DNA from: Leeia oryzae DSM 17879
GTDB lineage: Bacteria; Pseudomonadota; Gammaproteobacteria; Burkholderiales; Leeiaceae
Assembly: GCF_000376945.1 (NCBI RefSeq)
Contig: NZ_AQXU01000024.1
Span: 310,001 to 374,000 of the forward strand
Reading direction: 5' to 3'
DNA length: 64,000 nt
Part shown: one piece after another, positions 1 to 64,000 of the stretch
Layout: each line of letters starts with the position of its first letter
Position numbering within the stretch: the stretch's first letter is position 1
Notes under the pieces: model-generated
Databases searched by the model: none
Seen by the model: only the letters and a program-made list of their open reading frames with translations
What the model was told of the DNA's origin: nothing
Program-made: the position numbers and the translations under genes

Positions 1-184
1 CTAGCAGGCTGTATGTGCAGAGCCGTCCCAGGTTTAGTAACAATAGCTGGCGCATGCCATGCTGCTGGTGGCTACCCATGCCAAACGCCGCGACCAGCGC
101 GCCGCACATGCCGATGCAATGCACGCCACCAAGCAAACCGACAATAAAAAGCGCGGAAAGAGATTCAAACAGGGCGGACGGCAT
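1..184 (-). CDS. TauE/SafE-like (UreH/DsbD-2 type) membrane protein, partial
   Basis: The N-terminal 61 codons of a gene that runs off the left edge of the window. The translation begins MPSALFESLSALFIVGLLGG and continues with VHCIGMCGALVAAFGMG. The GLLGxVHCIGMCGG pattern in the first helix is typical of the sulfite exporter TauE/SafE family (UreH/DsbD_2 transmembrane domain), which often lies near cytochrome cbb3 oxidase assembly genes in Betaproteobacteria. The conserved Cys pair flanks Ile-Gly-Met and could bind a metal or act in redox chemistry. The start is the first in-frame ATG; no strong ribosome binding site precedes it. Transport substrate cannot be inferred. Confidence 0.7.
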   Translation of the reverse strand, partial: MPSALFESLSALFIVGLLGGVHCIGMCGALVAAFGMGSHQQHGMRQLLLLNLGRLCTYSLL

Positions 185-448
185 AATGCACACAAGTAAA
201 CGGGATGGGTGCATTGTAGCGGATAAAACTGCCACTTGGTGGCGAGGTGGTCATCCCCTTGCCGGTTGGCCATGGTTTTGGCAGAGGGAATCTCTGGGAG
301 CAACAAGCGCCAGCACAACGATGCCGGATTCCTGAAACTGCTGATTTCACTCGAAAAACACCTCGTTTTCGGGTATGATTCGCGGCGCTTGGCGTGGTTT
401 TGTTCGCGCTGCTTTTCAATCGGTTTTCAACCTGTTTCTGGTGTCCGC

Positions 449-3400
449 ATGCCTCAGATTACCCCGCTGTTTGGCGCTCAAGCGCTTTCTGACTTCCGTT
501 TGGCAAAACTGGCCGATGCGCTTGCCGCAAAACTGCCACATGTGCCACGTATCCAGACCACTTGGGTGCACTTTATCGAACACGACGACGCGTTGACCCA
601 GAACGCGACCGATACGCTGCAAAAACTGCTGACGTATGATGAATTCAAACCGGCCAGCGAGGGCAAAGGCAGCTTGCTGCTGGTACTGCCTCGCCTGGGC
701 ACGATTTCCCCTTGGTCTTCCAAAGCCACAGACATTGCCAGACATTGTGGCTTGTCCTCTGTTAAGCGCATTGAGCGCGGTATTGCCTACTATGTGAGTG
801 ACGCCAATGGCGCACCCGTAGACGATGCCACCCTGCAAGTGGTTTACGGGCTGATCCACGATCGCATGACCGAAACCGTGGTTCGCCGGCTGGAAGATGC
901 TGCCGGTTTGTTCGTTCACCAGTCTCCTCGTGGTCTGGAGTCCGTGGATATCCTGACCGGTGGGCGCGATGCCCTGGTCAAGGCCAACCGCGAGATGGGC
1001 CTGGCGCTGTCCGAGGATGAGATTGATTACCTGCTGGAGAACTACCAGCGTATCAACCGTAACCCGACGGATGTTGAGCTGATGATGTTTGCGCAGGCTA
1101 ACTCCGAGCACTGCCGTCACAAGATTTTCAATGCCGACTTTATCGTGGATGGTGAAAAACAGCCGCTATCCCTGTTTGGCATGATTCGCAATACCCACAA
1201 AACCAGCCCGGAAGGCACAGTGGTTGCCTATTCGGACAACTCTTCCGTGATTGAAGGTGCCAAGATTGAGCGCTTCTATCCGGACGGTTCGGATTACGCC
1301 TATCACGAAGACACCACCCACATTCTGATGAAAGTGGAAACTCATAACCACCCGACGGCGATTTCACCATTCCCGGGGGCGGCAACCGGTTCTGGTGGCG
1401 AGATTCGTGACGAAGGTGCGACCGGTATCGGCTCCAAGCCGAAGTCTGGCCTGTGCGGCTTTACCGTTTCCAACCTGAATCTGCCGGGTGCGACTCAGCC
1501 ATGGGAAGTGGTCGAGGGCAAACCAGAAGGTTACGGCAAGCCGGACCGCATTGTGACCCCGCTACAGATCATGATTGACGGCCCGATTGGCGCCGCCGCG
1601 TTTAACAACGAATTTGGTCGTCCTAACCTGGCCGGTTACTTCCGCACTTTTGAAGAAACCGTCGAAGGTGAGCGCCGTGGTTACCACAAACCGATCATGA
1701 TTGCCGGCGGCATGGGCAATATTGATGACCGCCACACCTTCAAGAAAGAAGTCATCCCTGGTGCCTTGCTGATCCAGCTGGGCGGTCCTGGCATGCTGAT
1801 CGGTCTGGGCGGTGGCGCGGCATCCTCCATGGATACCGGTTCTAACGCAGCGGATCTGGATTTTGATTCTGTACAGCGTGGCAACCCGGAAATGCAGCGT
1901 CGCGCCCAAGAGGTGATCGACCGTTGCTGGCAGCTGGGCGACAACAACCCGATTCTGAGCATCCATGACGTGGGTGCTGGTGGTATTTCTAACGCCATGC
2001 CGGAACTGGCACACGGTTCTGAGCGTGGTGCGGTATTCCAGCTACGCGACATCCAGATCGAAGAATCTGCGATGGCGCCAAAAGAAATCTGGTGTAACGA
2101 ATCGCAAGAGCGCTATGTACTGGCCATCGCACCCGAATCTCTGGACCTGTTCCGCAGTTTTGCCGAGCGCGAGCGTTGTCCGTTTGCGGTGATTGGCCAC
2201 GCCACGGCGGAAAAACAGCTGAAAGTGGAAGACAGCCTGCTGGGGACGCCAGCGGTGGACATGGAAATGGACGTGCTACTGGGCAAACCGCCACGCATGA
2301 CCCGTGACGTGAAACGCATCAACCGCCAGCTGCCTGATTTGGACCTGGCCGGCGTGTCGGTCAAAGAGGCCGCCTACCGCGTGCTGCGCCTGCCTACCGT
2401 GGCCGACAAATCCTTCCTGATTACCATTGGCGACCGCACCGTGGGCGGTTTGACCGCGCGCGACCAGCTGGTGGGGCCGTGGCAGATTCCGGTGGCGGAC
2501 GTTGCCGTGACCATGATGGGTTACAAAACCTGGCAAGGCGAAGCCATGGCGATGGGCGAACGCACACCGCTGGCGCTGATTGACGCCCCGGCTTCTGGCC
2601 GCATGGCGATTGGTGAAGCCATCACCAACATCGCGGCAGCGCCGATTGCCAAACTAGGCGATATCAAGCTGTCTGCCAACTGGATGGCGGCCGCAGGTCA
2701 CCCGGGGGAAGACGCCAACCTGTTTGATACGGTCAAGGCTATCGGTATGGAGCTGTGTCCGGAACTGGGCATCAGCATCCCGGTGGGTAAAGACTCGCTA
2801 TCCATGAAAACCGTCTGGCAGGAAAACGGCGAAGCACGTGCCGTGACCTCGCCATTGTCGCTGATCATTTCTGCCTTTGCGCCGGCAACCGACGTGCGCA
2901 AGACACTGACGCCAGAACTGAAGGCGGGTGTGGACAGCAGCCTGTTGCTGATTGACCTTGGGTTGGGGCAATCCCGACTGGGTGGTTCTGCTCTGGCGCA
3001 AGTCTACAAGCAGGTCGGTAATGAAGCGCCGGATGTGGATAACGCCGCCTTGCTGTCCGGCTTCTTTAATGCTGTCCAAGCTCTGAACCAGCAAGACCTG
3101 ATTCTGGCGTACCACGACCGTTCTGATGGGGGTGCTTTTGCAACGGTTGCGGAAATGATGTTTGCCAGCCGTCTGGGGGCAGAATTGCAACTGCTGGCAG
3201 AAGCCGATGTACTGGCCGCCTTGTTTAACGAAGAGCTGGGTGCGGTACTGCAGGTGCGTACAGCCGATATCGCAAAAGTACAGCAAGTACTGGCAGATGC
3301 CGGTATTGCCGCTGCAGGCAGCATCATCGGGCGTGTGAACGACAGTGACCGTCTGGTGATCCGTGCCGGTGATTCCATGGTGCTGGATGAGAGCCGTGTA

Positions 3401-4333
3401 GACCTGCAACTGGCCTGGTCAGAGACTTCATGGCAAATCCAGCGCATGCGTGACAACCCGGCTTGTGCCGATCAGGAACGCCAGCGCATTGCCGACAAGA
3501 CCGACCGCGGTTTGTATGCAGAGGTGACGTTTGACCTGGCTGCGCCATATGTGTCTACCGGGGCCAAACCGAAGATGGCGATTCTGCGCGAGCAGGGTGT
3601 GAACGGCCAGCTGGAAATGGCTGCTGCATTTGATACCGCCGGGTTTGCCTCTGTGGACGTTCACATGAGCGACATTCTGGAAGGCCGAGTCTCCCTGAAA
3701 GACTTCGCTGGTGTGGTGGCGTGTGGTGGTTTCTCTTACGGTGACGTGCTGGGCGCCGGTGAAGGCTGGGCCAAGTCCATCCTGTTCAATGCCCGTGCGC
3801 GCGACGAGTTTGCCGCTTTCTTTGCCCGTAACGACAGTTTTGCACTGGGCGTGTGTAACGGTTGCCAGATGATGAGTAACCTGTACGAACTGATTCCGGG
3901 TGCCAACAACTGGCCGAAGTTTGTGCGCAATGCATCTGAGCAGTACGAAGCGCGTCTGGTGATGGTAGAAGTTGCTGACAGCCCGTCGATGTTCCTGAAA
4001 GGCATGTCTGGCAGCCGCTTGCCAATGGTGGTGTCTCACGGTGAAGGACGTGCCTGGTTCCGTCACGATGGCGACCAGTCTGCCAATGCCGGTCTGACTG
4101 CCCTGCAATATGTGAACAGCCAGGGCCAGGCAACCGAAGTGTATCCGCACAACCCGAACGGTTCACCAAACGGGATTGCCGGCGTCACAACGCCTGACGG
4201 CCGCTTTACCATCATGATGCCGCATCCGGAGCGGACCATGAAAGGCATTAACTTCTCTTGGCATCCAAGCGAGTGGACGGACGAAGGCCCATGGCTGACC
4301 ATGTTCCACAATGCCCGCAAGTGGCTGGGTTAA
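449..4333 (+). CDS. purL: phosphoribosylformylglycinamidine synthase (FGAM synthetase)
   Basis: Large single-chain PurL of 1294 residues, essentially the length of the E. coli enzyme (1295). It catalyses the ATP- and glutamine-dependent conversion of FGAR to FGAM, the fourth step of purine synthesis. Visible signatures are the N-terminal linker with [34 protein letters not shown] in the first synthetase half, GVSKEAAY-type and [10 protein letters not shown] in the second half, and a C-terminal class I glutaminase with nucleophile Cys1136 (LGVCNGCQ) and His1259/Glu1261 (PHPER). The frame is open upstream to 236, but homology begins at MPQITPLFG, so the ATG at 449 is chosen. Not in an obvious operon; followed by a strong hairpin. 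Confidence 0.97.
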
Positions 4334-4367
4334 TGCACCGCAAGTAAACGGGTGTAGATGAAAACCA

Positions 4368-4399
4368 ACAAAACGGGTGCCTCTGGGTGCCCGTTTTGT
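4368..4399 (+). terminator. intrinsic terminator of purL
   Basis: Inverted repeat ACAAAACGGG / CCCGTTTTGT around a GC-rich loop, placed 34 bases after the purL stop. The right arm supplies a short T run. It lies before the ribosome binding site of the HiPIP gene and should separate the two transcripts. Confidence 0.75.
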
Positions 4400-4436
4400 T
4401 ATCTGGCAATTGCCAAGGTCGAAAGGGGAGTTACCC

Positions 4437-4736
4437 ATGCAGCGCAGGGCGTTTATGTTGAAGTTGATCCCGGCGGGATGTGTGCTGTTAGCGGGCAAGG
4501 CCAGTTTTGCCGAGACCGCGATGGTGGACGAGCAAAGCGAGGTGGCCAGGTCGGTCGGGTATCGCACCTTGGCTGCCAATATCGACCTGCAAAAGTATCC
4601 GAATTACCGCAAAGGGCAGCAGTGCGATACCTGTCAGCTATTCATGCCGTCCCCGACAGATGCCAGCTCCGGCGAATGCCCGGTGTTTCAGGGGCAACGG
4701 GTGGCGGCAGCGGGGTGGTGCAGTGCATATGCGTGA
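4437..4736 (+). CDS. high-potential iron-sulfur protein (HiPIP)
   Basis: 99-residue precursor of a periplasmic [4Fe-4S] electron carrier. The ligands are Cys63, Cys66, Cys81 and Cys95, spaced Cx2C-x14-C-x13-C as in HiPIPs, with GECPVFQGQ and GWCSAY around the last two. The N-terminus has a twin-arginine-like start (MQRRAF) and a hydrophobic segment up to about residue 25, consistent with Tat export of a folded cluster protein. The ATG at 4437 is preceded by GGGGAG at 4425-4430. HiPIPs usually pass electrons between a bc1 complex and a terminal oxidase or reductase, but no partner gene is nearby. It stands alone between purL and a convergent gene. Confidence 0.9.
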   Translation: MQRRAFMLKLIPAGCVLLAGKASFAETAMVDEQSEVARSVGYRTLAANIDLQKYPNYRKGQQCDTCQLFMPSPTDASSGECPVFQGQRVAAAGWCSAYA

Positions 4737-4781
4737 GCATTGAATGGTTGGTGGTCGGTTAACGAACCTTGATGGATATTC

Positions 4782-5135
4782 TTAACTGGCCGAGTATTTC
4801 TTGCTACTGCCCTTGGCGGTCTCTACCGGGTATTTCAGCGCATTTTTCTGCATTTTATCGACGGCAGCCTGCAAGACATCAATCCCCAGTTTGTCCGCCA
4901 GCCGAAGCAGGTATAGCAGCACATCGGCAATTTCTTCCGCCGCATGCTGGTGGTCAGCCGGAGATAACTGGCTGGCCTGGGCTTCTGTCAGCCACTGGAA
5001 GATTTCCTGCAGCTCAGCAGCTTCTACGGTTAATGCCATGGCCAGGTTTTTGGGCGAATGGTATTGGTCCCAGTCTCGCTCGGCCGCAAAATCGCGCAGG
5101 CGCTGGGTAAGGGTGTCGATGGAAAGGGTGGTCAT
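4782..5135 (-). CDS. MazG-like nucleotide pyrophosphohydrolase
   Basis: 117-residue all-alpha NTP pyrophosphohydrolase of the MazG/RS21-C6 (dCTPase-like) group. The metal-binding signature is Glu38, Glu41 and Glu44 (VEAAELQE) followed by Glu68 and Asp71 (EEIADVLLYLL). Proteins of this type hydrolyse non-canonical or deoxy NTPs to NMP and pyrophosphate and clean the nucleotide pool. The frame is open upstream, but conserved sequence starts at MTTLSIDTLTQRLRDFA, so the ATG at 5135 is used. The C-terminus is Lys/Ser rich (KGSSKKYSAS). Convergent with the HiPIP gene. Exact substrate unknown. Confidence 0.88.
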   Translation of the reverse strand: MTTLSIDTLTQRLRDFAAERDWDQYHSPKNLAMALTVEAAELQEIFQWLTEAQASQLSPADHQHAAEEIADVLLYLLRLADKLGIDVLQAAVDKMQKNALKYPVETAKGSSKKYSAS

Positions 5136-5247
5136 GGCGGCTATCGGTAAGAATGTCTGGCCATGAGTATGCCACGGCTGATCCGGATTTGCAGCGTTAG
5201 GCAAGGGGCGACCCGCATTGGAGCTACCCCTTGCTGGCAGGGGCACG

Positions 5248-5979
5248 TTAAAAAGCCGGATATTCGTGGGGACGCAGGTCAAAGACCAGCACTTCAGCTG
5301 CGACACCATCCGTGAAGCGGATGTCTTTGGCGTGACGCAGGCGCGCACCATCGCCAGCGGTCATGGCGTGGCCATTGACGGTGAGTTCGCCCTGGGCCAG
5401 ATGAATGTAGACATGCCGGTCACCGTCAATTGACAGGCTGGAAGACTCGTTGCCATCAAACAAACCGGCATAGACGCGCGCATCCTGATACACCGACAGC
5501 GAGCCGTCTTCACCATCCGGAGAGATGATCAGCCGCAGTTTTCCGCGCTTGTCCGCTTCGCTAAAGTGAACTTGCTGATAGCGCGGTGTCACGCCGGTCT
5601 GGTTAGGCACAATCCAGATCTGCAGAAAATGCACGTCTTCAGCGCGCGAATGGTTGAACTCGCTATGGCGGATGCCGGTGCCGGCACTCATCATCTGTAC
5701 GTCACCCGGCTGGATAACGGAACCCGTACCCATCGAGTCTTTGTGGGCCAGGGCACCCTGCAAGACATAGGAGAAAATTTCCATGTCCCGGTGCGGGTGA
5801 GTATCAAAACCGCCGCCACCGCGGACGGTGTCGTCGTTGATCACCAGCAGGTCAGAGAAACCGCGCTGGTTCATGTCCCGGTAGTGTCCAAAAGAAAAAG
5901 TATGTTTGCTATAGAGCCAGCCGAAGTCTGCAATGCCGCGTTCGCTGGCCGGGCGCAGTTCAAAAACAGGATGTGTCAT
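5248..5979 (-). CDS. pirin family protein (quercetin 2,3-dioxygenase-like)
   Basis: 243-residue bicupin of the pirin family, similar in length and metal site to E. coli YhhW, which shows quercetinase activity in vitro. Metal ligands are His61 and His63 (DTHPHRDMEI), His105 and Glu107 (RHSEFNHS). The second cupin is at about 150-235 and ends in FDLRPHEYPAF. Start ATG at 5979 follows AAGGAGATACC. The physiological substrate of bacterial pirins is mostly unknown; some act in redox or metal-linked regulation. It lies directly downstream, on the same strand, of the tandem small-peptide array but is separated from it by a strong hairpin. Confidence 0.9.
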   Translation of the reverse strand: MTHPVFELRPASERGIADFGWLYSKHTFSFGHYRDMNQRGFSDLLVINDDTVRGGGGFDTHPHRDMEIFSYVLQGALAHKDSMGTGSVIQPGDVQMMSAGTGIRHSEFNHSRAEDVHFLQIWIVPNQTGVTPRYQQVHFSEADKRGKLRLIISPDGEDGSLSVYQDARVYAGLFDGNESSSLSIDGDRHVYIHLAQGELTVNGHAMTAGDGARLRHAKDIRFTDGVAAEVLVFDLRPHEYPAF

Positions 5980-6040
5980 GGTATCTCCTTGATGGCTTGG
6001 GCTGGTGTATGTAAGCAAGTATAGCGTGCTTTTCAATACG

Positions 6041-6077
6041 CATGCTGGCTGGCCCCTTGCGGGTGCCAGCCAGCATG
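6041..6077 (-). terminator. strong hairpin between peptide array and pirin gene
   Basis: Thirteen-base perfect arms CATGCTGGCTGGC / GCCAGCCAGCATG with a further CCC/GGG inner stem. It lies 21 bases after the last peptide stop codon on the minus strand. There is no clear T run on that strand (CGTATTG follows), while GGGTTTTC follows on the plus strand, so it may act as a transcript-end stabiliser as well as a terminator. Confidence 0.6.
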
Positions 6078-6097
6078 CGGGTTTTCACGAAAATGCA

Positions 6098-6220
6098 TTA
6101 ACGGCCAAATGCGGTCAGATGGTCTCGCACATAGTCGTCGTGGTTGTGGTTCTCGGCAGAAGCTGTGCCGGCAATGGCCAGGGTGGCGATGGCCAATACG
6201 GAAGCGATCAGTTTTTTCAT
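6098..6220 (-). CDS. small secreted His/Asp-rich peptide, copy 1 of tandem array
   Basis: A 40-codon gene. The protein begins MKKLIASVLAIATLAIAG, a standard Sec signal peptide, with predicted cleavage after TASA (residue 22). The mature part is only 18 residues: ENHNHDDYVRDHLTAFGR. It contains three His and three Asp residues and no Cys. The ATG at 6220 is preceded by AAAAGGATAATCCCC, a good ribosome binding site. This copy differs from copies 2 and 3 by Arg at residue 32 (Gln in both) and from copy 2 by Ile at residue 11. No family is recognised. The His/Asp content suggests metal or proton binding, but this is only a guess. Confidence 0.75.
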   Translation of the reverse strand: MKKLIASVLAIATLAIAGTASAENHNHDDYVRDHLTAFGR

Positions 6221-6250
6221 GGGGATTATCCTTTTCAATGTCGATGCGAA

Positions 6251-6373
6251 TTAACGGCCAAAGGCGGTCAGGTGGTCTTGCACGTAGTCGTCGTGGTTGT
6301 GGTTTTCGGCAGAAGCAGTGCCTGCAATGGCCAGGGTGGCCAGGGCCAGTACGGAAGCGATCAGTTTTTTCAT
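6251..6373 (-). CDS. small secreted His/Asp-rich peptide, copy 2 of tandem array
   Basis: Middle copy of the array, exactly 153 bases from the copies on either side. It encodes 40 residues: a signal peptide (MKKLIASVLALATLAIAG, Leu at residue 11) and a mature ENHNHDDYVQDHLTAFGR. Its own ribosome binding site AAAAGGATAATCACC precedes the ATG at 6373. Most nucleotide differences from copy 3 fall at third codon positions and leave the protein unchanged, which argues that it is translated and under purifying selection. Transcribed with the other copies from upstream of 6526. Confidence 0.75.
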   Translation of the reverse strand: MKKLIASVLALATLAIAGTASAENHNHDDYVQDHLTAFGR

Positions 6374-6403
6374 GGTGATTATCCTTTTCAATGTTGATGC
6401 GAA

Positions 6404-6526
6404 TTAACGGCCAAAGGCGGTCAGGTGGTCTTGCACGTAGTCGTCATGATTGTGGTTTTCGGCAGAAGCCGTGCCTGCAATGGCCAAAGTGGCGATGGCC
6501 AGAACGGAAGCGATTAGTTTTTTCAT
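6404..6526 (-). CDS. small secreted His/Asp-rich peptide, copy 3 of tandem array
   Basis: First copy in the direction of transcription. It encodes 40 residues with the same signal peptide as copy 1 and a mature peptide identical to copy 2 (ENHNHDDYVQDHLTAFGR). ATG at 6526 is preceded by AAAAGGATCAACACC. The leader at 6527-6712 is AT-rich and holds a small hairpin (AGGTGG/CCACCT, 6563-6579). The divergent neighbour is the TfoX-like gene. Function unknown. Confidence 0.75.
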   Translation of the reverse strand: MKKLIASVLAIATLAIAGTASAENHNHDDYVQDHLTAFGR

Positions 6527-6712
6527 GGTGTTGATCCTTTTCATTTCATCGTGTTGTAGAGTAGGTGGGCAAGCCACCTTGCTGTGTGTTTGGTTTCACT
6601 TACAGCTTGGATCGAATTATTGCATCGTAAAATTAAATAAAAAAGCGCAAAAAATAGCTTTAATTAATCAGTTAATTTGATGTTTTGCGTGGGCGTATAG
6701 AGGAGGTGTTCC

Positions 6713-7039
6713 ATGGCAGCAGACCCGGTTCTAACGGATGAAATGCGGGCGGCCTTGTTTGGCCTGCCTGGGTATCAGGAAAAAAAGATGTTTGGCGGTA
6801 TCTGCTGGATGGTGAACGGGCACCTGCTGTGCTGTACCCGCGGGGATAGATACATGCTTCGGGTCGGCAAGGAAAACGAGGCTAAGTGGCTGCAGTACCC
6901 CGGGGTAACGCCGGTTGAGGGGCCGCGGAAATCCATGCCTGGGTATATCTGGGTGGAGAGCGCCTATGCGACAGGCCCTGCACTGGAAACCTGGGTGAAC
7001 AGGGCGCTTGCCTTTGTGCAGTTGCTGCCCCCCAAGTAA
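6713..7039 (+). CDS. TfoX/Sxy N-terminal domain protein
   Basis: 108-residue protein consisting only of the TfoX N-terminal domain: KKMFGGICWMVNGHLLCCT (residues 25-43), then MLRVGKENE and PGYIWVESA, with a hydrophobic C-terminus. Full TfoX/Sxy competence regulators also carry a C-terminal helical domain that is absent here. Stand-alone versions are common and of unknown function, so a role in competence should not be assumed. AGGAGGTG at 6700-6707 is a near-perfect ribosome binding site. Divergent from the peptide array and convergent with modE. Confidence 0.85.
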   Translation: MAADPVLTDEMRAALFGLPGYQEKKMFGGICWMVNGHLLCCTRGDRYMLRVGKENEAKWLQYPGVTPVEGPRKSMPGYIWVESAYATGPALETWVNRALAFVQLLPPK

Positions 7040-7046
7040 AGGTGGG

Positions 7047-7859
7047 TTAGCCGGTGACGCCCACAATGACGCTGGACGCTTTGAAAATGGCGGTAATGGT
7101 TTGCCCGACGGCTAGCCCGAGTTGCTGGCTGCTTTCGTTGGTGACCATGGCGGCAAGGGTGCCCCCGCCAGGCAAGGCCAGCACGACTTCGGTATTGATC
7201 GCACCCGTTTGTAATCGGACAATCTCGCCGGTCAGGCGGTTTCTGGCAGAGAAACCGATTTGGGTATTGGCTTCTATCAGGATGATGGATGACGATTTCA
7301 CCAGTGCGATCACTTCTGTGCCGGTTGCCAGCCCGAGTGCCGTGGTGCTTTCGCTGGTAACGGTTGCAATCAGTACTTGCCCGCCTGCCAGTTGAATCTG
7401 GATTTCATCATTGACGGCTCCTTTTTGTACCTGCATGACTGTGCCGTAAAACTGGTTGCGGGCGGAGGTTTTCATGTTCAGTCTCTTCAGTAAGGCAAAA
7501 TCATCGCCCATGCCGCTGGCTTGCTGATCCAGCTCAGCCAGGAATTGCTGGTGTGCCACGGCGATGCGCTGATAGTGGCTGACCAATTGTTGTCCGCGTG
7601 CCGTCAGCCGCGTGCTGCCACCGCCTTTGCCGCCCACCAGCCGTTCTACCAGCGGTTCGCCCGCGAGGTTGTTCATGGTGTCGATGGCATCCCAGGCGGC
7701 TTTGTAACTCAGACTGACTGCTTTGGCTGCTTTGGTGATTGAGCCTTCGGTGGCAATGGCGTTGAGCAGGTCGATGCGGCTTTGTCCGCCCAGCGCCTGG
7801 CCGCCAATGGTCATCCAGACCGATCCTTGCAGATGAATGTCGCCTGGTTGTTCAGTCAT
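7047..7859 (-). CDS. modE: molybdate-responsive transcriptional regulator ModE
   Basis: 270-residue ModE. Residues about 15-120 form the LysR-like winged helix (HTH around GSITKAAKAVSLSYKAAW, 39-56), followed by two Mop molybdate-binding modules at about 131-197 and 203-268, each opening with (T)SARNxxxG. Molybdate-bound ModE dimers repress modABC and activate some Mo-enzyme genes. The ATG at 7859 overlaps the end of modC by eight bases, so modE is the last gene of the modABCE operon. A palindromic ModE-type site lies before modA, which suggests autoregulation. Confidence 0.95.
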   Translation of the reverse strand: MTEQPGDIHLQGSVWMTIGGQALGGQSRIDLLNAIATEGSITKAAKAVSLSYKAAWDAIDTMNNLAGEPLVERLVGGKGGGSTRLTARGQQLVSHYQRIAVAHQQFLAELDQQASGMGDDFALLKRLNMKTSARNQFYGTVMQVQKGAVNDEIQIQLAGGQVLIATVTSESTTALGLATGTEVIALVKSSSIILIEANTQIGFSARNRLTGEIVRLQTGAINTEVVLALPGGGTLAAMVTNESSQQLGLAVGQTITAIFKASSVIVGVTG

Positions 7860-8514
7860 GGCTTTGTCCTTCGTGGATGTGCAGCACGGCATCGCCAAAT
7901 GCGCTCAGGTCTTCCGGATCGTGCGTGATCAGCAGCATGGGGATCGCCAGTTGCTGCTGCAGTTCGTCCAGTATCTGGCGCATGCTGCTGCGCAGGGTGG
8001 TATCCAGTGCCGCAAAGGGTTCGTCCAGCAGCAGAATGTCTGGTTCGGTAATCAAGGTTCTGGCCAGTGCCACACGCTGCTTTTGTCCGCCGGAAATACT
8101 GGCAGGGTACTGGTCTGCCAGCGCGGCAATGCCCAGCCGCTGCAGCCAGTGTTCCACGCCTGGGTGTTGTGCCTGTTTGCGCGGGTTGCGCCAGCCGTGC
8201 TGCAAGCCAAAGGCAATGTTTTGCCGGACGGTCAGATGCGGGAACAAGGCGTAATCCTGAAACAGATAACCGGTACGCCGCTGCTGCGGACTCAGGTTAA
8301 TGCTGCGTTGTGTGTCCAGCACGGTCCGGTCACCAAGGCGGATATGCCCCTCGTCGGGCGTCATCAACCCGGCAATGGCACGCATGGTCAGGCTTTTACC
8401 TGCGCCGGACGGGCCAAACACGACCATGCGTGACTGAGACGTCTGGAACCGGACATCTAGCCGGAAAGCCCGGTCTTTATGCTGGAACTGTTTCTGGATG
8501 TGCATCTCAAGCAT
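7852..8514 (-). CDS. modC: molybdate ABC transporter ATP-binding protein, short form
   Basis: 220-residue ATPase of the molybdate importer. Walker A GPSGAGKS is at 34-41, the signature SISGGQKQR at 139-147, Walker B ILLLDEP at 160-166 and the switch His198 (THD). Typical ModC proteins are about 350 residues and end in a regulatory TOBE/Mop domain; this one stops right after the ATPase fold. Molybdate sensing may therefore rest only on ModE encoded by the overlapping next gene. Start ATG at 8514 overlaps the end of modB by eight bases; Met4 is an alternative start. Confidence 0.93.
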   Translation of the reverse strand: MLEMHIQKQFQHKDRAFRLDVRFQTSQSRMVVFGPSGAGKSLTMRAIAGLMTPDEGHIRLGDRTVLDTQRSINLSPQQRRTGYLFQDYALFPHLTVRQNIAFGLQHGWRNPRKQAQHPGVEHWLQRLGIAALADQYPASISGGQKQRVALARTLITEPDILLLDEPFAALDTTLRSSMRQILDELQQQLAIPMLLITHDPEDLSAFGDAVLHIHEGQSHD

Positions 8515-9202
8515 GGGGAGAGCCTTGTCGCTGGTGGCCTGGTAGCAGCTTGCCGGCCAGTAACAAAATCACGATGCAGACCGCAGAAATCAGCAATACC
8601 AGCCGGTTGGCCAGCGGGTCATCTCCTGCTTGTACGGCTTCGTACACGGCGATAGACAGGGTTTGGGTTTGCCCGGGGATGCTGCCTGCCACCATCAGGG
8701 TGGCGCCGAATTCGCCCATGGCCCGGGCAAAGGCCAGCAGTACGCCAGCCAGAATGGCGCGCCAGGCCAGTGGCAGGGTGACCCGGGCAAAAATGGCCAT
8801 CGGGCCCAGTCCCAGCACCCGGGCGGCGTCTTCCAGTTGCGGGTCGGTATTTTCGAAGGCAGCGCGTGCAGATTTGAACACCAGCGGGAAAGCCACCAGA
8901 CTGGCCGCGATCACCGCCCCTTGCCAGCTAAAGACCAGCCGGATGCCCAGACTGTGTTCCAGCCAGCCGCCCAGCCAGCCTTTGCGGCCGATGAGTACCA
9001 GCAGGTAGTACCCGAGTACGGTAGGGGGCATCACCAGCGGTAGCGTCAGGATCGTATCCAGTAGCTCTTTACCCCAAAAACGGCCACGTGCCAGCAGGTA
9101 GCCTGCTGCCACGCCCAGCACCAGGTTGATGGTAGTGGCCCAGCCTGCGACTTTGAGCGACAGGCCGAGTGCGATCCAGGCGGCGTTCATGGTGTCAAAC
9201 AT
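8507..9202 (-). CDS. modB: molybdate ABC transporter permease
   Basis: 231-residue inner-membrane permease with about five hydrophobic segments and the EAA loop (EDAARVLGLGPMAIFARVTLP, near residues 125-145) that contacts ModC. PLVMPPTVLGYYLL near residue 57 and ARAMGEFGATLMVAG near 160-175 are characteristic of ModB. It is three bases downstream of modA and overlaps modC, consistent with one transcript. Confidence 0.95.
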   Translation of the reverse strand: MFDTMNAAWIALGLSLKVAGWATTINLVLGVAAGYLLARGRFWGKELLDTILTLPLVMPPTVLGYYLLVLIGRKGWLGGWLEHSLGIRLVFSWQGAVIAASLVAFPLVFKSARAAFENTDPQLEDAARVLGLGPMAIFARVTLPLAWRAILAGVLLAFARAMGEFGATLMVAGSIPGQTQTLSIAVYEAVQAGDDPLANRLVLLISAVCIVILLLAGKLLPGHQRQGSPHA

Positions 9203-9205
9203 CGG

Positions 9206-9967
9206 TCAGGGCTTGGTAAAGCCGTACTTGGCCAGAATGGCCTGCCCGCTGGCGGATTGCACAAACGTGCTAAAGCGGCTGGCCAGGTTTTTATGCTGGC
9301 TTTGGGCGATGGTGGCGATCGGGTAGGTAATAGGCTCATCCAGCGGAACGCGCAAAACCACCTTGACCTTGTCTTTCATTAGCAAGGCGTCTGTGACATA
9401 GACAAAACCGGCCTCGACTTCTGCCCGGGCAACATAGTCCAGACTCTGGCGGACGGATTGGGTATAGATGGCTTTCTTTTCCAGCTGTGGCCAGAGCTTT
9501 GCCTTGGTCAAACCGTCTTTGGCATAGCGCCCGGCGGGGACGCTGGCCGGATTGCCAAGTGCCATTTTCTGGATAGTTGGCTGGTTCAGGCCAGCTAGGG
9601 TAGTCATCTGGTAGCTGGCATCAGCCGGTACGACCAGGACAAGGCTATTACCGGCAAAACGCTTGCGGCTGCCAGCTTCCAGCAACTGCTGGGCCGCAGC
9701 CTTGTCCATGGCGTCTTCGTCGGCCGTGGCCAGCACATCAACGGGCGCACCCTGCGCAATCTGCTGGACCAGCACATCGCTTGCAGCAAAGTTAAAGACG
9801 ATTTTGTCAGCCGGATTAGCGGCTTCGAAGCTTTGCCCTAACTGGCGGAACGCATTGGTCAGGCTGGCTGCGGCAGAGACGGTCAGCGTTTCTGCGGAGA
9901 CCAGCGGGGTACAAGACAGGTACAGCAGACCGAGCAATGTATTACGTAGCAGGCGGCTTGACGGCAT
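9206..9967 (-). CDS. modA: periplasmic molybdate-binding protein
   Basis: 253-residue substrate-binding protein of the molybdate importer. It has a Sec signal peptide (to about residue 25, ending VSAE) and then TLTVSAAASLTNAFRQLG, the usual opening of mature ModA with Ser residues that bind the oxyanion. Further ModA features are NFAASDVLVQQIAQGAPVDV and the LGNPASVPAGRYAK stretch. First gene of modABCE. The start ATG at 9967 lies 20 bases downstream of the ModE-like palindrome. Confidence 0.95.
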   Translation of the reverse strand: MPSSRLLRNTLLGLLYLSCTPLVSAETLTVSAAASLTNAFRQLGQSFEAANPADKIVFNFAASDVLVQQIAQGAPVDVLATADEDAMDKAAAQQLLEAGSRKRFAGNSLVLVVPADASYQMTTLAGLNQPTIQKMALGNPASVPAGRYAKDGLTKAKLWPQLEKKAIYTQSVRQSLDYVARAEVEAGFVYVTDALLMKDKVKVVLRVPLDEPITYPIATIAQSQHKNLASRFSTFVQSASGQAILAKYGFTKP

Positions 9968-9986
9968 GGCAGACTCATCAGGAAGT

Positions 9987-10012
9987 TCGTTATGTAGTTG
10001 AGTATATAGCGA
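9987..10012. promoter_or_regulatory. ModE-type operator upstream of modA
   Basis: Imperfect palindrome TCGTTATGTA - 6 bases - TATATAGCGA; 8 of 10 arm positions pair. It closely resembles the known E. coli ModE site with its CGnTATAT half-sites six or so bases apart. It sits just before modA, the first gene of the operon that encodes ModE. The position fits repression of the mod genes under molybdate sufficiency. Confidence 0.75.
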
Positions 10013-10073
10013 TGACCGGATTTAGGAAATGACCCGCATCAAGAAAGTATTACCCTCGCGCCAGCGTGTCTGC

Positions 10074-12614
10074 TTAACGATTGGTGGGTAGCAGATGATG
10101 AAAACTCCATTTGCTGACCTCAAACAGGACGATGGCACTCGCGCCCACGGCAAAGGCGGTTAACCACTGCGCTATTGTCAGTGTGGAAAAAGCAAACAGC
10201 GTCGCCAGCGACGTAAAACGGGTAATCGCCAGCAAGATCAGCAATGACGCCCCGATGATCCAGAGAGCCAGGATATTGATGCCACCCATGGCCTTCAATA
10301 CGCCCGGTTTACTGGTGCGGCTGCTGAATATCAGTCCGGTATTGGCGCTGATCAGGGTAACGAATGCGGCGGCGCGTGCTGTTTCGGCTGGCGTGCCGTT
10401 TTTCAGCAGATACAGATACCAGAGTGCGACCTGCACGCTGCAGGCCAGCCCCAGTAGCAGGCTGAGTACCATGCTCGACAAGGCCAAGAGTGGTTCATTG
10501 GCCTTTCTGGGGGGGCGCTGCATGAGGTTTTCTGTGGGTGTTTCGGCCTCGAATACCACGGAACAGACCGGGTCAATCACCAGTTCCAGAAAGGCAATGT
10601 GGATCGGGGCCAGTATCAGCGGCAATCCGGTCAGTAGCGGGAAAATCGACAGGACGATAATCGGCACGTGCACGGCAAAGGTATACACCATGGCCTGGCG
10701 CAGATTGCGGAAGATGCGCCGCCCAAGGCGAATGGCGTCGACAATGGCGCCGAAATTGTCATCCAGCAGGACCAGGGCTGCTGCTTCCCGCGCGACATCG
10801 GTACCGCGTTTGCCCATTGCAATGCCGATATGGGCGGCTTTTAGGGCCGGCGCATCGTTGACGCCATCACCGGTCATGGCGACGACCTCGCCATTGGCCT
10901 TCAGGGCATTGACCAGCTGCAGCTTCTGCAGCGGGCTGACCCGCGCAAAGATGTCGACATGACGAATGGCCTTGGCCAGTGACTCGGCTGGCATGGTTTG
11001 TACATCGGCTCCCGTCAGCATCTGTGTGGTATCCAGGCCGGCCTGCTGGCCGATGGCCTTGGCCGTACGCGGGTGGTCACCCGTGATCATGATCACGCGG
11101 ATGCCGGCCGAACGGCATTCAGCCACCGCCGAGGGGACTTCTTGCCGCAAGGGGTCGATCAGCCCAATCAATCCCAGAAACTCGAAGTCGAAATCATGCT
11201 GGATGTCCGGCATGGTATCGCCGTGATGGCGGGCTCTGGCAATGCCCAGCACCCGCAAGCCTTGGTCTGCCAGTTGTCCGGCCTGTTTCAGGATGTGGGA
11301 TGTACGGGTTTCGTCCAGATGGCACAGGTCCAGAATGGCTTCTGGTGCCCCTTTGCTGGCGACCGTGTTGCCGGGCATGGTCTTGCTTTGCCAGAGGTGC
11401 GACATGGCCAGCAACGTGGGCGAGAGTTCATATTCGTGGGTCAGGTCCCAATCCGGATGCAGGTGCTCGGTGTTAGCGAGATAAGCATTGGCCAGACGGT
11501 GAAACGCCAGCTCCATCGGGTCATGCGGCTGCATTTCGCTGGCGAGTACGGCGTATTCCAGCAGTTCATGGAAGGCCTCCGGCAGTTCTGTGACTTGCGT
11601 CGGGTCTTGCAAGTCCAGCAGTGCATCTCCGGCAATCAGTGCTGCAACGGTCATCCGGTTCTGGGTGAGCGTACCGGTTTTGTCGACGCACAGGACGGTA
11701 GTCGCGCCCAGGGTCTCGATAGCGGACAAGTGGCGGGTGAGTACCCGTTGGGTGGCAATGCGGCGTGCGCCAAAGGCGAGAAAGACAATCAGGATGACCG
11801 GGAACTCTTGCGGCAACAAGGACATGGCCAGGGTAATGCCGGACAGCAGACCTGCCAGATAATCCCCGCGAATCCAGATAAACAGCGCCGTCAGCAGGGT
11901 ACAGACGCCCAGCCCCACAACGGTCAGCCGGCGGGTCAGCGCGGCTATTTCCTGCTTGAGTGGGGAGCTGCTGGTATCGATTGCTTGCAGGGATTGCCCG
12001 ATCTTCCCCAGTTGGGTGTACTGTCCGGTGGCCTCTACCCGGACCACCGCCTGCCCGCCTGTCAGCAAGGTGCCAGCAAACACGCTGCCCAGTTCTGTCG
12101 GGTCATCAGCCTGTTTGCTGACGGTCTCGGATTCACCGGTCAGCATCGATTCATCCAGCGCCAGCTCGTGCGCTTCCAGAATGCGCCCGTCCGCTGCCAC
12201 CCGGTCTCCTTCACTCAGCATCATCAGGTCGCCACGCACCACTTCCCGGCCGGGCAGACGTACCGGGACACCATCGCGGATTACCAGTGCTCTGGGGCTG
12301 GAGATGTCGCGCAGGGCTTCCAGTGCCCGCTCGGTACGGCGCTCCTGGATGGTGGTCACCAGCATGATGATGACCACAAACCCCAGCAGCGTCAGCGCCT
12401 CGCCAATATCGCCGATCAGCAGATAAATGCTGCCGGCGCCCAGTAGCAAAATGAACATCGGCTCGCGGATGACTTCGAGGGCAATGCGGTAAAACGAGCG
12501 TTGCTGGTCGATAGCCAGCTCATTGAATCCTTCTGCGGCTTGCAGGGCATTCGCTTCATCGGTGGTCAGGCTGGCGTGCTGGCGAGGCATGAGGGTATCC
12601 GGGCTGATGGTCAC
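10074..12614 (-). CDS. P-type (P2-like) cation-transporting ATPase
   Basis: 846-residue cation pump. The N-terminal cation-ATPase domain is at about 10-75, the A-domain TGES motif (SMLTGESETVSK) near 165, the phosphorylated Asp311 in DKTGTLTQN, and the hinge MTGDGVNDAPALK in the P domain. About ten membrane helices are arranged as in P2 pumps. The M4 motif reads LLPQEFPVIL (Gln269); P2A Ca2+ pumps have PEGL and related bacterial pumps PEEF, so a key acidic ion ligand is replaced by Gln. M6 carries LELVIDPVCSVVFE. Substrate is probably a cation, but calcium cannot be assumed. Met1 is used; Met9 is an alternative. Confidence 0.88.
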   Translation of the reverse strand: MTISPDTLMPRQHASLTTDEANALQAAEGFNELAIDQQRSFYRIALEVIREPMFILLLGAGSIYLLIGDIGEALTLLGFVVIIMLVTTIQERRTERALEALRDISSPRALVIRDGVPVRLPGREVVRGDLMMLSEGDRVAADGRILEAHELALDESMLTGESETVSKQADDPTELGSVFAGTLLTGGQAVVRVEATGQYTQLGKIGQSLQAIDTSSSPLKQEIAALTRRLTVVGLGVCTLLTALFIWIRGDYLAGLLSGITLAMSLLPQEFPVILIVFLAFGARRIATQRVLTRHLSAIETLGATTVLCVDKTGTLTQNRMTVAALIAGDALLDLQDPTQVTELPEAFHELLEYAVLASEMQPHDPMELAFHRLANAYLANTEHLHPDWDLTHEYELSPTLLAMSHLWQSKTMPGNTVASKGAPEAILDLCHLDETRTSHILKQAGQLADQGLRVLGIARARHHGDTMPDIQHDFDFEFLGLIGLIDPLRQEVPSAVAECRSAGIRVIMITGDHPRTAKAIGQQAGLDTTQMLTGADVQTMPAESLAKAIRHVDIFARVSPLQKLQLVNALKANGEVVAMTGDGVNDAPALKAAHIGIAMGKRGTDVAREAAALVLLDDNFGAIVDAIRLGRRIFRNLRQAMVYTFAVHVPIIVLSIFPLLTGLPLILAPIHIAFLELVIDPVCSVVFEAETPTENLMQRPPRKANEPLLALSSMVLSLLLGLACSVQVALWYLYLLKNGTPAETARAAAFVTLISANTGLIFSSRTSKPGVLKAMGGINILALWIIGASLLILLAITRFTSLATLFAFSTLTIAQWLTAFAVGASAIVLFEVSKWSFHHLLPTNR

Positions 12615-12718
12615 TTCAGCATAGCATCAAACCCGGAAAGCGGTTTGCGATAGCGCAAGTCTTTACATGTATTTGGTATTTATGTACCATGGTAACAAAT
12701 GAATTATGGAGAAACAGC

Positions 12719-12997
12719 ATGGCAGAAAACAAACCGATTCTGGTGGAGCGGGTACAAACAGGGGTGCGCCTGGAAAAACGGCTCCTGAAAGTCCTCAAGG
12801 GGCTGGCGGAGCACAAAGACATGTCACTCGGGGATCTGCTGGAAGGCATTTTGCTGCATGTGTTTGAAGGCAAGCAGCCGTTCTCCGAAGAAACCCTGCA
12901 GACCATTGCCAAACTCAAAGACGTCTACGGACTGGATCTGGATGCCGATGCCAGCCACCAGATGACGGATGGTCAGGAAGGGGAATCCCGTGTTTGA
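12719..12997 (+). CDS. small conserved hypothetical, ribbon-helix-helix-like
   Basis: 92-residue protein. The segment VQTGVRLEKRLLKVLKGLAEHKDMSLGDLLEGIL (residues 9-42) has the strand-helix-helix pattern of Arc/MetJ-type DNA-binding proteins, including a polar strand and a conserved small residue before helix 2. This is a shape-based guess. The ATG at 12719 follows GGAGAA; the upstream in-frame ATG has no such site. The stop overlaps the start of the next gene by eight bases, so the two are probably translated together. Confidence 0.65.
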   Translation: MAENKPILVERVQTGVRLEKRLLKVLKGLAEHKDMSLGDLLEGILLHVFEGKQPFSEETLQTIAKLKDVYGLDLDADASHQMTDGQEGESRV

Positions 12998-13448
12998 AGC
13001 CCTGCACGAACACGTGACGCATCGCATCGAACTGCCGATGCCGATCGAAGCCTGCTTCCCGTTATTTACCGCCCAAGGGGAAACCTTGTGGGTGCCCGAC
13101 TGGCACCCGGTCTACGTTTATCCGGCAGATGGTCATACGACCCAAGGAATGGTGTTTATCACCGGTCAGTGTGACGAAACTACCTACTGGACCATGGTGG
13201 ATTATGATCCGCTCCATCATTTCTCCCGCTACGCACGGGTCACGCCGGGTTCCCGGTCGGTGATGGTAGAGGTCAGGTGCGAGGCAGTGGCAGAAAATAC
13301 CACCGCTGTACAGGTCAGCTATACCCTGACCGGGCTTAGCGAAGCAGGGAACCAGAGCATTCGCACTTTTGTTGGCGATGCCTATGTGGCCATGATTGAA
13401 GAATGGCGGACACTGATTCTGGCCTGGCTGGCACGAAGCGCAGGGTAA
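12990..13448 (+). CDS. SRPBCC (START/Bet v1-like) family protein
   Basis: 152-residue helix-grip protein. VTHRIELPMPIEACFPLFTAQGETLWVPDWHPVY at the N-terminus and the long C-terminal helix (GDAYVAMIEEWRTLILAWL) match polyketide cyclase/SRPBCC proteins that bind hydrophobic ligands. The GTG at 12990 has AGGAAGGGG at 12975-12983 in good position. An ATG at 12969 in the same frame lacks a site and would lengthen the overlap with the preceding gene. Ligand unknown. Confidence 0.75.
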   Translation: MFEALHEHVTHRIELPMPIEACFPLFTAQGETLWVPDWHPVYVYPADGHTTQGMVFITGQCDETTYWTMVDYDPLHHFSRYARVTPGSRSVMVEVRCEAVAENTTAVQVSYTLTGLSEAGNQSIRTFVGDAYVAMIEEWRTLILAWLARSAG

Positions 13449-13453
13449 GTGAA

Positions 13454-14212
13454 TCAGTTTTTGCGGGAGTTAAACCCGTAACGCTGTTCGATGGCGCCGA
13501 TGGTGCCATCGTTTTCCATCTCTACCAGGATCCTGTTCAGCTGGTCTACCAGCCGGCTGGACACGCTGGGATGGCAGGCCAGATACAGTTCAACCCGGTT
13601 AAAGGTCAGTACAGGCACAATGCGGTCATCGTAAGCATTGTCTTCTACCGCACCTTGCGCCTCGAAGGGGCTGCTGGCCCAGAGATCAATGCGATTGGCG
13701 CGTAGCTTGACCGGGTTCAAGGCGTCATCAGGGGCGGTATCTACCGTAAAGCCTTTATCACGCAAGAAACTGTCCCGCACATCGGCGTTGTAGGTGCCAA
13801 TCACATACTGTCTGGCATCTTCCAGATCCGTCAGGTGAATATTGCGGTCAGCTTTGCCATACAACACCCACAGATTGAACGCCAGTGGCCCCACCCATTT
13901 GAAGTGCGGCTCTCGTTCTTTGGTGCGGGTAGTAGAAAAGACACAGGTCTGGGGTAGCTCGAAAGCCATTTTATAAGCCCGTGCCCAGGGTAGCATTTCC
14001 AGTTTGAACGGGCGTTTGGCACGGCGCATCATCTCGACCACTTTATCGGTGGCGATACCGGCAATTTTGCCGTCAATTCGCGTGTTGTAAGGCGGAGACT
14101 CCTCGGTCACCAGATGCAGGGTGTCAGCGGCCAGTGCAGGAGAGGCCAGCCCAACTGCCAGTAGACTGCTTGCCACAAGTCTGATGAAGGTTTTCAAGGC
14201 CGTACTCCCCAT
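13454..14212 (-). CDS. solitary family 3 solute-binding periplasmic protein
   Basis: About 252 residues, signal peptide ending PALAAD, then DTLHLVTEESPPYNTRIDGKIAGIATD, typical of family 3 (amino-acid-type) binding proteins. LPWARAYKMA and FSTTRTKEREPHFKWVGPL are features of the subgroup that is often encoded without transporter partners. No permease or ATPase genes are adjacent. Close paralogue of the next gene on the same strand, with matching motifs in the same order. The open frame starts at a GTG (14218); the ATG at 14212 with AGGG five bases upstream is preferred. Confidence 0.85.
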   Translation of the reverse strand: MGSTALKTFIRLVASSLLAVGLASPALAADTLHLVTEESPPYNTRIDGKIAGIATDKVVEMMRRAKRPFKLEMLPWARAYKMAFELPQTCVFSTTRTKEREPHFKWVGPLAFNLWVLYGKADRNIHLTDLEDARQYVIGTYNADVRDSFLRDKGFTVDTAPDDALNPVKLRANRIDLWASSPFEAQGAVEDNAYDDRIVPVLTFNRVELYLACHPSVSSRLVDQLNRILVEMENDGTIGAIEQRYGFNSRKN

Positions 14213-14374
14213 CTCCACCCTATTGCAGTTTGCTGCAATATCAAGTGCTTACTTTAAATCTAGTCTGATATTTGCAACTTGCAAGGATGAATGATGAGGC
14301 AGGGACGTATGACGTACACTGGCCGGCCATGCATGGCGGCATGGCCGGGTGTTAATCCAGCGGGGGGCAATCCA

Positions 14375-15118
14375 TCAGTTGCTGCGGGTTCCAAAGCCGT
14401 AGCGCTGCTCGATTGCGGCAGAGGTGCCATCCTTTTGCATTTCGCCCAGAATGCGGTTCAGCCGCGCCACCGTTCTCTCCGGCATGGCCAGGTTGCAGGC
14501 CAGATACAGCTCTGCCTTGTTAAAGGTCAGTACGGGCACGATGGTTTCTTGTGCATTCTCTGCTACCAGCACGGTTTGTGCCTTGAACGGGCTGGATACC
14601 CACAGGTCAATCCGGTTGGCCAGCAGTTTTTTCGGGTTGAGATCGTCATCGGGGGCGGCATCCACGCGGTAGCCCCGTTCCCGGAAGAAGGTATCCCCCA
14701 CGTCCGACGTATAAGTGCCGATCAGGTAAGGGCGGGCGTCTTCCAGCGTTTGCAAGTGAATGTGGCGGTCTGCCTTGCCGTACAGAATCCATTGGTTGAT
14801 GCCCAGCGGGCCGACCCAGCGAAATTTTGACTCCCGCTCCATGGTCCTGGTTGTCGAGAAGACACAGGTCTTGGGCAAATTGCTGGCCATCATGTAGGCG
14901 CGTGCCCAGGGCAGCAATTCCAGTTCATACGCCATATTCGCACGGCGCATCAATTCAATGGTTTTTTCGGTCGCAAGACCAGAGATTCTGCCGTGAACCA
15001 GGGTGTTGTAGGGCGGGTTTTCTTCGGTCACCAGATGCAGGCTGTCCGCCTGCGCCAGGCGGGTAGTGACGCCAAGTACCAGTAAGATTGTAAGGAGTAC
15101 TGAACCGCTTTTTATCAT
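14375..15118 (-). CDS. solitary family 3 solute-binding periplasmic protein (paralogue)
   Basis: 247 residues, signal peptide to about residue 24, then DSLHLVTEENPPYNTLVHGR. Shares LPWARAYMMA, CVFSTTRTMERESKFRWVGPLG and a C-terminal AAIEQRYGFGTRSN with the downstream paralogue, so the two arose by duplication. The start ATG at 15118 follows GGGGAC. Lacking transporter genes, such proteins may feed a shared permease or act as periplasmic sensors; the ligand is unknown. A spacer of about 160 bases separates the pair. Confidence 0.85.
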   Translation of the reverse strand: MIKSGSVLLTILLVLGVTTRLAQADSLHLVTEENPPYNTLVHGRISGLATEKTIELMRRANMAYELELLPWARAYMMASNLPKTCVFSTTRTMERESKFRWVGPLGINQWILYGKADRHIHLQTLEDARPYLIGTYTSDVGDTFFRERGYRVDAAPDDDLNPKKLLANRIDLWVSSPFKAQTVLVAENAQETIVPVLTFNKAELYLACNLAMPERTVARLNRILGEMQKDGTSAAIEQRYGFGTRSN

Positions 15119-15439
15119 GTCGTGTCCCCAAGGCCGTGCGGTCGAATCAGGTCAGGGAGTACTCCCGTTGACATGATGATCGCTTGCTAAACAGGCCGGG
15201 CCAGCCTGCAGGGGTGAACAGGAATAGCCCGGACATTTCTGCCTCACCCGTTGTGAAGGTGTTGGCTTTGCCGCTTGCCTGTGTGGGCAGGCAACAATGG
15301 CAGCAGGTCTTAACGGTGGGCTGCACTATATCCTAAGTTGCTGCAAAGGTCATCCGGATGACATATCAAAATGTCAATGAAGGCCCAAATACATTCAATA
15401 TCTTGCGTTATGCATGCCAGTCAGGGCCTGGGGACATAT
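15119..15439. other. intergenic region between binding-protein gene and LysR gene
   Basis: About 320 bases without a supported gene. It contains the upstream region of the 14375-15118 gene and the 3' side of the LysR gene. A small hairpin TTGCCTG / CAGGCAA occurs at 15275-15294. No promoter is clear. Confidence 0.5.
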
Positions 15440-16324
15440 CTAGCCAAGCGTGAGATGCGCCGCCAGATGGCTGAAAACGGCAGACACCCTGCGCAAATGC
15501 CGGGATTCGGTATGGGTTAACAGCCAGAGTTCAGTCTGGCATTCATCCAGCACCTCGGTAAGCTGAATCAGGTCTGTACGGCCTTGCACCAGAAACAGCG
15601 GCAAAACCCCCACCGCCAGACCATGTGTCACAAATTCGGCCACGGTCAGAATGCTGTTCACCCGATAGGTCGGCACCACTTTCGGGAAATGCTTTTTGCG
15701 CCATACCACCGACGGGTGGTCGGGCAGGGCATCATCGGGTGCAGCCCAGCAGGCCTCTGCCGCCAGGTCAGCCGTCAAGGACTGATAACCCGTGTGCCTG
15801 GCAGCAAACAGGGCCACCCGGATCGGCCCGACATGCTTGCCAACCAGATGCTGGGGCGGACGCTTGGTGGCACGAATGGCAATGTCGGCATCTCGCCGGG
15901 TCAGGCTGGCCAGCTCGTTGCCCGCATGCAGCTCGAAACTCAGTAACGGGTGCCTGGCCTGTAATGCCCCCAGTGCCGGTACCACCAGGCCATTCAAGAT
16001 ACTGTCCGTGGTGGTAATGCGGACAGACCCTGCTGCCTGCTCCGGGTGCAGCTGGGCGACAGACCTTGCGGCCTCCAGAGCGGCTTCCATTTGCTCTGCA
16101 TGGCTGGCCAGGGCTTGTGCCATTTCCAGCGGCAGATAACCCGAGCGCGAGCGTTCATACAGGCGTTGCCCCAAGCCTTTTTCGATCCGCTGGATCGTCC
16201 GGAACACGGTGGAGGCATCCACGGCCAGCCTTTCCCCTGCGCTGGCCAATGTCCCGGTTCGGTTTAAGGCCAGAATCATTTCCAGATCGGCAGCACTGAT
16301 GTTGTATTGCATTTTTGCATTCAT
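15440..16324 (-). CDS. LysR family transcriptional regulator
   Basis: 294 residues. N-terminal winged helix (LEMILALNRTGTLASAGERLAVDASTVFRTIQRIEKGLG, about 14-52) followed by a LysR substrate-binding domain from about 95. The HTH recognition helix reads DASTVFRTIQRIE. Divergently transcribed from the DoxX-GST pair with a 78-base gap, the usual arrangement for a LysR regulator and its target. The effector cannot be predicted. Confidence 0.9.
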   Translation of the reverse strand: MNAKMQYNISAADLEMILALNRTGTLASAGERLAVDASTVFRTIQRIEKGLGQRLYERSRSGYLPLEMAQALASHAEQMEAALEAARSVAQLHPEQAAGSVRITTTDSILNGLVVPALGALQARHPLLSFELHAGNELASLTRRDADIAIRATKRPPQHLVGKHVGPIRVALFAARHTGYQSLTADLAAEACWAAPDDALPDHPSVVWRKKHFPKVVPTYRVNSILTVAEFVTHGLAVGVLPLFLVQGRTDLIQLTEVLDECQTELWLLTHTESRHLRRVSAVFSHLAAHLTLG

Positions 16325-16402
16325 GGTTTGTATTGGTGCTTATTTTTATTGCAATTCAGAAACATTACATTACATGAACCCTTTGTTCAATGGAGTCATG
16401 TC

Positions 16403-16834
16403 ATGAAACATCACCTTGCCCCAAGTGCCGTCCCTAACGCAAGCGACTACGGCACCACCCTGCTGCGCCTCAGTCTCGCCGTCATGTGGATTGCCCATGC
16501 CTTACTCAAACTGCTGGTCTTTACCTTGCCCGGCACCGCGCAATTTTTTGCATCGGTCGGGTTTCCCGGTTGGCTGGCCTACCCGGTCTTTGTCATCGAA
16601 TTGCTGGGCGGTGTGGCGCTGCTGCTTGGCATCTATGCCCGTCAGGTATCCCTGGCCTTGCTGCCAGTCATGCTGGCTGCCGTATCGGTACATGCCGGTA
16701 ATGACTGGGTGCATACCAGCCCGAATGGCGGATGGGAATATCCGGTCTTCCTGAGTGTCGCTTCTGTGGTGCTGTGGTTGCTGGGCGACGGTGCATTTGC
16801 CTTGCGCCGCAGTACCCGTTTTGTCCCCGTATAA
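16403..16834 (+). CDS. DoxX family membrane protein
   Basis: 143 residues with four hydrophobic helices. TTLLRLSLAVMWIAHALLKL and FVIELLGGVALLLGIYARQ are hallmarks of DoxX proteins. Small DoxX proteins occur widely in oxidative-stress and thiol-related clusters. The ATG at 16403 has TGGAG upstream; the longer open frame from 16307 starts inside the divergent regulator's promoter region. Fourteen bases precede the GST gene, so the two are probably cotranscribed and controlled by the LysR regulator. Confidence 0.85.
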   Translation: MKHHLAPSAVPNASDYGTTLLRLSLAVMWIAHALLKLLVFTLPGTAQFFASVGFPGWLAYPVFVIELLGGVALLLGIYARQVSLALLPVMLAAVSVHAGNDWVHTSPNGGWEYPVFLSVASVVLWLLGDGAFALRRSTRFVPV

Positions 16835-16848
16835 TGAAGGAGTTCATC

Positions 16849-17532
16849 ATGGCAACCAACCTTACCCTGATCAGTCATCCCCTGTGCCCGTATGTGCAGC
16901 GAGCCGCCATTGTGCTGGCAGAAAAACACATCCCGTTCGAACGCATTGATATCGACCTGGCCAACAAGCCGGACTGGTTTCTCGCCTTGTCGCCCCTGGG
17001 GAAAACGCCGCTCTTGCTGGTCGATGGCCAGCCTGTCTTCGAATCCGCCGTCATCTGCGAATATCTGGAAGACACCACCCCCCATCAACTGCACCCGGCA
17101 GACCCGCTGGTACGGGCGCAACACCGGGGCTGGATCGAGTTTGCTTCCAGCGTGTTGGGTGTCATCGCCGGGCTGTACGGTGCGCAGACCGAACCTGCAT
17201 TGGCCACCCGGGTGGCAGAGCTCAGGAGTAAATTTGCGACTCTGGAAGCCGCACTGGGAGAAGGGCCTTACTTTGCCGGCTCACCGTTTTCAATTGTGGA
17301 TGCTGCCTTTGGCCCGGTGTTTCGCTACTTCGATGTCTTTGATACGGTTGAAGATTTTGGTGTATTTGAAGCCACGCCCAAGGTAAGGCAGTGGCGTGCC
17401 GCCTTGCGGCAACGGGCATCAGTCAAGAACGCGGTCAGCGCCGATTATCCCGAACTGTTGCGCACCTTTCTGGCCCGTCGCGATTCCGCCTTGTCCGCGC
17501 GGATGACGGTAGAGGCATGTGCCATTGGCTAA
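16849..17532 (+). CDS. glutathione S-transferase family protein
   Basis: 227 residues. N-terminal thioredoxin-like GST domain (LTLISHPLCPYVQRAAIVLAE, 5-25, with a CPYV motif in the omega/DHAR-like position), the cis-Pro and ESAVICEYLE glutathione-binding segment near 64-73, and an all-alpha C-terminal domain. GAAGGAG precedes the ATG. The Cys in the active-site position suggests thiol transfer or dehalogenase/reductase-type chemistry more than classical conjugation. Second gene of a DoxX-GST unit. Confidence 0.9.
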   Translation: MATNLTLISHPLCPYVQRAAIVLAEKHIPFERIDIDLANKPDWFLALSPLGKTPLLLVDGQPVFESAVICEYLEDTTPHQLHPADPLVRAQHRGWIEFASSVLGVIAGLYGAQTEPALATRVAELRSKFATLEAALGEGPYFAGSPFSIVDAAFGPVFRYFDVFDTVEDFGVFEATPKVRQWRAALRQRASVKNAVSADYPELLRTFLARRDSALSARMTVEACAIG

Positions 17533-17539
17533 CCATGTC

Positions 17540-17571
17540 CACCCCGGTGCCGGGGACCCGGCATCGGGGTG
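17540..17571. terminator. hairpin between convergent genes
   Basis: Fifteen-base arms CACCCCGGTGCCGGG / CCCGGCATCGGGGTG with two bases between, one G-T mismatch. It lies between the GST gene and the convergent hydrolase gene. There is no T run, so termination is inferred from position and stability. Confidence 0.6.
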
Positions 17572-17575
17572 ACTG

Positions 17576-18349
17576 TCATAACCCCAGAAACGAGCGAATA
17601 TCCTCAAACAGGCTGTCCAGCAAATCCGCACTCAGATGCTGGTAGTCATGATCGGTCTCGATCAAGCGCATGCTGATCTGGTCAGATAACGTGTAAGTGC
17701 TTGCCACATGTGCGCCACCATATTCATCCTGATGGCCCTGAATAATCCGCATGGGTTTGCTGATAAAGGCCAAATGCCGGGTGCGGTAGGGTTCATCCGG
17801 CTGCTCCGGATGCTTGAACGGGTAGCCAAAACAGACCAGTTTGCTAACTTCCGGCATGTCATGCAACAGAGAACACAGCACCCCGCCTGCCGAATGCGAA
17901 ATAAACGATACTTGCTTGCTGGCACACGCTACTCGTATAAATGCCCGTAAATGGGGCAGGTGGGCATGGTGTCCGCGGATTTTACGCAGCATGAATCCCC
18001 ACCGGAAAGGATGGCTAAGCCAGAACCCCCATTTGATGAATTCACGCATCAGACCCTTCACGTGCCTGTTTTGATTCAGAAACTGACCAGGACGAGAATG
18101 CACATAACGCGCAAATGCTGCCCCCAGCATTTTGCCCGTGGTCTGGGTTTTGCTCTCATACCACAACACACCAATACCGAGTGCATGCAGGCGCCAGATC
18201 AGCGAATCTATCGACCCGGAGGTTTTGGTATGATCATTGCGCCCCACCACCACTAGCAGACGTTCTGCCTGCAAAGACCCGACATAGCGAAGATTGGCTC
18301 CGCGAAAGTGCAGTGTGCTGAATGGGAAGGTGGGTGAATGGCTGCTCAT
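17576..18349 (-). CDS. alpha/beta-hydrolase-like protein of unknown function
   Basis: About 257 residues. VSFISHSAGGVLCSLLHDMP contains a G/S-x-S-x-G-like nucleophile elbow (FISHSAGG), the strand before it is hydrophobic, and ALGIGVLWYESKT and RIIQGHQDEYGGAH fit strand-loop elements of the alpha/beta hydrolase fold, with His of ETDHDYQHL as possible catalytic base. The frame is open upstream to 18448 but the ATG at 18349 (MSSHSPTFPFS) begins the conserved-looking part. No clear ribosome binding site. Convergent with the GST gene; substrate unknown. Confidence 0.6.
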   Translation of the reverse strand: MSSHSPTFPFSTLHFRGANLRYVGSLQAERLLVVVGRNDHTKTSGSIDSLIWRLHALGIGVLWYESKTQTTGKMLGAAFARYVHSRPGQFLNQNRHVKGLMREFIKWGFWLSHPFRWGFMLRKIRGHHAHLPHLRAFIRVACASKQVSFISHSAGGVLCSLLHDMPEVSKLVCFGYPFKHPEQPDEPYRTRHLAFISKPMRIIQGHQDEYGGAHVASTYTLSDQISMRLIETDHDYQHLSADLLDSLFEDIRSFLGL

Positions 18350-18514
18350 GGTGGGGATAAAGTTTATTCGCGTCGAGCGGGGCATTTTGCAGGCAGCAAG
18401 CCAGCAGGGGAAGTGTACGTTGGTACAACGACAATATAAAACTTGCAAATAAATATATGACAGCCAGCCGATTCCTTGCGGACAATCCCGTAAACCGCTT
18501 TATTGAGACTTGCC

Positions 18515-18603
18515 TGGACTACCACCAGTTCAGGAGACAAATTTTGACCTCACATTGAGGCGCGCTCGTATGCCTCAAGGCTAACATGACCCAGATGGCT
18601 ATG
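18515..18603 (-). mobile_element. relic of an IS3-family element (right end and transposase C-terminus)
   Basis: On the minus strand, codons at 18603-18550 read HSHLGHVSLEAYERASM-stop, matching the C-terminal consensus of IS3-family transposases (HSxLGxVSPExFE). About ten bases further on is TGTCTCCTGAACTGGTGGTAGTCCA (18539-18515), which resembles the terminal inverted repeat TGGACTxCCxCCxGTT... of that family. Upstream of the HSHLG codons the similarity is lost within a few residues, so only the tail survives. Identified by eye. Confidence 0.45.
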
Positions 18604-18816
18604 GCACAGTTTGTGACATCCTGTGCCTTTAGATGTAACCCGTATTCATCACGCGCATGCGGCTGTAGAAGTTTCATCCCTACAATTCAGTTGGGTCAAT
18701 GGGCGAATTAGTAGTGTAGCTTTTATAGCTGTCTCTAAGCACTACCTATCATCTGGCGGGCAATGTCGAGTCTCGGGAGGTGTTAGTTTGATTTTATGTC
18801 TGTGATTACAGGCAGT

Positions 18817-18863
18817 TCAGATTGATGACACCCCCCTAAAAATACGGGGGATCATCAATCTGA
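18817..18863. repeat. long inverted repeat
   Basis: Arms TCAGATTGATGA...CCCCC and GGGGG...TCATCAATCTGA, 12 perfect pairs, a small asymmetric bulge, then 5 perfect G-C pairs, with a short A-rich loop. It is followed at once by a second hairpin with a T run. It could be an RNA 3' structure or the junction of a lost mobile element. Confidence 0.7.
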
Positions 18864-18883
18864 CCCGCCACGGCGGGTTTTTC
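18863..18883 (+). terminator. intrinsic terminator-like hairpin
   Basis: CCCGCC / GGCGGG followed by TTTTTCT on the plus strand. No plus-strand gene is visible upstream. It may belong to an unrecognised RNA formed with the adjacent inverted repeat, or be a leftover. Confidence 0.55.
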
Positions 18884-18897
18884 TATTCGCGGCTAAT

Positions 18898-19815
18898 TCA
18901 AAGCATCGGCGCATTCTTACCAATGTCGCATAGGGTATCCAGAATTTTCTTATATTTCCCAGCGGCGGTTACAAATGCAGAAGCGTCGTTACTCGTTCCA
19001 ATCATTCCTGACTTACAGTCGGCAAAATACAGTGTCACCTTACGTGGATAATGATTTGATCCGGCAATCTCTGAAACAACAATCCCAGAGACTAACCCAC
19101 GACCTTTTCTAACGGTACTTGAGTCAACATAACTCACCGAGGTGCCGTATTGCACTTTTTCTGTATTTAAAATAGCTTTTGTATCTTTAGTTGCCTGATC
19201 ATTGTTGTCAGTTACAGTTTTACGTGCACCATTGTCCTGGATGGACTCTGATGCAGGCGCTTCGATGTAGTTAAAATTCGAGAAAAGAGATTCCACTTTG
19301 CTTGAAAGAAGCTCGAGGACCGCCCGCGTTCCAGTAACATCAAGAATCGCCACTCCATTATTTGAACCAATAATAAGCGATTTTATTGCTTTCTCAGGCT
19401 TAAAAAATCCACCGGGGATAACTTGAACAGTAGTAAGCGAGTCAAACCCATTATGTTTTGATCTGCTTACATTACCTGCTTTCATTGATACGACAGCATA
19501 AAGATTATCAAATGACACCCCGTTTGTAGCGGAAAGCATTGCAAACACGCAATTATCTTCATCAAACTTACTAGAGTTTTCCTTGCAGCCCATAAGCACG
19601 TTTTCGATATGGTCAGCTCCACCTGTTAACCGTAGGGCGGCGAACACTTGCTTGTCTAATTCATTCTTACTATCTCTTTTAAAGTTAACCCATTCCTTAA
19701 GGTCGTACTTAATGGAAAAGTTGCCGTCTTTTCCGATGATAGTTGACGTTGTATCTAAGGCGAACACTCCATTTGCGATCAATAGCGTGGCTAAAAGAAT
19801 CAATAATTTTCTCAT
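18898..19815 (-). CDS. hypothetical secreted protein, AT-rich orphan
   Basis: 305 residues with a signal peptide (MRKLLILLATLLIANGVFAL). The mature part has four Cys residues (MGCKEN, DNCVFAML, ADCKSG, TLCDIG), possibly two disulfides, and mixed alpha/beta character with many Asn, Ser and Lys. No family is recognised. Its A+T content and codon use (ATA, TTA, AGA) differ clearly from neighbours, a sign of horizontal acquisition. It lies between an IS3-like relic and tmRNA, a common integration site. Start ATG at 19815. Confidence 0.75.
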   Translation of the reverse strand: MRKLLILLATLLIANGVFALDTTSTIIGKDGNFSIKYDLKEWVNFKRDSKNELDKQVFAALRLTGGADHIENVLMGCKENSSKFDEDNCVFAMLSATNGVSFDNLYAVVSMKAGNVSRSKHNGFDSLTTVQVIPGGFFKPEKAIKSLIIGSNNGVAILDVTGTRAVLELLSSKVESLFSNFNYIEAPASESIQDNGARKTVTDNNDQATKDTKAILNTEKVQYGTSVSYVDSSTVRKGRGLVSGIVVSEIAGSNHYPRKVTLYFADCKSGMIGTSNDASAFVTAAGKYKKILDTLCDIGKNAPML

Positions 19816-20036
19816 GGCATACCCTTATTGCATTTTTATTGATTCTACCTTATGACTATCCGGTCGCAAACATGCCTTTTCATCCGCTAAGTGTGAATGC
19901 CTTGCCAGCTGATTTGCTGCATTCGCTGTGGTGTCGATTAAAGGCATTTGTGGGTATCTCGTCTGGAGAGATCAGGAATTACCCCCAAGTACCCCTGCTG
20001 ATCAAAGAAATGTATAGGAATGTTTGGGACGTAAAA
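19816..20036. other. spacer between orphan gene and tmRNA terminator
   Basis: About 220 bases. A plus-strand open frame of 69 codons (19872-20081, MPFHPLSVNALPAD...) crosses it and runs into the tmRNA terminator. It lacks a ribosome binding site and recognisable similarity. It could be the decayed tail of an integrated element. Confidence 0.4.
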
Positions 20037-20075
20037 AAAGCCAGAAACCCTGATTTTGCTAGGTTTACTGGCTTT
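20037..20075 (-). terminator. terminator of tmRNA
   Basis: On the minus strand AAAGCCAG-TAAACC pairs with GGTTT-CTGGCTTT and is followed by a T run (A run at 20033-20039 on the plus strand). It lies 26 bases beyond the CCA end of tmRNA and fits the precursor's transcription end. Confidence 0.8.
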
Positions 20076-20100
20076 CTTTAGACTTCGTTGGAAGTGAATA

Positions 20101-20465
20101 TGGTGGAGGCGGCGGGAATTGAACCCGCGTCCGCAAGCCCTCTACAGCAAGTTCTACATGCGTAGTCGAATTAATTTGTATTTAACTGTGGACACGCCAA
20201 CCGACAGGCTTGGACACAGCGAGTGACCTTGGATTTAGTATCTGTTCAAGTCACCCGGACAGACACGATCTGATGTAAATGACGTTGCTGCGGGTTACCC
20301 CGCCTGACCCATCAGAGAATCAGAGCAACGGCCGGCAGGTTATTAAGCTGCTAGGGCGTAAGTTTCGTCGTTTGCGACTAAATTTGTTCAGTGTTTTACG
20401 GGATGACTGAAATCCCGGCATGCCCTCGTCTGCTTTGCAACCCACGTCGAAACCAGGTCGCCCCC
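20101..20465 (-). ncRNA. ssrA: transfer-messenger RNA (tmRNA)
   Basis: One-piece tmRNA of 365 nt. The 5' end GGGGGCGACCTGGTTTCGAC pairs over seven positions with the 3' CGCCTCC before ACCA. The T-arm segment GGGTTCAATTCCCGCC is intact. The tag frame at 20375-20343 reads ANDETYALAA-stop, with the resume codon GCA after the usual upstream TAGTC-type sequence. With SmpB it rescues stalled ribosomes and marks their products for ClpXP and Lon, both encoded in this window. CCA is encoded in the DNA. The 3' end is a frequent integration site. Confidence 0.97.
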
Positions 20466-20525
20466 AGATAAAGCAATTCAAGTATACCACGGAAAGGTAC
20501 GGTTGCCACCAGACACCCCCAAAGA

Positions 20526-20553
20526 CAAAGCCCTGCCGGACGACAGGGCTTTG
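20526..20553 (-). terminator. hairpin after YegP-like gene
   Basis: CAAAGCCCTG / CAGGGCTTTG around an eight-base loop, 24 bases past the stop codon at 20577. It is followed by TCTTT on the minus strand. It also separates the gene from the tmRNA 5' region. Confidence 0.65.
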
Positions 20554-20576
20554 AGCGTGGATAAACGGTGGCTTGC

Positions 20577-20912
20577 TCAGGCTTCTGCTTCAACCACGTC
20601 CGCGTCTGGTGCGTTCTTTTGCACGGACTCAATGCCGTTTTCCATGGCACTGGCAGAAGAATACATTTCGCTGCGGCCGATTTCCTGGCCGTTACCGGCT
20701 TTCAGTACAAAGTAAGGTTCGCCATTTTTGGATTCGCGGCGTTCAAAACGGCCGTCTTCTGCTGCATTCTTTTTGACGGATTCGATACCATTCAAGGCAG
20801 CTGCCTTGGTGTTGTAGATTTCACTGGTCAGGATGATCTGGCCATTGCCTGCCTTCAGGTTGAACATGAAGCCATCGTTTTTGGTGGGTTTTAGTTCAAA
20901 TTTGCCTGCCAT
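20577..20912 (-). CDS. YegP family protein (two DUF1508 repeats)
   Basis: 111 residues made of two tandem copies of a unit of about 50 residues: KFELKPTKNDGFMFNLKAGNG...SEIYNTKAAALNGIESVKKNA and RFERRESKNGEPYFVLKAGNG...SEMYSSASAMENGIESVQKNA. This is the DUF1508/YegP fold, a small beta-rich protein of unknown function that is often stress-linked. Start ATG at 20912 follows GGAGAT; a longer frame to 20951 has no such site. C-terminal tail is acidic. Confidence 0.88.
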   Translation of the reverse strand: MAGKFELKPTKNDGFMFNLKAGNGQIILTSEIYNTKAAALNGIESVKKNAAEDGRFERRESKNGEPYFVLKAGNGQEIGRSEMYSSASAMENGIESVQKNAPDADVVEAEA

Positions 20913-21020
20913 ATTCATCTCCGGATCAAATATAAAAGGTGGTTGTCGCATGGTTTTGCCACATGCTTACTATGGCAAATTCATAGCGATCAGGCAATGG
21001 GTGCGGGATAAATCTTTGAC

Positions 21021-21713
21021 TCAGGCCAGCGACCAGCGGGCGGCGGCTTCTGCGTGCAGGCGGGTGGTATCAAACAGGGGGAGCGGGCTGTCTTCCGGGT
21101 GAATCAGTAACGATAACTCGGTACAGCCCAGAATGATACCTTCAGCTCCCTGATGCGCCAGTTGCTGCAGGATGCGTTTGCAGCGCTGACGTGAGGTATC
21201 GCTGATCATGCCCTGGCAGAGTTCGCTAAAGATGATCCGGTGCAGGTCGTCACGCGCTTGTGCATCCGGCACCACGCACTCGATCTCGTAGTGTGACAGC
21301 AGGCGATCGGTATAAAAAGGTTGTTCCATGGTAAAGCGGGTGCCTAGCAGCCCGACTTTGCCATACCCTTGCTGCAGGATGTATTCGCCTGTGGGGTCGA
21401 CAATATGCAATAGCGGAATATCTACGGCGTTGCTGATGGCATCGGCTACTTTGTGCATGGTGTTGGTACAGAGTACCAAACCTTCTGCACCTGCCTGCGC
21501 CAGTTGCCGGGCGGCATTGGCCAGTCTCTGGCCGGCCTCGTCCCACTGGCCGTTTTTTTGCAGCTCGGCAATCTCGGCAAAATCAAGGCTGGCCAGCAGC
21601 AAGCGGGCAGAGTGAAGCCCGCCCAGCTGTTGGCGGATGGTCTCGTTGATATAGCGGTAATAGGGCAGGGTAGATTCCCAGCTCATACCGCCGATGAGAC
21701 CCAGCATTTTCAT
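21021..21713 (-). CDS. aspartate/glutamate racemase family protein (YgeA-like)
   Basis: 230 residues. MKMLGLIGGMSWESTLPYYRYINE is the typical opening. The two catalytic cysteines are in LVLCTNTMHK (about residue 82) and IILGCTELSLL (about residue 195), each donating or removing a proton from opposite faces in PLP-independent racemases. E. coli YgeA is a broad-range amino-acid racemase, so specificity is uncertain. Four bases downstream of the phosphatase gene, so likely cotranscribed. Confidence 0.9.
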   Translation of the reverse strand: MKMLGLIGGMSWESTLPYYRYINETIRQQLGGLHSARLLLASLDFAEIAELQKNGQWDEAGQRLANAARQLAQAGAEGLVLCTNTMHKVADAISNAVDIPLLHIVDPTGEYILQQGYGKVGLLGTRFTMEQPFYTDRLLSHYEIECVVPDAQARDDLHRIIFSELCQGMISDTSRQRCKRILQQLAHQGAEGIILGCTELSLLIHPEDSPLPLFDTTRLHAEAAARWSLA

Positions 21714-21717
21714 CGGA

Positions 21718-22386
21718 TCAGGCGTCCGGAATCAGTTCGATCAACTGGTCGGGAGTATCGATGGTGAAGACTGCTCCCCAGGTATCGGGCGTATCGTCTT
21801 CAGAGATGTAGCCATAATTGGCCAGCACCGTGGTCATGCCAGCTGCACGTCCGGCTTCGATATCGCGCTCTGCATCCCCCACGTACCAGCAGTCTTCCGG
21901 GTTCACGCCCAGTTCAGCTGCCGCATGGTACATCGGTTTCGGGTCCGGTTTGGCAACACCAACGGTATCGCCGCTGACGACGGTACCGGGTTCGGTCGTG
22001 AAGCCAAGCTTTGGCACCAGCCGGTCGGTAAAACGCATCGGCTTGTTGGTGACAATCCCCCACTTGATGCCTTTGGCAGTGAGCTGGTTCAGCAGTTGGT
22101 CTACGCCGTCAAACAGCACAGTGCGGTCGCAGAACAGATGCTCATAGTGGTTCAGGAATCGCAGCCGGTAACTCTCGAACTGATGATGATTCTTGTCGAT
22201 ACCAAAGCCGAGCTGGATCAAGCCGCGGGCACCATGAGAGGCCACCGGGCGGATACGGGTATACGGTACGCTGGCTTGCCCTTCTTCTTTTAACAGGCAG
22301 TTCAGTGCGCCACCCAGATCAATGGCGGTATCGGCCAGTGTGCCGTCCAGATCAAATAAAATGGCTGCGGGGCGTTTGTAGGTCAT
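21718..22386 (-). CDS. HAD phosphatase, phosphoglycolate or MurNAc-6-phosphate (MupP) type
   Basis: 222-residue HAD hydrolase with motif I ILFDLDGTLADTA (Asp nucleophile), motif II VTNKP, Lys of VAKPDPKPMYHA and motif IV WYVGDAERDIEAG. Sequence resembles Gph, but the order mtaD-ubiG-phosphatase is that of the Pseudomonas locus in which the phosphatase is MupP, needed for cell-wall sugar recycling. Sequence alone does not decide between the two. The ATG at 22386 lies five bases after the ubiG stop. Confidence 0.88.
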   Translation of the reverse strand: MTYKRPAAILFDLDGTLADTAIDLGGALNCLLKEEGQASVPYTRIRPVASHGARGLIQLGFGIDKNHHQFESYRLRFLNHYEHLFCDRTVLFDGVDQLLNQLTAKGIKWGIVTNKPMRFTDRLVPKLGFTTEPGTVVSGDTVGVAKPDPKPMYHAAAELGVNPEDCWYVGDAERDIEAGRAAGMTTVLANYGYISEDDTPDTWGAVFTIDTPDQLIELIPDA

Positions 22387-22391
22387 CCGGG

Positions 22392-23117
22392 TCAGTCCTT
22401 GCGGCAAGCCATCATGTAATTTACGGCGGTATCGTCAGAGAGTGCATAGCTCTGGTTCACCGGATTGTATGTCAGCCCAGTCATTTCAACCAGCGTCAGG
22501 CCGGCAGCACGTACCATGCGTCCAAGCTCGGACGGTTTCATGAATCGGCTATATTCGTGCGTCCCTTTGGGCAGCATGCCCAGCAGGTATTCTGCGCCCA
22601 ACACCGCCATCACATAGGCTTTGGGGTTACGGTTCAGTGTCGAGAAGAACACGTATCCACCCGGTTTGACCAGTTTGGCACAACTGGCCACGATGCTGGC
22701 CGGGTCTGGCACGTGCTCCAGCATTTCCATGCAAACCACGCTATCGAATGCGCCCGGATTTTCTTCCGCAAACTGCTCGGCCGGCACGCACTGGTAAGTT
22801 ACCTTGTTACCGCTTTCCAGCAGATGCAGGCGGGCGACTTTCAGCGATTTCTCGGCCAGATCAATGCCGGTGACCACGGCCCCTTTTTCGGCCAGGCCTT
22901 CACTGAGAATGCCGCCGCCACAGCCAACATCCAGCATGGTCTGGCCGTTGATGCCGGCAATGCGCTCGATGAAGTGGATGCGCAGCGGGTTGATGTCGTG
23001 TAGCGGTTTGAACTCGCTGTTCTTGTCCCACCATTTGTGGGCCAGCTGGCTGAATTTGTCGATCTCGGTCGGGTCGACGTTCACTTCGCGCAGGTTGTCA
23101 GTCGGGGTTGCTGTCAT
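22392..23117 (-). CDS. ubiG: ubiquinone biosynthesis O-methyltransferase
   Basis: 241 residues, class I SAM-dependent methyltransferase. NVDPTEIDKFSQLAHKWWD at the start is characteristic of UbiG, followed by the SAM motif LDVGCGGGILSEGLA (about 63-77) and VVCMEMLEHVPDP. UbiG carries out both O-methylations of ubiquinone synthesis. Middle gene of the mtaD-ubiG-phosphatase group. Confidence 0.96.
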   Translation of the reverse strand: MTATPTDNLREVNVDPTEIDKFSQLAHKWWDKNSEFKPLHDINPLRIHFIERIAGINGQTMLDVGCGGGILSEGLAEKGAVVTGIDLAEKSLKVARLHLLESGNKVTYQCVPAEQFAEENPGAFDSVVCMEMLEHVPDPASIVASCAKLVKPGGYVFFSTLNRNPKAYVMAVLGAEYLLGMLPKGTHEYSRFMKPSELGRMVRAAGLTLVEMTGLTYNPVNQSYALSDDTAVNYMMACRKD

Positions 23118-23142
23118 GTGTCTTCCTTGGCGTTGCGGCTGC

Positions 23143-24462
23143 TCAGGCGCTCAGTTTGTGTTGCCATGCCTTGGCCTTGGCTTTCAGTTCGGCCTCGTCC
23201 ACGGTGGTCAATTCGCGATTGTTCAGAACATGGCTACCGTTCACCCATACGTTGGTCACATGCTCACGGCCAGCGACATAGACCAGTTGCGAGGTCGGGT
23301 CAAAGCAGGGCTGGCAGGCCAGATCAGACAGGTCTACGGCGGTGATGTCGGCCAGTTTGCCGATTTCCAGCGAGCCCAGGTCGTGTTCTTTGCCCAGTGC
23401 GCGTGCGCCGCAGATGGTCGCCATTTCCAGTGCCTTGGTGGCAGGGACCACTTCCGGATTCTCAACGCCGACTTTGGCCAGCAGGGCGGCGGTGCGCATC
23501 TCGGTAAACATGTCGATACGGTTGTTAGACGCTGCACCATCGGTACCGATACCGACGTTGATATTGAAGTCATGCAGGGCCGGTACCGGGCAAATGCCGG
23601 AAGCCAGTTTCATGTTGGAAGACGGGTTGTGTGCAATGTGCACGCCATGCTCGGCCAGCTGGGCCATTTCGTCTTCCAGCAGGTGCACCATGTGGACGGC
23701 AATCAGGCGCGGGCTTAACAAGCCCAGGCGGGCCAGTCGTTCCAGCGGACGAACACCATGTTCCTTGATGCTACCTTCGATTTCGGCACGGGTTTCGTGG
23801 ATGTGGCAGTGAATCTGCATGTCCAGCTGATCTGCCAGCATGACCATGCGCTCGAACGTGTGGTCAGAAATGGTGTACGGCGCGTGTGGCGCCATGGTGA
23901 ATTGCAGCAACGGGTGGTCGCCAAAACGGCTATGGGCTTCCAGACCTTTTTTCAGGTAATCATCCGCATCCACCGCGTACTGGGTCGGGAACTCGATGAC
24001 GTTCACGCTGATGGCCGCGCGGATTTGCGCGTCAATCATGGCTTGTGCCGTTGGTGACGGGAAGAAATACATGTCGTTCAGGCAAGTGACACCGCTCTTG
24101 ATGGATTCTGCGGCAGCCAGCAAGGAACCGTCATAGACAAACTGCTCACCCACATGCTTTTTCTCGGCCGGCCAGATATGGTCGTTCAGCCAGGTCATCA
24201 GCGGCAGGTCATCTGCAAACCCGCGCAGCAGGTTCATGGCAGAGTGCGTGTGCAGGTTGATCAGGCCGGGGATCAATGCCTGACCCGGCAAACGGATACG
24301 ATGACTGGCTTCAAAGGCTTTTTCAGCTTCAGCGGTTGGCAGAATGGCCACGATACGTCCCTGGCTGACGGCGATGGCATGGTCTGTCAGGACGGTATTG
24401 TTATGGTCCACCGTAATAATCCAGCTGGCGGAAATCAACGTATCAATTTGATGAGGTAGCAT
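23143..24462 (-). CDS. mtaD: 5-methylthioadenosine/S-adenosylhomocysteine deaminase (TRZ/ATZ family)
   Basis: 439-residue amidohydrolase. Metal ligands are in NLHTHSAMNLLRG, the HCHIHETRAE segment and GTDGAASNNRIDMF. SGVTCLNDMYFF and HNPSSNMKLASGICPV are typical of MtaD. It deaminates MTA or SAH, products of SAM-dependent methylation and polyamine synthesis, which fits cotranscription with the methyltransferase ubiG. Start ATG at 24462 (MLPHQIDTLISASWIITVD); ten upstream in-frame codons lack support. Confidence 0.92.
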   Translation of the reverse strand: MLPHQIDTLISASWIITVDHNNTVLTDHAIAVSQGRIVAILPTAEAEKAFEASHRIRLPGQALIPGLINLHTHSAMNLLRGFADDLPLMTWLNDHIWPAEKKHVGEQFVYDGSLLAAAESIKSGVTCLNDMYFFPSPTAQAMIDAQIRAAISVNVIEFPTQYAVDADDYLKKGLEAHSRFGDHPLLQFTMAPHAPYTISDHTFERMVMLADQLDMQIHCHIHETRAEIEGSIKEHGVRPLERLARLGLLSPRLIAVHMVHLLEDEMAQLAEHGVHIAHNPSSNMKLASGICPVPALHDFNINVGIGTDGAASNNRIDMFTEMRTAALLAKVGVENPEVVPATKALEMATICGARALGKEHDLGSLEIGKLADITAVDLSDLACQPCFDPTSQLVYVAGREHVTNVWVNGSHVLNNRELTTVDEAELKAKAKAWQHKLSA

Positions 24463-24723
24463 GATGGTTGTCTTTAAAATGGGCAGGAACAAACAGTTCT
24501 AAGTATATGCGACTATTTTACCTGAGTTCTTCGGGCTGTGCTGCCTGTACCGACAGCAAACCAGGCGAATTTTATTCATGCTGTTTGCGCATAAAATATG
24601 CTGTATGGATGCGTGGCGCTTGTTTTTGATATATGCTGATGGCCTGAAAATGCATGTGCACCATACCATGCCGCCAGCTGGCAGGCCATGATGGACGGAA
24701 AAACATAATAGGCAGGAAATTGT

Positions 24724-25518
24724 ATGCAATCGATGAAATCATCCAAACGCGCTTTTTTGATCATGGCTTGTGTCATGACGATGCCTGCCTTTTGTGGTTC
24801 TTTCCAGACCCCCAAGCAATTGGTGGATGAATTCAACCAGCGCTTGCAAACCGGTGTCGAAGTATCTGACCAGCTCTGGTTCGGTGAAAAGACCTTGCCG
24901 CTGCCGCCCGGCAAATGGGTGGTGGTGGCTGGGGATGCTGAAACGACCAATACCACGATTCAGGGCGGTGGCACTTTGTACGATAGCGGTGCCTATGCTT
25001 CGGTCAGCCTGATCCAGTGGAACCCTGAGCACACCACGGTGAGTGAGCGTTTATCGTTTGCCGGCCAGATTACCCCGGCCAAGGGGAGCGGCTGGTACGA
25101 TAAAAGTGCCTTGTGCAAACCCTTGAAGTACAGCAGCGTTTTTAAGCAGGACATACGCAATAACTGGGAAGACAAGCAGGATTGCTCTGCCACTTACATC
25201 GATACCTTGCGTGCCGATGAGGCGGATGCCAGCCGCTTTGCCAAGAAGGAAGCGGCTGGCTACCAGCAACTGGGGGTACCGCTACCGCTGATCTTTATCG
25301 TGCACGGTACCTTCATGTCGAAATACATGAATGCGATGAGTATCCATTACGGCCTCAATATGGATGCGGCGTCGGACAAGCCCAAAGAGCTGGCGTACTG
25401 GAGTGACATGGACTGGAACAACAAATCGCTGGATGACGGACAGCAGGCATTTGTCGGCAAGGTGACATCCCTGGGGGATGTTTTGCGGACACAATTGAAA
25501 ACGGCGATCGGGTTTTAA
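24724..25518 (+). CDS. hypothetical secreted protein
   Basis: 264 residues with a signal peptide (SKRAFLIMACVMTMPAFCGS). FQTPKQLVDEFNQRLQTGVEVSDQLWFGEKTLPLPPGKWVVVAGDAE suggests a beta-rich domain. Later, PLPLIFIVHGTFMSKYMNAM resembles the HG(T/S) oxyanion segment of lipases, but no catalytic Ser motif is seen. Family not recognised. GCAGGAA precedes the ATG; a nearby Met4 is possible. Divergent from mtaD over about 260 bases of AT-rich DNA. Confidence 0.7.
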   Translation: MQSMKSSKRAFLIMACVMTMPAFCGSFQTPKQLVDEFNQRLQTGVEVSDQLWFGEKTLPLPPGKWVVVAGDAETTNTTIQGGGTLYDSGAYASVSLIQWNPEHTTVSERLSFAGQITPAKGSGWYDKSALCKPLKYSSVFKQDIRNNWEDKQDCSATYIDTLRADEADASRFAKKEAAGYQQLGVPLPLIFIVHGTFMSKYMNAMSIHYGLNMDAASDKPKELAYWSDMDWNNKSLDDGQQAFVGKVTSLGDVLRTQLKTAIGF

Positions 25519-25566
25519 TCCGTCGCCGTCGCCGTCATCGATAGTGATTGCGCTTTGTGCGGGGGG

Positions 25567-26046
25567 TTACCAGAGGGCTGATGCCGACAGGATGATGCCA
25601 TCTTCATCGACATAGACATAATCGTTCGGGTGAAAATGTACGTCTGCAAAATACACGGTCAGGTTCTTTTCGCCCACCCCGCGTTTGACGCTCTTGAGCG
25701 GGTGGGTATTCAAAGCGCGCACGCCGATGGGCAGTGCATTGATGGCAACGCTGTCGCGGATGCAGCCATTGACAATAATCCCAGCCCAGTGGTTATCCAC
25801 GGCCAGGGCCGCAATCTGGTCACCGACCAGCGCGCAACGCATGGAGGCGCCGCCATCCACCACCAGTACCTTGCCTTCGCCGGGTTCTGACAGTGCTGTT
25901 CTGACCAGTGAATTGTCTTCAAACAGTTTGAGGGTCACGATCCGGCCGTAAAAGCGCGGCTCGCCACCATAAGATTTGAAGATGGGGGCTGCAATCTGCA
26001 GATGCTCGCTGTGCGCATCACATAAGTCGGTGGTCAGAAATGCCAT
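25567..26046 (-). CDS. rraA: RraA-like protein (putative HMG aldolase / RNase E inhibitor)
   Basis: 159 residues. LTTDLCDAHSEHLQ at the start, GGEPRFYGRIVTLK, VVDGGASMRCALVGDQIA and GIIVNGCIRDSVAINAL match the RraA/HMG-aldolase family over full length. The Arg-Asp pair in GCIRDS is part of the metal-substrate site of the aldolases; in E. coli RraA inhibits RNase E. Both functions occur in the family, so the symbol reflects similarity only. Confidence 0.88.
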   Translation of the reverse strand: MAFLTTDLCDAHSEHLQIAAPIFKSYGGEPRFYGRIVTLKLFEDNSLVRTALSEPGEGKVLVVDGGASMRCALVGDQIAALAVDNHWAGIIVNGCIRDSVAINALPIGVRALNTHPLKSVKRGVGEKNLTVYFADVHFHPNDYVYVDEDGIILSASALW

Positions 26047-26098
26047 TTTTCTTTTCCTGAGTAAAGCCGCGGCAGGCAGGTGACCATGCTGGCGGTAA

Positions 26099-26815
26099 CT
26101 ATCTGTTTAACCCTTGAATCCACTCGCTGTAGATGTGGCGGGCAATACGGTTACTCTCCGGTATGCTTTTTTCCAGAGAGGCCAGAATACTGTCGGATGA
26201 CTGGACACTCTCGTGGTGCTGTACGGCGTTGATTTCGCTCTGTTCTTCTACAGCCCAGTGACGTACTTTAGCCGCATTTACCTCGCAATGGAACTGCATT
26301 GCGAGGTGTTTTTGACCAATCACAAAGGCTTGATGCGCCCAGTACGGACTTTTTGCAATCAGGCGTGCGCCTTCCGGCAGGGAAAACCCTTCGCCGTGCC
26401 ACTGGAACAGCGGTACGGTCGATTCTCCGCCCAGCCAGCGCTTGGCATCGGCAACATCCGGCATATGGATCTGGCTCCAGCCGATTTCCGGCATCGGTAC
26501 GGGGCCTACCTTGCCGCCCAAAGCCTTTGAAATCAGCTGCCCACCCAGACAATGTCCGATGACAGGAATGTCTTTGCGAATGGCTTCTTGCACCAGTGCC
26601 ATTTCCTGTTTGAGCCAGGGCAGGGTATCGTCATCATTGACACTCATGGGTCCGCCCAGCATGCAGTAGCCACTGAACGCATCCAGATTGTCTGGTAGCG
26701 GATCATGCTGGTCCATCCTGAACAAGGTCCAGGGAATCTGTTTTTCGGTCAGGAAATCGGCAAAGAAATCCGGTGTGTCGTGATGAACTTGCTGAACAAT
26801 GGCAACGGGTTTCAC
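26099..26815 (-). CDS. class I glutamine amidotransferase-like protein (GMP synthase glutaminase-type)
   Basis: About 238 residues. Nucleophile Cys89 is in IPVIGHCLGGQLI, and the partner His in MQFHCEV. GYCMLGGPMSVNDDDTLPWLKQE is typical of stand-alone class I glutaminases such as YfeJ-like proteins that hydrolyse gamma-glutamyl compounds. The long open frame begins at 26899, but similarity begins at VKPVAIVQQ, so the GTG at 26815, with AAGAGAG upstream, is chosen. Substrate unknown. Confidence 0.85.
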   Translation of the reverse strand: MKPVAIVQQVHHDTPDFFADFLTEKQIPWTLFRMDQHDPLPDNLDAFSGYCMLGGPMSVNDDDTLPWLKQEMALVQEAIRKDIPVIGHCLGGQLISKALGGKVGPVPMPEIGWSQIHMPDVADAKRWLGGESTVPLFQWHGEGFSLPEGARLIAKSPYWAHQAFVIGQKHLAMQFHCEVNAAKVRHWAVEEQSEINAVQHHESVQSSDSILASLEKSIPESNRIARHIYSEWIQGLNR

Positions 26816-27075
26816 AGAGACTCTCTTGCGGGTATATAACAAAATGGCAATGGCGCCGCTTATTGTCCGTATCTTTGGGGTTTGGCGCAGAAAACTCAAG
26901 TTGAAAACTGAAATTGTGTGTTGCAGATATACGAAGTAACACGCTGGCCGGCCGTATCGCCATCCTGCAAGCAGGGTGGATGGCAGAGCAGATAGCCAGC
27001 TGTTTTTAAAGGGTAAAAAACGGCGTATGCTAGACGTTAACGGCGCTGTTTACCCTTGATGGGCAATGGCTACGC

Positions 27076-28008
27076 TCACTGGCTGGGCGGCGGTGGCGGC
27101 ACGACCAGGTTGTTATCCCGCAGGTATTGCTGCACGTGCTCCAGAAAAGCGGCGACTTTCGGGGAAAGCAGCCGGCGCTGCGGATAAACAGCGTACAGGG
27201 TATCCAGCTGGTCATCCACCACGCTTTGCCAGTCGGGCAACACGCGGATCAGCGAGCCGGTGGAGAGTTCGTTCTGAATGAGTTTGTTGGGCAAGCGGCA
27301 AATACCCAGACCGGCCAGCGTCAGTTGCTTCAGGCTGCTGATGCAGTTGCTTTGCAAGTGACCGGTCGGGACGACTTTTTCGCGCTTACCGTTTTTCTGG
27401 AACTGCCACACCATATCGCGGTTGGTGCGGTTGTACGGGATGCAGTCGTGATTTTTCAGGTCTTCCGGCGTGGTCGGAATGCCATGCGACGCCAGATAGG
27501 CGGGGCTGGCGCATAAGCTGCGATCGAAACGGAACAGGGTTCTGGCCACCACGCTGGAGTCATGCGTATTCCCTTGCCGGATGGCGACATCGAAACCGAC
27601 GTCGATCAGGTTGAGATAATCGTCTGATAACTGCAGGTCGATTTTGACTGTGGGGTACTTTTTCAGGAAAGACGGAATCGCCGGCACAATGTACAAGGTG
27701 GTGAGTACCAGCGGAGCCGTCAACCGCAGGGTGCCGCTTGGCCGTTGTGTCAGCTGGTTGAGGACCGCGCTGCCGCTTTCGTGTGCTTCCAGCAGCGCTT
27801 GTGCGTGCGGCAAGTAGTGCCGGCCAGCTTCCGTGAGGGAGACATTGCGGGTGGATCGCTGCAGCAAGCGGGCTCCCAACGCGACCTCCAGTTGCTGGAT
27901 CTGGCGGGTCACCGTAGAGGGGGTAACGCCAAAACGGGTAGCGGCAGAGGCAAAGGTACTGTGCTCGGCCACATGTACAAAAAGCTGCACGGCTTGCAAG
28001 GTAATCAT
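27076..28008 (-). CDS. LysR family transcriptional regulator
   Basis: 310 residues. Winged helix at 1-60 (VQLFVHVAEHSTFASAATRFGVTPSTVTRQIQQLE) and effector-binding domain from about 90 (GTLRLTAPLVLTT). The C-terminus is a run of prolines (VVPPPPPSQ). It belongs to the CrgA/DsdC-like group with RVxxSLTEAG. Divergent from the aldehyde dehydrogenase gene and probably its regulator. Confidence 0.9.
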   Translation of the reverse strand: MITLQAVQLFVHVAEHSTFASAATRFGVTPSTVTRQIQQLEVALGARLLQRSTRNVSLTEAGRHYLPHAQALLEAHESGSAVLNQLTQRPSGTLRLTAPLVLTTLYIVPAIPSFLKKYPTVKIDLQLSDDYLNLIDVGFDVAIRQGNTHDSSVVARTLFRFDRSLCASPAYLASHGIPTTPEDLKNHDCIPYNRTNRDMVWQFQKNGKREKVVPTGHLQSNCISSLKQLTLAGLGICRLPNKLIQNELSTGSLIRVLPDWQSVVDDQLDTLYAVYPQRRLLSPKVAAFLEHVQQYLRDNNLVVPPPPPSQ

Positions 28009-28051
28009 TATTGCACTTTTGCTAATAAATAATTGCCATAATAGGGCTTGG

Positions 28052-28066
28052 TTGCAATGAGCGCAA
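28052..28066. promoter_or_regulatory. candidate LysR binding site
   Basis: TTGC-AATGAGC-GCAA, a perfect four-base palindrome that contains the T-N11-A core of LysR sites. It lies between the divergent LysR and aldehyde dehydrogenase genes, 68 bases upstream of the latter. Confidence 0.45.
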
Positions 28067-28133
28067 TGCTTATGATGCGTGTTATCGGTAGCGGTAGTGT
28101 ATAGGTGCTACACGTACATCCTGGAGAAGATTT

Positions 28134-29549
28134 ATGAAGCGCTATGAAAAACTGTTTATCAATGGTGACTGGGTTGAAGCCCATGGCAAGGGTTTTACCA
28201 CGCTGGTGAATCCGGCGACGGAAGAAGCTTTTGCCGAAGTGATCAATGCCGATCAGGATGACCTGAATCGCGCGGTTGCCGCTGCCAAGGCCGCGTTTAC
28301 GACCTGGTCCCAGACTACGTCGGATGAGCGTGCAGAATACATCCGCAAGCTGCAGAAAGCCCTGGAAGCCCGCAAGGAAGAACTGGCCGTGGCCATGTCC
28401 CAGAGCATGGGCTGCCCGATCAAATGGGCGCGCATCATTCAGGTGAACTGCGTGTCTGCTTTTGCCAAGTTTGCTGATCGCACCAAAGAGATGGACGTGG
28501 TGAAAGAAGTGAACAACTCGCTGGTGGTACGTGAGCCAGTAGGTGTGTGTGCCTTCATTACCCCATGGAACTACCCGCTGTACCAACTGATCGGCAAGGT
28601 TGCACCTGCGCTGGCCGCCGGTTGTACCATGGTGCTGAAGCCTGCTTCCATTACCCCGCTGCAAGACATTATCTTTGCCGAGTGCGTCAAGGAAATCGGC
28701 TTGCCAGCCGGCGTATTCAACCTGATCACCGGCAAGGGTGGTGAACTGGGCGATGCCCTGGTGACCCATCCTGATGTCGATATGGTGTCTTTCACCGGTT
28801 CTACCAATACCGGCGCACGCATTCAGCGCCTGGCTGCAGACACCATCAAGCGTGTTTGCCTGGAACTGGGTGGCAAATCACCATTGATCATTACCGAAGA
28901 CGCGCCATTGGCTGACGCCGTGCGTGGCGGTGTGCGTGACGTGCTGATCAACTCTGGCCAGACCTGCGTTTGCCAGACCCGTATGCTGGTACCACGCAGC
29001 CGCTATGAAGAAGCGACTGTGCTGGCCAAAAAGTTTGTGGACGAAATGCCGGTTGGCCCAACCGACAGCGAAGAGACCGATATCGGCCCGTTGAGCTCCA
29101 TGGCACAGCGTGAAACCGTCTTGAAATACATCCAGATTGGTCTGGACGAAGGTGCCAAACTGGTCACCGGCGGTCTGGAGCGCCCAGAAGGCTGTGAGAA
29201 AGGTGCTTACGTCAAGCCGACCATCTTCCGTGATGTGAACAACAAGATGACCATCGCCCAGGAAGAAATCTTCGGGCCGGTGATTGCCATGATTCCTTAC
29301 GATACGCTGGAAGAAGCCATCGAAATCGCTAACGACAGCAAATACGGCCTGTCATCCGGCGTTTGGGCGGCCAACAAGGAAGAGGGCCTGAAAATTGCCC
29401 GTCGCATCCGTGCTGGCCAGTGTTATGTCAACGGTGGCGATTTTAACTACGATGCGCCATTGGGTGGCTACAAACAATCCGGCAATGGCCGCGAATGGGG
29501 CGATTTCGGGATTCACGAATTCTTCGAAATCAAATCCATTCAGCTGTAG
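28134..29549 (+). CDS. aldehyde dehydrogenase family protein
   Basis: 471-residue NAD(P)-dependent aldehyde dehydrogenase. Catalytic Cys278 is in NSGQTCVCQTR, general base Glu244 in LELGGKSP, cofactor-site FTGSTNTGARI and PWNYPLYQ. Second Cys two residues after the nucleophile. ATG at 28134 follows CTGGAGAAG. Downstream terminator shows it is a single-gene transcript. Aldehyde specificity cannot be told from the motifs. Confidence 0.93.
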   Translation: MKRYEKLFINGDWVEAHGKGFTTLVNPATEEAFAEVINADQDDLNRAVAAAKAAFTTWSQTTSDERAEYIRKLQKALEARKEELAVAMSQSMGCPIKWARIIQVNCVSAFAKFADRTKEMDVVKEVNNSLVVREPVGVCAFITPWNYPLYQLIGKVAPALAAGCTMVLKPASITPLQDIIFAECVKEIGLPAGVFNLITGKGGELGDALVTHPDVDMVSFTGSTNTGARIQRLAADTIKRVCLELGGKSPLIITEDAPLADAVRGGVRDVLINSGQTCVCQTRMLVPRSRYEEATVLAKKFVDEMPVGPTDSEETDIGPLSSMAQRETVLKYIQIGLDEGAKLVTGGLERPEGCEKGAYVKPTIFRDVNNKMTIAQEEIFGPVIAMIPYDTLEEAIEIANDSKYGLSSGVWAANKEEGLKIARRIRAGQCYVNGGDFNYDAPLGGYKQSGNGREWGDFGIHEFFEIKSIQL

Positions 29550-29606
29550 TCTGATGTGTGTTGGGCGTTACGCTAACGGGTAACGCCATGTGTGGTTGGT
29601 CTCTAG

Positions 29607-29644
29607 GCCCCTTCATCGATTCCCCGGATGAAGGGGCTTTTTTT
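29607..29644 (+). terminator. intrinsic terminator of aldehyde dehydrogenase gene
   Basis: GCCCCTTCATC / GATGAAGGGGC with a short loop, followed by a run of seven T. It lies about 60 bases after the stop codon and before the convergent transglutaminase gene. Confidence 0.9.
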
Positions 29645-29658
29645 CGGCGGTGGTTTGG

Positions 29659-31614
29659 TCAGGGCCTGAAACTGCGAACGGCGGCCTCAAACTGCTGCAA
29701 GTCTGCCTGACGATCCGCCACGGTGGTTTGATATCGTAGCCGCAGGTAAAGCTGGGTGATCCGTGCGATCTGCGCTTGATGCTCGGGTAAGGCTGCGCCG
29801 GCCCGTGCAGCCAGATCTGCCGGCCCTTCGTGCCGGGCGCGTGTCAGCCCTTTGCGGGCCAGCGTATTGCAATACTGTTCATATAAACGTTGTTCCGGGG
29901 AGAGATGGCGCTTTCTGGGCCACAGCAATAGTGTCATGCCGGCCAGAATGATGCCGGACAAGACCGACACCATGACCCTGACCATGGTCTTGGTATCCCC
30001 ATCCAGTCCCAGTTGCTCCAGCAATTGCTTCTGGCGCTGCCGGTCATAGCTGAGCACCCAGCGGTTCCACTGATTGACCAGATTGTCGGCTATCCAGCCA
30101 AACTCCCGCAGCCAGCCCGCGCTGCGGGTATTCTGAATGGCCAGGCCACTGTCTGCGGGCAATACCTGCTCGATACCCCGTTCGACCCGTTCCGGCGCGA
30201 CGGCTGCTGTCGGGTCAACCCGTGTCCAGCCCTTACCGTCTAGCCAGACCTCGGCCCAGGCATGGGCGTCAGCCTGGCGGATAATATAGTAGTTGCCCAC
30301 CGTGTTGTATTCGCCACCCAGATACCCCACCACCACCCGCGCAGGCACGCCGGCTGCCCGCATCAGGAACACAAAGCTGCTGGCATAGTGTTCGCAAAAC
30401 CCTTTTTGGGACTGGAACAGGAATTCATCGACCGGGTCATCTCCCAGCTTGCCGGGGCGCAGGGTGTAGGCAAACGGCTTGCCGGCAAACATCTGCAAGG
30501 CCGCTTGAATGCGGGCTTCGGGTGCGGCATAGCGGGCGGCCCATTGCGCACCCAGGGCCGTTGCTCTGGGGTTGCCATAGGGTAATGCCAGAGCGAGCTG
30601 GCGAGTCAGGTTGTCGAGACGTTCCATGGGCCTTGGGCCAGACGTCGCCTGATAGCGTATGCGACCATCCGGTGGTGCAAACAGCAGGAATTCATCATCC
30701 ACACTGAACCAGCCGCGTTCCCGCAATTGCACATTCAGGCCAGTTTGCAGCAAGTACAGCCAGCGATGGTTTCCCTGCTCCAGGGTGATGGTGTAGTCGG
30801 TCCGTTGGCCGCTGCTCTCGATAGGGGGGCGCTGATACTGCCGGCGGAAGGCGTTTTGCCGCCAGCTTTGTCCGTCAAAGTCCCACAGGGTCAGTCCGCG
30901 CCAATACAGGGAAGACTGTGGCGGGCGCGGGCCGGAGAATTCGGCACGGAATGCAATGGCGGCGGATTGCACGACTTCGCTCAGGCTACCTGGGCTAAGG
31001 GTGTCGCTGACGCCGGACTGGGCGGTTTGCGCGGCGGTGCTGATCTGCCAGATCGGGTGCTCCAGCCGGGGAAACAGCACAAACAGGGCAACAACCATCG
31101 GCAGGCCATATAGCAGCAAACGGCCGATGTATCGTCCCGGCAGCATACGCCCAGCACCCGGGTGCGCCAGGATCAGCCAGTTACGCAGGGTGAATACGGC
31201 ACACAGTGTGACATATACCCCCAACCAGAAAGGCTGGTCATACAGAAACTGGGTCAGCAACACAAAGAAGTTTAGCTGACTGGCCAGCATGGCATCCCGT
31301 AATTGCCGGCTTTCCAGCCACTTCAGGCATGTAACGATGATCAGAATGGCGACCGCCACATCTTCCAGCGGGAAGCTGCCCAGCCAGGCAAGCAGAATGG
31401 TGGCGAGCACCACTACCAGGATCACCAGTCGGGTCTGGGCCACCGGCAAGGCGTTATAGGCTTGCTTCCAGCGCCAGAAACCCGTGCCGATCAGCACACC
31501 GGCGACCAGCAGCAATGGCCAGGGCAGATTCAAGACATGCGGCAGGCAGGCCAGTACCAGCTGCAGGCCCAGCAGGCCATACGCATGTTTCCCTAACTGG
31601 GGTGAGGTACGCAT
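29659..31614 (-). CDS. transglutaminase-like membrane protein (DUF3488 + transglutaminase core)
   Basis: 651 residues. About six N-terminal membrane helices (residues 10-165, DUF3488), an extracytoplasmic region with transglutaminase core (Cys of KGFCEHYASSFVFLMRAAG, His of ADAHAWAEVWL, Asp of WTRVDPTAAV), then a further helix near 550 and a soluble tail. TgpA of Pseudomonas has this layout. Last gene of moxR-DUF58-transglutaminase, a group thought to help assemble or protect envelope proteins. The ATG at 31614 follows AGGGG and lies five bases after the DUF58 stop. Confidence 0.9.
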   Translation of the reverse strand: MRTSPQLGKHAYGLLGLQLVLACLPHVLNLPWPLLLVAGVLIGTGFWRWKQAYNALPVAQTRLVILVVVLATILLAWLGSFPLEDVAVAILIIVTCLKWLESRQLRDAMLASQLNFFVLLTQFLYDQPFWLGVYVTLCAVFTLRNWLILAHPGAGRMLPGRYIGRLLLYGLPMVVALFVLFPRLEHPIWQISTAAQTAQSGVSDTLSPGSLSEVVQSAAIAFRAEFSGPRPPQSSLYWRGLTLWDFDGQSWRQNAFRRQYQRPPIESSGQRTDYTITLEQGNHRWLYLLQTGLNVQLRERGWFSVDDEFLLFAPPDGRIRYQATSGPRPMERLDNLTRQLALALPYGNPRATALGAQWAARYAAPEARIQAALQMFAGKPFAYTLRPGKLGDDPVDEFLFQSQKGFCEHYASSFVFLMRAAGVPARVVVGYLGGEYNTVGNYYIIRQADAHAWAEVWLDGKGWTRVDPTAAVAPERVERGIEQVLPADSGLAIQNTRSAGWLREFGWIADNLVNQWNRWVLSYDRQRQKQLLEQLGLDGDTKTMVRVMVSVLSGIILAGMTLLLWPRKRHLSPEQRLYEQYCNTLARKGLTRARHEGPADLAARAGAALPEHQAQIARITQLYLRLRYQTTVADRQADLQQFEAAVRSFRP

Positions 31615-31618
31615 GGGG

Positions 31619-32581
31619 CTACCCCTGCCATCTGGCCAGCAAGGCCAGGCAGTGGGCCAAATGTGCCGGCCCTTGGGCGGTTGACGTTTCTGTGTGCGGC
31701 AACGACAGGGCAAAGGCGTGGCCTGAGGCTTCTGCCATCAACAGCCAGGCCGCCAATCGGGAGAGTCTGGCTTCGGTCTCCATATTGGCAGGCGTATCTT
31801 GCCAGCGGATCAGGCTGCTGGCAGGTTGATAGATATCCCCGTAGCGGGTCAGCAGGTCATCCTGCTTGGCGCTGTGCTTCCAGGCAATGCTGCGCAGCGG
31901 GTCGCCCGGCCGATAGTTGCGAATCTGGTCCGGCGTTTCGTCATCCGGCTGGGTTTGCTGGCTTTCGGCACCGGCCGTTGCTGCGGTCGGCAGTGGCGGA
32001 GGGTGTTGCTCGGGAGCCGGATAGACGATGACTTCTTGCATCAGGTCTGCATACGACCAGACATGCAGCAACCGGAAGGGAAATTCTGCCGAGATGCTCA
32101 GCCGGCCTGCCGTATGGACACCGCGCGGCAGTTGGGGCTGGCACAGGCTGATCAGCGTTTCCTGGTGCGGCGGCAGATCGGTTTCCTGACTGACCAGCCG
32201 GGCATGGCGCAGTTGTACGCCAATGCGCATCTGTCCGTCATCGTGCGTCAACCGGTAGGGGAACACACCGGTTTCACCGGCAAAGATGGCTTGCGGCTGG
32301 GCCACGGCAATCCGTACATCCTGCAGGTTCCGGTAAGCCATCCACATACTGGCCAGGGCTACGCCGATCAGGGCAAAGGTCAGCATCAGACCCAGGCTCA
32401 GGTTGAAATTGAGCGAGGCCAGCAACATGGTCAGCAGCAAGGTACCAAACACAACGCCTTGCCAGGTTGGCAAGATGTACAGATGCTTGCGATCCAGTTT
32501 CACCCAGCCATCAACCGGTAACCGCTTGCGCTGAAGCCAGCGGGTGAGTTGCTGCGGGAGTCTTGCGGCGACGTCGTTCAA
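31619..32581 (-). CDS. DUF58 domain protein (MoxR-associated)
   Basis: 320 residues. Two membrane helices (HLYILPTWQGVVFGTLLLTM and LSLGLMLTFALIGVALASMW, within 30-80), beta-rich segment, and DUF58 signature IRNYRPGDPLRSIAWKHSAK near 220. The C-terminal half resembles a degenerate vWA domain. The start TTG overlaps the moxR stop as TTGA, indicating translational coupling. DUF58 proteins partner with MoxR ATPases. Confidence 0.85.
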   Translation of the reverse strand: MNDVAARLPQQLTRWLQRKRLPVDGWVKLDRKHLYILPTWQGVVFGTLLLTMLLASLNFNLSLGLMLTFALIGVALASMWMAYRNLQDVRIAVAQPQAIFAGETGVFPYRLTHDDGQMRIGVQLRHARLVSQETDLPPHQETLISLCQPQLPRGVHTAGRLSISAEFPFRLLHVWSYADLMQEVIVYPAPEQHPPPLPTAATAGAESQQTQPDDETPDQIRNYRPGDPLRSIAWKHSAKQDDLLTRYGDIYQPASSLIRWQDTPANMETEARLSRLAAWLLMAEASGHAFALSLPHTETSTAQGPAHLAHCLALLARWQG

Positions 32582-33513
32582 GGAATGGCTACTTCTTGCA
32601 GTAATTGCAGCATCACGGGCGCGCAGGTATCCAGATCACTCCCCGGCATCAGCCGGTGGCCGGCCACCGCGGTAAAGATTTTCTGGATGTCTTCCGGAAT
32701 CACAAAATGCCGGCCTTCCAGAAATGCCCAGGCCTTGCCAGCCTGAATCAGGGCCAGCCCGCCGCGCGGCGATAATCCGTGCAAGAACCGGCGAGGCTCT
32801 CGTGTGGCGGCAACCAAGGCCAGTACATACGCCGCCAGGGCTTCAGACACTTGCACATCATCAACCAGTTGCTGTAAGGCAAAGACATCGGTAGCCGATA
32901 AATGAGCGGTGGTCGCCTTAGTGTTGGCACCGCCAAGGTAGAGGGCTTTTTCTGCCTGAGCATCCGGATAGCCAATGGAGAGCCGCATCATGAAACGGTC
33001 CAGCTGTGATTCTGGCAGCGCGTGGGTACCAATCTGGCTTTGCGGGTTCTGGGTGGCGATGACAAAGAAAGGGTCTGGCAGGGTATGCGTTTCGCCATCG
33101 TGGGTAACTTGTCGCTCTGCCATGGCTTCCAGCAACGCACTCTGGGTTTTGGGGCTGGCCCGGTTGATTTCGTCAGCCAGCAAGACCTGGCTGAACAAAG
33201 GCCCGCGGTGGAACTCGAACCTGCCCGTGTCACGTAGGTAGACGGACACCCCGATCAGGTCAGCCGGTAGCAAGTCGCTGGTAAACTGGACGCGCTGGTA
33301 ATGCAGCCCCAGCGTGGTGGCCAGTGCATGGGCCAGCGTGGTTTTGCCCACCCCGGGCACGTCTTCCAGCAGCAGGTGGCCGCGGGCCAGCAAACCGGCC
33401 AGCGACAGGCGGATGACCTCCGGCTTGCCCAGCAAATGCTGCCCGAGTATGGCCAGAATACCGTTCACTTGCTGGTTTGCCTGCAAAAACGTATTGTGAG
33501 TTGGCTGATTCAT
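32578..33513 (-). CDS. MoxR family AAA+ ATPase
   Basis: 311 residues. Walker A GVPGVGKTTLAHAL (about 55-68), Walker B VLLADEINRASPKTQSALLEAM (about 115-136), sensor 1 FVIATQNP and arginine finger region ESQLDRFMMRL. MoxR ATPases act as chaperones, often for envelope or metalloenzyme complexes. First gene of the moxR-DUF58-transglutaminase operon; the promoter should lie in the gap to the divergent gene at 33574. Confidence 0.93.
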   Translation of the reverse strand: MNQPTHNTFLQANQQVNGILAILGQHLLGKPEVIRLSLAGLLARGHLLLEDVPGVGKTTLAHALATTLGLHYQRVQFTSDLLPADLIGVSVYLRDTGRFEFHRGPLFSQVLLADEINRASPKTQSALLEAMAERQVTHDGETHTLPDPFFVIATQNPQSQIGTHALPESQLDRFMMRLSIGYPDAQAEKALYLGGANTKATTAHLSATDVFALQQLVDDVQVSEALAAYVLALVAATREPRRFLHGLSPRGGLALIQAGKAWAFLEGRHFVIPEDIQKIFTAVAGHRLMPGSDLDTCAPVMLQLLQEVAIP

Positions 33514-33573
33514 CTGTATGTTTCTTTAAAGATCCGGCTGGGTATCAGTCAAATAGTCAATTATTCATATGCC

Positions 33574-33906
33574 ATGAATGTAATGGAAGAACATCACGCT
33601 GTAAATCAACCCTGTGTCTCCAAGGATGACCCAATACTGGCACTTCTGCAAAAAGAATTGTCAGCCAGGCTGCTTGGCAGGCTGTCACTTGGCCTGTTGC
33701 TGGTGCTGTTCGCCAGTGGCTTGCAGACATTGGACTGGTATGGCACCGGAAAAGTGCTCGGTATTGCCGGACTGGTGCTGATGGGGTGGGCGTTGTTTTC
33801 CGGCATGCGTATCTTGCAAGAATTGCGACGGTTATCTGCGCATGCGTCTGTTCCCTGGTCTGCCTTGCCGGTGCATGCGGCTGCCAGACGGCGGCGTGGA
33901 TGGTAG
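33574..33906 (+). CDS. small hypothetical membrane protein
   Basis: About 110 residues. Two predicted membrane helices (LSLGLLLVLFASGLQTL, 37-53, and GKVLGIAGLVLMGWALFSGM, 59-78) with a short cytoplasmic N-terminus and Arg-rich tail (HAAARRRRGW). No family recognised. The start is weakly supported: ATGs at 33574 and 33583 lack a strong ribosome binding site. Divergent from moxR. Confidence 0.45.
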   Translation: MNVMEEHHAVNQPCVSKDDPILALLQKELSARLLGRLSLGLLLVLFASGLQTLDWYGTGKVLGIAGLVLMGWALFSGMRILQELRRLSAHASVPWSALPVHAAARRRRGW

Positions 33907-34484
<578 letters not shown>

Positions 34485-34506
34485 TTCCCTGGTACGCATC
34501 ACCAAC

Positions 34507-34543
34507 AAAAAGCCCCTTGCGGATCATTCCCAAGGGGCTTTTT
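34507..34543 (+). terminator. intrinsic terminator of glnB (bidirectional)
   Basis: AAAAAGCCCCTTG / CAAGGGGCTTTTT, loop of eleven bases. T run on the plus strand and A run on the other side, so it can also end the convergent rdgC transcript. Confidence 0.85.
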
Positions 34544-34598
34544 GCTAGGTTGGTACGCCGGTATTGGATACCGTCATCCCTCCGGTCACGGACAAGTA

Positions 34599-35513
34599 TT
34601 AGTCCTTTTCCGGTTCTCCGCCCAGCCAGTCCATCAGGTCTGCCAGCATGGAGCGCAAGGACTCTGCCTGGATGGTCAGCGTGGCTTCAACCAGCGCACG
34701 GCGGTCATCTGTGTCGGTGCTCAGCAGTTCGTCCTGGATCAGATCCATAAACTTCACGCGCTTGATCTGCCAGTCATCAGTCAGCATAAAGCTGATGCGA
34801 TCCTGCCACTGCATGCCCAGTTTTACCGGTTGCTTGCCAGTGGCCAGATGAGCGGCGACTTCCGGTTGCAACAGGTTGTGGCGTGCAAAACGGACAATGC
34901 TCTGGGTGTCGCCATGGCCTTTCAGCTCGCAGTCACTATCCAGCTGGAAGAATTGCAGCTCCTGCTCGTCTTCCGGTACCAGCAGCAGATCCGCCATTTT
35001 GCTGGCAGGAGATTGCGCGGCCTCCGGGCGTTTCATCTTCAGTTCATCAATGGACTGAATCAGCGCGCTCACCACCTGTTCGGCCTTGCCCATATTGCTG
35101 GCATCTACGGCTACCCAGCCGGATTTCGGGTCGATCATCACCGCTACGCGGGAATAACGGCTAAACGCCTGTGGCAGCAAGGTATCCTCGATCTGCTCTT
35201 TCAGGGTCTGCTTTTCCTTGCGGCCCACCCGGCGCGCTTCGGTCGCCTCGATATGGTCCATCTTGGCTTGCAGTTCCTGGTTGATGACGCTCGATGGCAG
35301 GATTTTCTCTTCGGTCTTCAGTACGCACCAAAGTGCGTCGCCAGCAGCAATCACCAGCTCATCACAACCAAAAGCATCCGACCAGCCCGCCTGGGCGCGT
35401 TCGGACTTGCCGCAGCCGACAAAACGCTGGGCAGACAATTTGTCCGCCAGTTCGTCTGCTGTCAGTGAAATAGGGGCCGTCAAACGGTAAAGTTGCAGGT
35501 TTTTGAACCACAT
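34599..35513 (-). CDS. rdgC: recombination-associated protein RdgC
   Basis: 304 residues, full length. MWFKNLQLYRLTAPISL at the start, FVGCGKSERAQAGW, and ITFMLTDDWQIKRVKFMD-type sequence are characteristic. RdgC forms a ring-shaped dimer that binds double-stranded DNA and limits RecA activity. The frame is open to 35759, but the family starts at MWFKN, so the ATG at 35513 is used. Divergent from uvrC with 63 bases between. Confidence 0.95.
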   Translation of the reverse strand: MWFKNLQLYRLTAPISLTADELADKLSAQRFVGCGKSERAQAGWSDAFGCDELVIAAGDALWCVLKTEEKILPSSVINQELQAKMDHIEATEARRVGRKEKQTLKEQIEDTLLPQAFSRYSRVAVMIDPKSGWVAVDASNMGKAEQVVSALIQSIDELKMKRPEAAQSPASKMADLLLVPEDEQELQFFQLDSDCELKGHGDTQSIVRFARHNLLQPEVAAHLATGKQPVKLGMQWQDRISFMLTDDWQIKRVKFMDLIQDELLSTDTDDRRALVEATLTIQAESLRSMLADLMDWLGGEPEKD

Positions 35514-35576
35514 AATAATGATTAACCTTGTTGTTTCAGCAGCAAAGGGCGGAAGTTTACTATAATCATGCGTTCC

Positions 35577-37436
35577 ATGTCTGATGACCGAACCCCGATG
35601 ACGGACGAAGTGCAGTTTGATATTCCCGAATTCCTGAAAAACCTGCCGCTGCTGCCGGGCGTGTACCGCATGCTGGATGCCGCCGGCAATGTGCTGTATG
35701 TCGGGAAAGCCAAGGCGCTGAAAAAGCGGGTCAGTTCGTATTTCCAGAAAACCGACCATTCACCGCGTATCCGGCTGATGGTGGGGCAGGTAGCCAGAAT
35801 TGAGGTCACCATTACCCGTAGCGAGGCCGAGGCGCTGCTACTGGAAAACAACCTCATCAAGAGCCTGAAACCCAAATACAACATCCTGTTCCGGGACGAT
35901 AAAAGCTACCCCTACATCATGCTGTCCGGGCACGAATTCCCCCGGGTGGCCTATTACCGTGGCGGGCTGGATCGCCGGCACCAGTATTTTGGCCCGTTTC
36001 CCAACGTCTGGGCCGTACGTGACAGCGTACACCTGCTACAAAAAATTTTCCGCCTGCGCACCTGCGAAGACACCGTGTTCAATAACCGGTCGCGCCCCTG
36101 CCTGCTGTACCAGATCAAGCGTTGTTCCGGGCCTTGTGTCAATCTGATTTCGTCTGAAGACTATGCCGCAGATGTCAACGCGGCGCGCTTGCTGCTGGAA
36201 GGCAAGCAAAAGGATGTGACCGACCGCTTAACCGTGCAGATGCAGAAACTGGCCGAGAACTTCGAGTACGAAGCCGCCGCCGTGGTGCGCGACCAGATCC
36301 AGCAATTGCAGGCGGTGCAGGAGAAACAGTTTATCTCCAGCAACGTCAGCCAGCTCGATACCGACATCGTGGCCGCCGTCATGGCCGAAGGGCAGGCGTG
36401 TGTCAATCTGGTCATGATCCGGGGTGGCCGCCATCTGGGTGACAAAGCCTTGTTCCCGGGGCATGTGTCGGAAGGCACCACACCCGTCGAGGTACTGGAA
36501 GCCTTCCTGGAACAGCACTATCAAGAGCTTTCTCCGCCTGCGCTGATCGTCATTAACCAGCCCATCGAAGATGCCGGTCTGGCAGACATTCTGTCCGAGC
36601 AAGCGGGTCGCAAGGTCAAGCTCAACAGTAATCCCAACGGTGAACGCCGGGTCTGGCTGCAAATGGCCGAGAAGAATGCCCAACTGGCACTGGCCCAGCG
36701 CTTGTTGTCCAAAGCCGCCCAAGACCAGCGGCTGGCTGCGCTCGGTGAAGCGCTTGGGTTCAGCGAGCTGCCGGAACGGATCGAATGCTTTGACATCAGC
36801 CACACGCAAGGCGAAGCCACGGTGGCGTCCTGCGTGGTGTACGACAAACGCTCGATCCAGCCATCCGAATACCGGCGCTTTAACATCACCGGCATCACCC
36901 CGGGGGATGACTACGCCGCCATGCGGCAAGCCCTGACCCGGCGCTATGGCAAGCTGGTCGATCTGCAAGCGGCCGGTGAAGAAGTACGGCTGCCGGATTT
37001 GCTGCTGATTGATGGCGGTCTCGGACAGGTCAATATTGCGCTCGAAGTACTGGCCGAAGTCGGCCTGCCTGATTTGCCCATCGTCGGCGTGGCCAAAGGC
37101 GAAGAACGCAAGCCCGGGCTTGAAACGCTGGTCATTCCCCAGCAAGACTTGACCATCAATCTGCCTACGGATGCGCCGGCACTCCATCTGATCCAGCAGA
37201 TCCGCGATGAGGCTCACCGGTTTGCCATTACCGGACATCGTGCCAAACGGGGCAAAGCAAGGGTACAATCCAGCCTGCAGGAAATCGAAGGGGTTGGTGC
37301 AAAACGTCGCCAGCGTCTTTTGACCCGGTTTGGTGGCATGCAAGGACTGCAGGCAGCGAGTGAAGAGGATATCGCTGCCGTTGAAGGTATCGGCCCGTCA
37401 TTGGCCGAACGTATCTACCGGCAACTGCACTCATAA
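35577..37436 (+). CDS. uvrC: excinuclease ABC subunit C
   Basis: About 619 residues. GIY-YIG nuclease ([20 protein letters not shown], 26-45), Cys-containing linker ([16 protein letters not shown]), UVR motif near 205-240, RNase H-like 5' nuclease with [18 protein letters not shown] and [10 protein letters not shown], and two HhH motifs at the C-terminus ([26 protein letters not shown]). It makes both incisions of nucleotide excision repair. In-frame ATGs at 35568, 35577 and 35598 are all possible; a TATAAT at 35561 argues against the first. Confidence 0.95.
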
Positions 37437-37495
37437 TAAACAAGACGCAGGCGAATAACCGCCATCAAGCGTCATAACGACACTGGAAACAGAAG

Positions 37496-38080
37496 ATGTT
37501 CAATCTTCCTACATTGTTAACATGGCTGCGCATTGTGCTGATCCCGATGTTTATCGGCATTTATTACCTGCCGGACAAATGGCTGCCGCCACTGGACAAA
37601 AACTATCTGGCCACGGGGTTTTTTCTGCTCGCAGCGATTACCGACTGGCTGGATGGCTACCTGGCCCGCAAGCTGAAGCAGACCTCCGCCTTTGGCGCTT
37701 TTCTGGACCCGGTGGCCGACAAGCTGATGGTGGCCGCCGCGCTGGTGATGCTGGTGCAGCTAGACAGGGCCGATGCCATGTTTGCCGTCATTATCATTGG
37801 CCGCGAAATCACCATCTCCGCCTTGCGAGAATGGATGGCCGAACTGGGGGCGAGAAAAAGCGTGGCTGTTTCCTATGTGGGTAAACTCAAGACAGCCGCC
37901 CAGATGGCAGCCATTACCGCCTTGCTGTTTGATGCGCCACTCATCCCCGGTATCGACACTCGGTTTGCCGGTCGGGCCTTGCTGGTCATCGCCGTGATCC
38001 TCACCCTGTGGTCCATGGTGTATTACCTGCGTCAGGCGTGGCCGTTGATGTCAGGTGAAGAAAATTCAACAAAATCGTAA
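37496..38080 (+). CDS. pgsA: CDP-diacylglycerol-glycerol-3-phosphate 3-phosphatidyltransferase
   Basis: 194 residues, about four membrane helices. Complete CDP-alcohol phosphatidyltransferase signature: Asp50, Asp53-Gly54, Ala57-Arg58, Gly67, Asp71, Asp75 (DWLDGYLARKL...GAFLDPVAD). It makes phosphatidylglycerol phosphate in the inner membrane. Sixty bases after uvrC, the order found in many proteobacteria. Confidence 0.95.
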   Translation: MFNLPTLLTWLRIVLIPMFIGIYYLPDKWLPPLDKNYLATGFFLLAAITDWLDGYLARKLKQTSAFGAFLDPVADKLMVAAALVMLVQLDRADAMFAVIIIGREITISALREWMAELGARKSVAVSYVGKLKTAAQMAAITALLFDAPLIPGIDTRFAGRALLVIAVILTLWSMVYYLRQAWPLMSGEENSTKS

Positions 38081-38088
38081 GCAGGGTG

Positions 38089-38116
38089 TTGACAGAATTT
38101 TTAAACCCCTTATAAT
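38089..38116 (+). promoter_or_regulatory. sigma-70 promoter of tRNA-Gly operon
   Basis: TTGACA at 38089-38094, 16-base spacer, TATAAT at 38111-38116: consensus at both hexamers. It ends about 40 bases before the first tRNA and overlaps the region just after pgsA. Confidence 0.85.
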
Positions 38117-38156
38117 TGCGGTCTCTTGTGAATGCAACAGCAAGCAGCAAGACGAA

Positions 38157-38232
38157 GCGGGAGTAGCTCAGTTGGTAGAGCGCAACCTTGCCAAGGTTGA
38201 GGTCGCGAGTTCGAGACTCGTCTCCCGCTCCA
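38157..38232 (+). tRNA. tRNA-Gly(GCC)
   Basis: 76 nt from GCGGGAG to CCA. The anticodon loop CTTGCCAAG gives GCC; the acceptor and T arms pair fully. CCA is encoded. Identical in sequence to the second copy at 38308-38383. Confidence 0.97.
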
Positions 38233-38307
38233 CTAAATACTTAGTGGTGGCACGTTAAAACCGGGTTCAACATCCGGGGCTAACAAAAAAGTTTCACACT
38301 CCATAAT

Positions 38308-38383
38308 GCGGGAGTAGCTCAGTTGGTAGAGCGCAACCTTGCCAAGGTTGAGGTCGCGAGTTCGAGACTCGTCTCCCGCTCCA
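38308..38383 (+). tRNA. tRNA-Gly(GCC), second copy
   Basis: 76 nt, identical to the preceding tRNA-Gly. The 75-base spacer between them has no own promoter apparent, so the two and tRNA-Cys are likely one transcript. Confidence 0.97.
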
Positions 38384-38457
38384 GTTTCTTTAGGTGCCAT
38401 CTCCGGTGCCTGGCTTTACAGATTTGTATCATCCAAACGTTTAACAAGTCTGTCTAA

Positions 38458-38531
38458 GGCGGAGTAGCAAAATGGTTATGCAGCGGATTGCAAATCCGTC
38501 TATGCCGGTTCGATTCCGGCCTCCGCCTCCA
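38458..38531 (+). tRNA. tRNA-Cys(GCA)
   Basis: 74 nt from GGCGGAG to CTCCA. Anticodon loop GATTGCAAATC gives GCA. T arm CCGGTTCGATTCCGG intact, CCA encoded. Follows the tRNA-Gly pair, a common betaproteobacterial Gly-Cys grouping. Confidence 0.97.
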
Positions 38532-38679
38532 GCATTTTTTCCTTTCCCCAAATTTGTTTGCTTCACTTTGTCTTTTTCTCTTTCTGTTTCCGGTTTCATG
38601 AACTAATCTTGTTTCAGATTAACAGGAACAAGTAGACGTGTGCCTTGCGATACTGGCATCTGGCGTGGCGTCATGGGGA

Positions 38680-39438
38680 ATGGTTTTGATCAAGCGTCTG
38701 GGTTTGTTGATTTTATTTCTTGTTGCATCATCTTTTGCTTCTGCAGCGAAAATTTCTCTGGTCACTGGTGATTATGTGCCGTTAACGGGGCCTTCCCTGA
38801 AAAACCAGGGGCCCATCACCGAGCTGGTCACAGCGATATTTACCGCTGCCGGATATGATGTAGGACCAGTGACCATGCTGCCGTGGGCGCGTGGCCAGCT
38901 GTTGACCAAACAGGCGCGTTATCATGCGACCTTCCCGTACTCAAAAAATGCAGAACGCGAACAGGATTTTTTGTATTCGGACGTGATTTTGCACAGTGAC
39001 ATTTTTTTCTTTGTCCGGACCGAGGATGCAAGCCATGACCTTGGTCCGACATGGAAAAACAAAATCCTGTGTCGTCCTGTCGGTTACGTGATGGACAATA
39101 TCCAGCCTTTGCTGGATCGGTATCAGATCAGTCTGGAGCGTCCGTATGACATTAGTGCCTGTTTCAAGCTATTGATGAATCATCGGGTGGATGTGGTACC
39201 GATACAGGACATTGTCGGCTGGAACGAAGTCAGGCAGCTACCGGCGCCGCATCCGGACGTGGCTGTGCTGCACAGCACCCTCAATACCACCGAAGGGGAT
39301 TTGTATTTAATCGCCCCGAGGAAAAGTGCGTCGTCCCCCCTGCTGATCAAACGCTTCAACCAGACCTTGCAGTTGTTTCGGCAAAGTGGTCGATACAAAA
39401 TGTTGCTGAAAGATTTGTTCATGCATTCGGTGCCGTAA
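38680..39438 (+). CDS. solitary family 3 solute-binding periplasmic protein
   Basis: About 252 residues. Signal peptide LIKRLGLLILFLVASSFASAAK then ISLVTGDYVPLTG and MLPWARGQLLTKQARYHATFPYSKNAEREQDFLYS, the same LPWAR and (T/S)xxRExxF layout as the paralogues at 13454 and 14375. No transporter genes nearby. The frame is open from a GTG at 38638, but a 37-residue signal would be unusual; the ATG at 38680 is chosen, TTG at 38686 being an alternative with better ribosome-site spacing. Confidence 0.78.
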   Translation: MVLIKRLGLLILFLVASSFASAAKISLVTGDYVPLTGPSLKNQGPITELVTAIFTAAGYDVGPVTMLPWARGQLLTKQARYHATFPYSKNAEREQDFLYSDVILHSDIFFFVRTEDASHDLGPTWKNKILCRPVGYVMDNIQPLLDRYQISLERPYDISACFKLLMNHRVDVVPIQDIVGWNEVRQLPAPHPDVAVLHSTLNTTEGDLYLIAPRKSASSPLLIKRFNQTLQLFRQSGRYKMLLKDLFMHSVP

Positions 39439-39591
39439 GCCGTTTATCCTCGCATCCCTGCCATTTCGTTATCCGTTTTCAGCAATTTCTGAGTTGCACC
39501 ATCTCCTGAATTTGATGTCCGTTTTCCGCGAGCAGTCCTGTGGACTTTGCAGTATGCTGTGATCCATGACAATCACAAGTGGTGATTCACG

Positions 39592-41067
39592 GTGGATAAC
39601 GCCCAGTACTATAGTGCCTTGCTGGCCAGGGATCGCAAATTTGACGGACGCTTTTTTGTTGGCGTGACCTCGACCAGCATCTATTGTCGTCCAGTCTGCC
39701 GGGTCAAAACACCCAAATCAGAGAATTGCCGGTTTTTTGGCAGTGCTGCGGCGGCAGAGCAAGCCGGATTTCGGCCATGTCTGCGCTGCCGCCCGGAGTT
39801 AGCGCCTGGCTTGTCACCGCTGGATGCGGGAAGCCGCTATGTGCAAGTAGCGACCACCCTGATTGGACGGGGTTATCTGTCAGAGGCCGGTTGTGAAGGG
39901 TTGGCGCAGCGCCTGGGAATTACGGACCGGCATTTGCGCCGGCTGTTTGCCGAATCATTCGGGGTGTCTCCGGTAGAGTATGCCCAGTCGCAGCGTTTAT
40001 TGCTTGCCAAGCGTTTGCTAATGGATACCGATCTACCCATGACTGACGTGGCTTTTGCGGCGGGTTTCGGGAGTGTCCGGCGGTTTAACGAACTGTTTGT
40101 GTCCCGCTACCGGCTGAATCCGGGCGAGATTCGTAAAAAGCGCGAGACCTCGCCGGAAGCTGTGGCTGACCATGTCCGCTTTAAGCTCGCCTACCGGCCA
40201 CCGTACGACTGGGCATGGATGCTGCAGTTCTGGGCGGACCGATCGATTGCGGGTCTGGAGTCCGTAGCGGGCGGTACCTATTGCCGGAGCCTGTCTTTGC
40301 CCCATCAGGGCAGCATGTTGACGGGCTGGTATGCACTTACCCCCATACCGGATGAGCCGACTGTGCAGGTGACGATATCTGTGAGCTTGCTACCGGTACT
40401 GACTGTCGTGCTGCAACTGATCCGGCGGCAATTTGATCTGGACGCATCACCAGACGAAATTGCCCACGGGCTGGGGATGCTGGCCGACGCTTATCCGGGC
40501 AGTCGTTTGCCGGGTACTGTCTCCGGGTTCGAGGTGGCGGTCCGGACCATCTTTGAGCAAGTCATCAGTACGCAAGCGGCCAGACGTTTGTTGGGCGGGT
40601 TGGTAGCACTGTATGGCGAGGGGGTCGAAACCCCAAGTGAAGCAGTCAACCGGCTATTTCCGACGCCAGCCGTATTGGCTGGGCTTGAGGTGGAGGAACT
40701 GGCTGCGCTCAAGATTACCCGGCAAAAAGCAGCGGCGATCATCGCGTTGGCGAAGCAGGTTGAAGCCGGTACGCTGGAGCTGGATCACGTAGTCGATGTG
40801 GCAGAGGCCACCCGGCAACTGCAGGCAATAGAGGGTATCGGCCCGTGGTCGGCCAATTATATTGCCATGCGGGCCTGGGCTTGGCCGGATGCTTATTTGC
40901 CGGATGATTATGTCGTCAAGAAGCTGTTCCCGCAGCACAGGACGCGAGCGCGAGAGGCCATGTCGTCGCAGTGGCGGCCATGGCGAAGTTATGCGGTATT
41001 TTTGTTATGGCGGCACTGGGTAGACCAGCGGCCATTGCCAGATGCATACCTGAATCAGGAAGCTTGA
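39592..41067 (+). CDS. alkA: Ada/AraC-AlkA fusion: alkylation sensor and 3-methyladenine DNA glycosylase
   Basis: 491 residues in three parts. Residues 1-75: Ada zinc domain with Cys32, Cys36, Cys63 and Cys66; Cys32 (SIYCRPVCR) is the expected methyl acceptor from phosphotriesters. Residues 85-185: AraC HTH. Residues 190-485: AlkA N-terminal domain and HhH-GPD glycosylase with IEGIGPWSANYIAMRA and catalytic Asp439 (LPDDYVVKK). The methylguanine transferase part of Ada is missing and supplied by the next gene. Start GTG at 39592. It likely activates its own promoter when methylated. Confidence 0.92.
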   Translation: MDNAQYYSALLARDRKFDGRFFVGVTSTSIYCRPVCRVKTPKSENCRFFGSAAAAEQAGFRPCLRCRPELAPGLSPLDAGSRYVQVATTLIGRGYLSEAGCEGLAQRLGITDRHLRRLFAESFGVSPVEYAQSQRLLLAKRLLMDTDLPMTDVAFAAGFGSVRRFNELFVSRYRLNPGEIRKKRETSPEAVADHVRFKLAYRPPYDWAWMLQFWADRSIAGLESVAGGTYCRSLSLPHQGSMLTGWYALTPIPDEPTVQVTISVSLLPVLTVVLQLIRRQFDLDASPDEIAHGLGMLADAYPGSRLPGTVSGFEVAVRTIFEQVISTQAARRLLGGLVALYGEGVETPSEAVNRLFPTPAVLAGLEVEELAALKITRQKAAAIIALAKQVEAGTLELDHVVDVAEATRQLQAIEGIGPWSANYIAMRAWAWPDAYLPDDYVVKKLFPQHRTRAREAMSSQWRPWRSYAVFLLWRHWVDQRPLPDAYLNQEA

Positions 41068-41069
41068 TC

Positions 41070-41549
41070 ATGAAACAACTTGTATTTTCATCCCCGCTAG
41101 GCGACATGCTGGCCTGCGAAACCGATGGGGCCTTATGCGGACTGTACTTCTTGCCGCAAAAGCATGGGCGGATGCCTGACCCGGCGCTACAGGTGCGTAC
41201 CGAGCTGCTGATGGCGGTAGAGGCCCAGATGCAAGCTTATTTTGCCGGGACGCTCACCGTCTTCGACGTGCCGTTGCAACCCGTTGGCACGGCGTTTCAG
41301 CAAGCCGTCTGGAAGGCGCTGCTCGCGTTACCTTATGGCGAGACCATCAGTTATCAGCTGCTTGCTGACCGGCTGGACAAGCCGACAGCCACGCGCGCCG
41401 TTGCCAATGCGGTAGGGCGCAACCCTGTATCCATCATCATCCCGTGTCATCGGATTATCGGCAGTAATGGCAAACTGACCGGTTACGCTGGGGGGGTAGA
41501 TAAAAAAGCCTGGATGCTGAACCTGGAACAAGGTGGGCAGTTATTCTGA
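41070..41549 (+). CDS. ogt: methylated-DNA-[protein]-cysteine S-methyltransferase
   Basis: 159 residues. N-terminal Ogt-type domain and C-terminal alkyl transferase domain with acceptor Cys126 in IIIPCHRIIGSNGKLTGYAGG; the HTH region includes GETISYQLLADRL. It removes O6-alkyl groups from guanine in a suicide reaction. The ATG at 41070, two bases after the stop of the Ada/AlkA gene and with AGGAAGC upstream, shows the two genes form an operon. Confidence 0.95.
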   Translation: MKQLVFSSPLGDMLACETDGALCGLYFLPQKHGRMPDPALQVRTELLMAVEAQMQAYFAGTLTVFDVPLQPVGTAFQQAVWKALLALPYGETISYQLLADRLDKPTATRAVANAVGRNPVSIIIPCHRIIGSNGKLTGYAGGVDKKAWMLNLEQGGQLF

Positions 41550-41661
41550 TGTGCTCATCCATCAGTCAGACTGATGTAGCGCAGTAAAAATTTCCGTTTG
41601 AGTCATAGCGGGTTTCTCTCTATGCTCAACACATATCACAAGAGAACAGATCGGATACGGG

Positions 41662-42576
41662 ATGAAAACCAGAGACGTCATGGATTTGCTGCTGCTGGCG
41701 GCATTGTGGGGTGCATCGTTTATTTTCATGCGACGTGCCGTGCCGGAGTTCGGACCGGTGGTGCTGATTGCCCTGCGGGTGAGTATTGCAGCCGCTTTTC
41801 TGGTGCCCTTACTGCTGATGCGCCAGGGCAAGGCCGGTTTTGAAGCCCTCAAGGGCAAATGGCTGCGCGTCTGGGTGATGGGGGTACTGAACACGGCATT
41901 ACCGTTTTGCATGCTGGCCTTTGCCTTGCAATACGTGACCGGCGGTTTTGGCTCTATCCTGAATGCCACAACGCCCCTGTGGGGCGCGGTAGTGGCCTGG
42001 CTATGGCTGGGTGACAAACTGAACCATAGCCGGCTGAGCGGCTTGGTGATCGGGTTTGCCGGTGTACTGGTGCTGGTATGGCACAAACTGTCTTGGCAGG
42101 GTGGGGGCGCTGCGCTGGCGGTGCCTGCTGCGTTGCTGGCGACGCTGTCTTACGGCGTGGCAGCCAGTTTTGCCAAACGCTTCTTGCCCGGGGTGAACCC
42201 GTTGTCGCTGGCCATGGGCAGCCAACTGACGGCGACCATTATCCTGCTGCCGGTAGCGCTGCTGATCTGGCCGACGCATCCGGTGTCGATGACGGCCTGG
42301 CAAGGCGCTGGCGTACTGGGCATTGCCTGTACCGCGATTGCCTACATCATCTTCTTCCGCCTGCTGAACAATGTTGGTCCGGCCAAGGCCATTGCCGTGA
42401 CGTTCCTGATCCCAGTATTCGGTGTGGTGTGGGGCGGTCTGTTTTTGTCTGAGGCACCCACACTGAACATGCTGCTGGGGTGTTCCATCATCTTGTGCGG
42501 TACCGCGCTGAGTACAGGGTTATTGACCCTGGGAGGCAAGCCACTGGCGGCCACTGTCGCTACCAAAAAGGCCTGA
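41662..42576 (+). CDS. EamA family (drug/metabolite) transporter
   Basis: 304 residues with ten hydrophobic helices in two EamA repeats. LLLAALWGASFIFMRRAVPEFGP at the start and GVLVLVW between repeats are typical. The family exports metabolites or amino acids; no substrate can be named. Downstream is a hairpin, then a convergent thioesterase gene. Confidence 0.9.
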   Translation: MKTRDVMDLLLLAALWGASFIFMRRAVPEFGPVVLIALRVSIAAAFLVPLLLMRQGKAGFEALKGKWLRVWVMGVLNTALPFCMLAFALQYVTGGFGSILNATTPLWGAVVAWLWLGDKLNHSRLSGLVIGFAGVLVLVWHKLSWQGGGAALAVPAALLATLSYGVAASFAKRFLPGVNPLSLAMGSQLTATIILLPVALLIWPTHPVSMTAWQGAGVLGIACTAIAYIIFFRLLNNVGPAKAIAVTFLIPVFGVVWGGLFLSEAPTLNMLLGCSIILCGTALSTGLLTLGGKPLAATVATKKA

Positions 42577-42589
42577 GGATTGTTGTTGT

Positions 42590-42625
42590 AGCTGTCTGAT
42601 GCAGTTTCTCCTGCATCAGACAGCT
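42590..42625. terminator. perfect hairpin between convergent genes
   Basis: Fifteen-base perfect arms AGCTGTCTGATGCAG / CTGCATCAGACAGCT with a six-base loop, between the EamA and thioesterase genes. No long T run on either strand, so termination is inferred from stability and position. Confidence 0.65.
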
Positions 42626-42640
42626 GTGCTGTCGGTGTAA

Positions 42641-43117
42641 TTAGATATGCTGGCCCATCTCGGCTTCGATGCCTTTACGCAACTCCATCAGTTTCAGCGC
42701 ATAAGACTGCTGGGCTTTTTCATCTTCTGTCTGCGGTTCCCACGCCGGTACCGGCGTCGGGTTGCCGTGGTCGTTCGTCGCCACAAACACCATCACGCAA
42801 TGGGTGGTTTTGTTGAACTCGCCGTCTTTCAGGTCTCCCGCACTCACGTCCACAGCCACGTGCATACTGGTTCTGCCGGTATAGATGACACGGGCGGAGA
42901 CTTCTACCATGCTGCCTAGCAATACCGGTTTGTAAAAACGGATACCCCCCACATACACGGTGACACAATAGCGGCCACTCCAGCCAACCGCGCAGGCATA
43001 GCCGGCCTGGTCAATCCATTTCATCACGGTGCCGCCGTGCACTTTGCCGCCAAAGTTAACATCGGTGGGTTGGGCCAGAAATCGCAGGGTGACTTCTCTC
43101 GGGTTGGTTTTGGCCAT
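42641..43117 (-). CDS. acyl-CoA thioesterase (hotdog fold, YciA-like)
   Basis: 158 residues. FLAQPTDVNFGGKVHGGTVMKWIDQAGYACA has the hotdog helix with conserved Asp and the V(N/H)xxGxxxGG entry; TSMHVAVDVSAGDLK follows. Acts on acyl-CoA in the cytosol. Frame open to 43186, but MAKTNPREVTLRF at 43117 with AGAGAG upstream begins the family. Confidence 0.92.
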   Translation of the reverse strand: MAKTNPREVTLRFLAQPTDVNFGGKVHGGTVMKWIDQAGYACAVGWSGRYCVTVYVGGIRFYKPVLLGSMVEVSARVIYTGRTSMHVAVDVSAGDLKDGEFNKTTHCVMVFVATNDHGNPTPVPAWEPQTEDEKAQQSYALKLMELRKGIEAEMGQHI

Positions 43118-43200
43118 GGTGCATCTCTCTTTATGAGTTTGTTTTGGATAAGGGGGTATTTGTATTAAAGCCTGATTCATGCCCAAGGTGAAGCGTGTGA

Positions 43201-43386
43201 TTACCTACGGCGGTAAAAAAATCCATCTACTGCCGCTGCTGTTGCGTCATGCGCAAAAGCATTTTCGGCCCGATGCCGTTTCAGCTTTTGCCTGACGCGC
43301 TCAATATCCTTATCAGTGATGTGGCTATCGATATAACAACTGTAATCATCCCGATAAGCCGCAGCGTGTAGCAGGTCATATTTCAA
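43201..43386 (-). CDS. doubtful small hypothetical protein
   Basis: 61 codons from a TTG, charged helical sequence DKDIERVRQKLKRHRAENAF and YRRR end. No ribosome binding site and no family. Fills most of the gap between the thioesterase and potF-like genes, so it might also be chance. Confidence 0.28.
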   Translation of the reverse strand: MKYDLLHAAAYRDDYSCYIDSHITDKDIERVRQKLKRHRAENAFAHDATAAAVDGFFYRRR

Positions 43387-43405
43387 TGTTGAGGAGTCAT
43401 CGAGT

Positions 43406-44497
43406 ATGTCTAAACGAAGCCTGTTGGCCAGTTTATTGGGGTTGGTGTTTGCAGGGTCTGCCTTTGCGGCAGAAGAGCCGGTACTGAATATCTATAACTG
43501 GGCAGATTATTTCGGTAAAACCACGCTGGAAAAATTCCAGAAAGAAACCGGTATCAAGGTTACTTACGATAAATACGACAGCAACGAAGCGCTGCAAGCC
43601 AAGCTATTGTCCGGACATAGCGGCTATGATCTGGTCTTCCCCAGCTCGCAGTTCTACGCCAAGCAGGTCAAAGCCAATGTGTTTTTCCAGCTCGACAAGC
43701 GTCAGCTACCAAACCTGAAGAATCTGGACCCGACCGTACTGAAGGCCTTGGGCGAGATCGACCCGGGCAACCAGTTTGGCTTGCCTTATGCACAAGGGAC
43801 GAACGGCCTGGCCATCAATGTGGATAAAGTGACCAAAGCACTGGGTGGCAAACTGCCGGACGATCCGTTGGCCCTGATTTTTGACCCGCAATATGCCAGC
43901 AAGGTAGCCAGCTGTGGCGTATCCTTCTTTGATTCCGCCAGCGAAATGTACACACTGGCCTTCTCTTACATGGGCAAGGATCTGGCGACTGCCACGGCGG
44001 ATGACATGAAAGCGGCCGAGGCCATGCTGAAGAAAATCCGCCCGCATGTGCGCAAATTCATCGGTATCCCGACCCAGCAGATGGCCAGTGGCGAATTCTG
44101 TGTCGCCATGGATTACTCGGGTGACTCTGGTCTGGCGGCCAGCCAGGCCAAGGCCGCCAAGAATGGCGTCAAGCTGCAGTATCTGACCCCCAAGCGCCAT
44201 ACGCCATTCTGGATCGACATGATGGCGATTCCGCGTGATGCCAAACATCCGGGCAATGCGCTCAAATTCATGAACTTCATGATGCGTCCGGAAATCATTG
44301 CCGAACTCACGCACGATATTTTCTATACCACGCCAAATACCGGTACTCAGCCGTACCTGAACGACGAGTTGCGCAAGAATACGGCGATTTTCCCGACCCC
44401 GGAAATGAAGAAAAACTTTGTGCTGGTCAAACCGCTGTCGCCAGATCGTCAGCGTAATCTGATTTCCAGCTTCAATAACTTCAAGGCAGGTCAGTAA
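43406..44497 (+). CDS. potF: polyamine ABC transporter substrate-binding protein (PotF/SpuD-like)
   Basis: 363 residues, signal peptide to about 21 (GSAFAAEE), then LNIYNWADYFGKTTLEKFQKETGIKV as in PotF and SpuD. The ligand-site residues WADYF, YDLVFPSSQF, and the C-terminal FMNFMMRPEIIAEL fit putrescine-type binding. No permease or ATPase is adjacent. The nearby N-carbamoylputrescine amidase suggests a local putrescine link. Start ATG at 43406 follows TTGAGGAG. Confidence 0.88.
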   Translation: MSKRSLLASLLGLVFAGSAFAAEEPVLNIYNWADYFGKTTLEKFQKETGIKVTYDKYDSNEALQAKLLSGHSGYDLVFPSSQFYAKQVKANVFFQLDKRQLPNLKNLDPTVLKALGEIDPGNQFGLPYAQGTNGLAINVDKVTKALGGKLPDDPLALIFDPQYASKVASCGVSFFDSASEMYTLAFSYMGKDLATATADDMKAAEAMLKKIRPHVRKFIGIPTQQMASGEFCVAMDYSGDSGLAASQAKAAKNGVKLQYLTPKRHTPFWIDMMAIPRDAKHPGNALKFMNFMMRPEIIAELTHDIFYTTPNTGTQPYLNDELRKNTAIFPTPEMKKNFVLVKPLSPDRQRNLISSFNNFKAGQ

Positions 44498-44509
44498 GCT
44501 GCTTGCGTA

Positions 44510-44553
44510 CCGGACGACAAAACAGCCGCATCTGCGGCTGTTTTGTCGTCCGG
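44510..44553. terminator. bidirectional terminator, 21-bp perfect inverted repeat
   Basis: Two 21-base perfect arms separated by two bases, with internal runs of four A / four T. It lies between potF and the convergent LysR gene. T runs are inside the arms, so both strands can serve. Confidence 0.85.
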
Positions 44554-44564
44554 GTATGTGTGGG

Positions 44565-45497
44565 CTACGTTTCCTGGGGCAAGTATTTCTGGCTGCGCCT
44601 GGCGAGCTCCGCAAAGGCATTCATCAGAAAACTGCGCAAGACACGCACCTTTTCTGCCTGCCGGCGGTGGGGCGGGGTGGCAAAATACAGCGAGCTCCCA
44701 AACGGGGAAATCACTTGCCAGTCGTTCAGGATCGGGACCAGTTCGCCTTTGTCGAGTTCGTCGATGATGGCCCATACCGGCATCAGGACAATCCCCAGGC
44801 CGGCAACGGCCGACCCGATCAGTAATAAAGAGTTGTCGGTGGCCAGTGGTCCCTGCGGGAACACCACCAGTTGCTGGTGCGCCTGGAAGAAGCTCCAGCC
44901 AAGCTCGGAATGCTTGTGATGGTGAATCAGGCAGGCATGCTGTTTCAGCTGGTCCGGATGGGTCGGCGCACCATGCTTTGCCAGATAGGACGGGGCCGCG
45001 CAGGCAACATGTGCATTGGACAGGAAAGGGTGCAGAATCAGGTCAGGGACTTCATGCTCGCCCACCCGCACGGCAATATCGACCCCTTCCTGAATCAGGT
45101 TCAGGTAATGGTCCGTCAGGCGGATATCGACATGCAGTGCCGGATACTGGTTCAGGAAAGGCGGCAATAAGGGCGTCAGGTACTTTTGCCCGAAGGTCAT
45201 GGGGGCCGTCAGGACAATCTTGCCAGAGAGTTGATGGTCTAGCCCCTGGATGTGACGGATCGCGTCATCAATATCGCCCAGGGCCGTTCTGGCATGCTGG
45301 ATCAGGGTCAGCCCGGCCTCGGTCGGGGTCAGACTGTGCGTGGAACGGATCAGGACCGGGGTGCCCAGGTGCTTTTCCAGTGCATCAATCTGACGGGTAA
45401 TCGATGACACCGCGACATCGGCTGCGCGTGCGGCAGCCGAAAAACTGCCGTGTTCGATGACTTGCAGAAAGGTTCGGATCGTGACAACGGGTTCCAT
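44565..45497 (-). CDS. LysR family transcriptional regulator
   Basis: 310 residues. HTH VIEHGSFSAAARAADVAVSSITRQIDALEKHLG near 12-45, effector domain from about 90 (GKIVLTAPMTFGQKYLTP). Same CrgA-like subgroup as the regulator at 27076. The ATG at 45497 is chosen over a TTG at 45515. Divergent from the carbamoylputrescine amidase gene, its most likely target; potF, convergent, is another. Confidence 0.9.
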   Translation of the reverse strand: MEPVVTIRTFLQVIEHGSFSAAARAADVAVSSITRQIDALEKHLGTPVLIRSTHSLTPTEAGLTLIQHARTALGDIDDAIRHIQGLDHQLSGKIVLTAPMTFGQKYLTPLLPPFLNQYPALHVDIRLTDHYLNLIQEGVDIAVRVGEHEVPDLILHPFLSNAHVACAAPSYLAKHGAPTHPDQLKQHACLIHHHKHSELGWSFFQAHQQLVVFPQGPLATDNSLLLIGSAVAGLGIVLMPVWAIIDELDKGELVPILNDWQVISPFGSSLYFATPPHRRQAEKVRVLRSFLMNAFAELARRSQKYLPQET

Positions 45498-45664
45498 GTA
45501 TTGTGCCTGGTGCAAAATGGTTTTTCATCATAGCGGGTTTCAGCAAAACCGGCAGCTAAAGTAAGATGCAATGGTAGAAAAAAGATGGCAAAAGTCAATA
45601 ATTGGCCATCTAAATGCCGATAAGTTCGTCAAAATAGCCGTTAAAATGTAATCAGGAGAGTGGA

Positions 45665-46576
45665 ATGTCTGCAAAAACCGTTACCGTCGCCTCAGTCCAG
45701 ATGCAATCGGGTGACTGGGATATCCAGAAAAACATCGACCGCGCCGAGCGATTGATCCGTCAGGCCGCCAGCCAAGGTGCGCAGATTATTCTGTGCCCGG
45801 AACTCTTCATGATGCCGTATTTCTGTATTGACCAGAACGCAGCCCATTTTGCCCATGCACTGCCGTTTGAAGGACATCCGGGGATAGCCCATTTTGCGGC
45901 ACTGGCTAAAGAGCTGGCGGTGGTGATTCCGGTTGGCTTCTTCGAGAAAGCCGGCTACGCGTATTTCAACTCCATTGCCATTGTCGATGCTGACGGGACG
46001 GTCATGGGCGTCTATCGCAAGACCCACATCCCGGACGGCCCAGGCTATACCGAGAAGTATTATTTCACGCCGGGCGACACCGGGTTCAAGGTCTGGAATA
46101 CCCGTTATGCCAAGCTGGGCGTGGGGATTTGCTGGGACCAGTGGTACCCGGAAACCGCGCGCAGCATGGCGCTGATGGGGGCAGAAATCCTGTGCTTCCC
46201 GACCATTATCGGTTCAGAGCCACAAAACGCGGCACTGGATTCTGCAGGTCACTGGCAGCGGACCATGCAGGGGCACGCGGCGGCCAATATGGTGCCGCTG
46301 ATTGCCGCAAACCGCATCGGTTCAGAAACCGGTATCGGCAATGCCAACGGCACCAATCCACCATTTACCAATACTTTCTATGGCAGCAGCTTTATTGCCG
46401 ATCATACCGGTGAGAAAAAAGCCGAGGCCAACCGCACGGATGAAACCATCCTGATCCATACCTTTGATCTGGATGCCATTGCGCTGGACCGGGCTTCCTT
46501 CGGCTTCTTCCGCGATCGTCGTCCTGCCTGCTACGGTACTTTGCTGACCAGCGATGGCAAACATCGTGCGGTCTAA
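45665..46576 (+). CDS. aguB: N-carbamoylputrescine amidase
   Basis: 303-residue nitrilase-superfamily enzyme. Catalytic triad Glu46 (CPELF), Lys119 (YRKTHIPDGPGYTEKYYF) and Cys156 (GVGICWDQWYPE). GYTEKYYFTPGDTGFKVW and FYGSSFIAD are typical of AguB. It hydrolyses N-carbamoylputrescine to putrescine, CO2 and ammonia, the last step of the agmatine deiminase route. The partner agmatine deiminase gene is not in this window. GGAGAG precedes the ATG. Confidence 0.92.
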   Translation: MSAKTVTVASVQMQSGDWDIQKNIDRAERLIRQAASQGAQIILCPELFMMPYFCIDQNAAHFAHALPFEGHPGIAHFAALAKELAVVIPVGFFEKAGYAYFNSIAIVDADGTVMGVYRKTHIPDGPGYTEKYYFTPGDTGFKVWNTRYAKLGVGICWDQWYPETARSMALMGAEILCFPTIIGSEPQNAALDSAGHWQRTMQGHAAANMVPLIAANRIGSETGIGNANGTNPPFTNTFYGSSFIADHTGEKKAEANRTDETILIHTFDLDAIALDRASFGFFRDRRPACYGTLLTSDGKHRAV

Positions 46577-46590
46577 GGTGATTCTTTAAA

Positions 46591-46626
46591 GCAAAAAGAG
46601 CCGGCACGTGTGCCGGCTCTTTTTGC
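46591..46626. terminator. bidirectional terminator
   Basis: GCAAAAAGAGCCGGCAC / GTGCCGGCTCTTTTTGC with two bases between. T runs on both strands. Located between aguB and the convergent dehydratase gene. Confidence 0.92.
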
Positions 46627-46637
46627 TTCCAATGTGC

Positions 46638-47645
46638 TTAACGCACCAGAAAACCGTTCATCCACGGGTCGTCCGGGTCCAGCAACCAGTTAGCCGTGCC
46701 CACCATGTAAGCGCGTCCCCGGATTTCCGGAATCACCGCCTCAAAGGGGCCGCACTGGGTCTGTGCCAGAATGCGCGCACTAAACTGGCTGCCAATGATG
46801 GACTCGTTAATAAGCGTTTCGCCCAGGCCAATCTGGCCACGGGCGAACAGTTGCGCAATGCGTCCTGCCGTACCGGAGCCGGTCGGAGAGCGGTCTACTT
46901 CGCGGTCGGCAAAGATGCAGCAGTTGGCTTGTGTGGCTTGGCTGTCTCTTGGGGCACCATCAATGATGGTGCCGTAAATATGGTTCAGTTCCGGAATCAG
47001 CGGGTGGACGACCGGATACGCCTTGTTGGCCGCCGTTTTCACTTCATGGCCAAAGCGGATCAACTGTTCAACCTGGTGCTCGCGAATCTCCAGCCCGTGC
47101 GGCAAGCCGCTGGTATAAAAATAGAACGCACCGCCAAAGGCAATGTCACCGTTTACCCGTCCGAATGTCGGTGTTTCAACGCTGACGTCTTTCAAATACA
47201 TGAAGGAGGGCACATTCACAAACCGTACTTCACCGGCCCGTTGCCCATCCCATGCCACAAAGGCTTCGATAAACCCGCAGGGCGCATCAATACCTACCCG
47301 CGTTTCCGGGCTGGTTCTGTCTACCCACCCCAGCTGAACCGCAGCCGTCGCCAGCGCAATCGTGCCATGGCCACAGTGGTCGCTATACCCTTCGTTGTGC
47401 ACAAAGATCACCCCAAAGTCGGCCGTGTCACTCACCGGTTCGGTCAGGTAGCCAGCGTACATGTCGGCATGGCCGCGAGGTTCCAGAATCAGGGCACGAC
47501 GGATGTCATCATGATGCGCCAGTACATCATTGCGCTTTGCCACAATACTGTCGCCATGCAAGCGGGGCAAGCCGCTGGTGACAATCCGGAAAGGTTCTCC
47601 GCCAGTGTGCATTTCAATCGTACTGATACTGCGGGTAAAGTGCAT
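46638..47645 (-). CDS. trans-3-hydroxy-L-proline dehydratase-like (proline racemase family)
   Basis: 335 residues of the proline racemase superfamily. Catalytic Cys91 is in GYSDHCGHGTIALAT. The second catalytic site, Cys in racemases and 4-hydroxyproline epimerases, is Thr255 (DRSPTGSGTAGR). The Cys/Thr pair is the known mark of trans-3-hydroxy-L-proline dehydratase, which yields pyrroline-2-carboxylate. No reductase partner is adjacent. Start ATG at 47645. Convergent with aguB. Confidence 0.85.
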   Translation of the reverse strand: MHFTRSISTIEMHTGGEPFRIVTSGLPRLHGDSIVAKRNDVLAHHDDIRRALILEPRGHADMYAGYLTEPVSDTADFGVIFVHNEGYSDHCGHGTIALATAAVQLGWVDRTSPETRVGIDAPCGFIEAFVAWDGQRAGEVRFVNVPSFMYLKDVSVETPTFGRVNGDIAFGGAFYFYTSGLPHGLEIREHQVEQLIRFGHEVKTAANKAYPVVHPLIPELNHIYGTIIDGAPRDSQATQANCCIFADREVDRSPTGSGTAGRIAQLFARGQIGLGETLINESIIGSQFSARILAQTQCGPFEAVIPEIRGRAYMVGTANWLLDPDDPWMNGFLVR

Positions 47646-47891
47646 GGTCTTCGCCTTTATGTAGAATGTGCCGGTTTACAGTCAATTCAATGATTGAATA
47701 TTGTATACAAATATTCGGGTATGAAAAGCAGTTTGTGATGCCTGCAAGCAATTATTCTTTTGCGCAAAAATGCATACACCTCAACGGATGAACGATATAG
47801 TAATCAGGATAGAATTTTCGGGCCTGTCTGTTGAATTTATTTGCAGCAACACAGGTCAGAGACGTTATTGCTTCTGCAACAGGAACCTCCA

Positions 47892-49391
47892 ATGAAACGA
47901 CGCAGTTTTATGACCCAGATGGCGGGTGCATTTGCATTATCGACTATCTCCTCCCGATTGCTGGCCGAGACCAACCCAATGACCATGCCCATGGGGCACG
48001 ATATGGGGGCCAAGCCGCTACAGCCGGCAGTGCCCTTGGCAAATATCAATGCGCTCAAGGGAGGGCAGGTACTGCAAGCCCTCGTACCGCTCAAGAACGA
48101 ATCTACCCGCAACGGGCTATTCAAAGGCACCCTGATTGCCGCCCCGGTAGATGTCGGTCTGATCAGTGCAGGCAAAACCACCTTCTGGGCGTATAACAAT
48201 GCCGTCCCCGGACCCATGATCGAAGTCATGGCTGGCGACCGGGTGGAAATCCTGTTCAAGAACCACCTTTCGCAAGCCTCCACCATTCACTGGCACGGGC
48301 TGCCCGTCCCGCCGGATCAGGATGGCAACCCGGACGACCTGGTACTGCCGGGTGAGACGCGCCTGTACCAATTCACCCTGCCCAAAGATTGTGCCGGGAC
48401 CTACTGGTACCACCCGCACCCGCATGGCGATACGCCGGAGCAGGTGTATCGCGGGCTGGCCGGTGTCTTTATCGTGCGGGATCCAGAAGATCCGCTGGCC
48501 GGCATTCCAGAGCGTCATCTGGTCATCTCCGACCTCAAGCTCCAGCAAGATGGCCAGATTGCCCCCAACGATGCCAATGATGAAATGAACGGGCGTGAAG
48601 GACAGTTTGTGCTGATCAACGGTCAGTATCAACCACAGATACCGATCTCAGCCCCGCAGGAGCGGTGGCGCATCTGGAATGCCACCAATGCCAGGTACCT
48701 GAACCTCTCCTGGGGTGACGCGCGCTTCACGCAAGTGGGGACGGACGGCGGCTTGCTGTCGCGCCCAGTGCCGGACCAGAAGGGGCTGCTACTGGTGCCC
48801 GGCCAGCGGGCCGAGTTACTGGTGAACGCCGGTGTCAGATCTGTCACGCTGGCGGCCGAGATTTATCAGCGTGGCAAGATGGGCGTGGTGGCACCAGAAG
48901 TGCGCCGGGTACTGGCAGACATCAAGTCCGCCAGTGTCGCTGGCGTGGTCCCAGCCTTGCCACTGGCCTTACGTCAGCTTGCCCTGCCGGGTCCGGTCAA
49001 AGCCAAAAAGCTGGTGGTTTTCTCGGAAAAGATGAGCATGCAAAACGGGCAGCACAGCATGCAGTTTCTGATCAATGGCGGCCAGTTCGACATGAACCGG
49101 GTCGATCTGGTCAGTCGTCTGGGGGAGGTCGAAGAATGGGAAATCCAGAACAAGGCCGATATGGACCATCCCTTCCATATTCATGGGGCCCAGTTCATGG
49201 TTACTGAACGCCTCCGTAACGGACAAATACACCCAGAGCCGTATCTGGCCTGGCGCGATGTCGTCAATGTCACGGCGGGCGAGACGGTGCGCTTCAGGAT
49301 TGTGCAGCATTTCCGTGGTCGCCGCATGTTCCATTGCCATATCCTGGAGCACGAAAGTGCCGGCATGATGGGCAACTTGCTGGTGGTCTAA
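47892..49391 (+). CDS. multicopper oxidase, Tat-exported
   Basis: 499 residues. Tat signal (MKRRSFMTQMAGAFALSTI), then three cupredoxin domains with all four copper motifs: HWHG (133-136), HPHPHG, HPFHIHG and FHCHILEHESAGMM near the C-terminus (type 1 Cys482 with an axial Met). A Met/His segment NPMTMPMGHDMG at 29-40 could bind copper. Resembles CueO/laccase-like enzymes for copper tolerance or metal oxidation. ATG at 47892 follows AGGAACC. No copper-regulatory gene is adjacent. Confidence 0.92.
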   Translation: MKRRSFMTQMAGAFALSTISSRLLAETNPMTMPMGHDMGAKPLQPAVPLANINALKGGQVLQALVPLKNESTRNGLFKGTLIAAPVDVGLISAGKTTFWAYNNAVPGPMIEVMAGDRVEILFKNHLSQASTIHWHGLPVPPDQDGNPDDLVLPGETRLYQFTLPKDCAGTYWYHPHPHGDTPEQVYRGLAGVFIVRDPEDPLAGIPERHLVISDLKLQQDGQIAPNDANDEMNGREGQFVLINGQYQPQIPISAPQERWRIWNATNARYLNLSWGDARFTQVGTDGGLLSRPVPDQKGLLLVPGQRAELLVNAGVRSVTLAAEIYQRGKMGVVAPEVRRVLADIKSASVAGVVPALPLALRQLALPGPVKAKKLVVFSEKMSMQNGQHSMQFLINGGQFDMNRVDLVSRLGEVEEWEIQNKADMDHPFHIHGAQFMVTERLRNGQIHPEPYLAWRDVVNVTAGETVRFRIVQHFRGRRMFHCHILEHESAGMMGNLLVV

Positions 49392-49621
49392 GGCCAAAAC
49401 AAACATCCGCGCATGATTTCAAGAAAAGGGCAGGGCGCATACTTCCCTAACTTGACATCCCGCGCGTATAATGGGTAGCTTTTGCTATACCCATATTCGC
49501 TCTTTGGGCCGGATTATTATTGCAGTGTTGTTCAACACGAATGCAGTAATAGACAGGGTTTATTTACACAGTCGTGTTGTAACATTGTTGCAAGTTATTG
49601 AATCGTTGAGGAATTTTTGAC
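49392..49621. other. promoter region of tig
   Basis: 230 bases without a gene. TTGACA (49452) and TATAAT (49467) occur only nine bases apart, so they cannot form one promoter. An inverted repeat ATGGGTA / TACCCAT spans 49471-49494. GAGGAA lies before the tig start. Confidence 0.5.
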
Positions 49622-50932
49622 ATGTCAGTTAATGTAGAAACCGTGAGCACCTTAGAGCGCCGCGTAAAGATCTCTGTGCCATTTGCCCAGATCGACACCG
49701 AAGTTGATGCACGCCTGAAAAAAGTGGCCCGTACCGCTAAAGTGCAAGGTTTCCGCCCAGGCAAAGCACCTCTGAACATTGTTGCCCAGAACTACGGCAT
49801 GCAAGTACGTGAAGACGTGCTGAACGAGACCGTTGGTACCGCATTTTCAAACGTTGTTCGCGAACAAAACCTGAAAGTAGCCGGCTACCCTCGTTTCGAG
49901 CCAGTTGAAGGCGAGCCATCAAAAGAAGCTTTCGAATTCAATGCAACCTTTGAAGTCTACCCGGAAATCAAACTGGGCGACCTGTCAGAAAAAGCCATTG
50001 AAAAACCTGTTTCAGAAGTAACTGAAGAAGCCGTTAACAAAACCGTAGACGTACTGCGCAAACAGCGCGTTAGCTACGAGCCTACCGATGCTGCCGCTGC
50101 AGACGGTGACCGCGTAGTGGTTGATTTTGTTGGCAAGATTGACGACGTCGCATTCGCTGGCGGCACCGCCAACGACTTCGCATTCCAGCTGGGCCAAGGC
50201 CAGATGCTGCCAGAATTCGAAAATGCTGCCCGTGGCCTGAAAGCTGGCGAAAGCAAAGTATTCGATCTGGCTTTCCCTGAAGACTACCATGGTAAAGACG
50301 TGGCTGGTAAAACCGCCCAGTTCGAAATCTCCGTGAAATCTGTTGCCAAGGCTGTACTGCCAGAAGTCAACGAAGAGCTGGCCAAACAACTGGGCGTGGC
50401 TGACGGCAATGTAGAACAAATGAAAAACGAGATTCGTGAAAACGTCGCTCGTGAAGTGAGCCGTCGCCTGAAGAGCAAGATCAAGGAAAACGTACTGCAA
50501 GCCCTGCTGGACGTGACCCCGATCGAACTGCCAAAAGCCCTGGTCGGCATGGAAGTTCAGCGCTTGGTTGAGCAAACCAAGAAAGACTTCCAGTCTCGCG
50601 GCATGGACGTGAACAAAATGCCATTCCCGGCAGAACTGTTCACCAAAGAGGCCGAGCGCCGTGTTGCTCTGGGCCTGATCCTGTCTGACCTGGTTGATGC
50701 AGAAAACCTGCGTGCAACGCCAGAACAGGTTCGTGCCGTGATTGACGACTTCTCTGCCAGCTACGAGCAGCCAGAAGACGTGGTTCGCTGGTACTACGCA
50801 GACCCGTCACGTCTGGAAGGACCAGAGTCTCTGGCCACTGAAGACAACGTGGTTGCATGGGCGCTGTCACGTGCTAAAGTGGAAGAGAAAGTAGTCGCAT
50901 TTGACGAACTAATGGGTCAAAACAATGCCTAA
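49622..50932 (+). CDS. tig: trigger factor
   Basis: 436 residues. N-terminal ribosome-binding domain with the signature [12 protein letters not shown] (GFRxGxxP), central FKBP-type peptidylprolyl isomerase (about 150-245, [20 protein letters not shown]) and helical C-terminal chaperone arms. First chaperone met by nascent chains. Overlaps clpP by eight bases, so tig-clpP are translationally linked. Confidence 0.97.
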
Positions 50933-51563
50933 TGACAGCATGATCGTTACCCCTCAGGGGCCACAGGCCCTCGGATACATTCCGATGGTCATCGAGCAAA
51001 GTGGGCGCGGTGAACGCTCCTACGATATCTACTCACGTTTGTTGCGTGAACGGGTTATCTTCCTGGTGGGGCCGGTCAATGACGCTACGGCCAACCTGGT
51101 CGTAGCACAGCTGTTATTCCTGGAGTCCGAGAATCCTGACAAGGATATCTCCCTGTATATCAACTCTCCGGGTGGTTCGGTAACTGCAGGCATGTCAATC
51201 TATGACACCATGCAGTTCATCAAGCCAGATGTTTCTACCCTGTGTATCGGCATGGCTGCCAGTATGGGTGCTTTCCTGTTGGCATCCGGTGCGAAAGGCA
51301 AGCGTTTCTCGCTGCCGAATTCGCGCGTGATGATCCATCAGCCACTGTTGGGTGGCTTGCAAGGCCAGGCATCCGATATTGAAATTCATGCGCGTGAATT
51401 GCTGAAAACCAAGGCACGCATGAATGAACTGCTGGCGCACCATACCGGTCAGTCCGTCGAGACACTGGAACGTGATACAGACCGTGATAACTTCATGAGT
51501 GCGGACGAAGCCAAGGCTTACGGTCTGATTGATGAAGTGCTTGTGACCCGCAACGCGGGCTAA
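50925..51563 (+). CDS. clpP: ATP-dependent Clp protease proteolytic subunit
   Basis: 212-residue serine protease. Catalytic Ser113 ([19 protein letters not shown]), His138 ([10 protein letters not shown]) and Asp188. Barrel-forming subunit that works with ClpX to degrade tmRNA-tagged and other substrates. A short propeptide (about 13 residues) is likely removed. Start ATG within the end of tig. Confidence 0.97.
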
Positions 51564-51565
51564 GG

Positions 51566-51592
51566 GCCAATATCCGCTAGGCGGATATTGGC
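51566..51592. terminator. perfect hairpin after clpP
   Basis: GCCAATATCCGC - TAG - GCGGATATTGGC, twelve perfect pairs, beginning three bases after the clpP stop. No T run. It could be a processing or mRNA-stability element. Confidence 0.6.
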
Positions 51593-51633
51593 AATTACGC
51601 TGTAGAAGCGCACAATGATGTGGGCGTGACAGG

Positions 51634-51664
51634 GCCGCCGTCCGTTGAAAAACGGTACGGCGGT
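51634..51664 (+). promoter_or_regulatory. leader hairpin before clpX
   Basis: CCGCCGTCCGTT-GAAA-AACGG-T-ACGGCGG: twelve pairs with one bulged T, closing a GNRA-type GAAA tetraloop, followed by TTCTTGTCTT. It may be a partial terminator or a stabiliser in the clpP-clpX gap. Confidence 0.5.
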
Positions 51665-51704
51665 TCTTGTCTTATTAAGAACTGCGCTTTTTAGAGGTTT
51701 TGGC

Positions 51705-52961
51705 ATGAGCAAAAGCGGCGACGAAAAGTTGCTATATTGTTCTTTTTGCGGCAAAAGCCAGCATGAAGTGACCAAATTGATCGCTGGTCCGCAGGTGTTC
51801 ATCTGCAACGAGTGTATCGATCTATGTAACGATATCATCCGGGAAGAAATCCAGAGTCAGGCAAAAACGACAACGGGTGAATCCGGTCTTCCTACACCTG
51901 CTGAAATCCGTGGCGAGCTGGACCAGTACGTCATTGGCCAGGAACCGGCCAAAAAAGCCTTGTCAGTTGCGGTGTACAACCATTACAAGCGTTTGGCGCA
52001 CCCAGCCAAGAAAGACGATGTCGAACTGGCAAAAAGCAATATTTTGCTGGTGGGTCCTACCGGTTCGGGTAAAACCCTGCTGGCACAGACCTTGGCGCGT
52101 TTGCTGAACGTACCGTTTGTGATGGCCGATGCCACAACACTGACCGAAGCAGGCTATGTGGGTGAGGATGTTGAAAACATCATCCAGAAGCTGCTGCAGA
52201 AGTGCGATTACGATGTAGAAAAGGCCCAGCGCGGCATTGTTTATATCGACGAGATCGACAAGATTTCCCGCAAGTCTGACAACCCGTCCATCACCCGCGA
52301 TGTCTCCGGTGAAGGGGTTCAGCAGGCTTTGCTGAAACTGATTGAAGGTACGGTTGCATCTGTACCGCCACAGGGCGGACGCAAGCACCCGAGTCAGGAA
52401 TTCATCCAGATTGATACCACCAATATCCTGTTTATTTGTGGTGGTGCATTTGACGGTCTGGACAAAGTGATTCGTGACCGGACAGAAAAAGGCGGGATTG
52501 GTTTCTCGGCTCAAGTTCGCAGCAAGGATGATGACAAGTCTCTGACCTCGGTATTTCGCGAAACCGAGCCGGAAGATCTGATCAAGTTCGGGATTATCCC
52601 TGAGCTGGTGGGGCGTCTACCGGTGGTTGCCACTCTGGCAGAGCTGGACGAGACGGCCTTGGTGACCATTCTGACTGAACCGAAAAATGCACTGGTGAAA
52701 CAGTATCAGCGTCTGTTCAGCCTGGAAGGCGCCGAACTGGAGCTGCGTGATGCCGCCCTGCATGCGATTGCCAAAAAAGCCATCAAACGCAAGACGGGGG
52801 CACGTGGTTTGCGCTCCATCATGGAAAATGCATTGCTGGACACCATGTACGAACTGCCATCGTTGAAAAACGTGACTAAAGTCGTAGTGGAAGAGGCCGT
52901 CATTAATGAAGATGCAAAACCATTAATGGTCTTTGCAGATGAGGCAGAAAAAACCGCCTGA
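51705..52961 (+). CDS. clpX: ATP-dependent Clp protease ATP-binding subunit ClpX
   Basis: 418 residues. N-terminal zinc domain with Cys12, Cys15, Cys34 and Cys37, Walker [13 protein letters not shown], Walker [19 protein letters not shown] pore region and IGF-like loop ([13 protein letters not shown]) that docks on ClpP. AAA+ unfoldase for tagged substrates. The ATG at 51705 follows AGAGGT; upstream in-frame codons from 51645 are not conserved. Confidence 0.97.
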
Positions 52962-52986
52962 TACGGGTAGTGTTTCGATGCTCCAG

Positions 52987-53013
52987 AAAACCGGCCTTAT
53001 GGCCGGTTTTTTG
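52987..53013 (+). terminator. intrinsic terminator of clpX
   Basis: AAAACCGGCC - TTAT - GGCCGGTTTT followed by TTG. Short perfect stem and T run, 26 bases after the clpX stop. Confidence 0.88.
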
Positions 53014-53201
53014 TTTTTATTTCATGCGGCGCAGCAAAAAGTTACAGGTTTTCTTTGCGGGAAAGTAACGGAGCGTGTAGATTTATTAAACCATCAGATA
53101 AAACGGCTTGCCTGGCGGCCCGGATGGTGCTGTTTGCCATGCAATTATTGGTTTAGTGGTGATCTACGGGATTAAAACTGCAGCTAATAGTGAATCCACC
53201 C

Positions 53202-53229
53202 CTTGAATTTCCGGTTTTTGTTGCCATTT
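53202..53229 (+). promoter_or_regulatory. candidate sigma-32 (heat-shock) promoter of lon
   Basis: CTTGAAT, 13 bases, TGCCATTT: resembles CTTGAAA-N11-16-CCCCATnT. It lies about 40 bases before the lon start. Heat-shock control of lon is usual in proteobacteria, supporting the call. Confidence 0.5.
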
Positions 53230-53266
53230 GCAATAACAGAACCACAGCCAATATGTGAGTACAACA

Positions 53267-55690
53267 ATGACTGAAAAAGTAATTACACCAGGAGAGGCCG
53301 TTTCCCTGCCTCTGCTCCCGCTACGCGATGTCGTAGTCTTTCCACATATGGTCATTCCGCTATTTGTTGGGCGAGCCAAATCCATCAAGGCGTTGGAATA
53401 CGCGATGGAAAACGGCAAAACCATCATGCTGGTGGCCCAGAAACATGCCGACAAGGACGAGCCTGTCGCAGAGGATTTGTATGATATTGGTGCGACTGCC
53501 AATATTCTGCAGATGCTGAAACTGCCCGACGGCACCGTCAAGGTCCTGGTAGAAGGTACCGAGCGTGCCAATATCAGCGAGGTAAGCGACAAGGAAGGTT
53601 TCTTTACCGCAGTGGCTACCCCGGTTGATACCACCTCGCCTGAAACACCTGAGCTGGAAGCGATGCGCCGTGCCATGCTGGCCCAGTGCGACCAGTACGT
53701 CAAACTGAACAAGAAAATCCCGCCAGAAGTGCTGACTTCGTTGTCCGGCATTGAAAGTGCAGGCCGTCTGGCCGATACCGTGGCGGCACATTTGCCACTG
53801 AAACTGGAACAAAAGCAGGAAATCCTGGAAATGTTCCCGGTGGATGCACGCCTGGAGCATTTGCTCGGGCTGATGGAATCCGAAATTGAAATCCTGCAGG
53901 TCGAGAAGCGAATCCGTGGCCGTGTCAAACGGCAGATGGAGAAGAGCCAGCGCGAGTACTATCTGAACGAGCAGGTCAAAGCGATTCAGAAAGAGCTTGG
54001 CGAAGGTGACGAAAGCGCCGATCTGGAAGAGTTGGCCAAACGGATTCAAGCCGCGCATATGCCTAAAGAGGCTCGTGAGAAAGCCGAGAGCGAGCTCAAG
54101 AAACTGCGGTTGATGTCGCCCATGTCAGCAGAGGCATCTGTCGTGCGTAACTACATCGAGACGCTGACCAACCTGCCATGGAAAAAGAAAACCAAGATCA
54201 GCAAAGATCTGGCAGCGGCAGAAGGCCTGCTGGACAAAGACCACTTTGGTCTGGAGAAAGTCAAAGAGCGCATTCTTGAGTATCTAGCCGTGCAACAGCG
54301 CGTAGATAAGCTCAAGGCGCCTATCCTGTGTCTGGTCGGGCCTCCTGGCGTCGGCAAGACCTCGCTTGGGCAAAGCATTGCCAAGGCAACCAACCGCAAG
54401 TTTGTACGGATGAGCCTGGGTGGCGTGCGTGACGAGGCAGAGATTCGCGGCCATCGCCGTACTTATATCGGTTCCATGCCCGGCAAGATCTTGCAGAACA
54501 TGACCAAGGTGGCTGTCAAGAACCCGCTGTTCCTGCTGGATGAGGTGGACAAGCTGGGTCAGGATTTCCGTGGTGACCCTTCCAGTGCCTTGCTGGAAGT
54601 GCTGGATCCGGAACAGAACGGCACCTTTGTGGATCACTACGCAGAGGTTGAGTATGACCTGTCGGATGTGATGTTTGTTGCAACCGCGAACTCGCTGAAC
54701 ATCCCTGGCCCGTTGCTGGACCGGATGGAAGTGATTCGTCTGGCGGGTTATACCGAAGACGAAAAGGTGAATATTGCACTGAACTATCTGGTGGGCAAGC
54801 AGCTGGAAGCCAACGGTTTGAAACCGGAAGAATGCAGTATTGCCGAGAGCGCCGTGCGGGATGTGATCCGCTACTACACCCGTGAAGCTGGCGTGCGGGC
54901 GCTGGAGCGCGAAATCAGCAAAATTGCCCGTAAGGTGGTCAAGGCGCGTTTGCTGAAGCCTAAAGACGGCAAGGTGCAGGTAACTGCGAAAAATCTGGAT
55001 AAATACCTGGGTGTGCGCCGTTACACCTACGGTATTGCCGAACAAAGCAACCAGGTGGGTCAGGTGACCGGGCTGGCATGGACAGAAGTGGGTGGTGAGC
55101 TGTTGACCATCGAAAGTGCTGTCATGCCAGGCAAGGGGACCATGCTGCAAACCGGTCAGCTCGGTGATGTGATGCAGGAGTCCATCCAGGCCGCCAGAAC
55201 GGTTGTGCGCAGCCGCGCCAAACGCCTCGGGATCGATCCGGAGTTCTACCAGAAGCAGGATATTCACATCCACTTGCCGGAAGGTGCTACGCCGAAGGAC
55301 GGCCCTTCTGCGGGGATTGCGATTACCACTGCACTGGTGAGCTCACTGACCGGTATTCCGGTGCGCTGTGATGTGGCCATGACGGGCGAGATCACGTTGC
55401 GAGGAGAAGTGCTTGCGATTGGCGGCCTGAAAGAAAAATTGCTGGCAGCGCATCGTGGCGGCATCAAAGATGTGCTGATTCCACATGAGAATGTAAAAGA
55501 CCTTGTGGATATTCCGGACAACATCAAACACAAGCTGCATATTCATCCGGTGAAGTGGATTGACCAGGTGTTGGAACTGGCACTTGAGCGTCAGCCAGAA
55601 CCTTTGCCAGAGGTAGAAACACCGGTAGCCGCCGTTGAACTGGCGACCAAACCGGAAGAAGAGAAGCCTGCAATTGTGACAAAACACTAA
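53267..55690 (+). CDS. lon: ATP-dependent protease Lon
   Basis: About 807 residues. Lon N domain ([23 protein letters not shown], from about 15), coiled-coil linker, AAA+ with Walker [13 protein letters not shown], Walker [11 protein letters not shown], and protease domain with Ser681 ([11 protein letters not shown]) and Lys downstream in [14 protein letters not shown]. Degrades misfolded and regulatory proteins. The frame also begins with GTG at 53255; neither start has a clear ribosome site. C-terminal tail is acidic and Pro-rich. Confidence 0.97.
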
Positions 55691-55714
55691 GTTTTCGGGT
55701 TTTGCCAACAAATG

Positions 55715-55744
55715 AAAATGACCACTTCGGTGGTCATTTTTTTT
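55715..55744 (+). terminator. intrinsic terminator of lon
   Basis: AAAATGACCAC - TTCG - GTGGTCATTTT followed by four more T. UUCG tetraloop. Located 25 bases after the lon stop. Confidence 0.92.
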
Positions 55745-55826
55745 GGGTTTTTGCAAATTATCGCAGTGCAATATGCAAATAAAGGTATTTATTTGCTGAA
55801 AGCCCCGTATTTACTGGGTTTCCCGC

Positions 55827-55856
55827 TTGACATGTCATTTTGCACCTTGCTATAAA
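55827..55856 (+). promoter_or_regulatory. sigma-70 promoter of hupB
   Basis: TTGACA at 55827-55832, 18-base spacer, TATAAA at 55851-55856, about 48 bases before the hupB start. Confidence 0.75.
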
Positions 55857-55903
55857 TCGACTGCTGTTAACGTCTTGTAAACCCATACTGAAAGGGGACG
55901 GAA

Positions 55904-56176
55904 GTGAATAAATCCGAACTGATCGATCAAATTGCAGAAACGGCAGAAATTTCCAAAGCAGCAGCAGGTCGTGCATTGGACGCTACGCTGAGTGCAGTAA
56001 AAGATGCATTGGCAAAAGGTGAGTTGGTGACTTTAGTTGGCTTTGGTACCTTTTATGTTGGTGAACGTGCTGCACGTAGCGGTCGCAATCCACGCACCGG
56101 CAAACCGATTAATATCAAGGCAGCAAAATCTCCTAAATTTAGGGCTGGTAAAACCCTGAAGGATGCTGTAAACTAA
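55904..56176 (+). CDS. hupB: DNA-binding protein HU (beta type)
   Basis: 90 residues, full-length [41 protein letters not shown] carries the beta arms with RNPRTG and the intercalating Pro. Dimeric nucleoid protein. GTG start at 55904 ([20 protein letters not shown]) after GGGGACGG. Follows lon as in many proteobacteria. Confidence 0.96.
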
Positions 56177-56222
56177 CGGTCTTTGCTGATTGCTGCTTAG
56201 GAAATTAACGGCAACCAGCATT

Positions 56223-56298
56223 GGGTGTTTAGCTCAGTTGGTAGAGCATCTCCCTTACAAGGAGGGGGTCGGGGGTTCGAATCCCTCAACACCCACCA
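56223..56298 (+). tRNA. tRNA-Val(TAC), copy 1
   Basis: 76 nt, GGGTGTTTAGCTC to CACCA. Anticodon loop CTTACAA gives TAC. T arm GGGGGTTCGAATCCCTC intact; CCA encoded. Identical to the copy at 56510-56585. Confidence 0.97.
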
Positions 56299-56334
56299 GT
56301 CAAAAAATAAATTGGCTGGCGACGAAAAAATTGC

Positions 56335-56363
56335 TAGACAAACAGTTTTTCAGTCGTTAAAAT
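56335..56363 (+). promoter_or_regulatory. candidate promoter between tRNA-Val and tRNA-Asp
   Basis: TAGACA at 56335-56340, 17-base spacer, TAAAAT at 56358-56363, 26 bases before the first tRNA-Asp. The rest of the array may thus have its own promoter. Confidence 0.55.
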
Positions 56364-56389
56364 GCGCGCTCTTCTGATGTTGCGAATAC

Positions 56390-56466
56390 GGAGCGGTAGT
56401 TCAGTTGGTTAGAATACCGGCCTGTCACGCCGGGGGTCGCGGGTTCGAGTCCCGTCCGCTCCGCCA
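56390..56466 (+). tRNA. tRNA-Asp(GTC), copy 1
   Basis: 77 nt, GGAGCGGTAGTTC to CGCCA. Anticodon loop CTGTCAC gives GTC. Identical to the copies at 56649 and 56849. Confidence 0.97.
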
Positions 56467-56509
56467 ACTTGCAATATCAAATCAGCTTTGTCTGATAGTA
56501 GTAAGACCC

Positions 56510-56585
56510 GGGTGTTTAGCTCAGTTGGTAGAGCATCTCCCTTACAAGGAGGGGGTCGGGGGTTCGAATCCCTCAACACCCACCA
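56510..56585 (+). tRNA. tRNA-Val(TAC), copy 2
   Basis: 76 nt, same sequence as copy 1. Flanking spacers differ from those of copy 1, so identity is confined to the tRNA itself. Confidence 0.97.
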
Positions 56586-56648
56586 CCATGCTCTGGTGGT
56601 GACAACAAAAAACGTTGTCAGTATGTCATTGCGAAAGCAACCCGATTT

Positions 56649-56725
56649 GGAGCGGTAGTTCAGTTGGTTAGAATACCGGCCTGTCACGCCGGGGGTCGCG
56701 GGTTCGAGTCCCGTCCGCTCCGCCA
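56649..56725 (+). tRNA. tRNA-Asp(GTC), copy 2
   Basis: 77 nt, same sequence as copy 1, CCA encoded. Confidence 0.97.
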
Positions 56726-56848
56726 AATCACAAATTCCCAGGTTTATTGCTATTAAGTTGGTAGTGCTGCATTAGCAATGCACCATGTAATATCCCGATG
56801 GTGGTGGTCAATAATGCATTGATTGACATGCTGTCAGGCAACGCTTCT

Positions 56849-56925
56849 GGAGCGGTAGTTCAGTTGGTTAGAATACCGGCCTGTCACGCCGGGGGTCGCG
56901 GGTTCGAGTCCCGTCCGCTCCGCCA
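56849..56925 (+). tRNA. tRNA-Asp(GTC), copy 3
   Basis: 77 nt, same sequence as copies 1 and 2; last tRNA of the array, followed by a terminator. Confidence 0.97.
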
Positions 56926-56933
56926 GAATATAT

Positions 56934-56965
56934 AAAAGCCCACTAGCTAGTGGGCTTTTTGTTTT
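56934..56965 (+). terminator. terminator of the Val/Asp tRNA array
   Basis: AAAAGCCCACTAG / CTAGTGGGCTTTTT then GTTTTT. Starts nine bases after the last tRNA-Asp. Confidence 0.88.
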
Positions 56966-57196
56966 TGTAATGCTCGGTTCCCTTTTCTTGGGAACATATG
57001 CTTGTCCGCTGAAAATCATGACGGGTTGAACCATGTTTCCATGGCAGCCATCTTTCGTCGTAATGACTCTCCCCATTTTGTCGCAGATTTGGTGCTACAG
57101 CGCAAAAGCTTGCCTATGCCTAGTAATAGGGCTACAAACTCTGCTATGCTAGCAAGTTATTAACGTAAAAACTGCTGTCTTTTTCAGGAAGTTCAG

Positions 57197-59035
57197 ATGT
57201 TTGATTTTGTACAAAAAAACCAACTTTTCATTAAAGTGCTGCTGGGCGGCATTGCTCTGACATTTGCAGGCTTCGGCGTTAGTTCTTATAACAATGTATC
57301 GGACAGCACGGTTGCGAGTGTGGATGGTGCAAAAATCGACCTGCAAGAACTCGAGAAATCCTTGCAGTCGCAGAATGCGACTCCTGAGCAAAAGCAGCAG
57401 GCTTTGCAAAGCCTGATCTTCAAAAAAATGCTGGATAACCAGGCGGGTAATTTGCGTCTGACTGCCACGGATGAGGCGCTCAGAAAGAGCATTGCCGAGA
57501 TTCCTGCTTTCCAGAAGAATGGCCGGTTTGATCAGGGTCAGTACACGTTGGTACTGGCGAACAACAACCTGACTGCCGAAACCTTTGAGGCCGACATGCG
57601 TAGCCGCCTTGCGGTGGATCATTTGCTGGCCCCATTGGCCTCTACCGGGATTGTGGGCAAGGCACAGGTTGAGCGTATTGTGCAACTGATGACCGAGCAG
57701 CGTGACGTAGCGGCCTGGGCATTTCTGCCATCTGCCTATCTGGCTGCTGCCAAGGTATCGGACGCAGATATCAAACAGTATTACGATCAGCACAAAACCG
57801 CGTTTAATGTACCGGAGCGCGTGAAGGTTGATTATCTGGTGCTGTCTCCGGAAACGCTGGCGCCAGCGATTGCGGTTAAGCCTGAAGATGTACAGGCTTA
57901 TTATGACAAAAACAAAGCCAAATACCTGAATGAAGAGCGCAAGCTGAGCCATATTCTGGTCAGTGTGGCTGCCAATGCCAAACCGGATGTGGTGGCTGCC
58001 GCCAAAGCCAAGGCTGAAAAACTGCTGGCTGAAGTAAAAGCGAAACCTGCTGCGTTTGCTGAGATTGCCAAGAAAAGCTCGGATGATACCGGTTCTGCAG
58101 AGCAGGGTGGCGACTTGGGCTTTGTGACACAGGACAAGATGGTGAAGCCGTTTGCGGATGCTGCGTTTGCGCTGCAAAAAGGGCAGATCAGCGATGTGGT
58201 CCGTTCTGAGTTTGGTTTTCATATCATTCAGGTAAACGATATCAAGCCGGGTGATGAGGCTGTTGCCAAGTCCAAGGTTGAAGCGGATCTGAAACAGAAA
58301 GAGGCCGTTGCCAAACTGGCACGTGACGGCGAAGTCTTCAAGAATCTGGTCAATGAGCAGGCAAAGTCTTTGCAGCCGGCAGCGGCCAAGTTTGGCTTGA
58401 CCGTGAAACAAAGTGACTGGCTGGACAAGACACAAGCTGCGGATGCCGCGTTGAATTCGGCCGAAGTGCGTGATGCCATTTTCCAGTCTGACGTCTTGAA
58501 AAAAGGCTATAACACCGAAGTTGTCGAGCAATCTGGTGGCGTATTGGTGGCTGCTCGCGTGACAGCACACGAAAATGCCCGCACCAAGCCACTGGCTGAA
58601 GTGACAGCCCAGGTGCGTGACATTCTGGTTAAACAGGCTGCCATCAAGCTGGCCAAGCAGGCGGCGGCGACACAACTGGCGCTACTGCAGGCAGGGAAGC
58701 CCGTTACAGCCGCCTGGACACCGGTTCAGCAAGTCAGCAGGGGTGACGGTAAGGGACTGGACGCAAACGCACTGAGGGCCATTTTCCGGACTGCCCCAGT
58801 GGCTGGTAAGGCTGCTTATGCGACGACCGATTTACCGGAGGGTGGTAGCGTGATTTTCCAGATCAACAAGTCAGCAGCACCTGTGGTACTGGATGCCAAG
58901 CAAAAGGCGATGCTAATCCAGCAACTGACGCAGGCTTCTGTGCAAGGCGAGGTGATGGCTTACCAGAAATGGTTGCAAGCTGAAACGCCGGTCAAGATTT
59001 ATCCGAAAGCACTCGGGGTTGATGCCCAGCAGTAA
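57197..59035 (+). CDS. ppiD: periplasmic peptidylprolyl isomerase PpiD (SurA-N domain)
   Basis: 612 residues. One N-terminal membrane anchor (LFIKVLLGGIALTFAGFGVSSY, 12-33), SurA-like chaperone region, and a parvulin domain at about 245-345 (ERKLSHILVSV...GGDLGFVTQDKMVKPFADAAFALQKG...FGFHIIQVNDI). It is anchored in the inner membrane facing the periplasm and helps newly exported proteins fold. Follows hupB and the tRNA array; the lon-hup-ppiD order is widely kept. No strong ribosome site. Confidence 0.94.
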   Translation: MFDFVQKNQLFIKVLLGGIALTFAGFGVSSYNNVSDSTVASVDGAKIDLQELEKSLQSQNATPEQKQQALQSLIFKKMLDNQAGNLRLTATDEALRKSIAEIPAFQKNGRFDQGQYTLVLANNNLTAETFEADMRSRLAVDHLLAPLASTGIVGKAQVERIVQLMTEQRDVAAWAFLPSAYLAAAKVSDADIKQYYDQHKTAFNVPERVKVDYLVLSPETLAPAIAVKPEDVQAYYDKNKAKYLNEERKLSHILVSVAANAKPDVVAAAKAKAEKLLAEVKAKPAAFAEIAKKSSDDTGSAEQGGDLGFVTQDKMVKPFADAAFALQKGQISDVVRSEFGFHIIQVNDIKPGDEAVAKSKVEADLKQKEAVAKLARDGEVFKNLVNEQAKSLQPAAAKFGLTVKQSDWLDKTQAADAALNSAEVRDAIFQSDVLKKGYNTEVVEQSGGVLVAARVTAHENARTKPLAEVTAQVRDILVKQAAIKLAKQAAATQLALLQAGKPVTAAWTPVQQVSRGDGKGLDANALRAIFRTAPVAGKAAYATTDLPEGGSVIFQINKSAAPVVLDAKQKAMLIQQLTQASVQGEVMAYQKWLQAETPVKIYPKALGVDAQQ

Positions 59036-59367
59036 ATTCGGTTCTAGTTTGGCTGCTCGTGCGCAACATAAAAAACCCGGTGCTAAACCGGGTTTTTATT
59101 TTTTATTTTGGATTGATGCGTCGAATGTATGTATTTGCGGACCCGTGCAGGTTGGGCTACCAACAGACAAGTCAGTATGAGCGTGTGACTGTCCGAAGGA
59201 ACCGGGTAGCCAGAATGACCAGCCAGGCGGTGATCCCGCTGTTAAGGAGGAGGCCTGGCAAATCAGAAGCAATGCTGCCAATGTCTCGCGCGGCGATGCG
59301 GATGATAAAGCGGGTTGGCTTGGACAGACTGGCCAGAGGCTATTCATGGAGAGGATGATCTCCTGAG
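59036..59367. other. gap between ppiD and fabI
   Basis: About 330 bases. Starts with the ppiD terminator. Open frames on both strands (59059-59358 plus, 59096-59347 minus) have no ribosome site or recognisable similarity, so no gene is called. Confidence 0.5.
59071..59097 (+). terminator. intrinsic terminator of ppiD
   Basis: AAAAACCCGG - TGCTAAA - CCGGGTTTTT. Located 36 bases after the ppiD stop. Confidence 0.9.
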
Positions 59368-59404
59368 CAATAAAAAACCCGGCCTGTAGCCGGGTTTTTT
59401 ATTG
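59368..59404. terminator. terminator of fabI (bidirectional)
   Basis: CAATAAAAAACCCGGC - CTGTA - GCCGGGTTTTTTATTG. Ends 13 bases from the fabI stop on the minus strand; T runs on both strands. Confidence 0.9.
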
Positions 59405-59417
59405 GGCGGGACGTGGA

Positions 59418-60203
59418 TTATGCTTCGTCCAGAACACCTGCGGTGATGTTGAAGCCTGCATCGACATAAGTAATTTCGCCGGTGACGCCACTGGCCAGAT
59501 TACTCATCATGAATGCGGCAACATTGCCCACTTCTTCAATGGTCACGTTGCGCTTCAGTGGTGAGCGGGATTCTGCAATTTTCAGCAATGAGCGGAAATT
59601 GCCAATGCCGCTGGCTGCCAGTGTGCGGATAGGACCGGCTGAAATGGCGTTCACACGGATGCCTTGCGCGCCCAGGCTGGTGGCCATGTAGCGTACATTG
59701 GCTTCCAGGCTTGCTTTAGCCAGGCCCATGACGTTGTAGTTTGGCATCACGCGCTCTGCACCCAGATAAGACAGGGTGAGCAGGGCTGCATCGTCATTCA
59801 GCATTGGACGAACGGCCTTGGCCAGTGCGGCAAAGCTGTAAGAGCTGATGTCGTGTGCAATGCGGAAATTTTCGCGGGTAACTGCATCCAGATAGTCACC
59901 ATCGAGCGCTTCGCGTGGTGCAAAACCGATGGAGTGAACGAATCCATCAAATTTATCCCAATGCTTTTGCAGTTCAATGGCTAGTTGCTGAATGTCTTCA
60001 TCACTTGAAACATCGCAACGGATAAGGACGGTGCTACCGAATTCCTTAGCCATGTCTGCTACACGTTCCCTCAGGTCTTCGTTTACATAGGTAAATACCA
60101 GCTCGGCACCTTGCTTGTGCATTGCTTGCGCAATACCGTATGCAATTGAGCGGTTAGACAGCAGGCCAGTGATCAGTACACGTTTGTTAGCCAGAAACCC
60201 CAT
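59418..60203 (-). CDS. fabI: enoyl-[acyl-carrier-protein] reductase (NADH)
   Basis: 261 residues of the SDR superfamily. Catalytic Tyr146, Tyr156 and Lys163 ([20 protein letters not shown]) match E. coli FabI numbering exactly. N-terminal [15 protein letters not shown] binds NADH. It reduces the enoyl-ACP double bond in the last step of each fatty-acid elongation cycle. Start ATG at 60203. Confidence 0.97.
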
Positions 60204-60303
60204 AAATTCCTCGCGTTAATGACAGGTTAAGCCGGTCATTATACATTACAGTGGCAGATCGCGTGTATTTGATGTGAAAGTACGGGAATAATCGGCAATT
60301 TAC

Positions 60304-63213
60304 TTATTCGGCCGTTTCATTCTGTTTGTTGCGGATAATGTCGGCCAAGAGGGCATCAGCGGCTACCGCCATTTCCCCTAATTTGCTTTCTGCCTGCAAA
60401 ATGGGATCTGCTACGTGTCGTGACGGCTGGTTGATGGCCTGCAGGGTGTCACTGACCAGCTGGCGAAATTCCTGATGACATTTTTCCAGTACCAGGAAGT
60501 CTGGTAAATGTGCCCATCTTTTACCCCTGTGTTGCATCCAGTGTTCGAGACGGCAGCAGTCCAGGGTGCCAGCCCGCAGATAAGGAAACGGATTACCATC
60601 CTTCCAGAGCAGCTCCAGTTTATTCAGCCATCTGCGGTGTTCCTGGATGGCCAGCGCAAGGGCACTGTCTTCAATGGGCCAGGATGCGTCAAAGTGAGGG
60701 CGCCACTGTGCTGCAGACACCGATTCTGACAAGGGGGTGATCTCGTCGGCTTCGTGTGGCGCCCGTATGGCATAACCTTGTGCCAGATGGATGCCAAGCC
60801 GGGCAAACACCACGCCCTGTTCGATCAACTCCAGATGCTTGGCAATGACGCGGATATTCTGTTTTCCGCACAGGTTATGCAAGAACTGGACATGCAGCAA
60901 GGTTTGCTCGTCTTCCAGCATGTCGTGAGACAGGTAGGGGGACAGTTTGACCGCATGGCAGAGCGTGAGGTACGGGTATTCTTGCTGGCCAACACTTTGC
61001 CCGAAATTATCGATGATGATCTTGAGGCCGGCGAGGCGCACCTGTTCCAGCGGCTGCCGCAAGTGATCGATATGGTGAATCAGGTCCTGTTCTGAGATTT
61101 CCAGGCAGATTTGTTCCGGATTGACTTCCGGATAATAGTTCAGCATGGTTTTTAGCCGGTCGCAGAAATGCGGTGTTTCCCATTGTTTGAGAGAAATGTT
61201 CAGGCTGATGGTGGGGGAGAAACCGGCGCGGTGCCATATCCTTAGCTGTTGCAAGGCAATATCCAGTACCTGGCGCCCTAGGGCGAGTGACAGGTTATCG
61301 CCATTAAGCCGCTCAAGGAATGTTGCAGGCAGCCAGACATTCTCGTCTTCACTGTGCCATCTTAGCAAGCCTTCATAGCCTTCTGTCCGGCCCGTCCTGA
61401 GGTCTATCCAGGGTTGCCATTGCAACCGGAATTCGCTGGCATTGATGGCTTTGCGAACCTGCTGCCGGAATTGGTGATGCTGCTGTATGTGTTCTTCCTG
61501 AGCGGGATTGAAGTAATGCACCCGGTTTCTGCCATGCTGTTTTGCAACGTACATGGCCTGGTCCGCGTGTCGCAGCAGGGTATCGGCATCCTGGCCATCC
61601 AGCGGAAAGTGGGCGACACCCAGGCTGGCCGAGATATGAACATCAGTTTGTGGCTCCAGATGAAACGCGCGCCGCAAGTCATGCAGCAGCCTTTGCAATA
61701 TCCGGTCGGTTTCTTCGATATTGGTGATGTCCGTCATGATGATGACAAACTCGTCTCCACCCAGCCGGGCGACCGTATCTTGTACCCTGACACCGGTTTG
61801 CAGGCGCCGCGCAACTTCTACGAGCAACTGGTCACCGGATTTGTGGCCGTACCGGTCGTTGACCGGTTTGAAATCGTCCAGATCCAGATAACAGACAGCG
61901 AGTAATCCGTGTCCGCGCGCGTTGTGGGCGAGGGCCTGGCGCATGCGATCCCCCAACAGAATCCGATTGGGTAGCTGGGTGAGGGCATCATAATAGGCCA
62001 GGTGCTCGATAGATGCCTGCTGGCGTTTTCTGTCGGTAATGTCCGAGAGCAGGCCGATGTAATGCGTTGTCTCGCCGGTTCGGTTTTTGACGGCGCTGAT
62101 TGTAAGTTCTTCGGCGTAGATTTCTCCGTTTTTGCGTCGGTTCCAGAGCTCGCCCTGCCAGTGACCTGTGGCCGTCAGGGTTTGCCACATCTGGGCGTAA
62201 AACACCGGCGGCTGGTGGCCTGACTTGAGCAGACGAGGATTCCGGCCGATGAGTTCGTCTTTGCGATAGCCGGATGTACTGCAAAATGCCTGGTTTACAT
62301 CCAGTATGCTGGCATCCGTGCCGGTAATGATGATGCCTTCGTTCGCTTCTGAGAATACACTGGCTGCCAGCTTGAGTTTTTCTGCTGCTTCTTCCTGGGT
62401 GGTGATGTCTTGTGCGGAGATGAGTAGGCCGGCAATTTCTTGTTGTTCATCATGGAGCGGGGCCAGTTTGACCTCCATCCGGATGTCTTCTGACCGGGTA
62501 TTCTGGATAGTGCAAGCGAAAGACGGGATATCTGTCTGCCGGAGAGCGTCGGTAAGGGTTGACCATGATTCAAGCCGGTTACCGTAAGTGAGTTCCCATT
62601 GCATGAACAGTCTGGACAGCTCGCTGGCTGATAGCAGTGTCATCGGCAAGGGCTTGCCAGTCAGCTCGCCTGGCTGGTGATTGGTCAGCTGAGTCGCGAC
62701 TTTGTTCATCAAGGTCACGTTGCCTTGAAGGTCCAGCGCGATCAGTGCACTGTTGGGCGTTGCATCCAGCACGGTTTGCAACAGTTGCTGCTGTTCATGC
62801 AATATCTGGTTAATCCGGAGTTCGCGCGCGACGGCGGCGGTTCGCTCTGTCACATCATGAATGATGGAGCAAAGCGGCGCTTCGGGGGCGTCAAAAATGG
62901 GCGTGGACGAAACCTCTACTTGCCGGATATCTCCGTTCGCCAGACGATGGCTGAAGCTGAAGAAATTTTTGTTTTCGGATACGGCACGACGCATTTCTTC
63001 CGCCACTTGATCTGGTGGCAAGGTGTTCAGGTCGAAAATCTGTCTGGCGCAGAGGTCTTGGCGAGCATAGCCATAGAAAACACAAGCCGCGTCATTCGCA
63101 TCCAGTATTTTGCCACTGGCTGGCGAAATGAGCAGCATGGGCATGCTGGCACGGCGAAACAAACTGTCTAGCGAAACCCCTGTGGTCGTAACAGGTGGCT
63201 GCGGGCTTGTCAT
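60304..63213 (-). CDS. PAS-GGDEF-EAL protein with degenerate EAL and CZB-like tail
   Basis: 969 residues, no membrane segment. Three PAS domains (about 15-125, 145-270, 285-400), then GGDEF (about 405-570) with intact GGDEF at 485-489 and I-site RxxD at 476-479, so cyclase activity with product inhibition is plausible. The EAL domain (from about 590) has EGL at 614, Asp735-Asn736 in place of the Asp pair, VKLS for VKxD and AKHLE for the EGVE motif; phosphodiesterase activity is unlikely. Residues 858-930 resemble a CZB zinc domain: His859, Cys886/887, His913, though the last His is Arg917. Probably a c-di-GMP synthase tuned by ligand and perhaps zinc. Confidence 0.88.
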   Translation of the reverse strand: MTSPQPPVTTTGVSLDSLFRRASMPMLLISPASGKILDANDAACVFYGYARQDLCARQIFDLNTLPPDQVAEEMRRAVSENKNFFSFSHRLANGDIRQVEVSSTPIFDAPEAPLCSIIHDVTERTAAVARELRINQILHEQQQLLQTVLDATPNSALIALDLQGNVTLMNKVATQLTNHQPGELTGKPLPMTLLSASELSRLFMQWELTYGNRLESWSTLTDALRQTDIPSFACTIQNTRSEDIRMEVKLAPLHDEQQEIAGLLISAQDITTQEEAAEKLKLAASVFSEANEGIIITGTDASILDVNQAFCSTSGYRKDELIGRNPRLLKSGHQPPVFYAQMWQTLTATGHWQGELWNRRKNGEIYAEELTISAVKNRTGETTHYIGLLSDITDRKRQQASIEHLAYYDALTQLPNRILLGDRMRQALAHNARGHGLLAVCYLDLDDFKPVNDRYGHKSGDQLLVEVARRLQTGVRVQDTVARLGGDEFVIIMTDITNIEETDRILQRLLHDLRRAFHLEPQTDVHISASLGVAHFPLDGQDADTLLRHADQAMYVAKQHGRNRVHYFNPAQEEHIQQHHQFRQQVRKAINASEFRLQWQPWIDLRTGRTEGYEGLLRWHSEDENVWLPATFLERLNGDNLSLALGRQVLDIALQQLRIWHRAGFSPTISLNISLKQWETPHFCDRLKTMLNYYPEVNPEQICLEISEQDLIHHIDHLRQPLEQVRLAGLKIIIDNFGQSVGQQEYPYLTLCHAVKLSPYLSHDMLEDEQTLLHVQFLHNLCGKQNIRVIAKHLELIEQGVVFARLGIHLAQGYAIRAPHEADEITPLSESVSAAQWRPHFDASWPIEDSALALAIQEHRRWLNKLELLWKDGNPFPYLRAGTLDCCRLEHWMQHRGKRWAHLPDFLVLEKCHQEFRQLVSDTLQAINQPSRHVADPILQAESKLGEMAVAADALLADIIRNKQNETAE

Positions 63214-63585
63214 ATGCTACTTTCACACAACGTTGCTAATTTAGTCATAGTCTAGCGGCTCGGGTTTTGCAAACCTTGTTTCAGATCAGTACAGACGGAT
63301 AAAGAGCTGGTGGCATGGGCAATCTTCATCTTCTGGCACATGACAGTCCACTATTTGATCTTTCTCAATATTTGACAGTCTGCATTGATGCAAAATCGCG
63401 AGTCAATAATAAGAATGAAAACAACTCTCGTTAGTATGGTTTGTGTGCTGGACAAGGCTGCAACAGCCGTCCTCTACCCTCAGATGCATGCCGCTTGTCT
63501 GTTTGTGTATCCGTGCGAGACAAGAATGGTTTACCTTTCGCAATAAATTACTGATTTTTCAGTTACATAGAATTGTTAGGCACGC
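63214..63585. other. divergent intergenic region
   Basis: About 370 bases between the GGDEF gene and the sensor gene. AT-rich, with a TTGACA at 63373 but no convincing -10. No gene seen. Confidence 0.5.
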
Positions 63586-64000
63586 ATGATCATGGTTTAT
63601 GCAGGTAAACTGCTGAAAAAGAAACTGCTCTCGCTGGTCATTGCTACCCTGCTATTGCTAGGGTTGATTGCCATGGTGGTCATCGGCTTGTGGATCATGC
63701 ATGGTCGTGAGAAAGCGCTGACTTTCCAGGCCGAACACAATATGGCCCGCGTGCTGGAGGAGCATTTGCGCGCGACCGTGGTGAAGGCGGACATCGTGCT
63801 GCAGCAAGCAGTCCGGGAAACTTCGCCCCTGCTGGCACAGCGCTTTGACCGGCGCATGGTGGATCATCGCCTGACCGAACTCTTGAAAATGCTGCCGGAG
63901 TCCCGGAGCCTGCGGGTCATGGATGTGACCGGGACGCTTGTTTATGATGCCGAGGGCGGATCGTCCCCCGGACGAATTGCGGACAGAGCGTATTTTATTC
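63586..64000 (+). CDS. membrane sensor with Cache-like periplasmic domain, partial
   Basis: N-terminal 138 residues of a gene running off the right edge. One membrane helix (LLSLVIATLLLLGLIAMVVIGLWI), then helix FQAEHNMARVLEEHLRATVVKADIVLQQAV and strand-rich LRVMDVTGTLVYDAEGG...RIADRAYFI, the double-Cache layout of diguanylate cyclases and histidine kinases. The output domain lies outside the window. ATGs at 63586 and 63592 are both in frame. Confidence 0.75.
   Translation, partial: MIMVYAGKLLKKKLLSLVIATLLLLGLIAMVVIGLWIMHGREKALTFQAEHNMARVLEEHLRATVVKADIVLQQAVRETSPLLAQRFDRRMVDHRLTELLKMLPESRSLRVMDVTGTLVYDAEGGSSPGRIADRAYFI

Follow-up and report, generated by a model that had tools for sequence, protein, structure and literature searches.

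Three intact 40-codon genes lie head-to-tail on the minus strand of the window (the whole 64,000-nucleotide stretch of Leeia oryzae DSM 17879 analysed here), at positions 6098-6526, in exact 153-bp repeats (Table 1). A sequence-only reading of this DNA had described three 153-base units, each with its own ribosome site, and that description agrees with both the ORF translations and TRF, which returns a single array at 6097-6543 (period 153, 2.9 copies, 92% matches, no indels); a GGAT-type ribosome site stands ahead of every ATG. The precursor of all three copies reads MKKLIASVLA(I/L)ATLAIAGTASAENHNHDDYV(Q/R)DHLTAFGR, in which MKKLIASVLA(I/L)ATLAIAGTASA is followed by the mature part ENHNHDDYV(Q/R)DHLTAFGR, and a comparison of the translations bears out the earlier statement that variation is confined to residues 11 and 32. 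As for the signal peptide and 18-residue mature peptide of the same reading, the export signal is supported by sequence, and export itself is a prediction. The mature product would be an exported peptide of about 18 residues, (E/D)NHNHDDYxxxxxxAFG(R/K), left after predicted cleavage at TASA.

Table 1. The array and its flanking features, in window coordinates
Feature	Position	Strand	Description	Basis
Copy a	6404..6526	-	40-aa precursor with mature part ENHNHDDYVQDHLTAFGR; heads the transcription unit	ORF, translation, dN/dS
Copy b	6251..6373	-	like copy a but L11	ORF, translation, dN/dS
Copy c	6098..6220	-	like copy a but R32	ORF, translation, dN/dS
5' leader	6527..6615	-	two predicted hairpins ahead of the ribosome site	sequence and folding
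Array-specific promoter-like element, CGCTTTTTTAT-N10-GATGCAATAAT	6616..6647	-		conservation at four array heads
Perfect 15-bp inverted repeat, 11-nt loop	6039..6079	-	just past the last copy, before pirin	read from sequence
Pirin/quercetinase-like gene	5248..5979	-	downstream neighbour of the array	PF02678, E 1.7e-32 on the longest ORF
TfoX_N-domain gene	6713..7039	+	divergent neighbour	PF04993, E 1.5e-11

Transcription of the array runs towards the pirin gene, which lies downstream of it, and away from the divergent TfoX-like gene; both neighbours had been named from sequence alone, and Pfam confirms both. For the pirin gene we prefer the ATG near 5979 to the TTG of the longest ORF, which extends to 6036. 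The inverted repeat that follows the last copy is likely the 3'-end hairpin of the array transcript; no U-tract accompanies it on the minus strand, so that it would be a putative terminator or 3' stabiliser. Sigma-70 and terminator scans of the window gave nothing above shuffles. On the far side of the TfoX-like gene (7047-9967) stand a ModE-like regulator, with TOBE and LysR-type HTH domains, and then ORFs resembling modC, modB and modA of molybdate uptake, a gene order that appears to be conserved in the congener G002 (L055).

Distribution of the peptide family

A second array is found in the same genome (L018, G000:C25), where two copies and a 78-residue paralogue are set between a leuA-LysR pair and parB. 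These copies read MKTLIAS(L/F)VALMTLAAAGTASAENHNHDDYVRDHIQAFGR; MKK, a hydrophobic stretch and TASA characterize all of the short copies, with MKT replacing MKK in this array. The paralogue (L018:8431-8667), which also looks exported, carries the motif SHNHDDYVADRKLAFG internally, and the peptide motif seems to behave as a module that can move. A GCACAP stretch precedes the motif in this protein, and its gene is without the array promoter element.

Here, too, at the same leuA-parB position, the congener G002 has seven copies (L019) in two sub-arrays of three and four, with a period of 179 bp and a mature peptide that reads DNHNH(D/E)DYLAQK(Q/K)QAFGK. Between both sub-arrays (L019:8562-8753) an AraC-type regulator survives as a 63-aa remnant (HTH_18, E 2e-16), possibly a decayed regulator or the trace of an insertion. 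A third genome, that of another congener (G001), has zero copies by whole-genome search. Within the genus it was whole genomes that were searched (G000, G001 and G002), because scans of genome collections may omit near relatives.

The family is thus present in two species and always as multi-copy arrays (3+2 copies in the window genome, 3+4 in G002), and the multi-copy state is old and recurrent. Since both species have arrays at parB, this site is shared and probably ancestral. At the position of the window array, G002 has instead a DUF1275-like gene (judged by eye) between modE and pirin, and the array most closely related to the window array is the one at parB in the window genome; taken together, these two observations make the window array look like a later, transposed or duplicated one.

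Beyond the genus, the exact motif HNH[DE]DY-x6-AFG is absent from ~85,000 species genomes and from viral contigs, and tblastn against plasmids and phages came back empty. Profile searches covered 399 genomes from the order and 369 from the class, and yielded signal-peptide matches and chance hits. Full-length profile matches outside the genus are mostly signal-peptide similarity (L088, for example, is a pseudopilin-like protein), and those to the mature part are partial (10-13 residues), at E-values that chance alone would produce across 399 genomes; the ones examined fall in or across unrelated genes such as L069. Pfam, NCBIfam, PHROGs, PADLOC and the PDB hold no real match to the peptide, Rfam gave nothing above threshold, and literature searches found no description of it. 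Within the searches made, the family is restricted to one genus.

Selection and expression

An overwhelming excess of synonymous change between copies shows that these ORFs are translated and that purifying selection on them is strong. Copies a and c of the window differ by 13 synonymous and 1 non-synonymous substitutions (dS 0.65, dN 0.01), and the two copies of the second array by 17 and 1 (dS 1.14, dN 0.01), the single non-synonymous change of the latter pair falling outside the mature part. Under a binomial null in which substitutions are distributed in proportion to synonymous and non-synonymous sites, these counts have p values of 1.5e-7 and 4.5e-10, respectively, and the earlier claim of translation under purifying selection holds at 13:1 and 17:1. 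With dS this high and dN near 0.01, the copies are neither a recent duplication artefact nor homogenised; the protein has long been kept while silent sites diverged.

The regularity of the 153-bp repeats and the structured leader could be taken to mean that the array acts as DNA or RNA repeats, with the ORFs incidental and no protein gene present. Such a view is hardly credible beside a synonymous excess of this size, a reading frame that is intact in 12/12 short copies at three loci whose periods differ (153, 164 and 179 bp), and starts and ribosome sites that are conserved among the short copies as well. A lack of conserved homologues, or broken frames in relatives, was the outcome on which the sequence-only reading was to fall; what the congener shows is conserved arrays with every short-copy frame unbroken. 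Its suggestion of dosage amplification likewise gains from these homologous arrays, from the full set of intact short copies and from the promoter that the arrays have in common.

This promoter is recognized as an element, CGCTTTTNNAT-N10-GATGNAATAAT, which alignment places upstream of 4/4 array heads with exactly fixed spacing. In the three genomes scanned, exact matches occur only at these four array heads, the next-best sites having 2-3 mismatches. It can be read as a promoter whose -10 (AATAAT) is good and whose -35 is poor, a pairing that makes an activator plausible. The LysR gene next to the second array is weakened as the obvious regulator, its orthologue being unlinked in G002. In the promoter of the second array (L018:7708-7745), the -10 is overlapped or followed by two palindromes, ATGGATG-N8-CATCCAT and TTAGTGCACTAA, neither of which is conserved at the remaining heads.

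The leaders, 85-95 nt in length, differ in sequence between loci, and all four fold into two consecutive hairpins, the first of which is in every case no more than a few nucleotides from the predicted start. Their folding z-scores (-1.4, -2.65, -2.3 and -2.3) are each modest alone, and because the two G002 leaders are near-identical they amount to three independent cases, not four. The ompA mRNA of E. coli is stabilised by a 5' stem-loop of such kind, as is well established; PMC7509114 cites the primary papers. Codon choice offers a further indication: in the lower-GC G002, C-ending codons fill 77% of two-fold sites in the copies versus 45% in eight neighbour genes, with a weaker contrast in the window genome (77% and 57% versus 54%). 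The unique promoter, the two-hairpin leaders and the codon bias together suggest, without proving, a high output of the arrays.

Candidate roles for the exported peptide

We take the family to encode a genus-restricted, dosage-amplified and probably highly expressed exported peptide, and the reading that we favour, at a probability of roughly 40%, is that of an abundant periplasmic or extracellular metal-binding peptide, serving as a metal buffer or shuttle of the envelope. Each array would be a discrete transcription unit, in which the array-specific promoter and the two-hairpin 5' leader are followed by 2-4 head-to-tail genes, and with a ribosome site for each gene one mRNA would yield several near-identical peptides. 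Cleavage by signal peptidase after TASA would then release ~18 residues, presumably at a high level, into the periplasm or medium, where the invariant H-N-H-D/E-D-Y core may bind divalent metal, for example Cu(II), Zn(II) or Ni(II), the AFG-R/K end perhaps acting as a docking, export or stability element.

Metal binding is favoured because the HxHxD core is invariant. Across two species, and with silent sites near saturation, the mature residues H3 N4 H5, D/E6, D7 Y8 and A15 F16 G17 do not change, and the core is retained even in the rearranged 78-residue paralogue; a divalent-metal site formed by H-x-H-x-D and Tyr is plausible. In three full-length profile matches the similarity continues beyond the signal peptide, into the N-terminal His tail of an exported protein that handles copper. 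By NCBIfam one of these is a CopI-like cupredoxin (L022), and by eye the other two are a His-rich, copper-storage-like protein (L033) and a CusF-like protein (L034). These resemblances are weak (E 0.002-0.009 per genome) and owed in part to the signal peptide. Copper efflux in PcoB depends on a disordered tail rich in His and Met (PMC12509749). The array peptide has only two invariant His, with Cys and Met absent, and metal-resistance genes are found beside none of the arrays. Cleavage at TASA|ENH would place His at mature position 3 in the window genome, as in an ATCUN site (X-X-His at a free N-terminus); in G002, cleavage at TASA|ADNH would move it to position 4, so that conservation of a strict ATCUN site there is improbable, and the 78-residue paralogue has none.

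Metal binding does not account for the invariant AFG. Conservation at both mature ends (NHNHDDY and AFG) suggests a surface for contact with protein or membrane, and with it a micro-peptide of envelope stress or envelope structure, chaperone-like or binding LPS or protein in the periplasm or membrane, for which gene dosage would secure a stoichiometric supply and any metal binding would be incidental. The dosage design and probable high expression fit such a role, as does the continuous helix predicted by AlphaFold, and Burkholderiales do have several small exported DUF4148 proteins per genome with no known function (PMC7549894). Little weight attaches, however, to a helix modelled from one 40-residue sequence, and no envelope-stress gene is adjacent; we regard this role as somewhat unlikely, if worth keeping in mind.

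A short exported peptide with an invariant core might also be a secreted signal that a receptor senses, its output boosted by tandem copies. The weak likeness to Phr-type precursors (PhrC_PhrF, E 0.038) and the LysR gene divergent from the second array point in this direction, but the Phr matches are under the curated cut-off and run mainly across the signal peptide, that LysR gene has its orthologue elsewhere in G002, and no locus is associated with a receptor or sensor kinase. The mature sequence is, moreover, near-identical across copies, leaving no signal diversity, and signalling is accordingly doubtful. That the peptide is exported, very short and multi-copy could also describe a small bacteriocin- or antimicrobial-like product released against competitors, an option made very improbable by its acidity (net charge about -1 to -3 at pH 7), the lack of Cys and of an adjacent immunity gene or dedicated exporter, and strong conservation in place of diversification.

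A bolder and unlikely reading is that the arrays constitute a new Gram-negative secreted peptide system, genus-specific and array-encoded, in which a short peptide is released in quantity as a ribosomally made metallophore or communal signal, and the number of gene copies together with a dedicated promoter sets the output. Should the peptide prove to bind metal or to signal, a Gram-negative genus would have in it a minimal secreted tool made by the ribosome. With a mature product of 18 residues, this is a real gene family below the size range of most annotation pipelines; its multi-copy arrays are old and have a private promoter, and by exact motif about 85,000 other species lack it.

Comparison with known peptide families

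Small exported proteins in several copies already have parallels. The DUF4148 proteins (PF13663) of Burkholderiales are likewise small signal-peptide proteins of unknown function with several per genome, eight of them in B. pseudomallei K96243 (PMC7549894); they differ in having 90-113 aa and a conserved ~54-aa domain, as opposed to an 18-aa mature part encoded in head-to-tail arrays, and PF13663 is absent among Pfam matches to the array peptide up to E 10. The mini_HHHH family (NF040554) shares the very short precursor, the signal peptide and, by its name, a His motif. Its match to the array peptide (E 0.024, 14.8 bits against a cut-off of 40) covers the signal peptide and a few residues, and in 200 genomes of the order no mini_HHHH match exceeds the cut-off; unlike the HHHH motif, the core NHNHDDY contains no His run.

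The CopI-type cupredoxins (NF051440/NF047895) have a similar N-terminal exported tail, HDNHAHKITDVVKKEQKAWG versus ENHNHDDYVQDHLTAFG (L022), a weak similarity, but the 40-aa array peptide is without their cupredoxin domain (no Copper-bind or Cupredoxin match). A CopI cupredoxin was also considered as the source of the peptide and set aside: the motif is missing from the cupredoxin of G002, and nothing closer than a distant cupredoxin occurs in the window genome. With Rap-Phr signalling peptides (PF11131, TIGR04429) the array peptide shares a short exported precursor of about 40 aa. Both profiles score below cut-off (14 bits versus 25 and 13.1 versus 25), and no Rap-type receptor lies beside the arrays, whose neighbours are pirin, TfoX, leuA, LysR and parB/parA.

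The array peptide belongs to no named family among those tested. What is new is not a demonstrated mechanism but the family and the array design, set apart by an 18-residue product, tandem arrays at two sites and an array-specific promoter.
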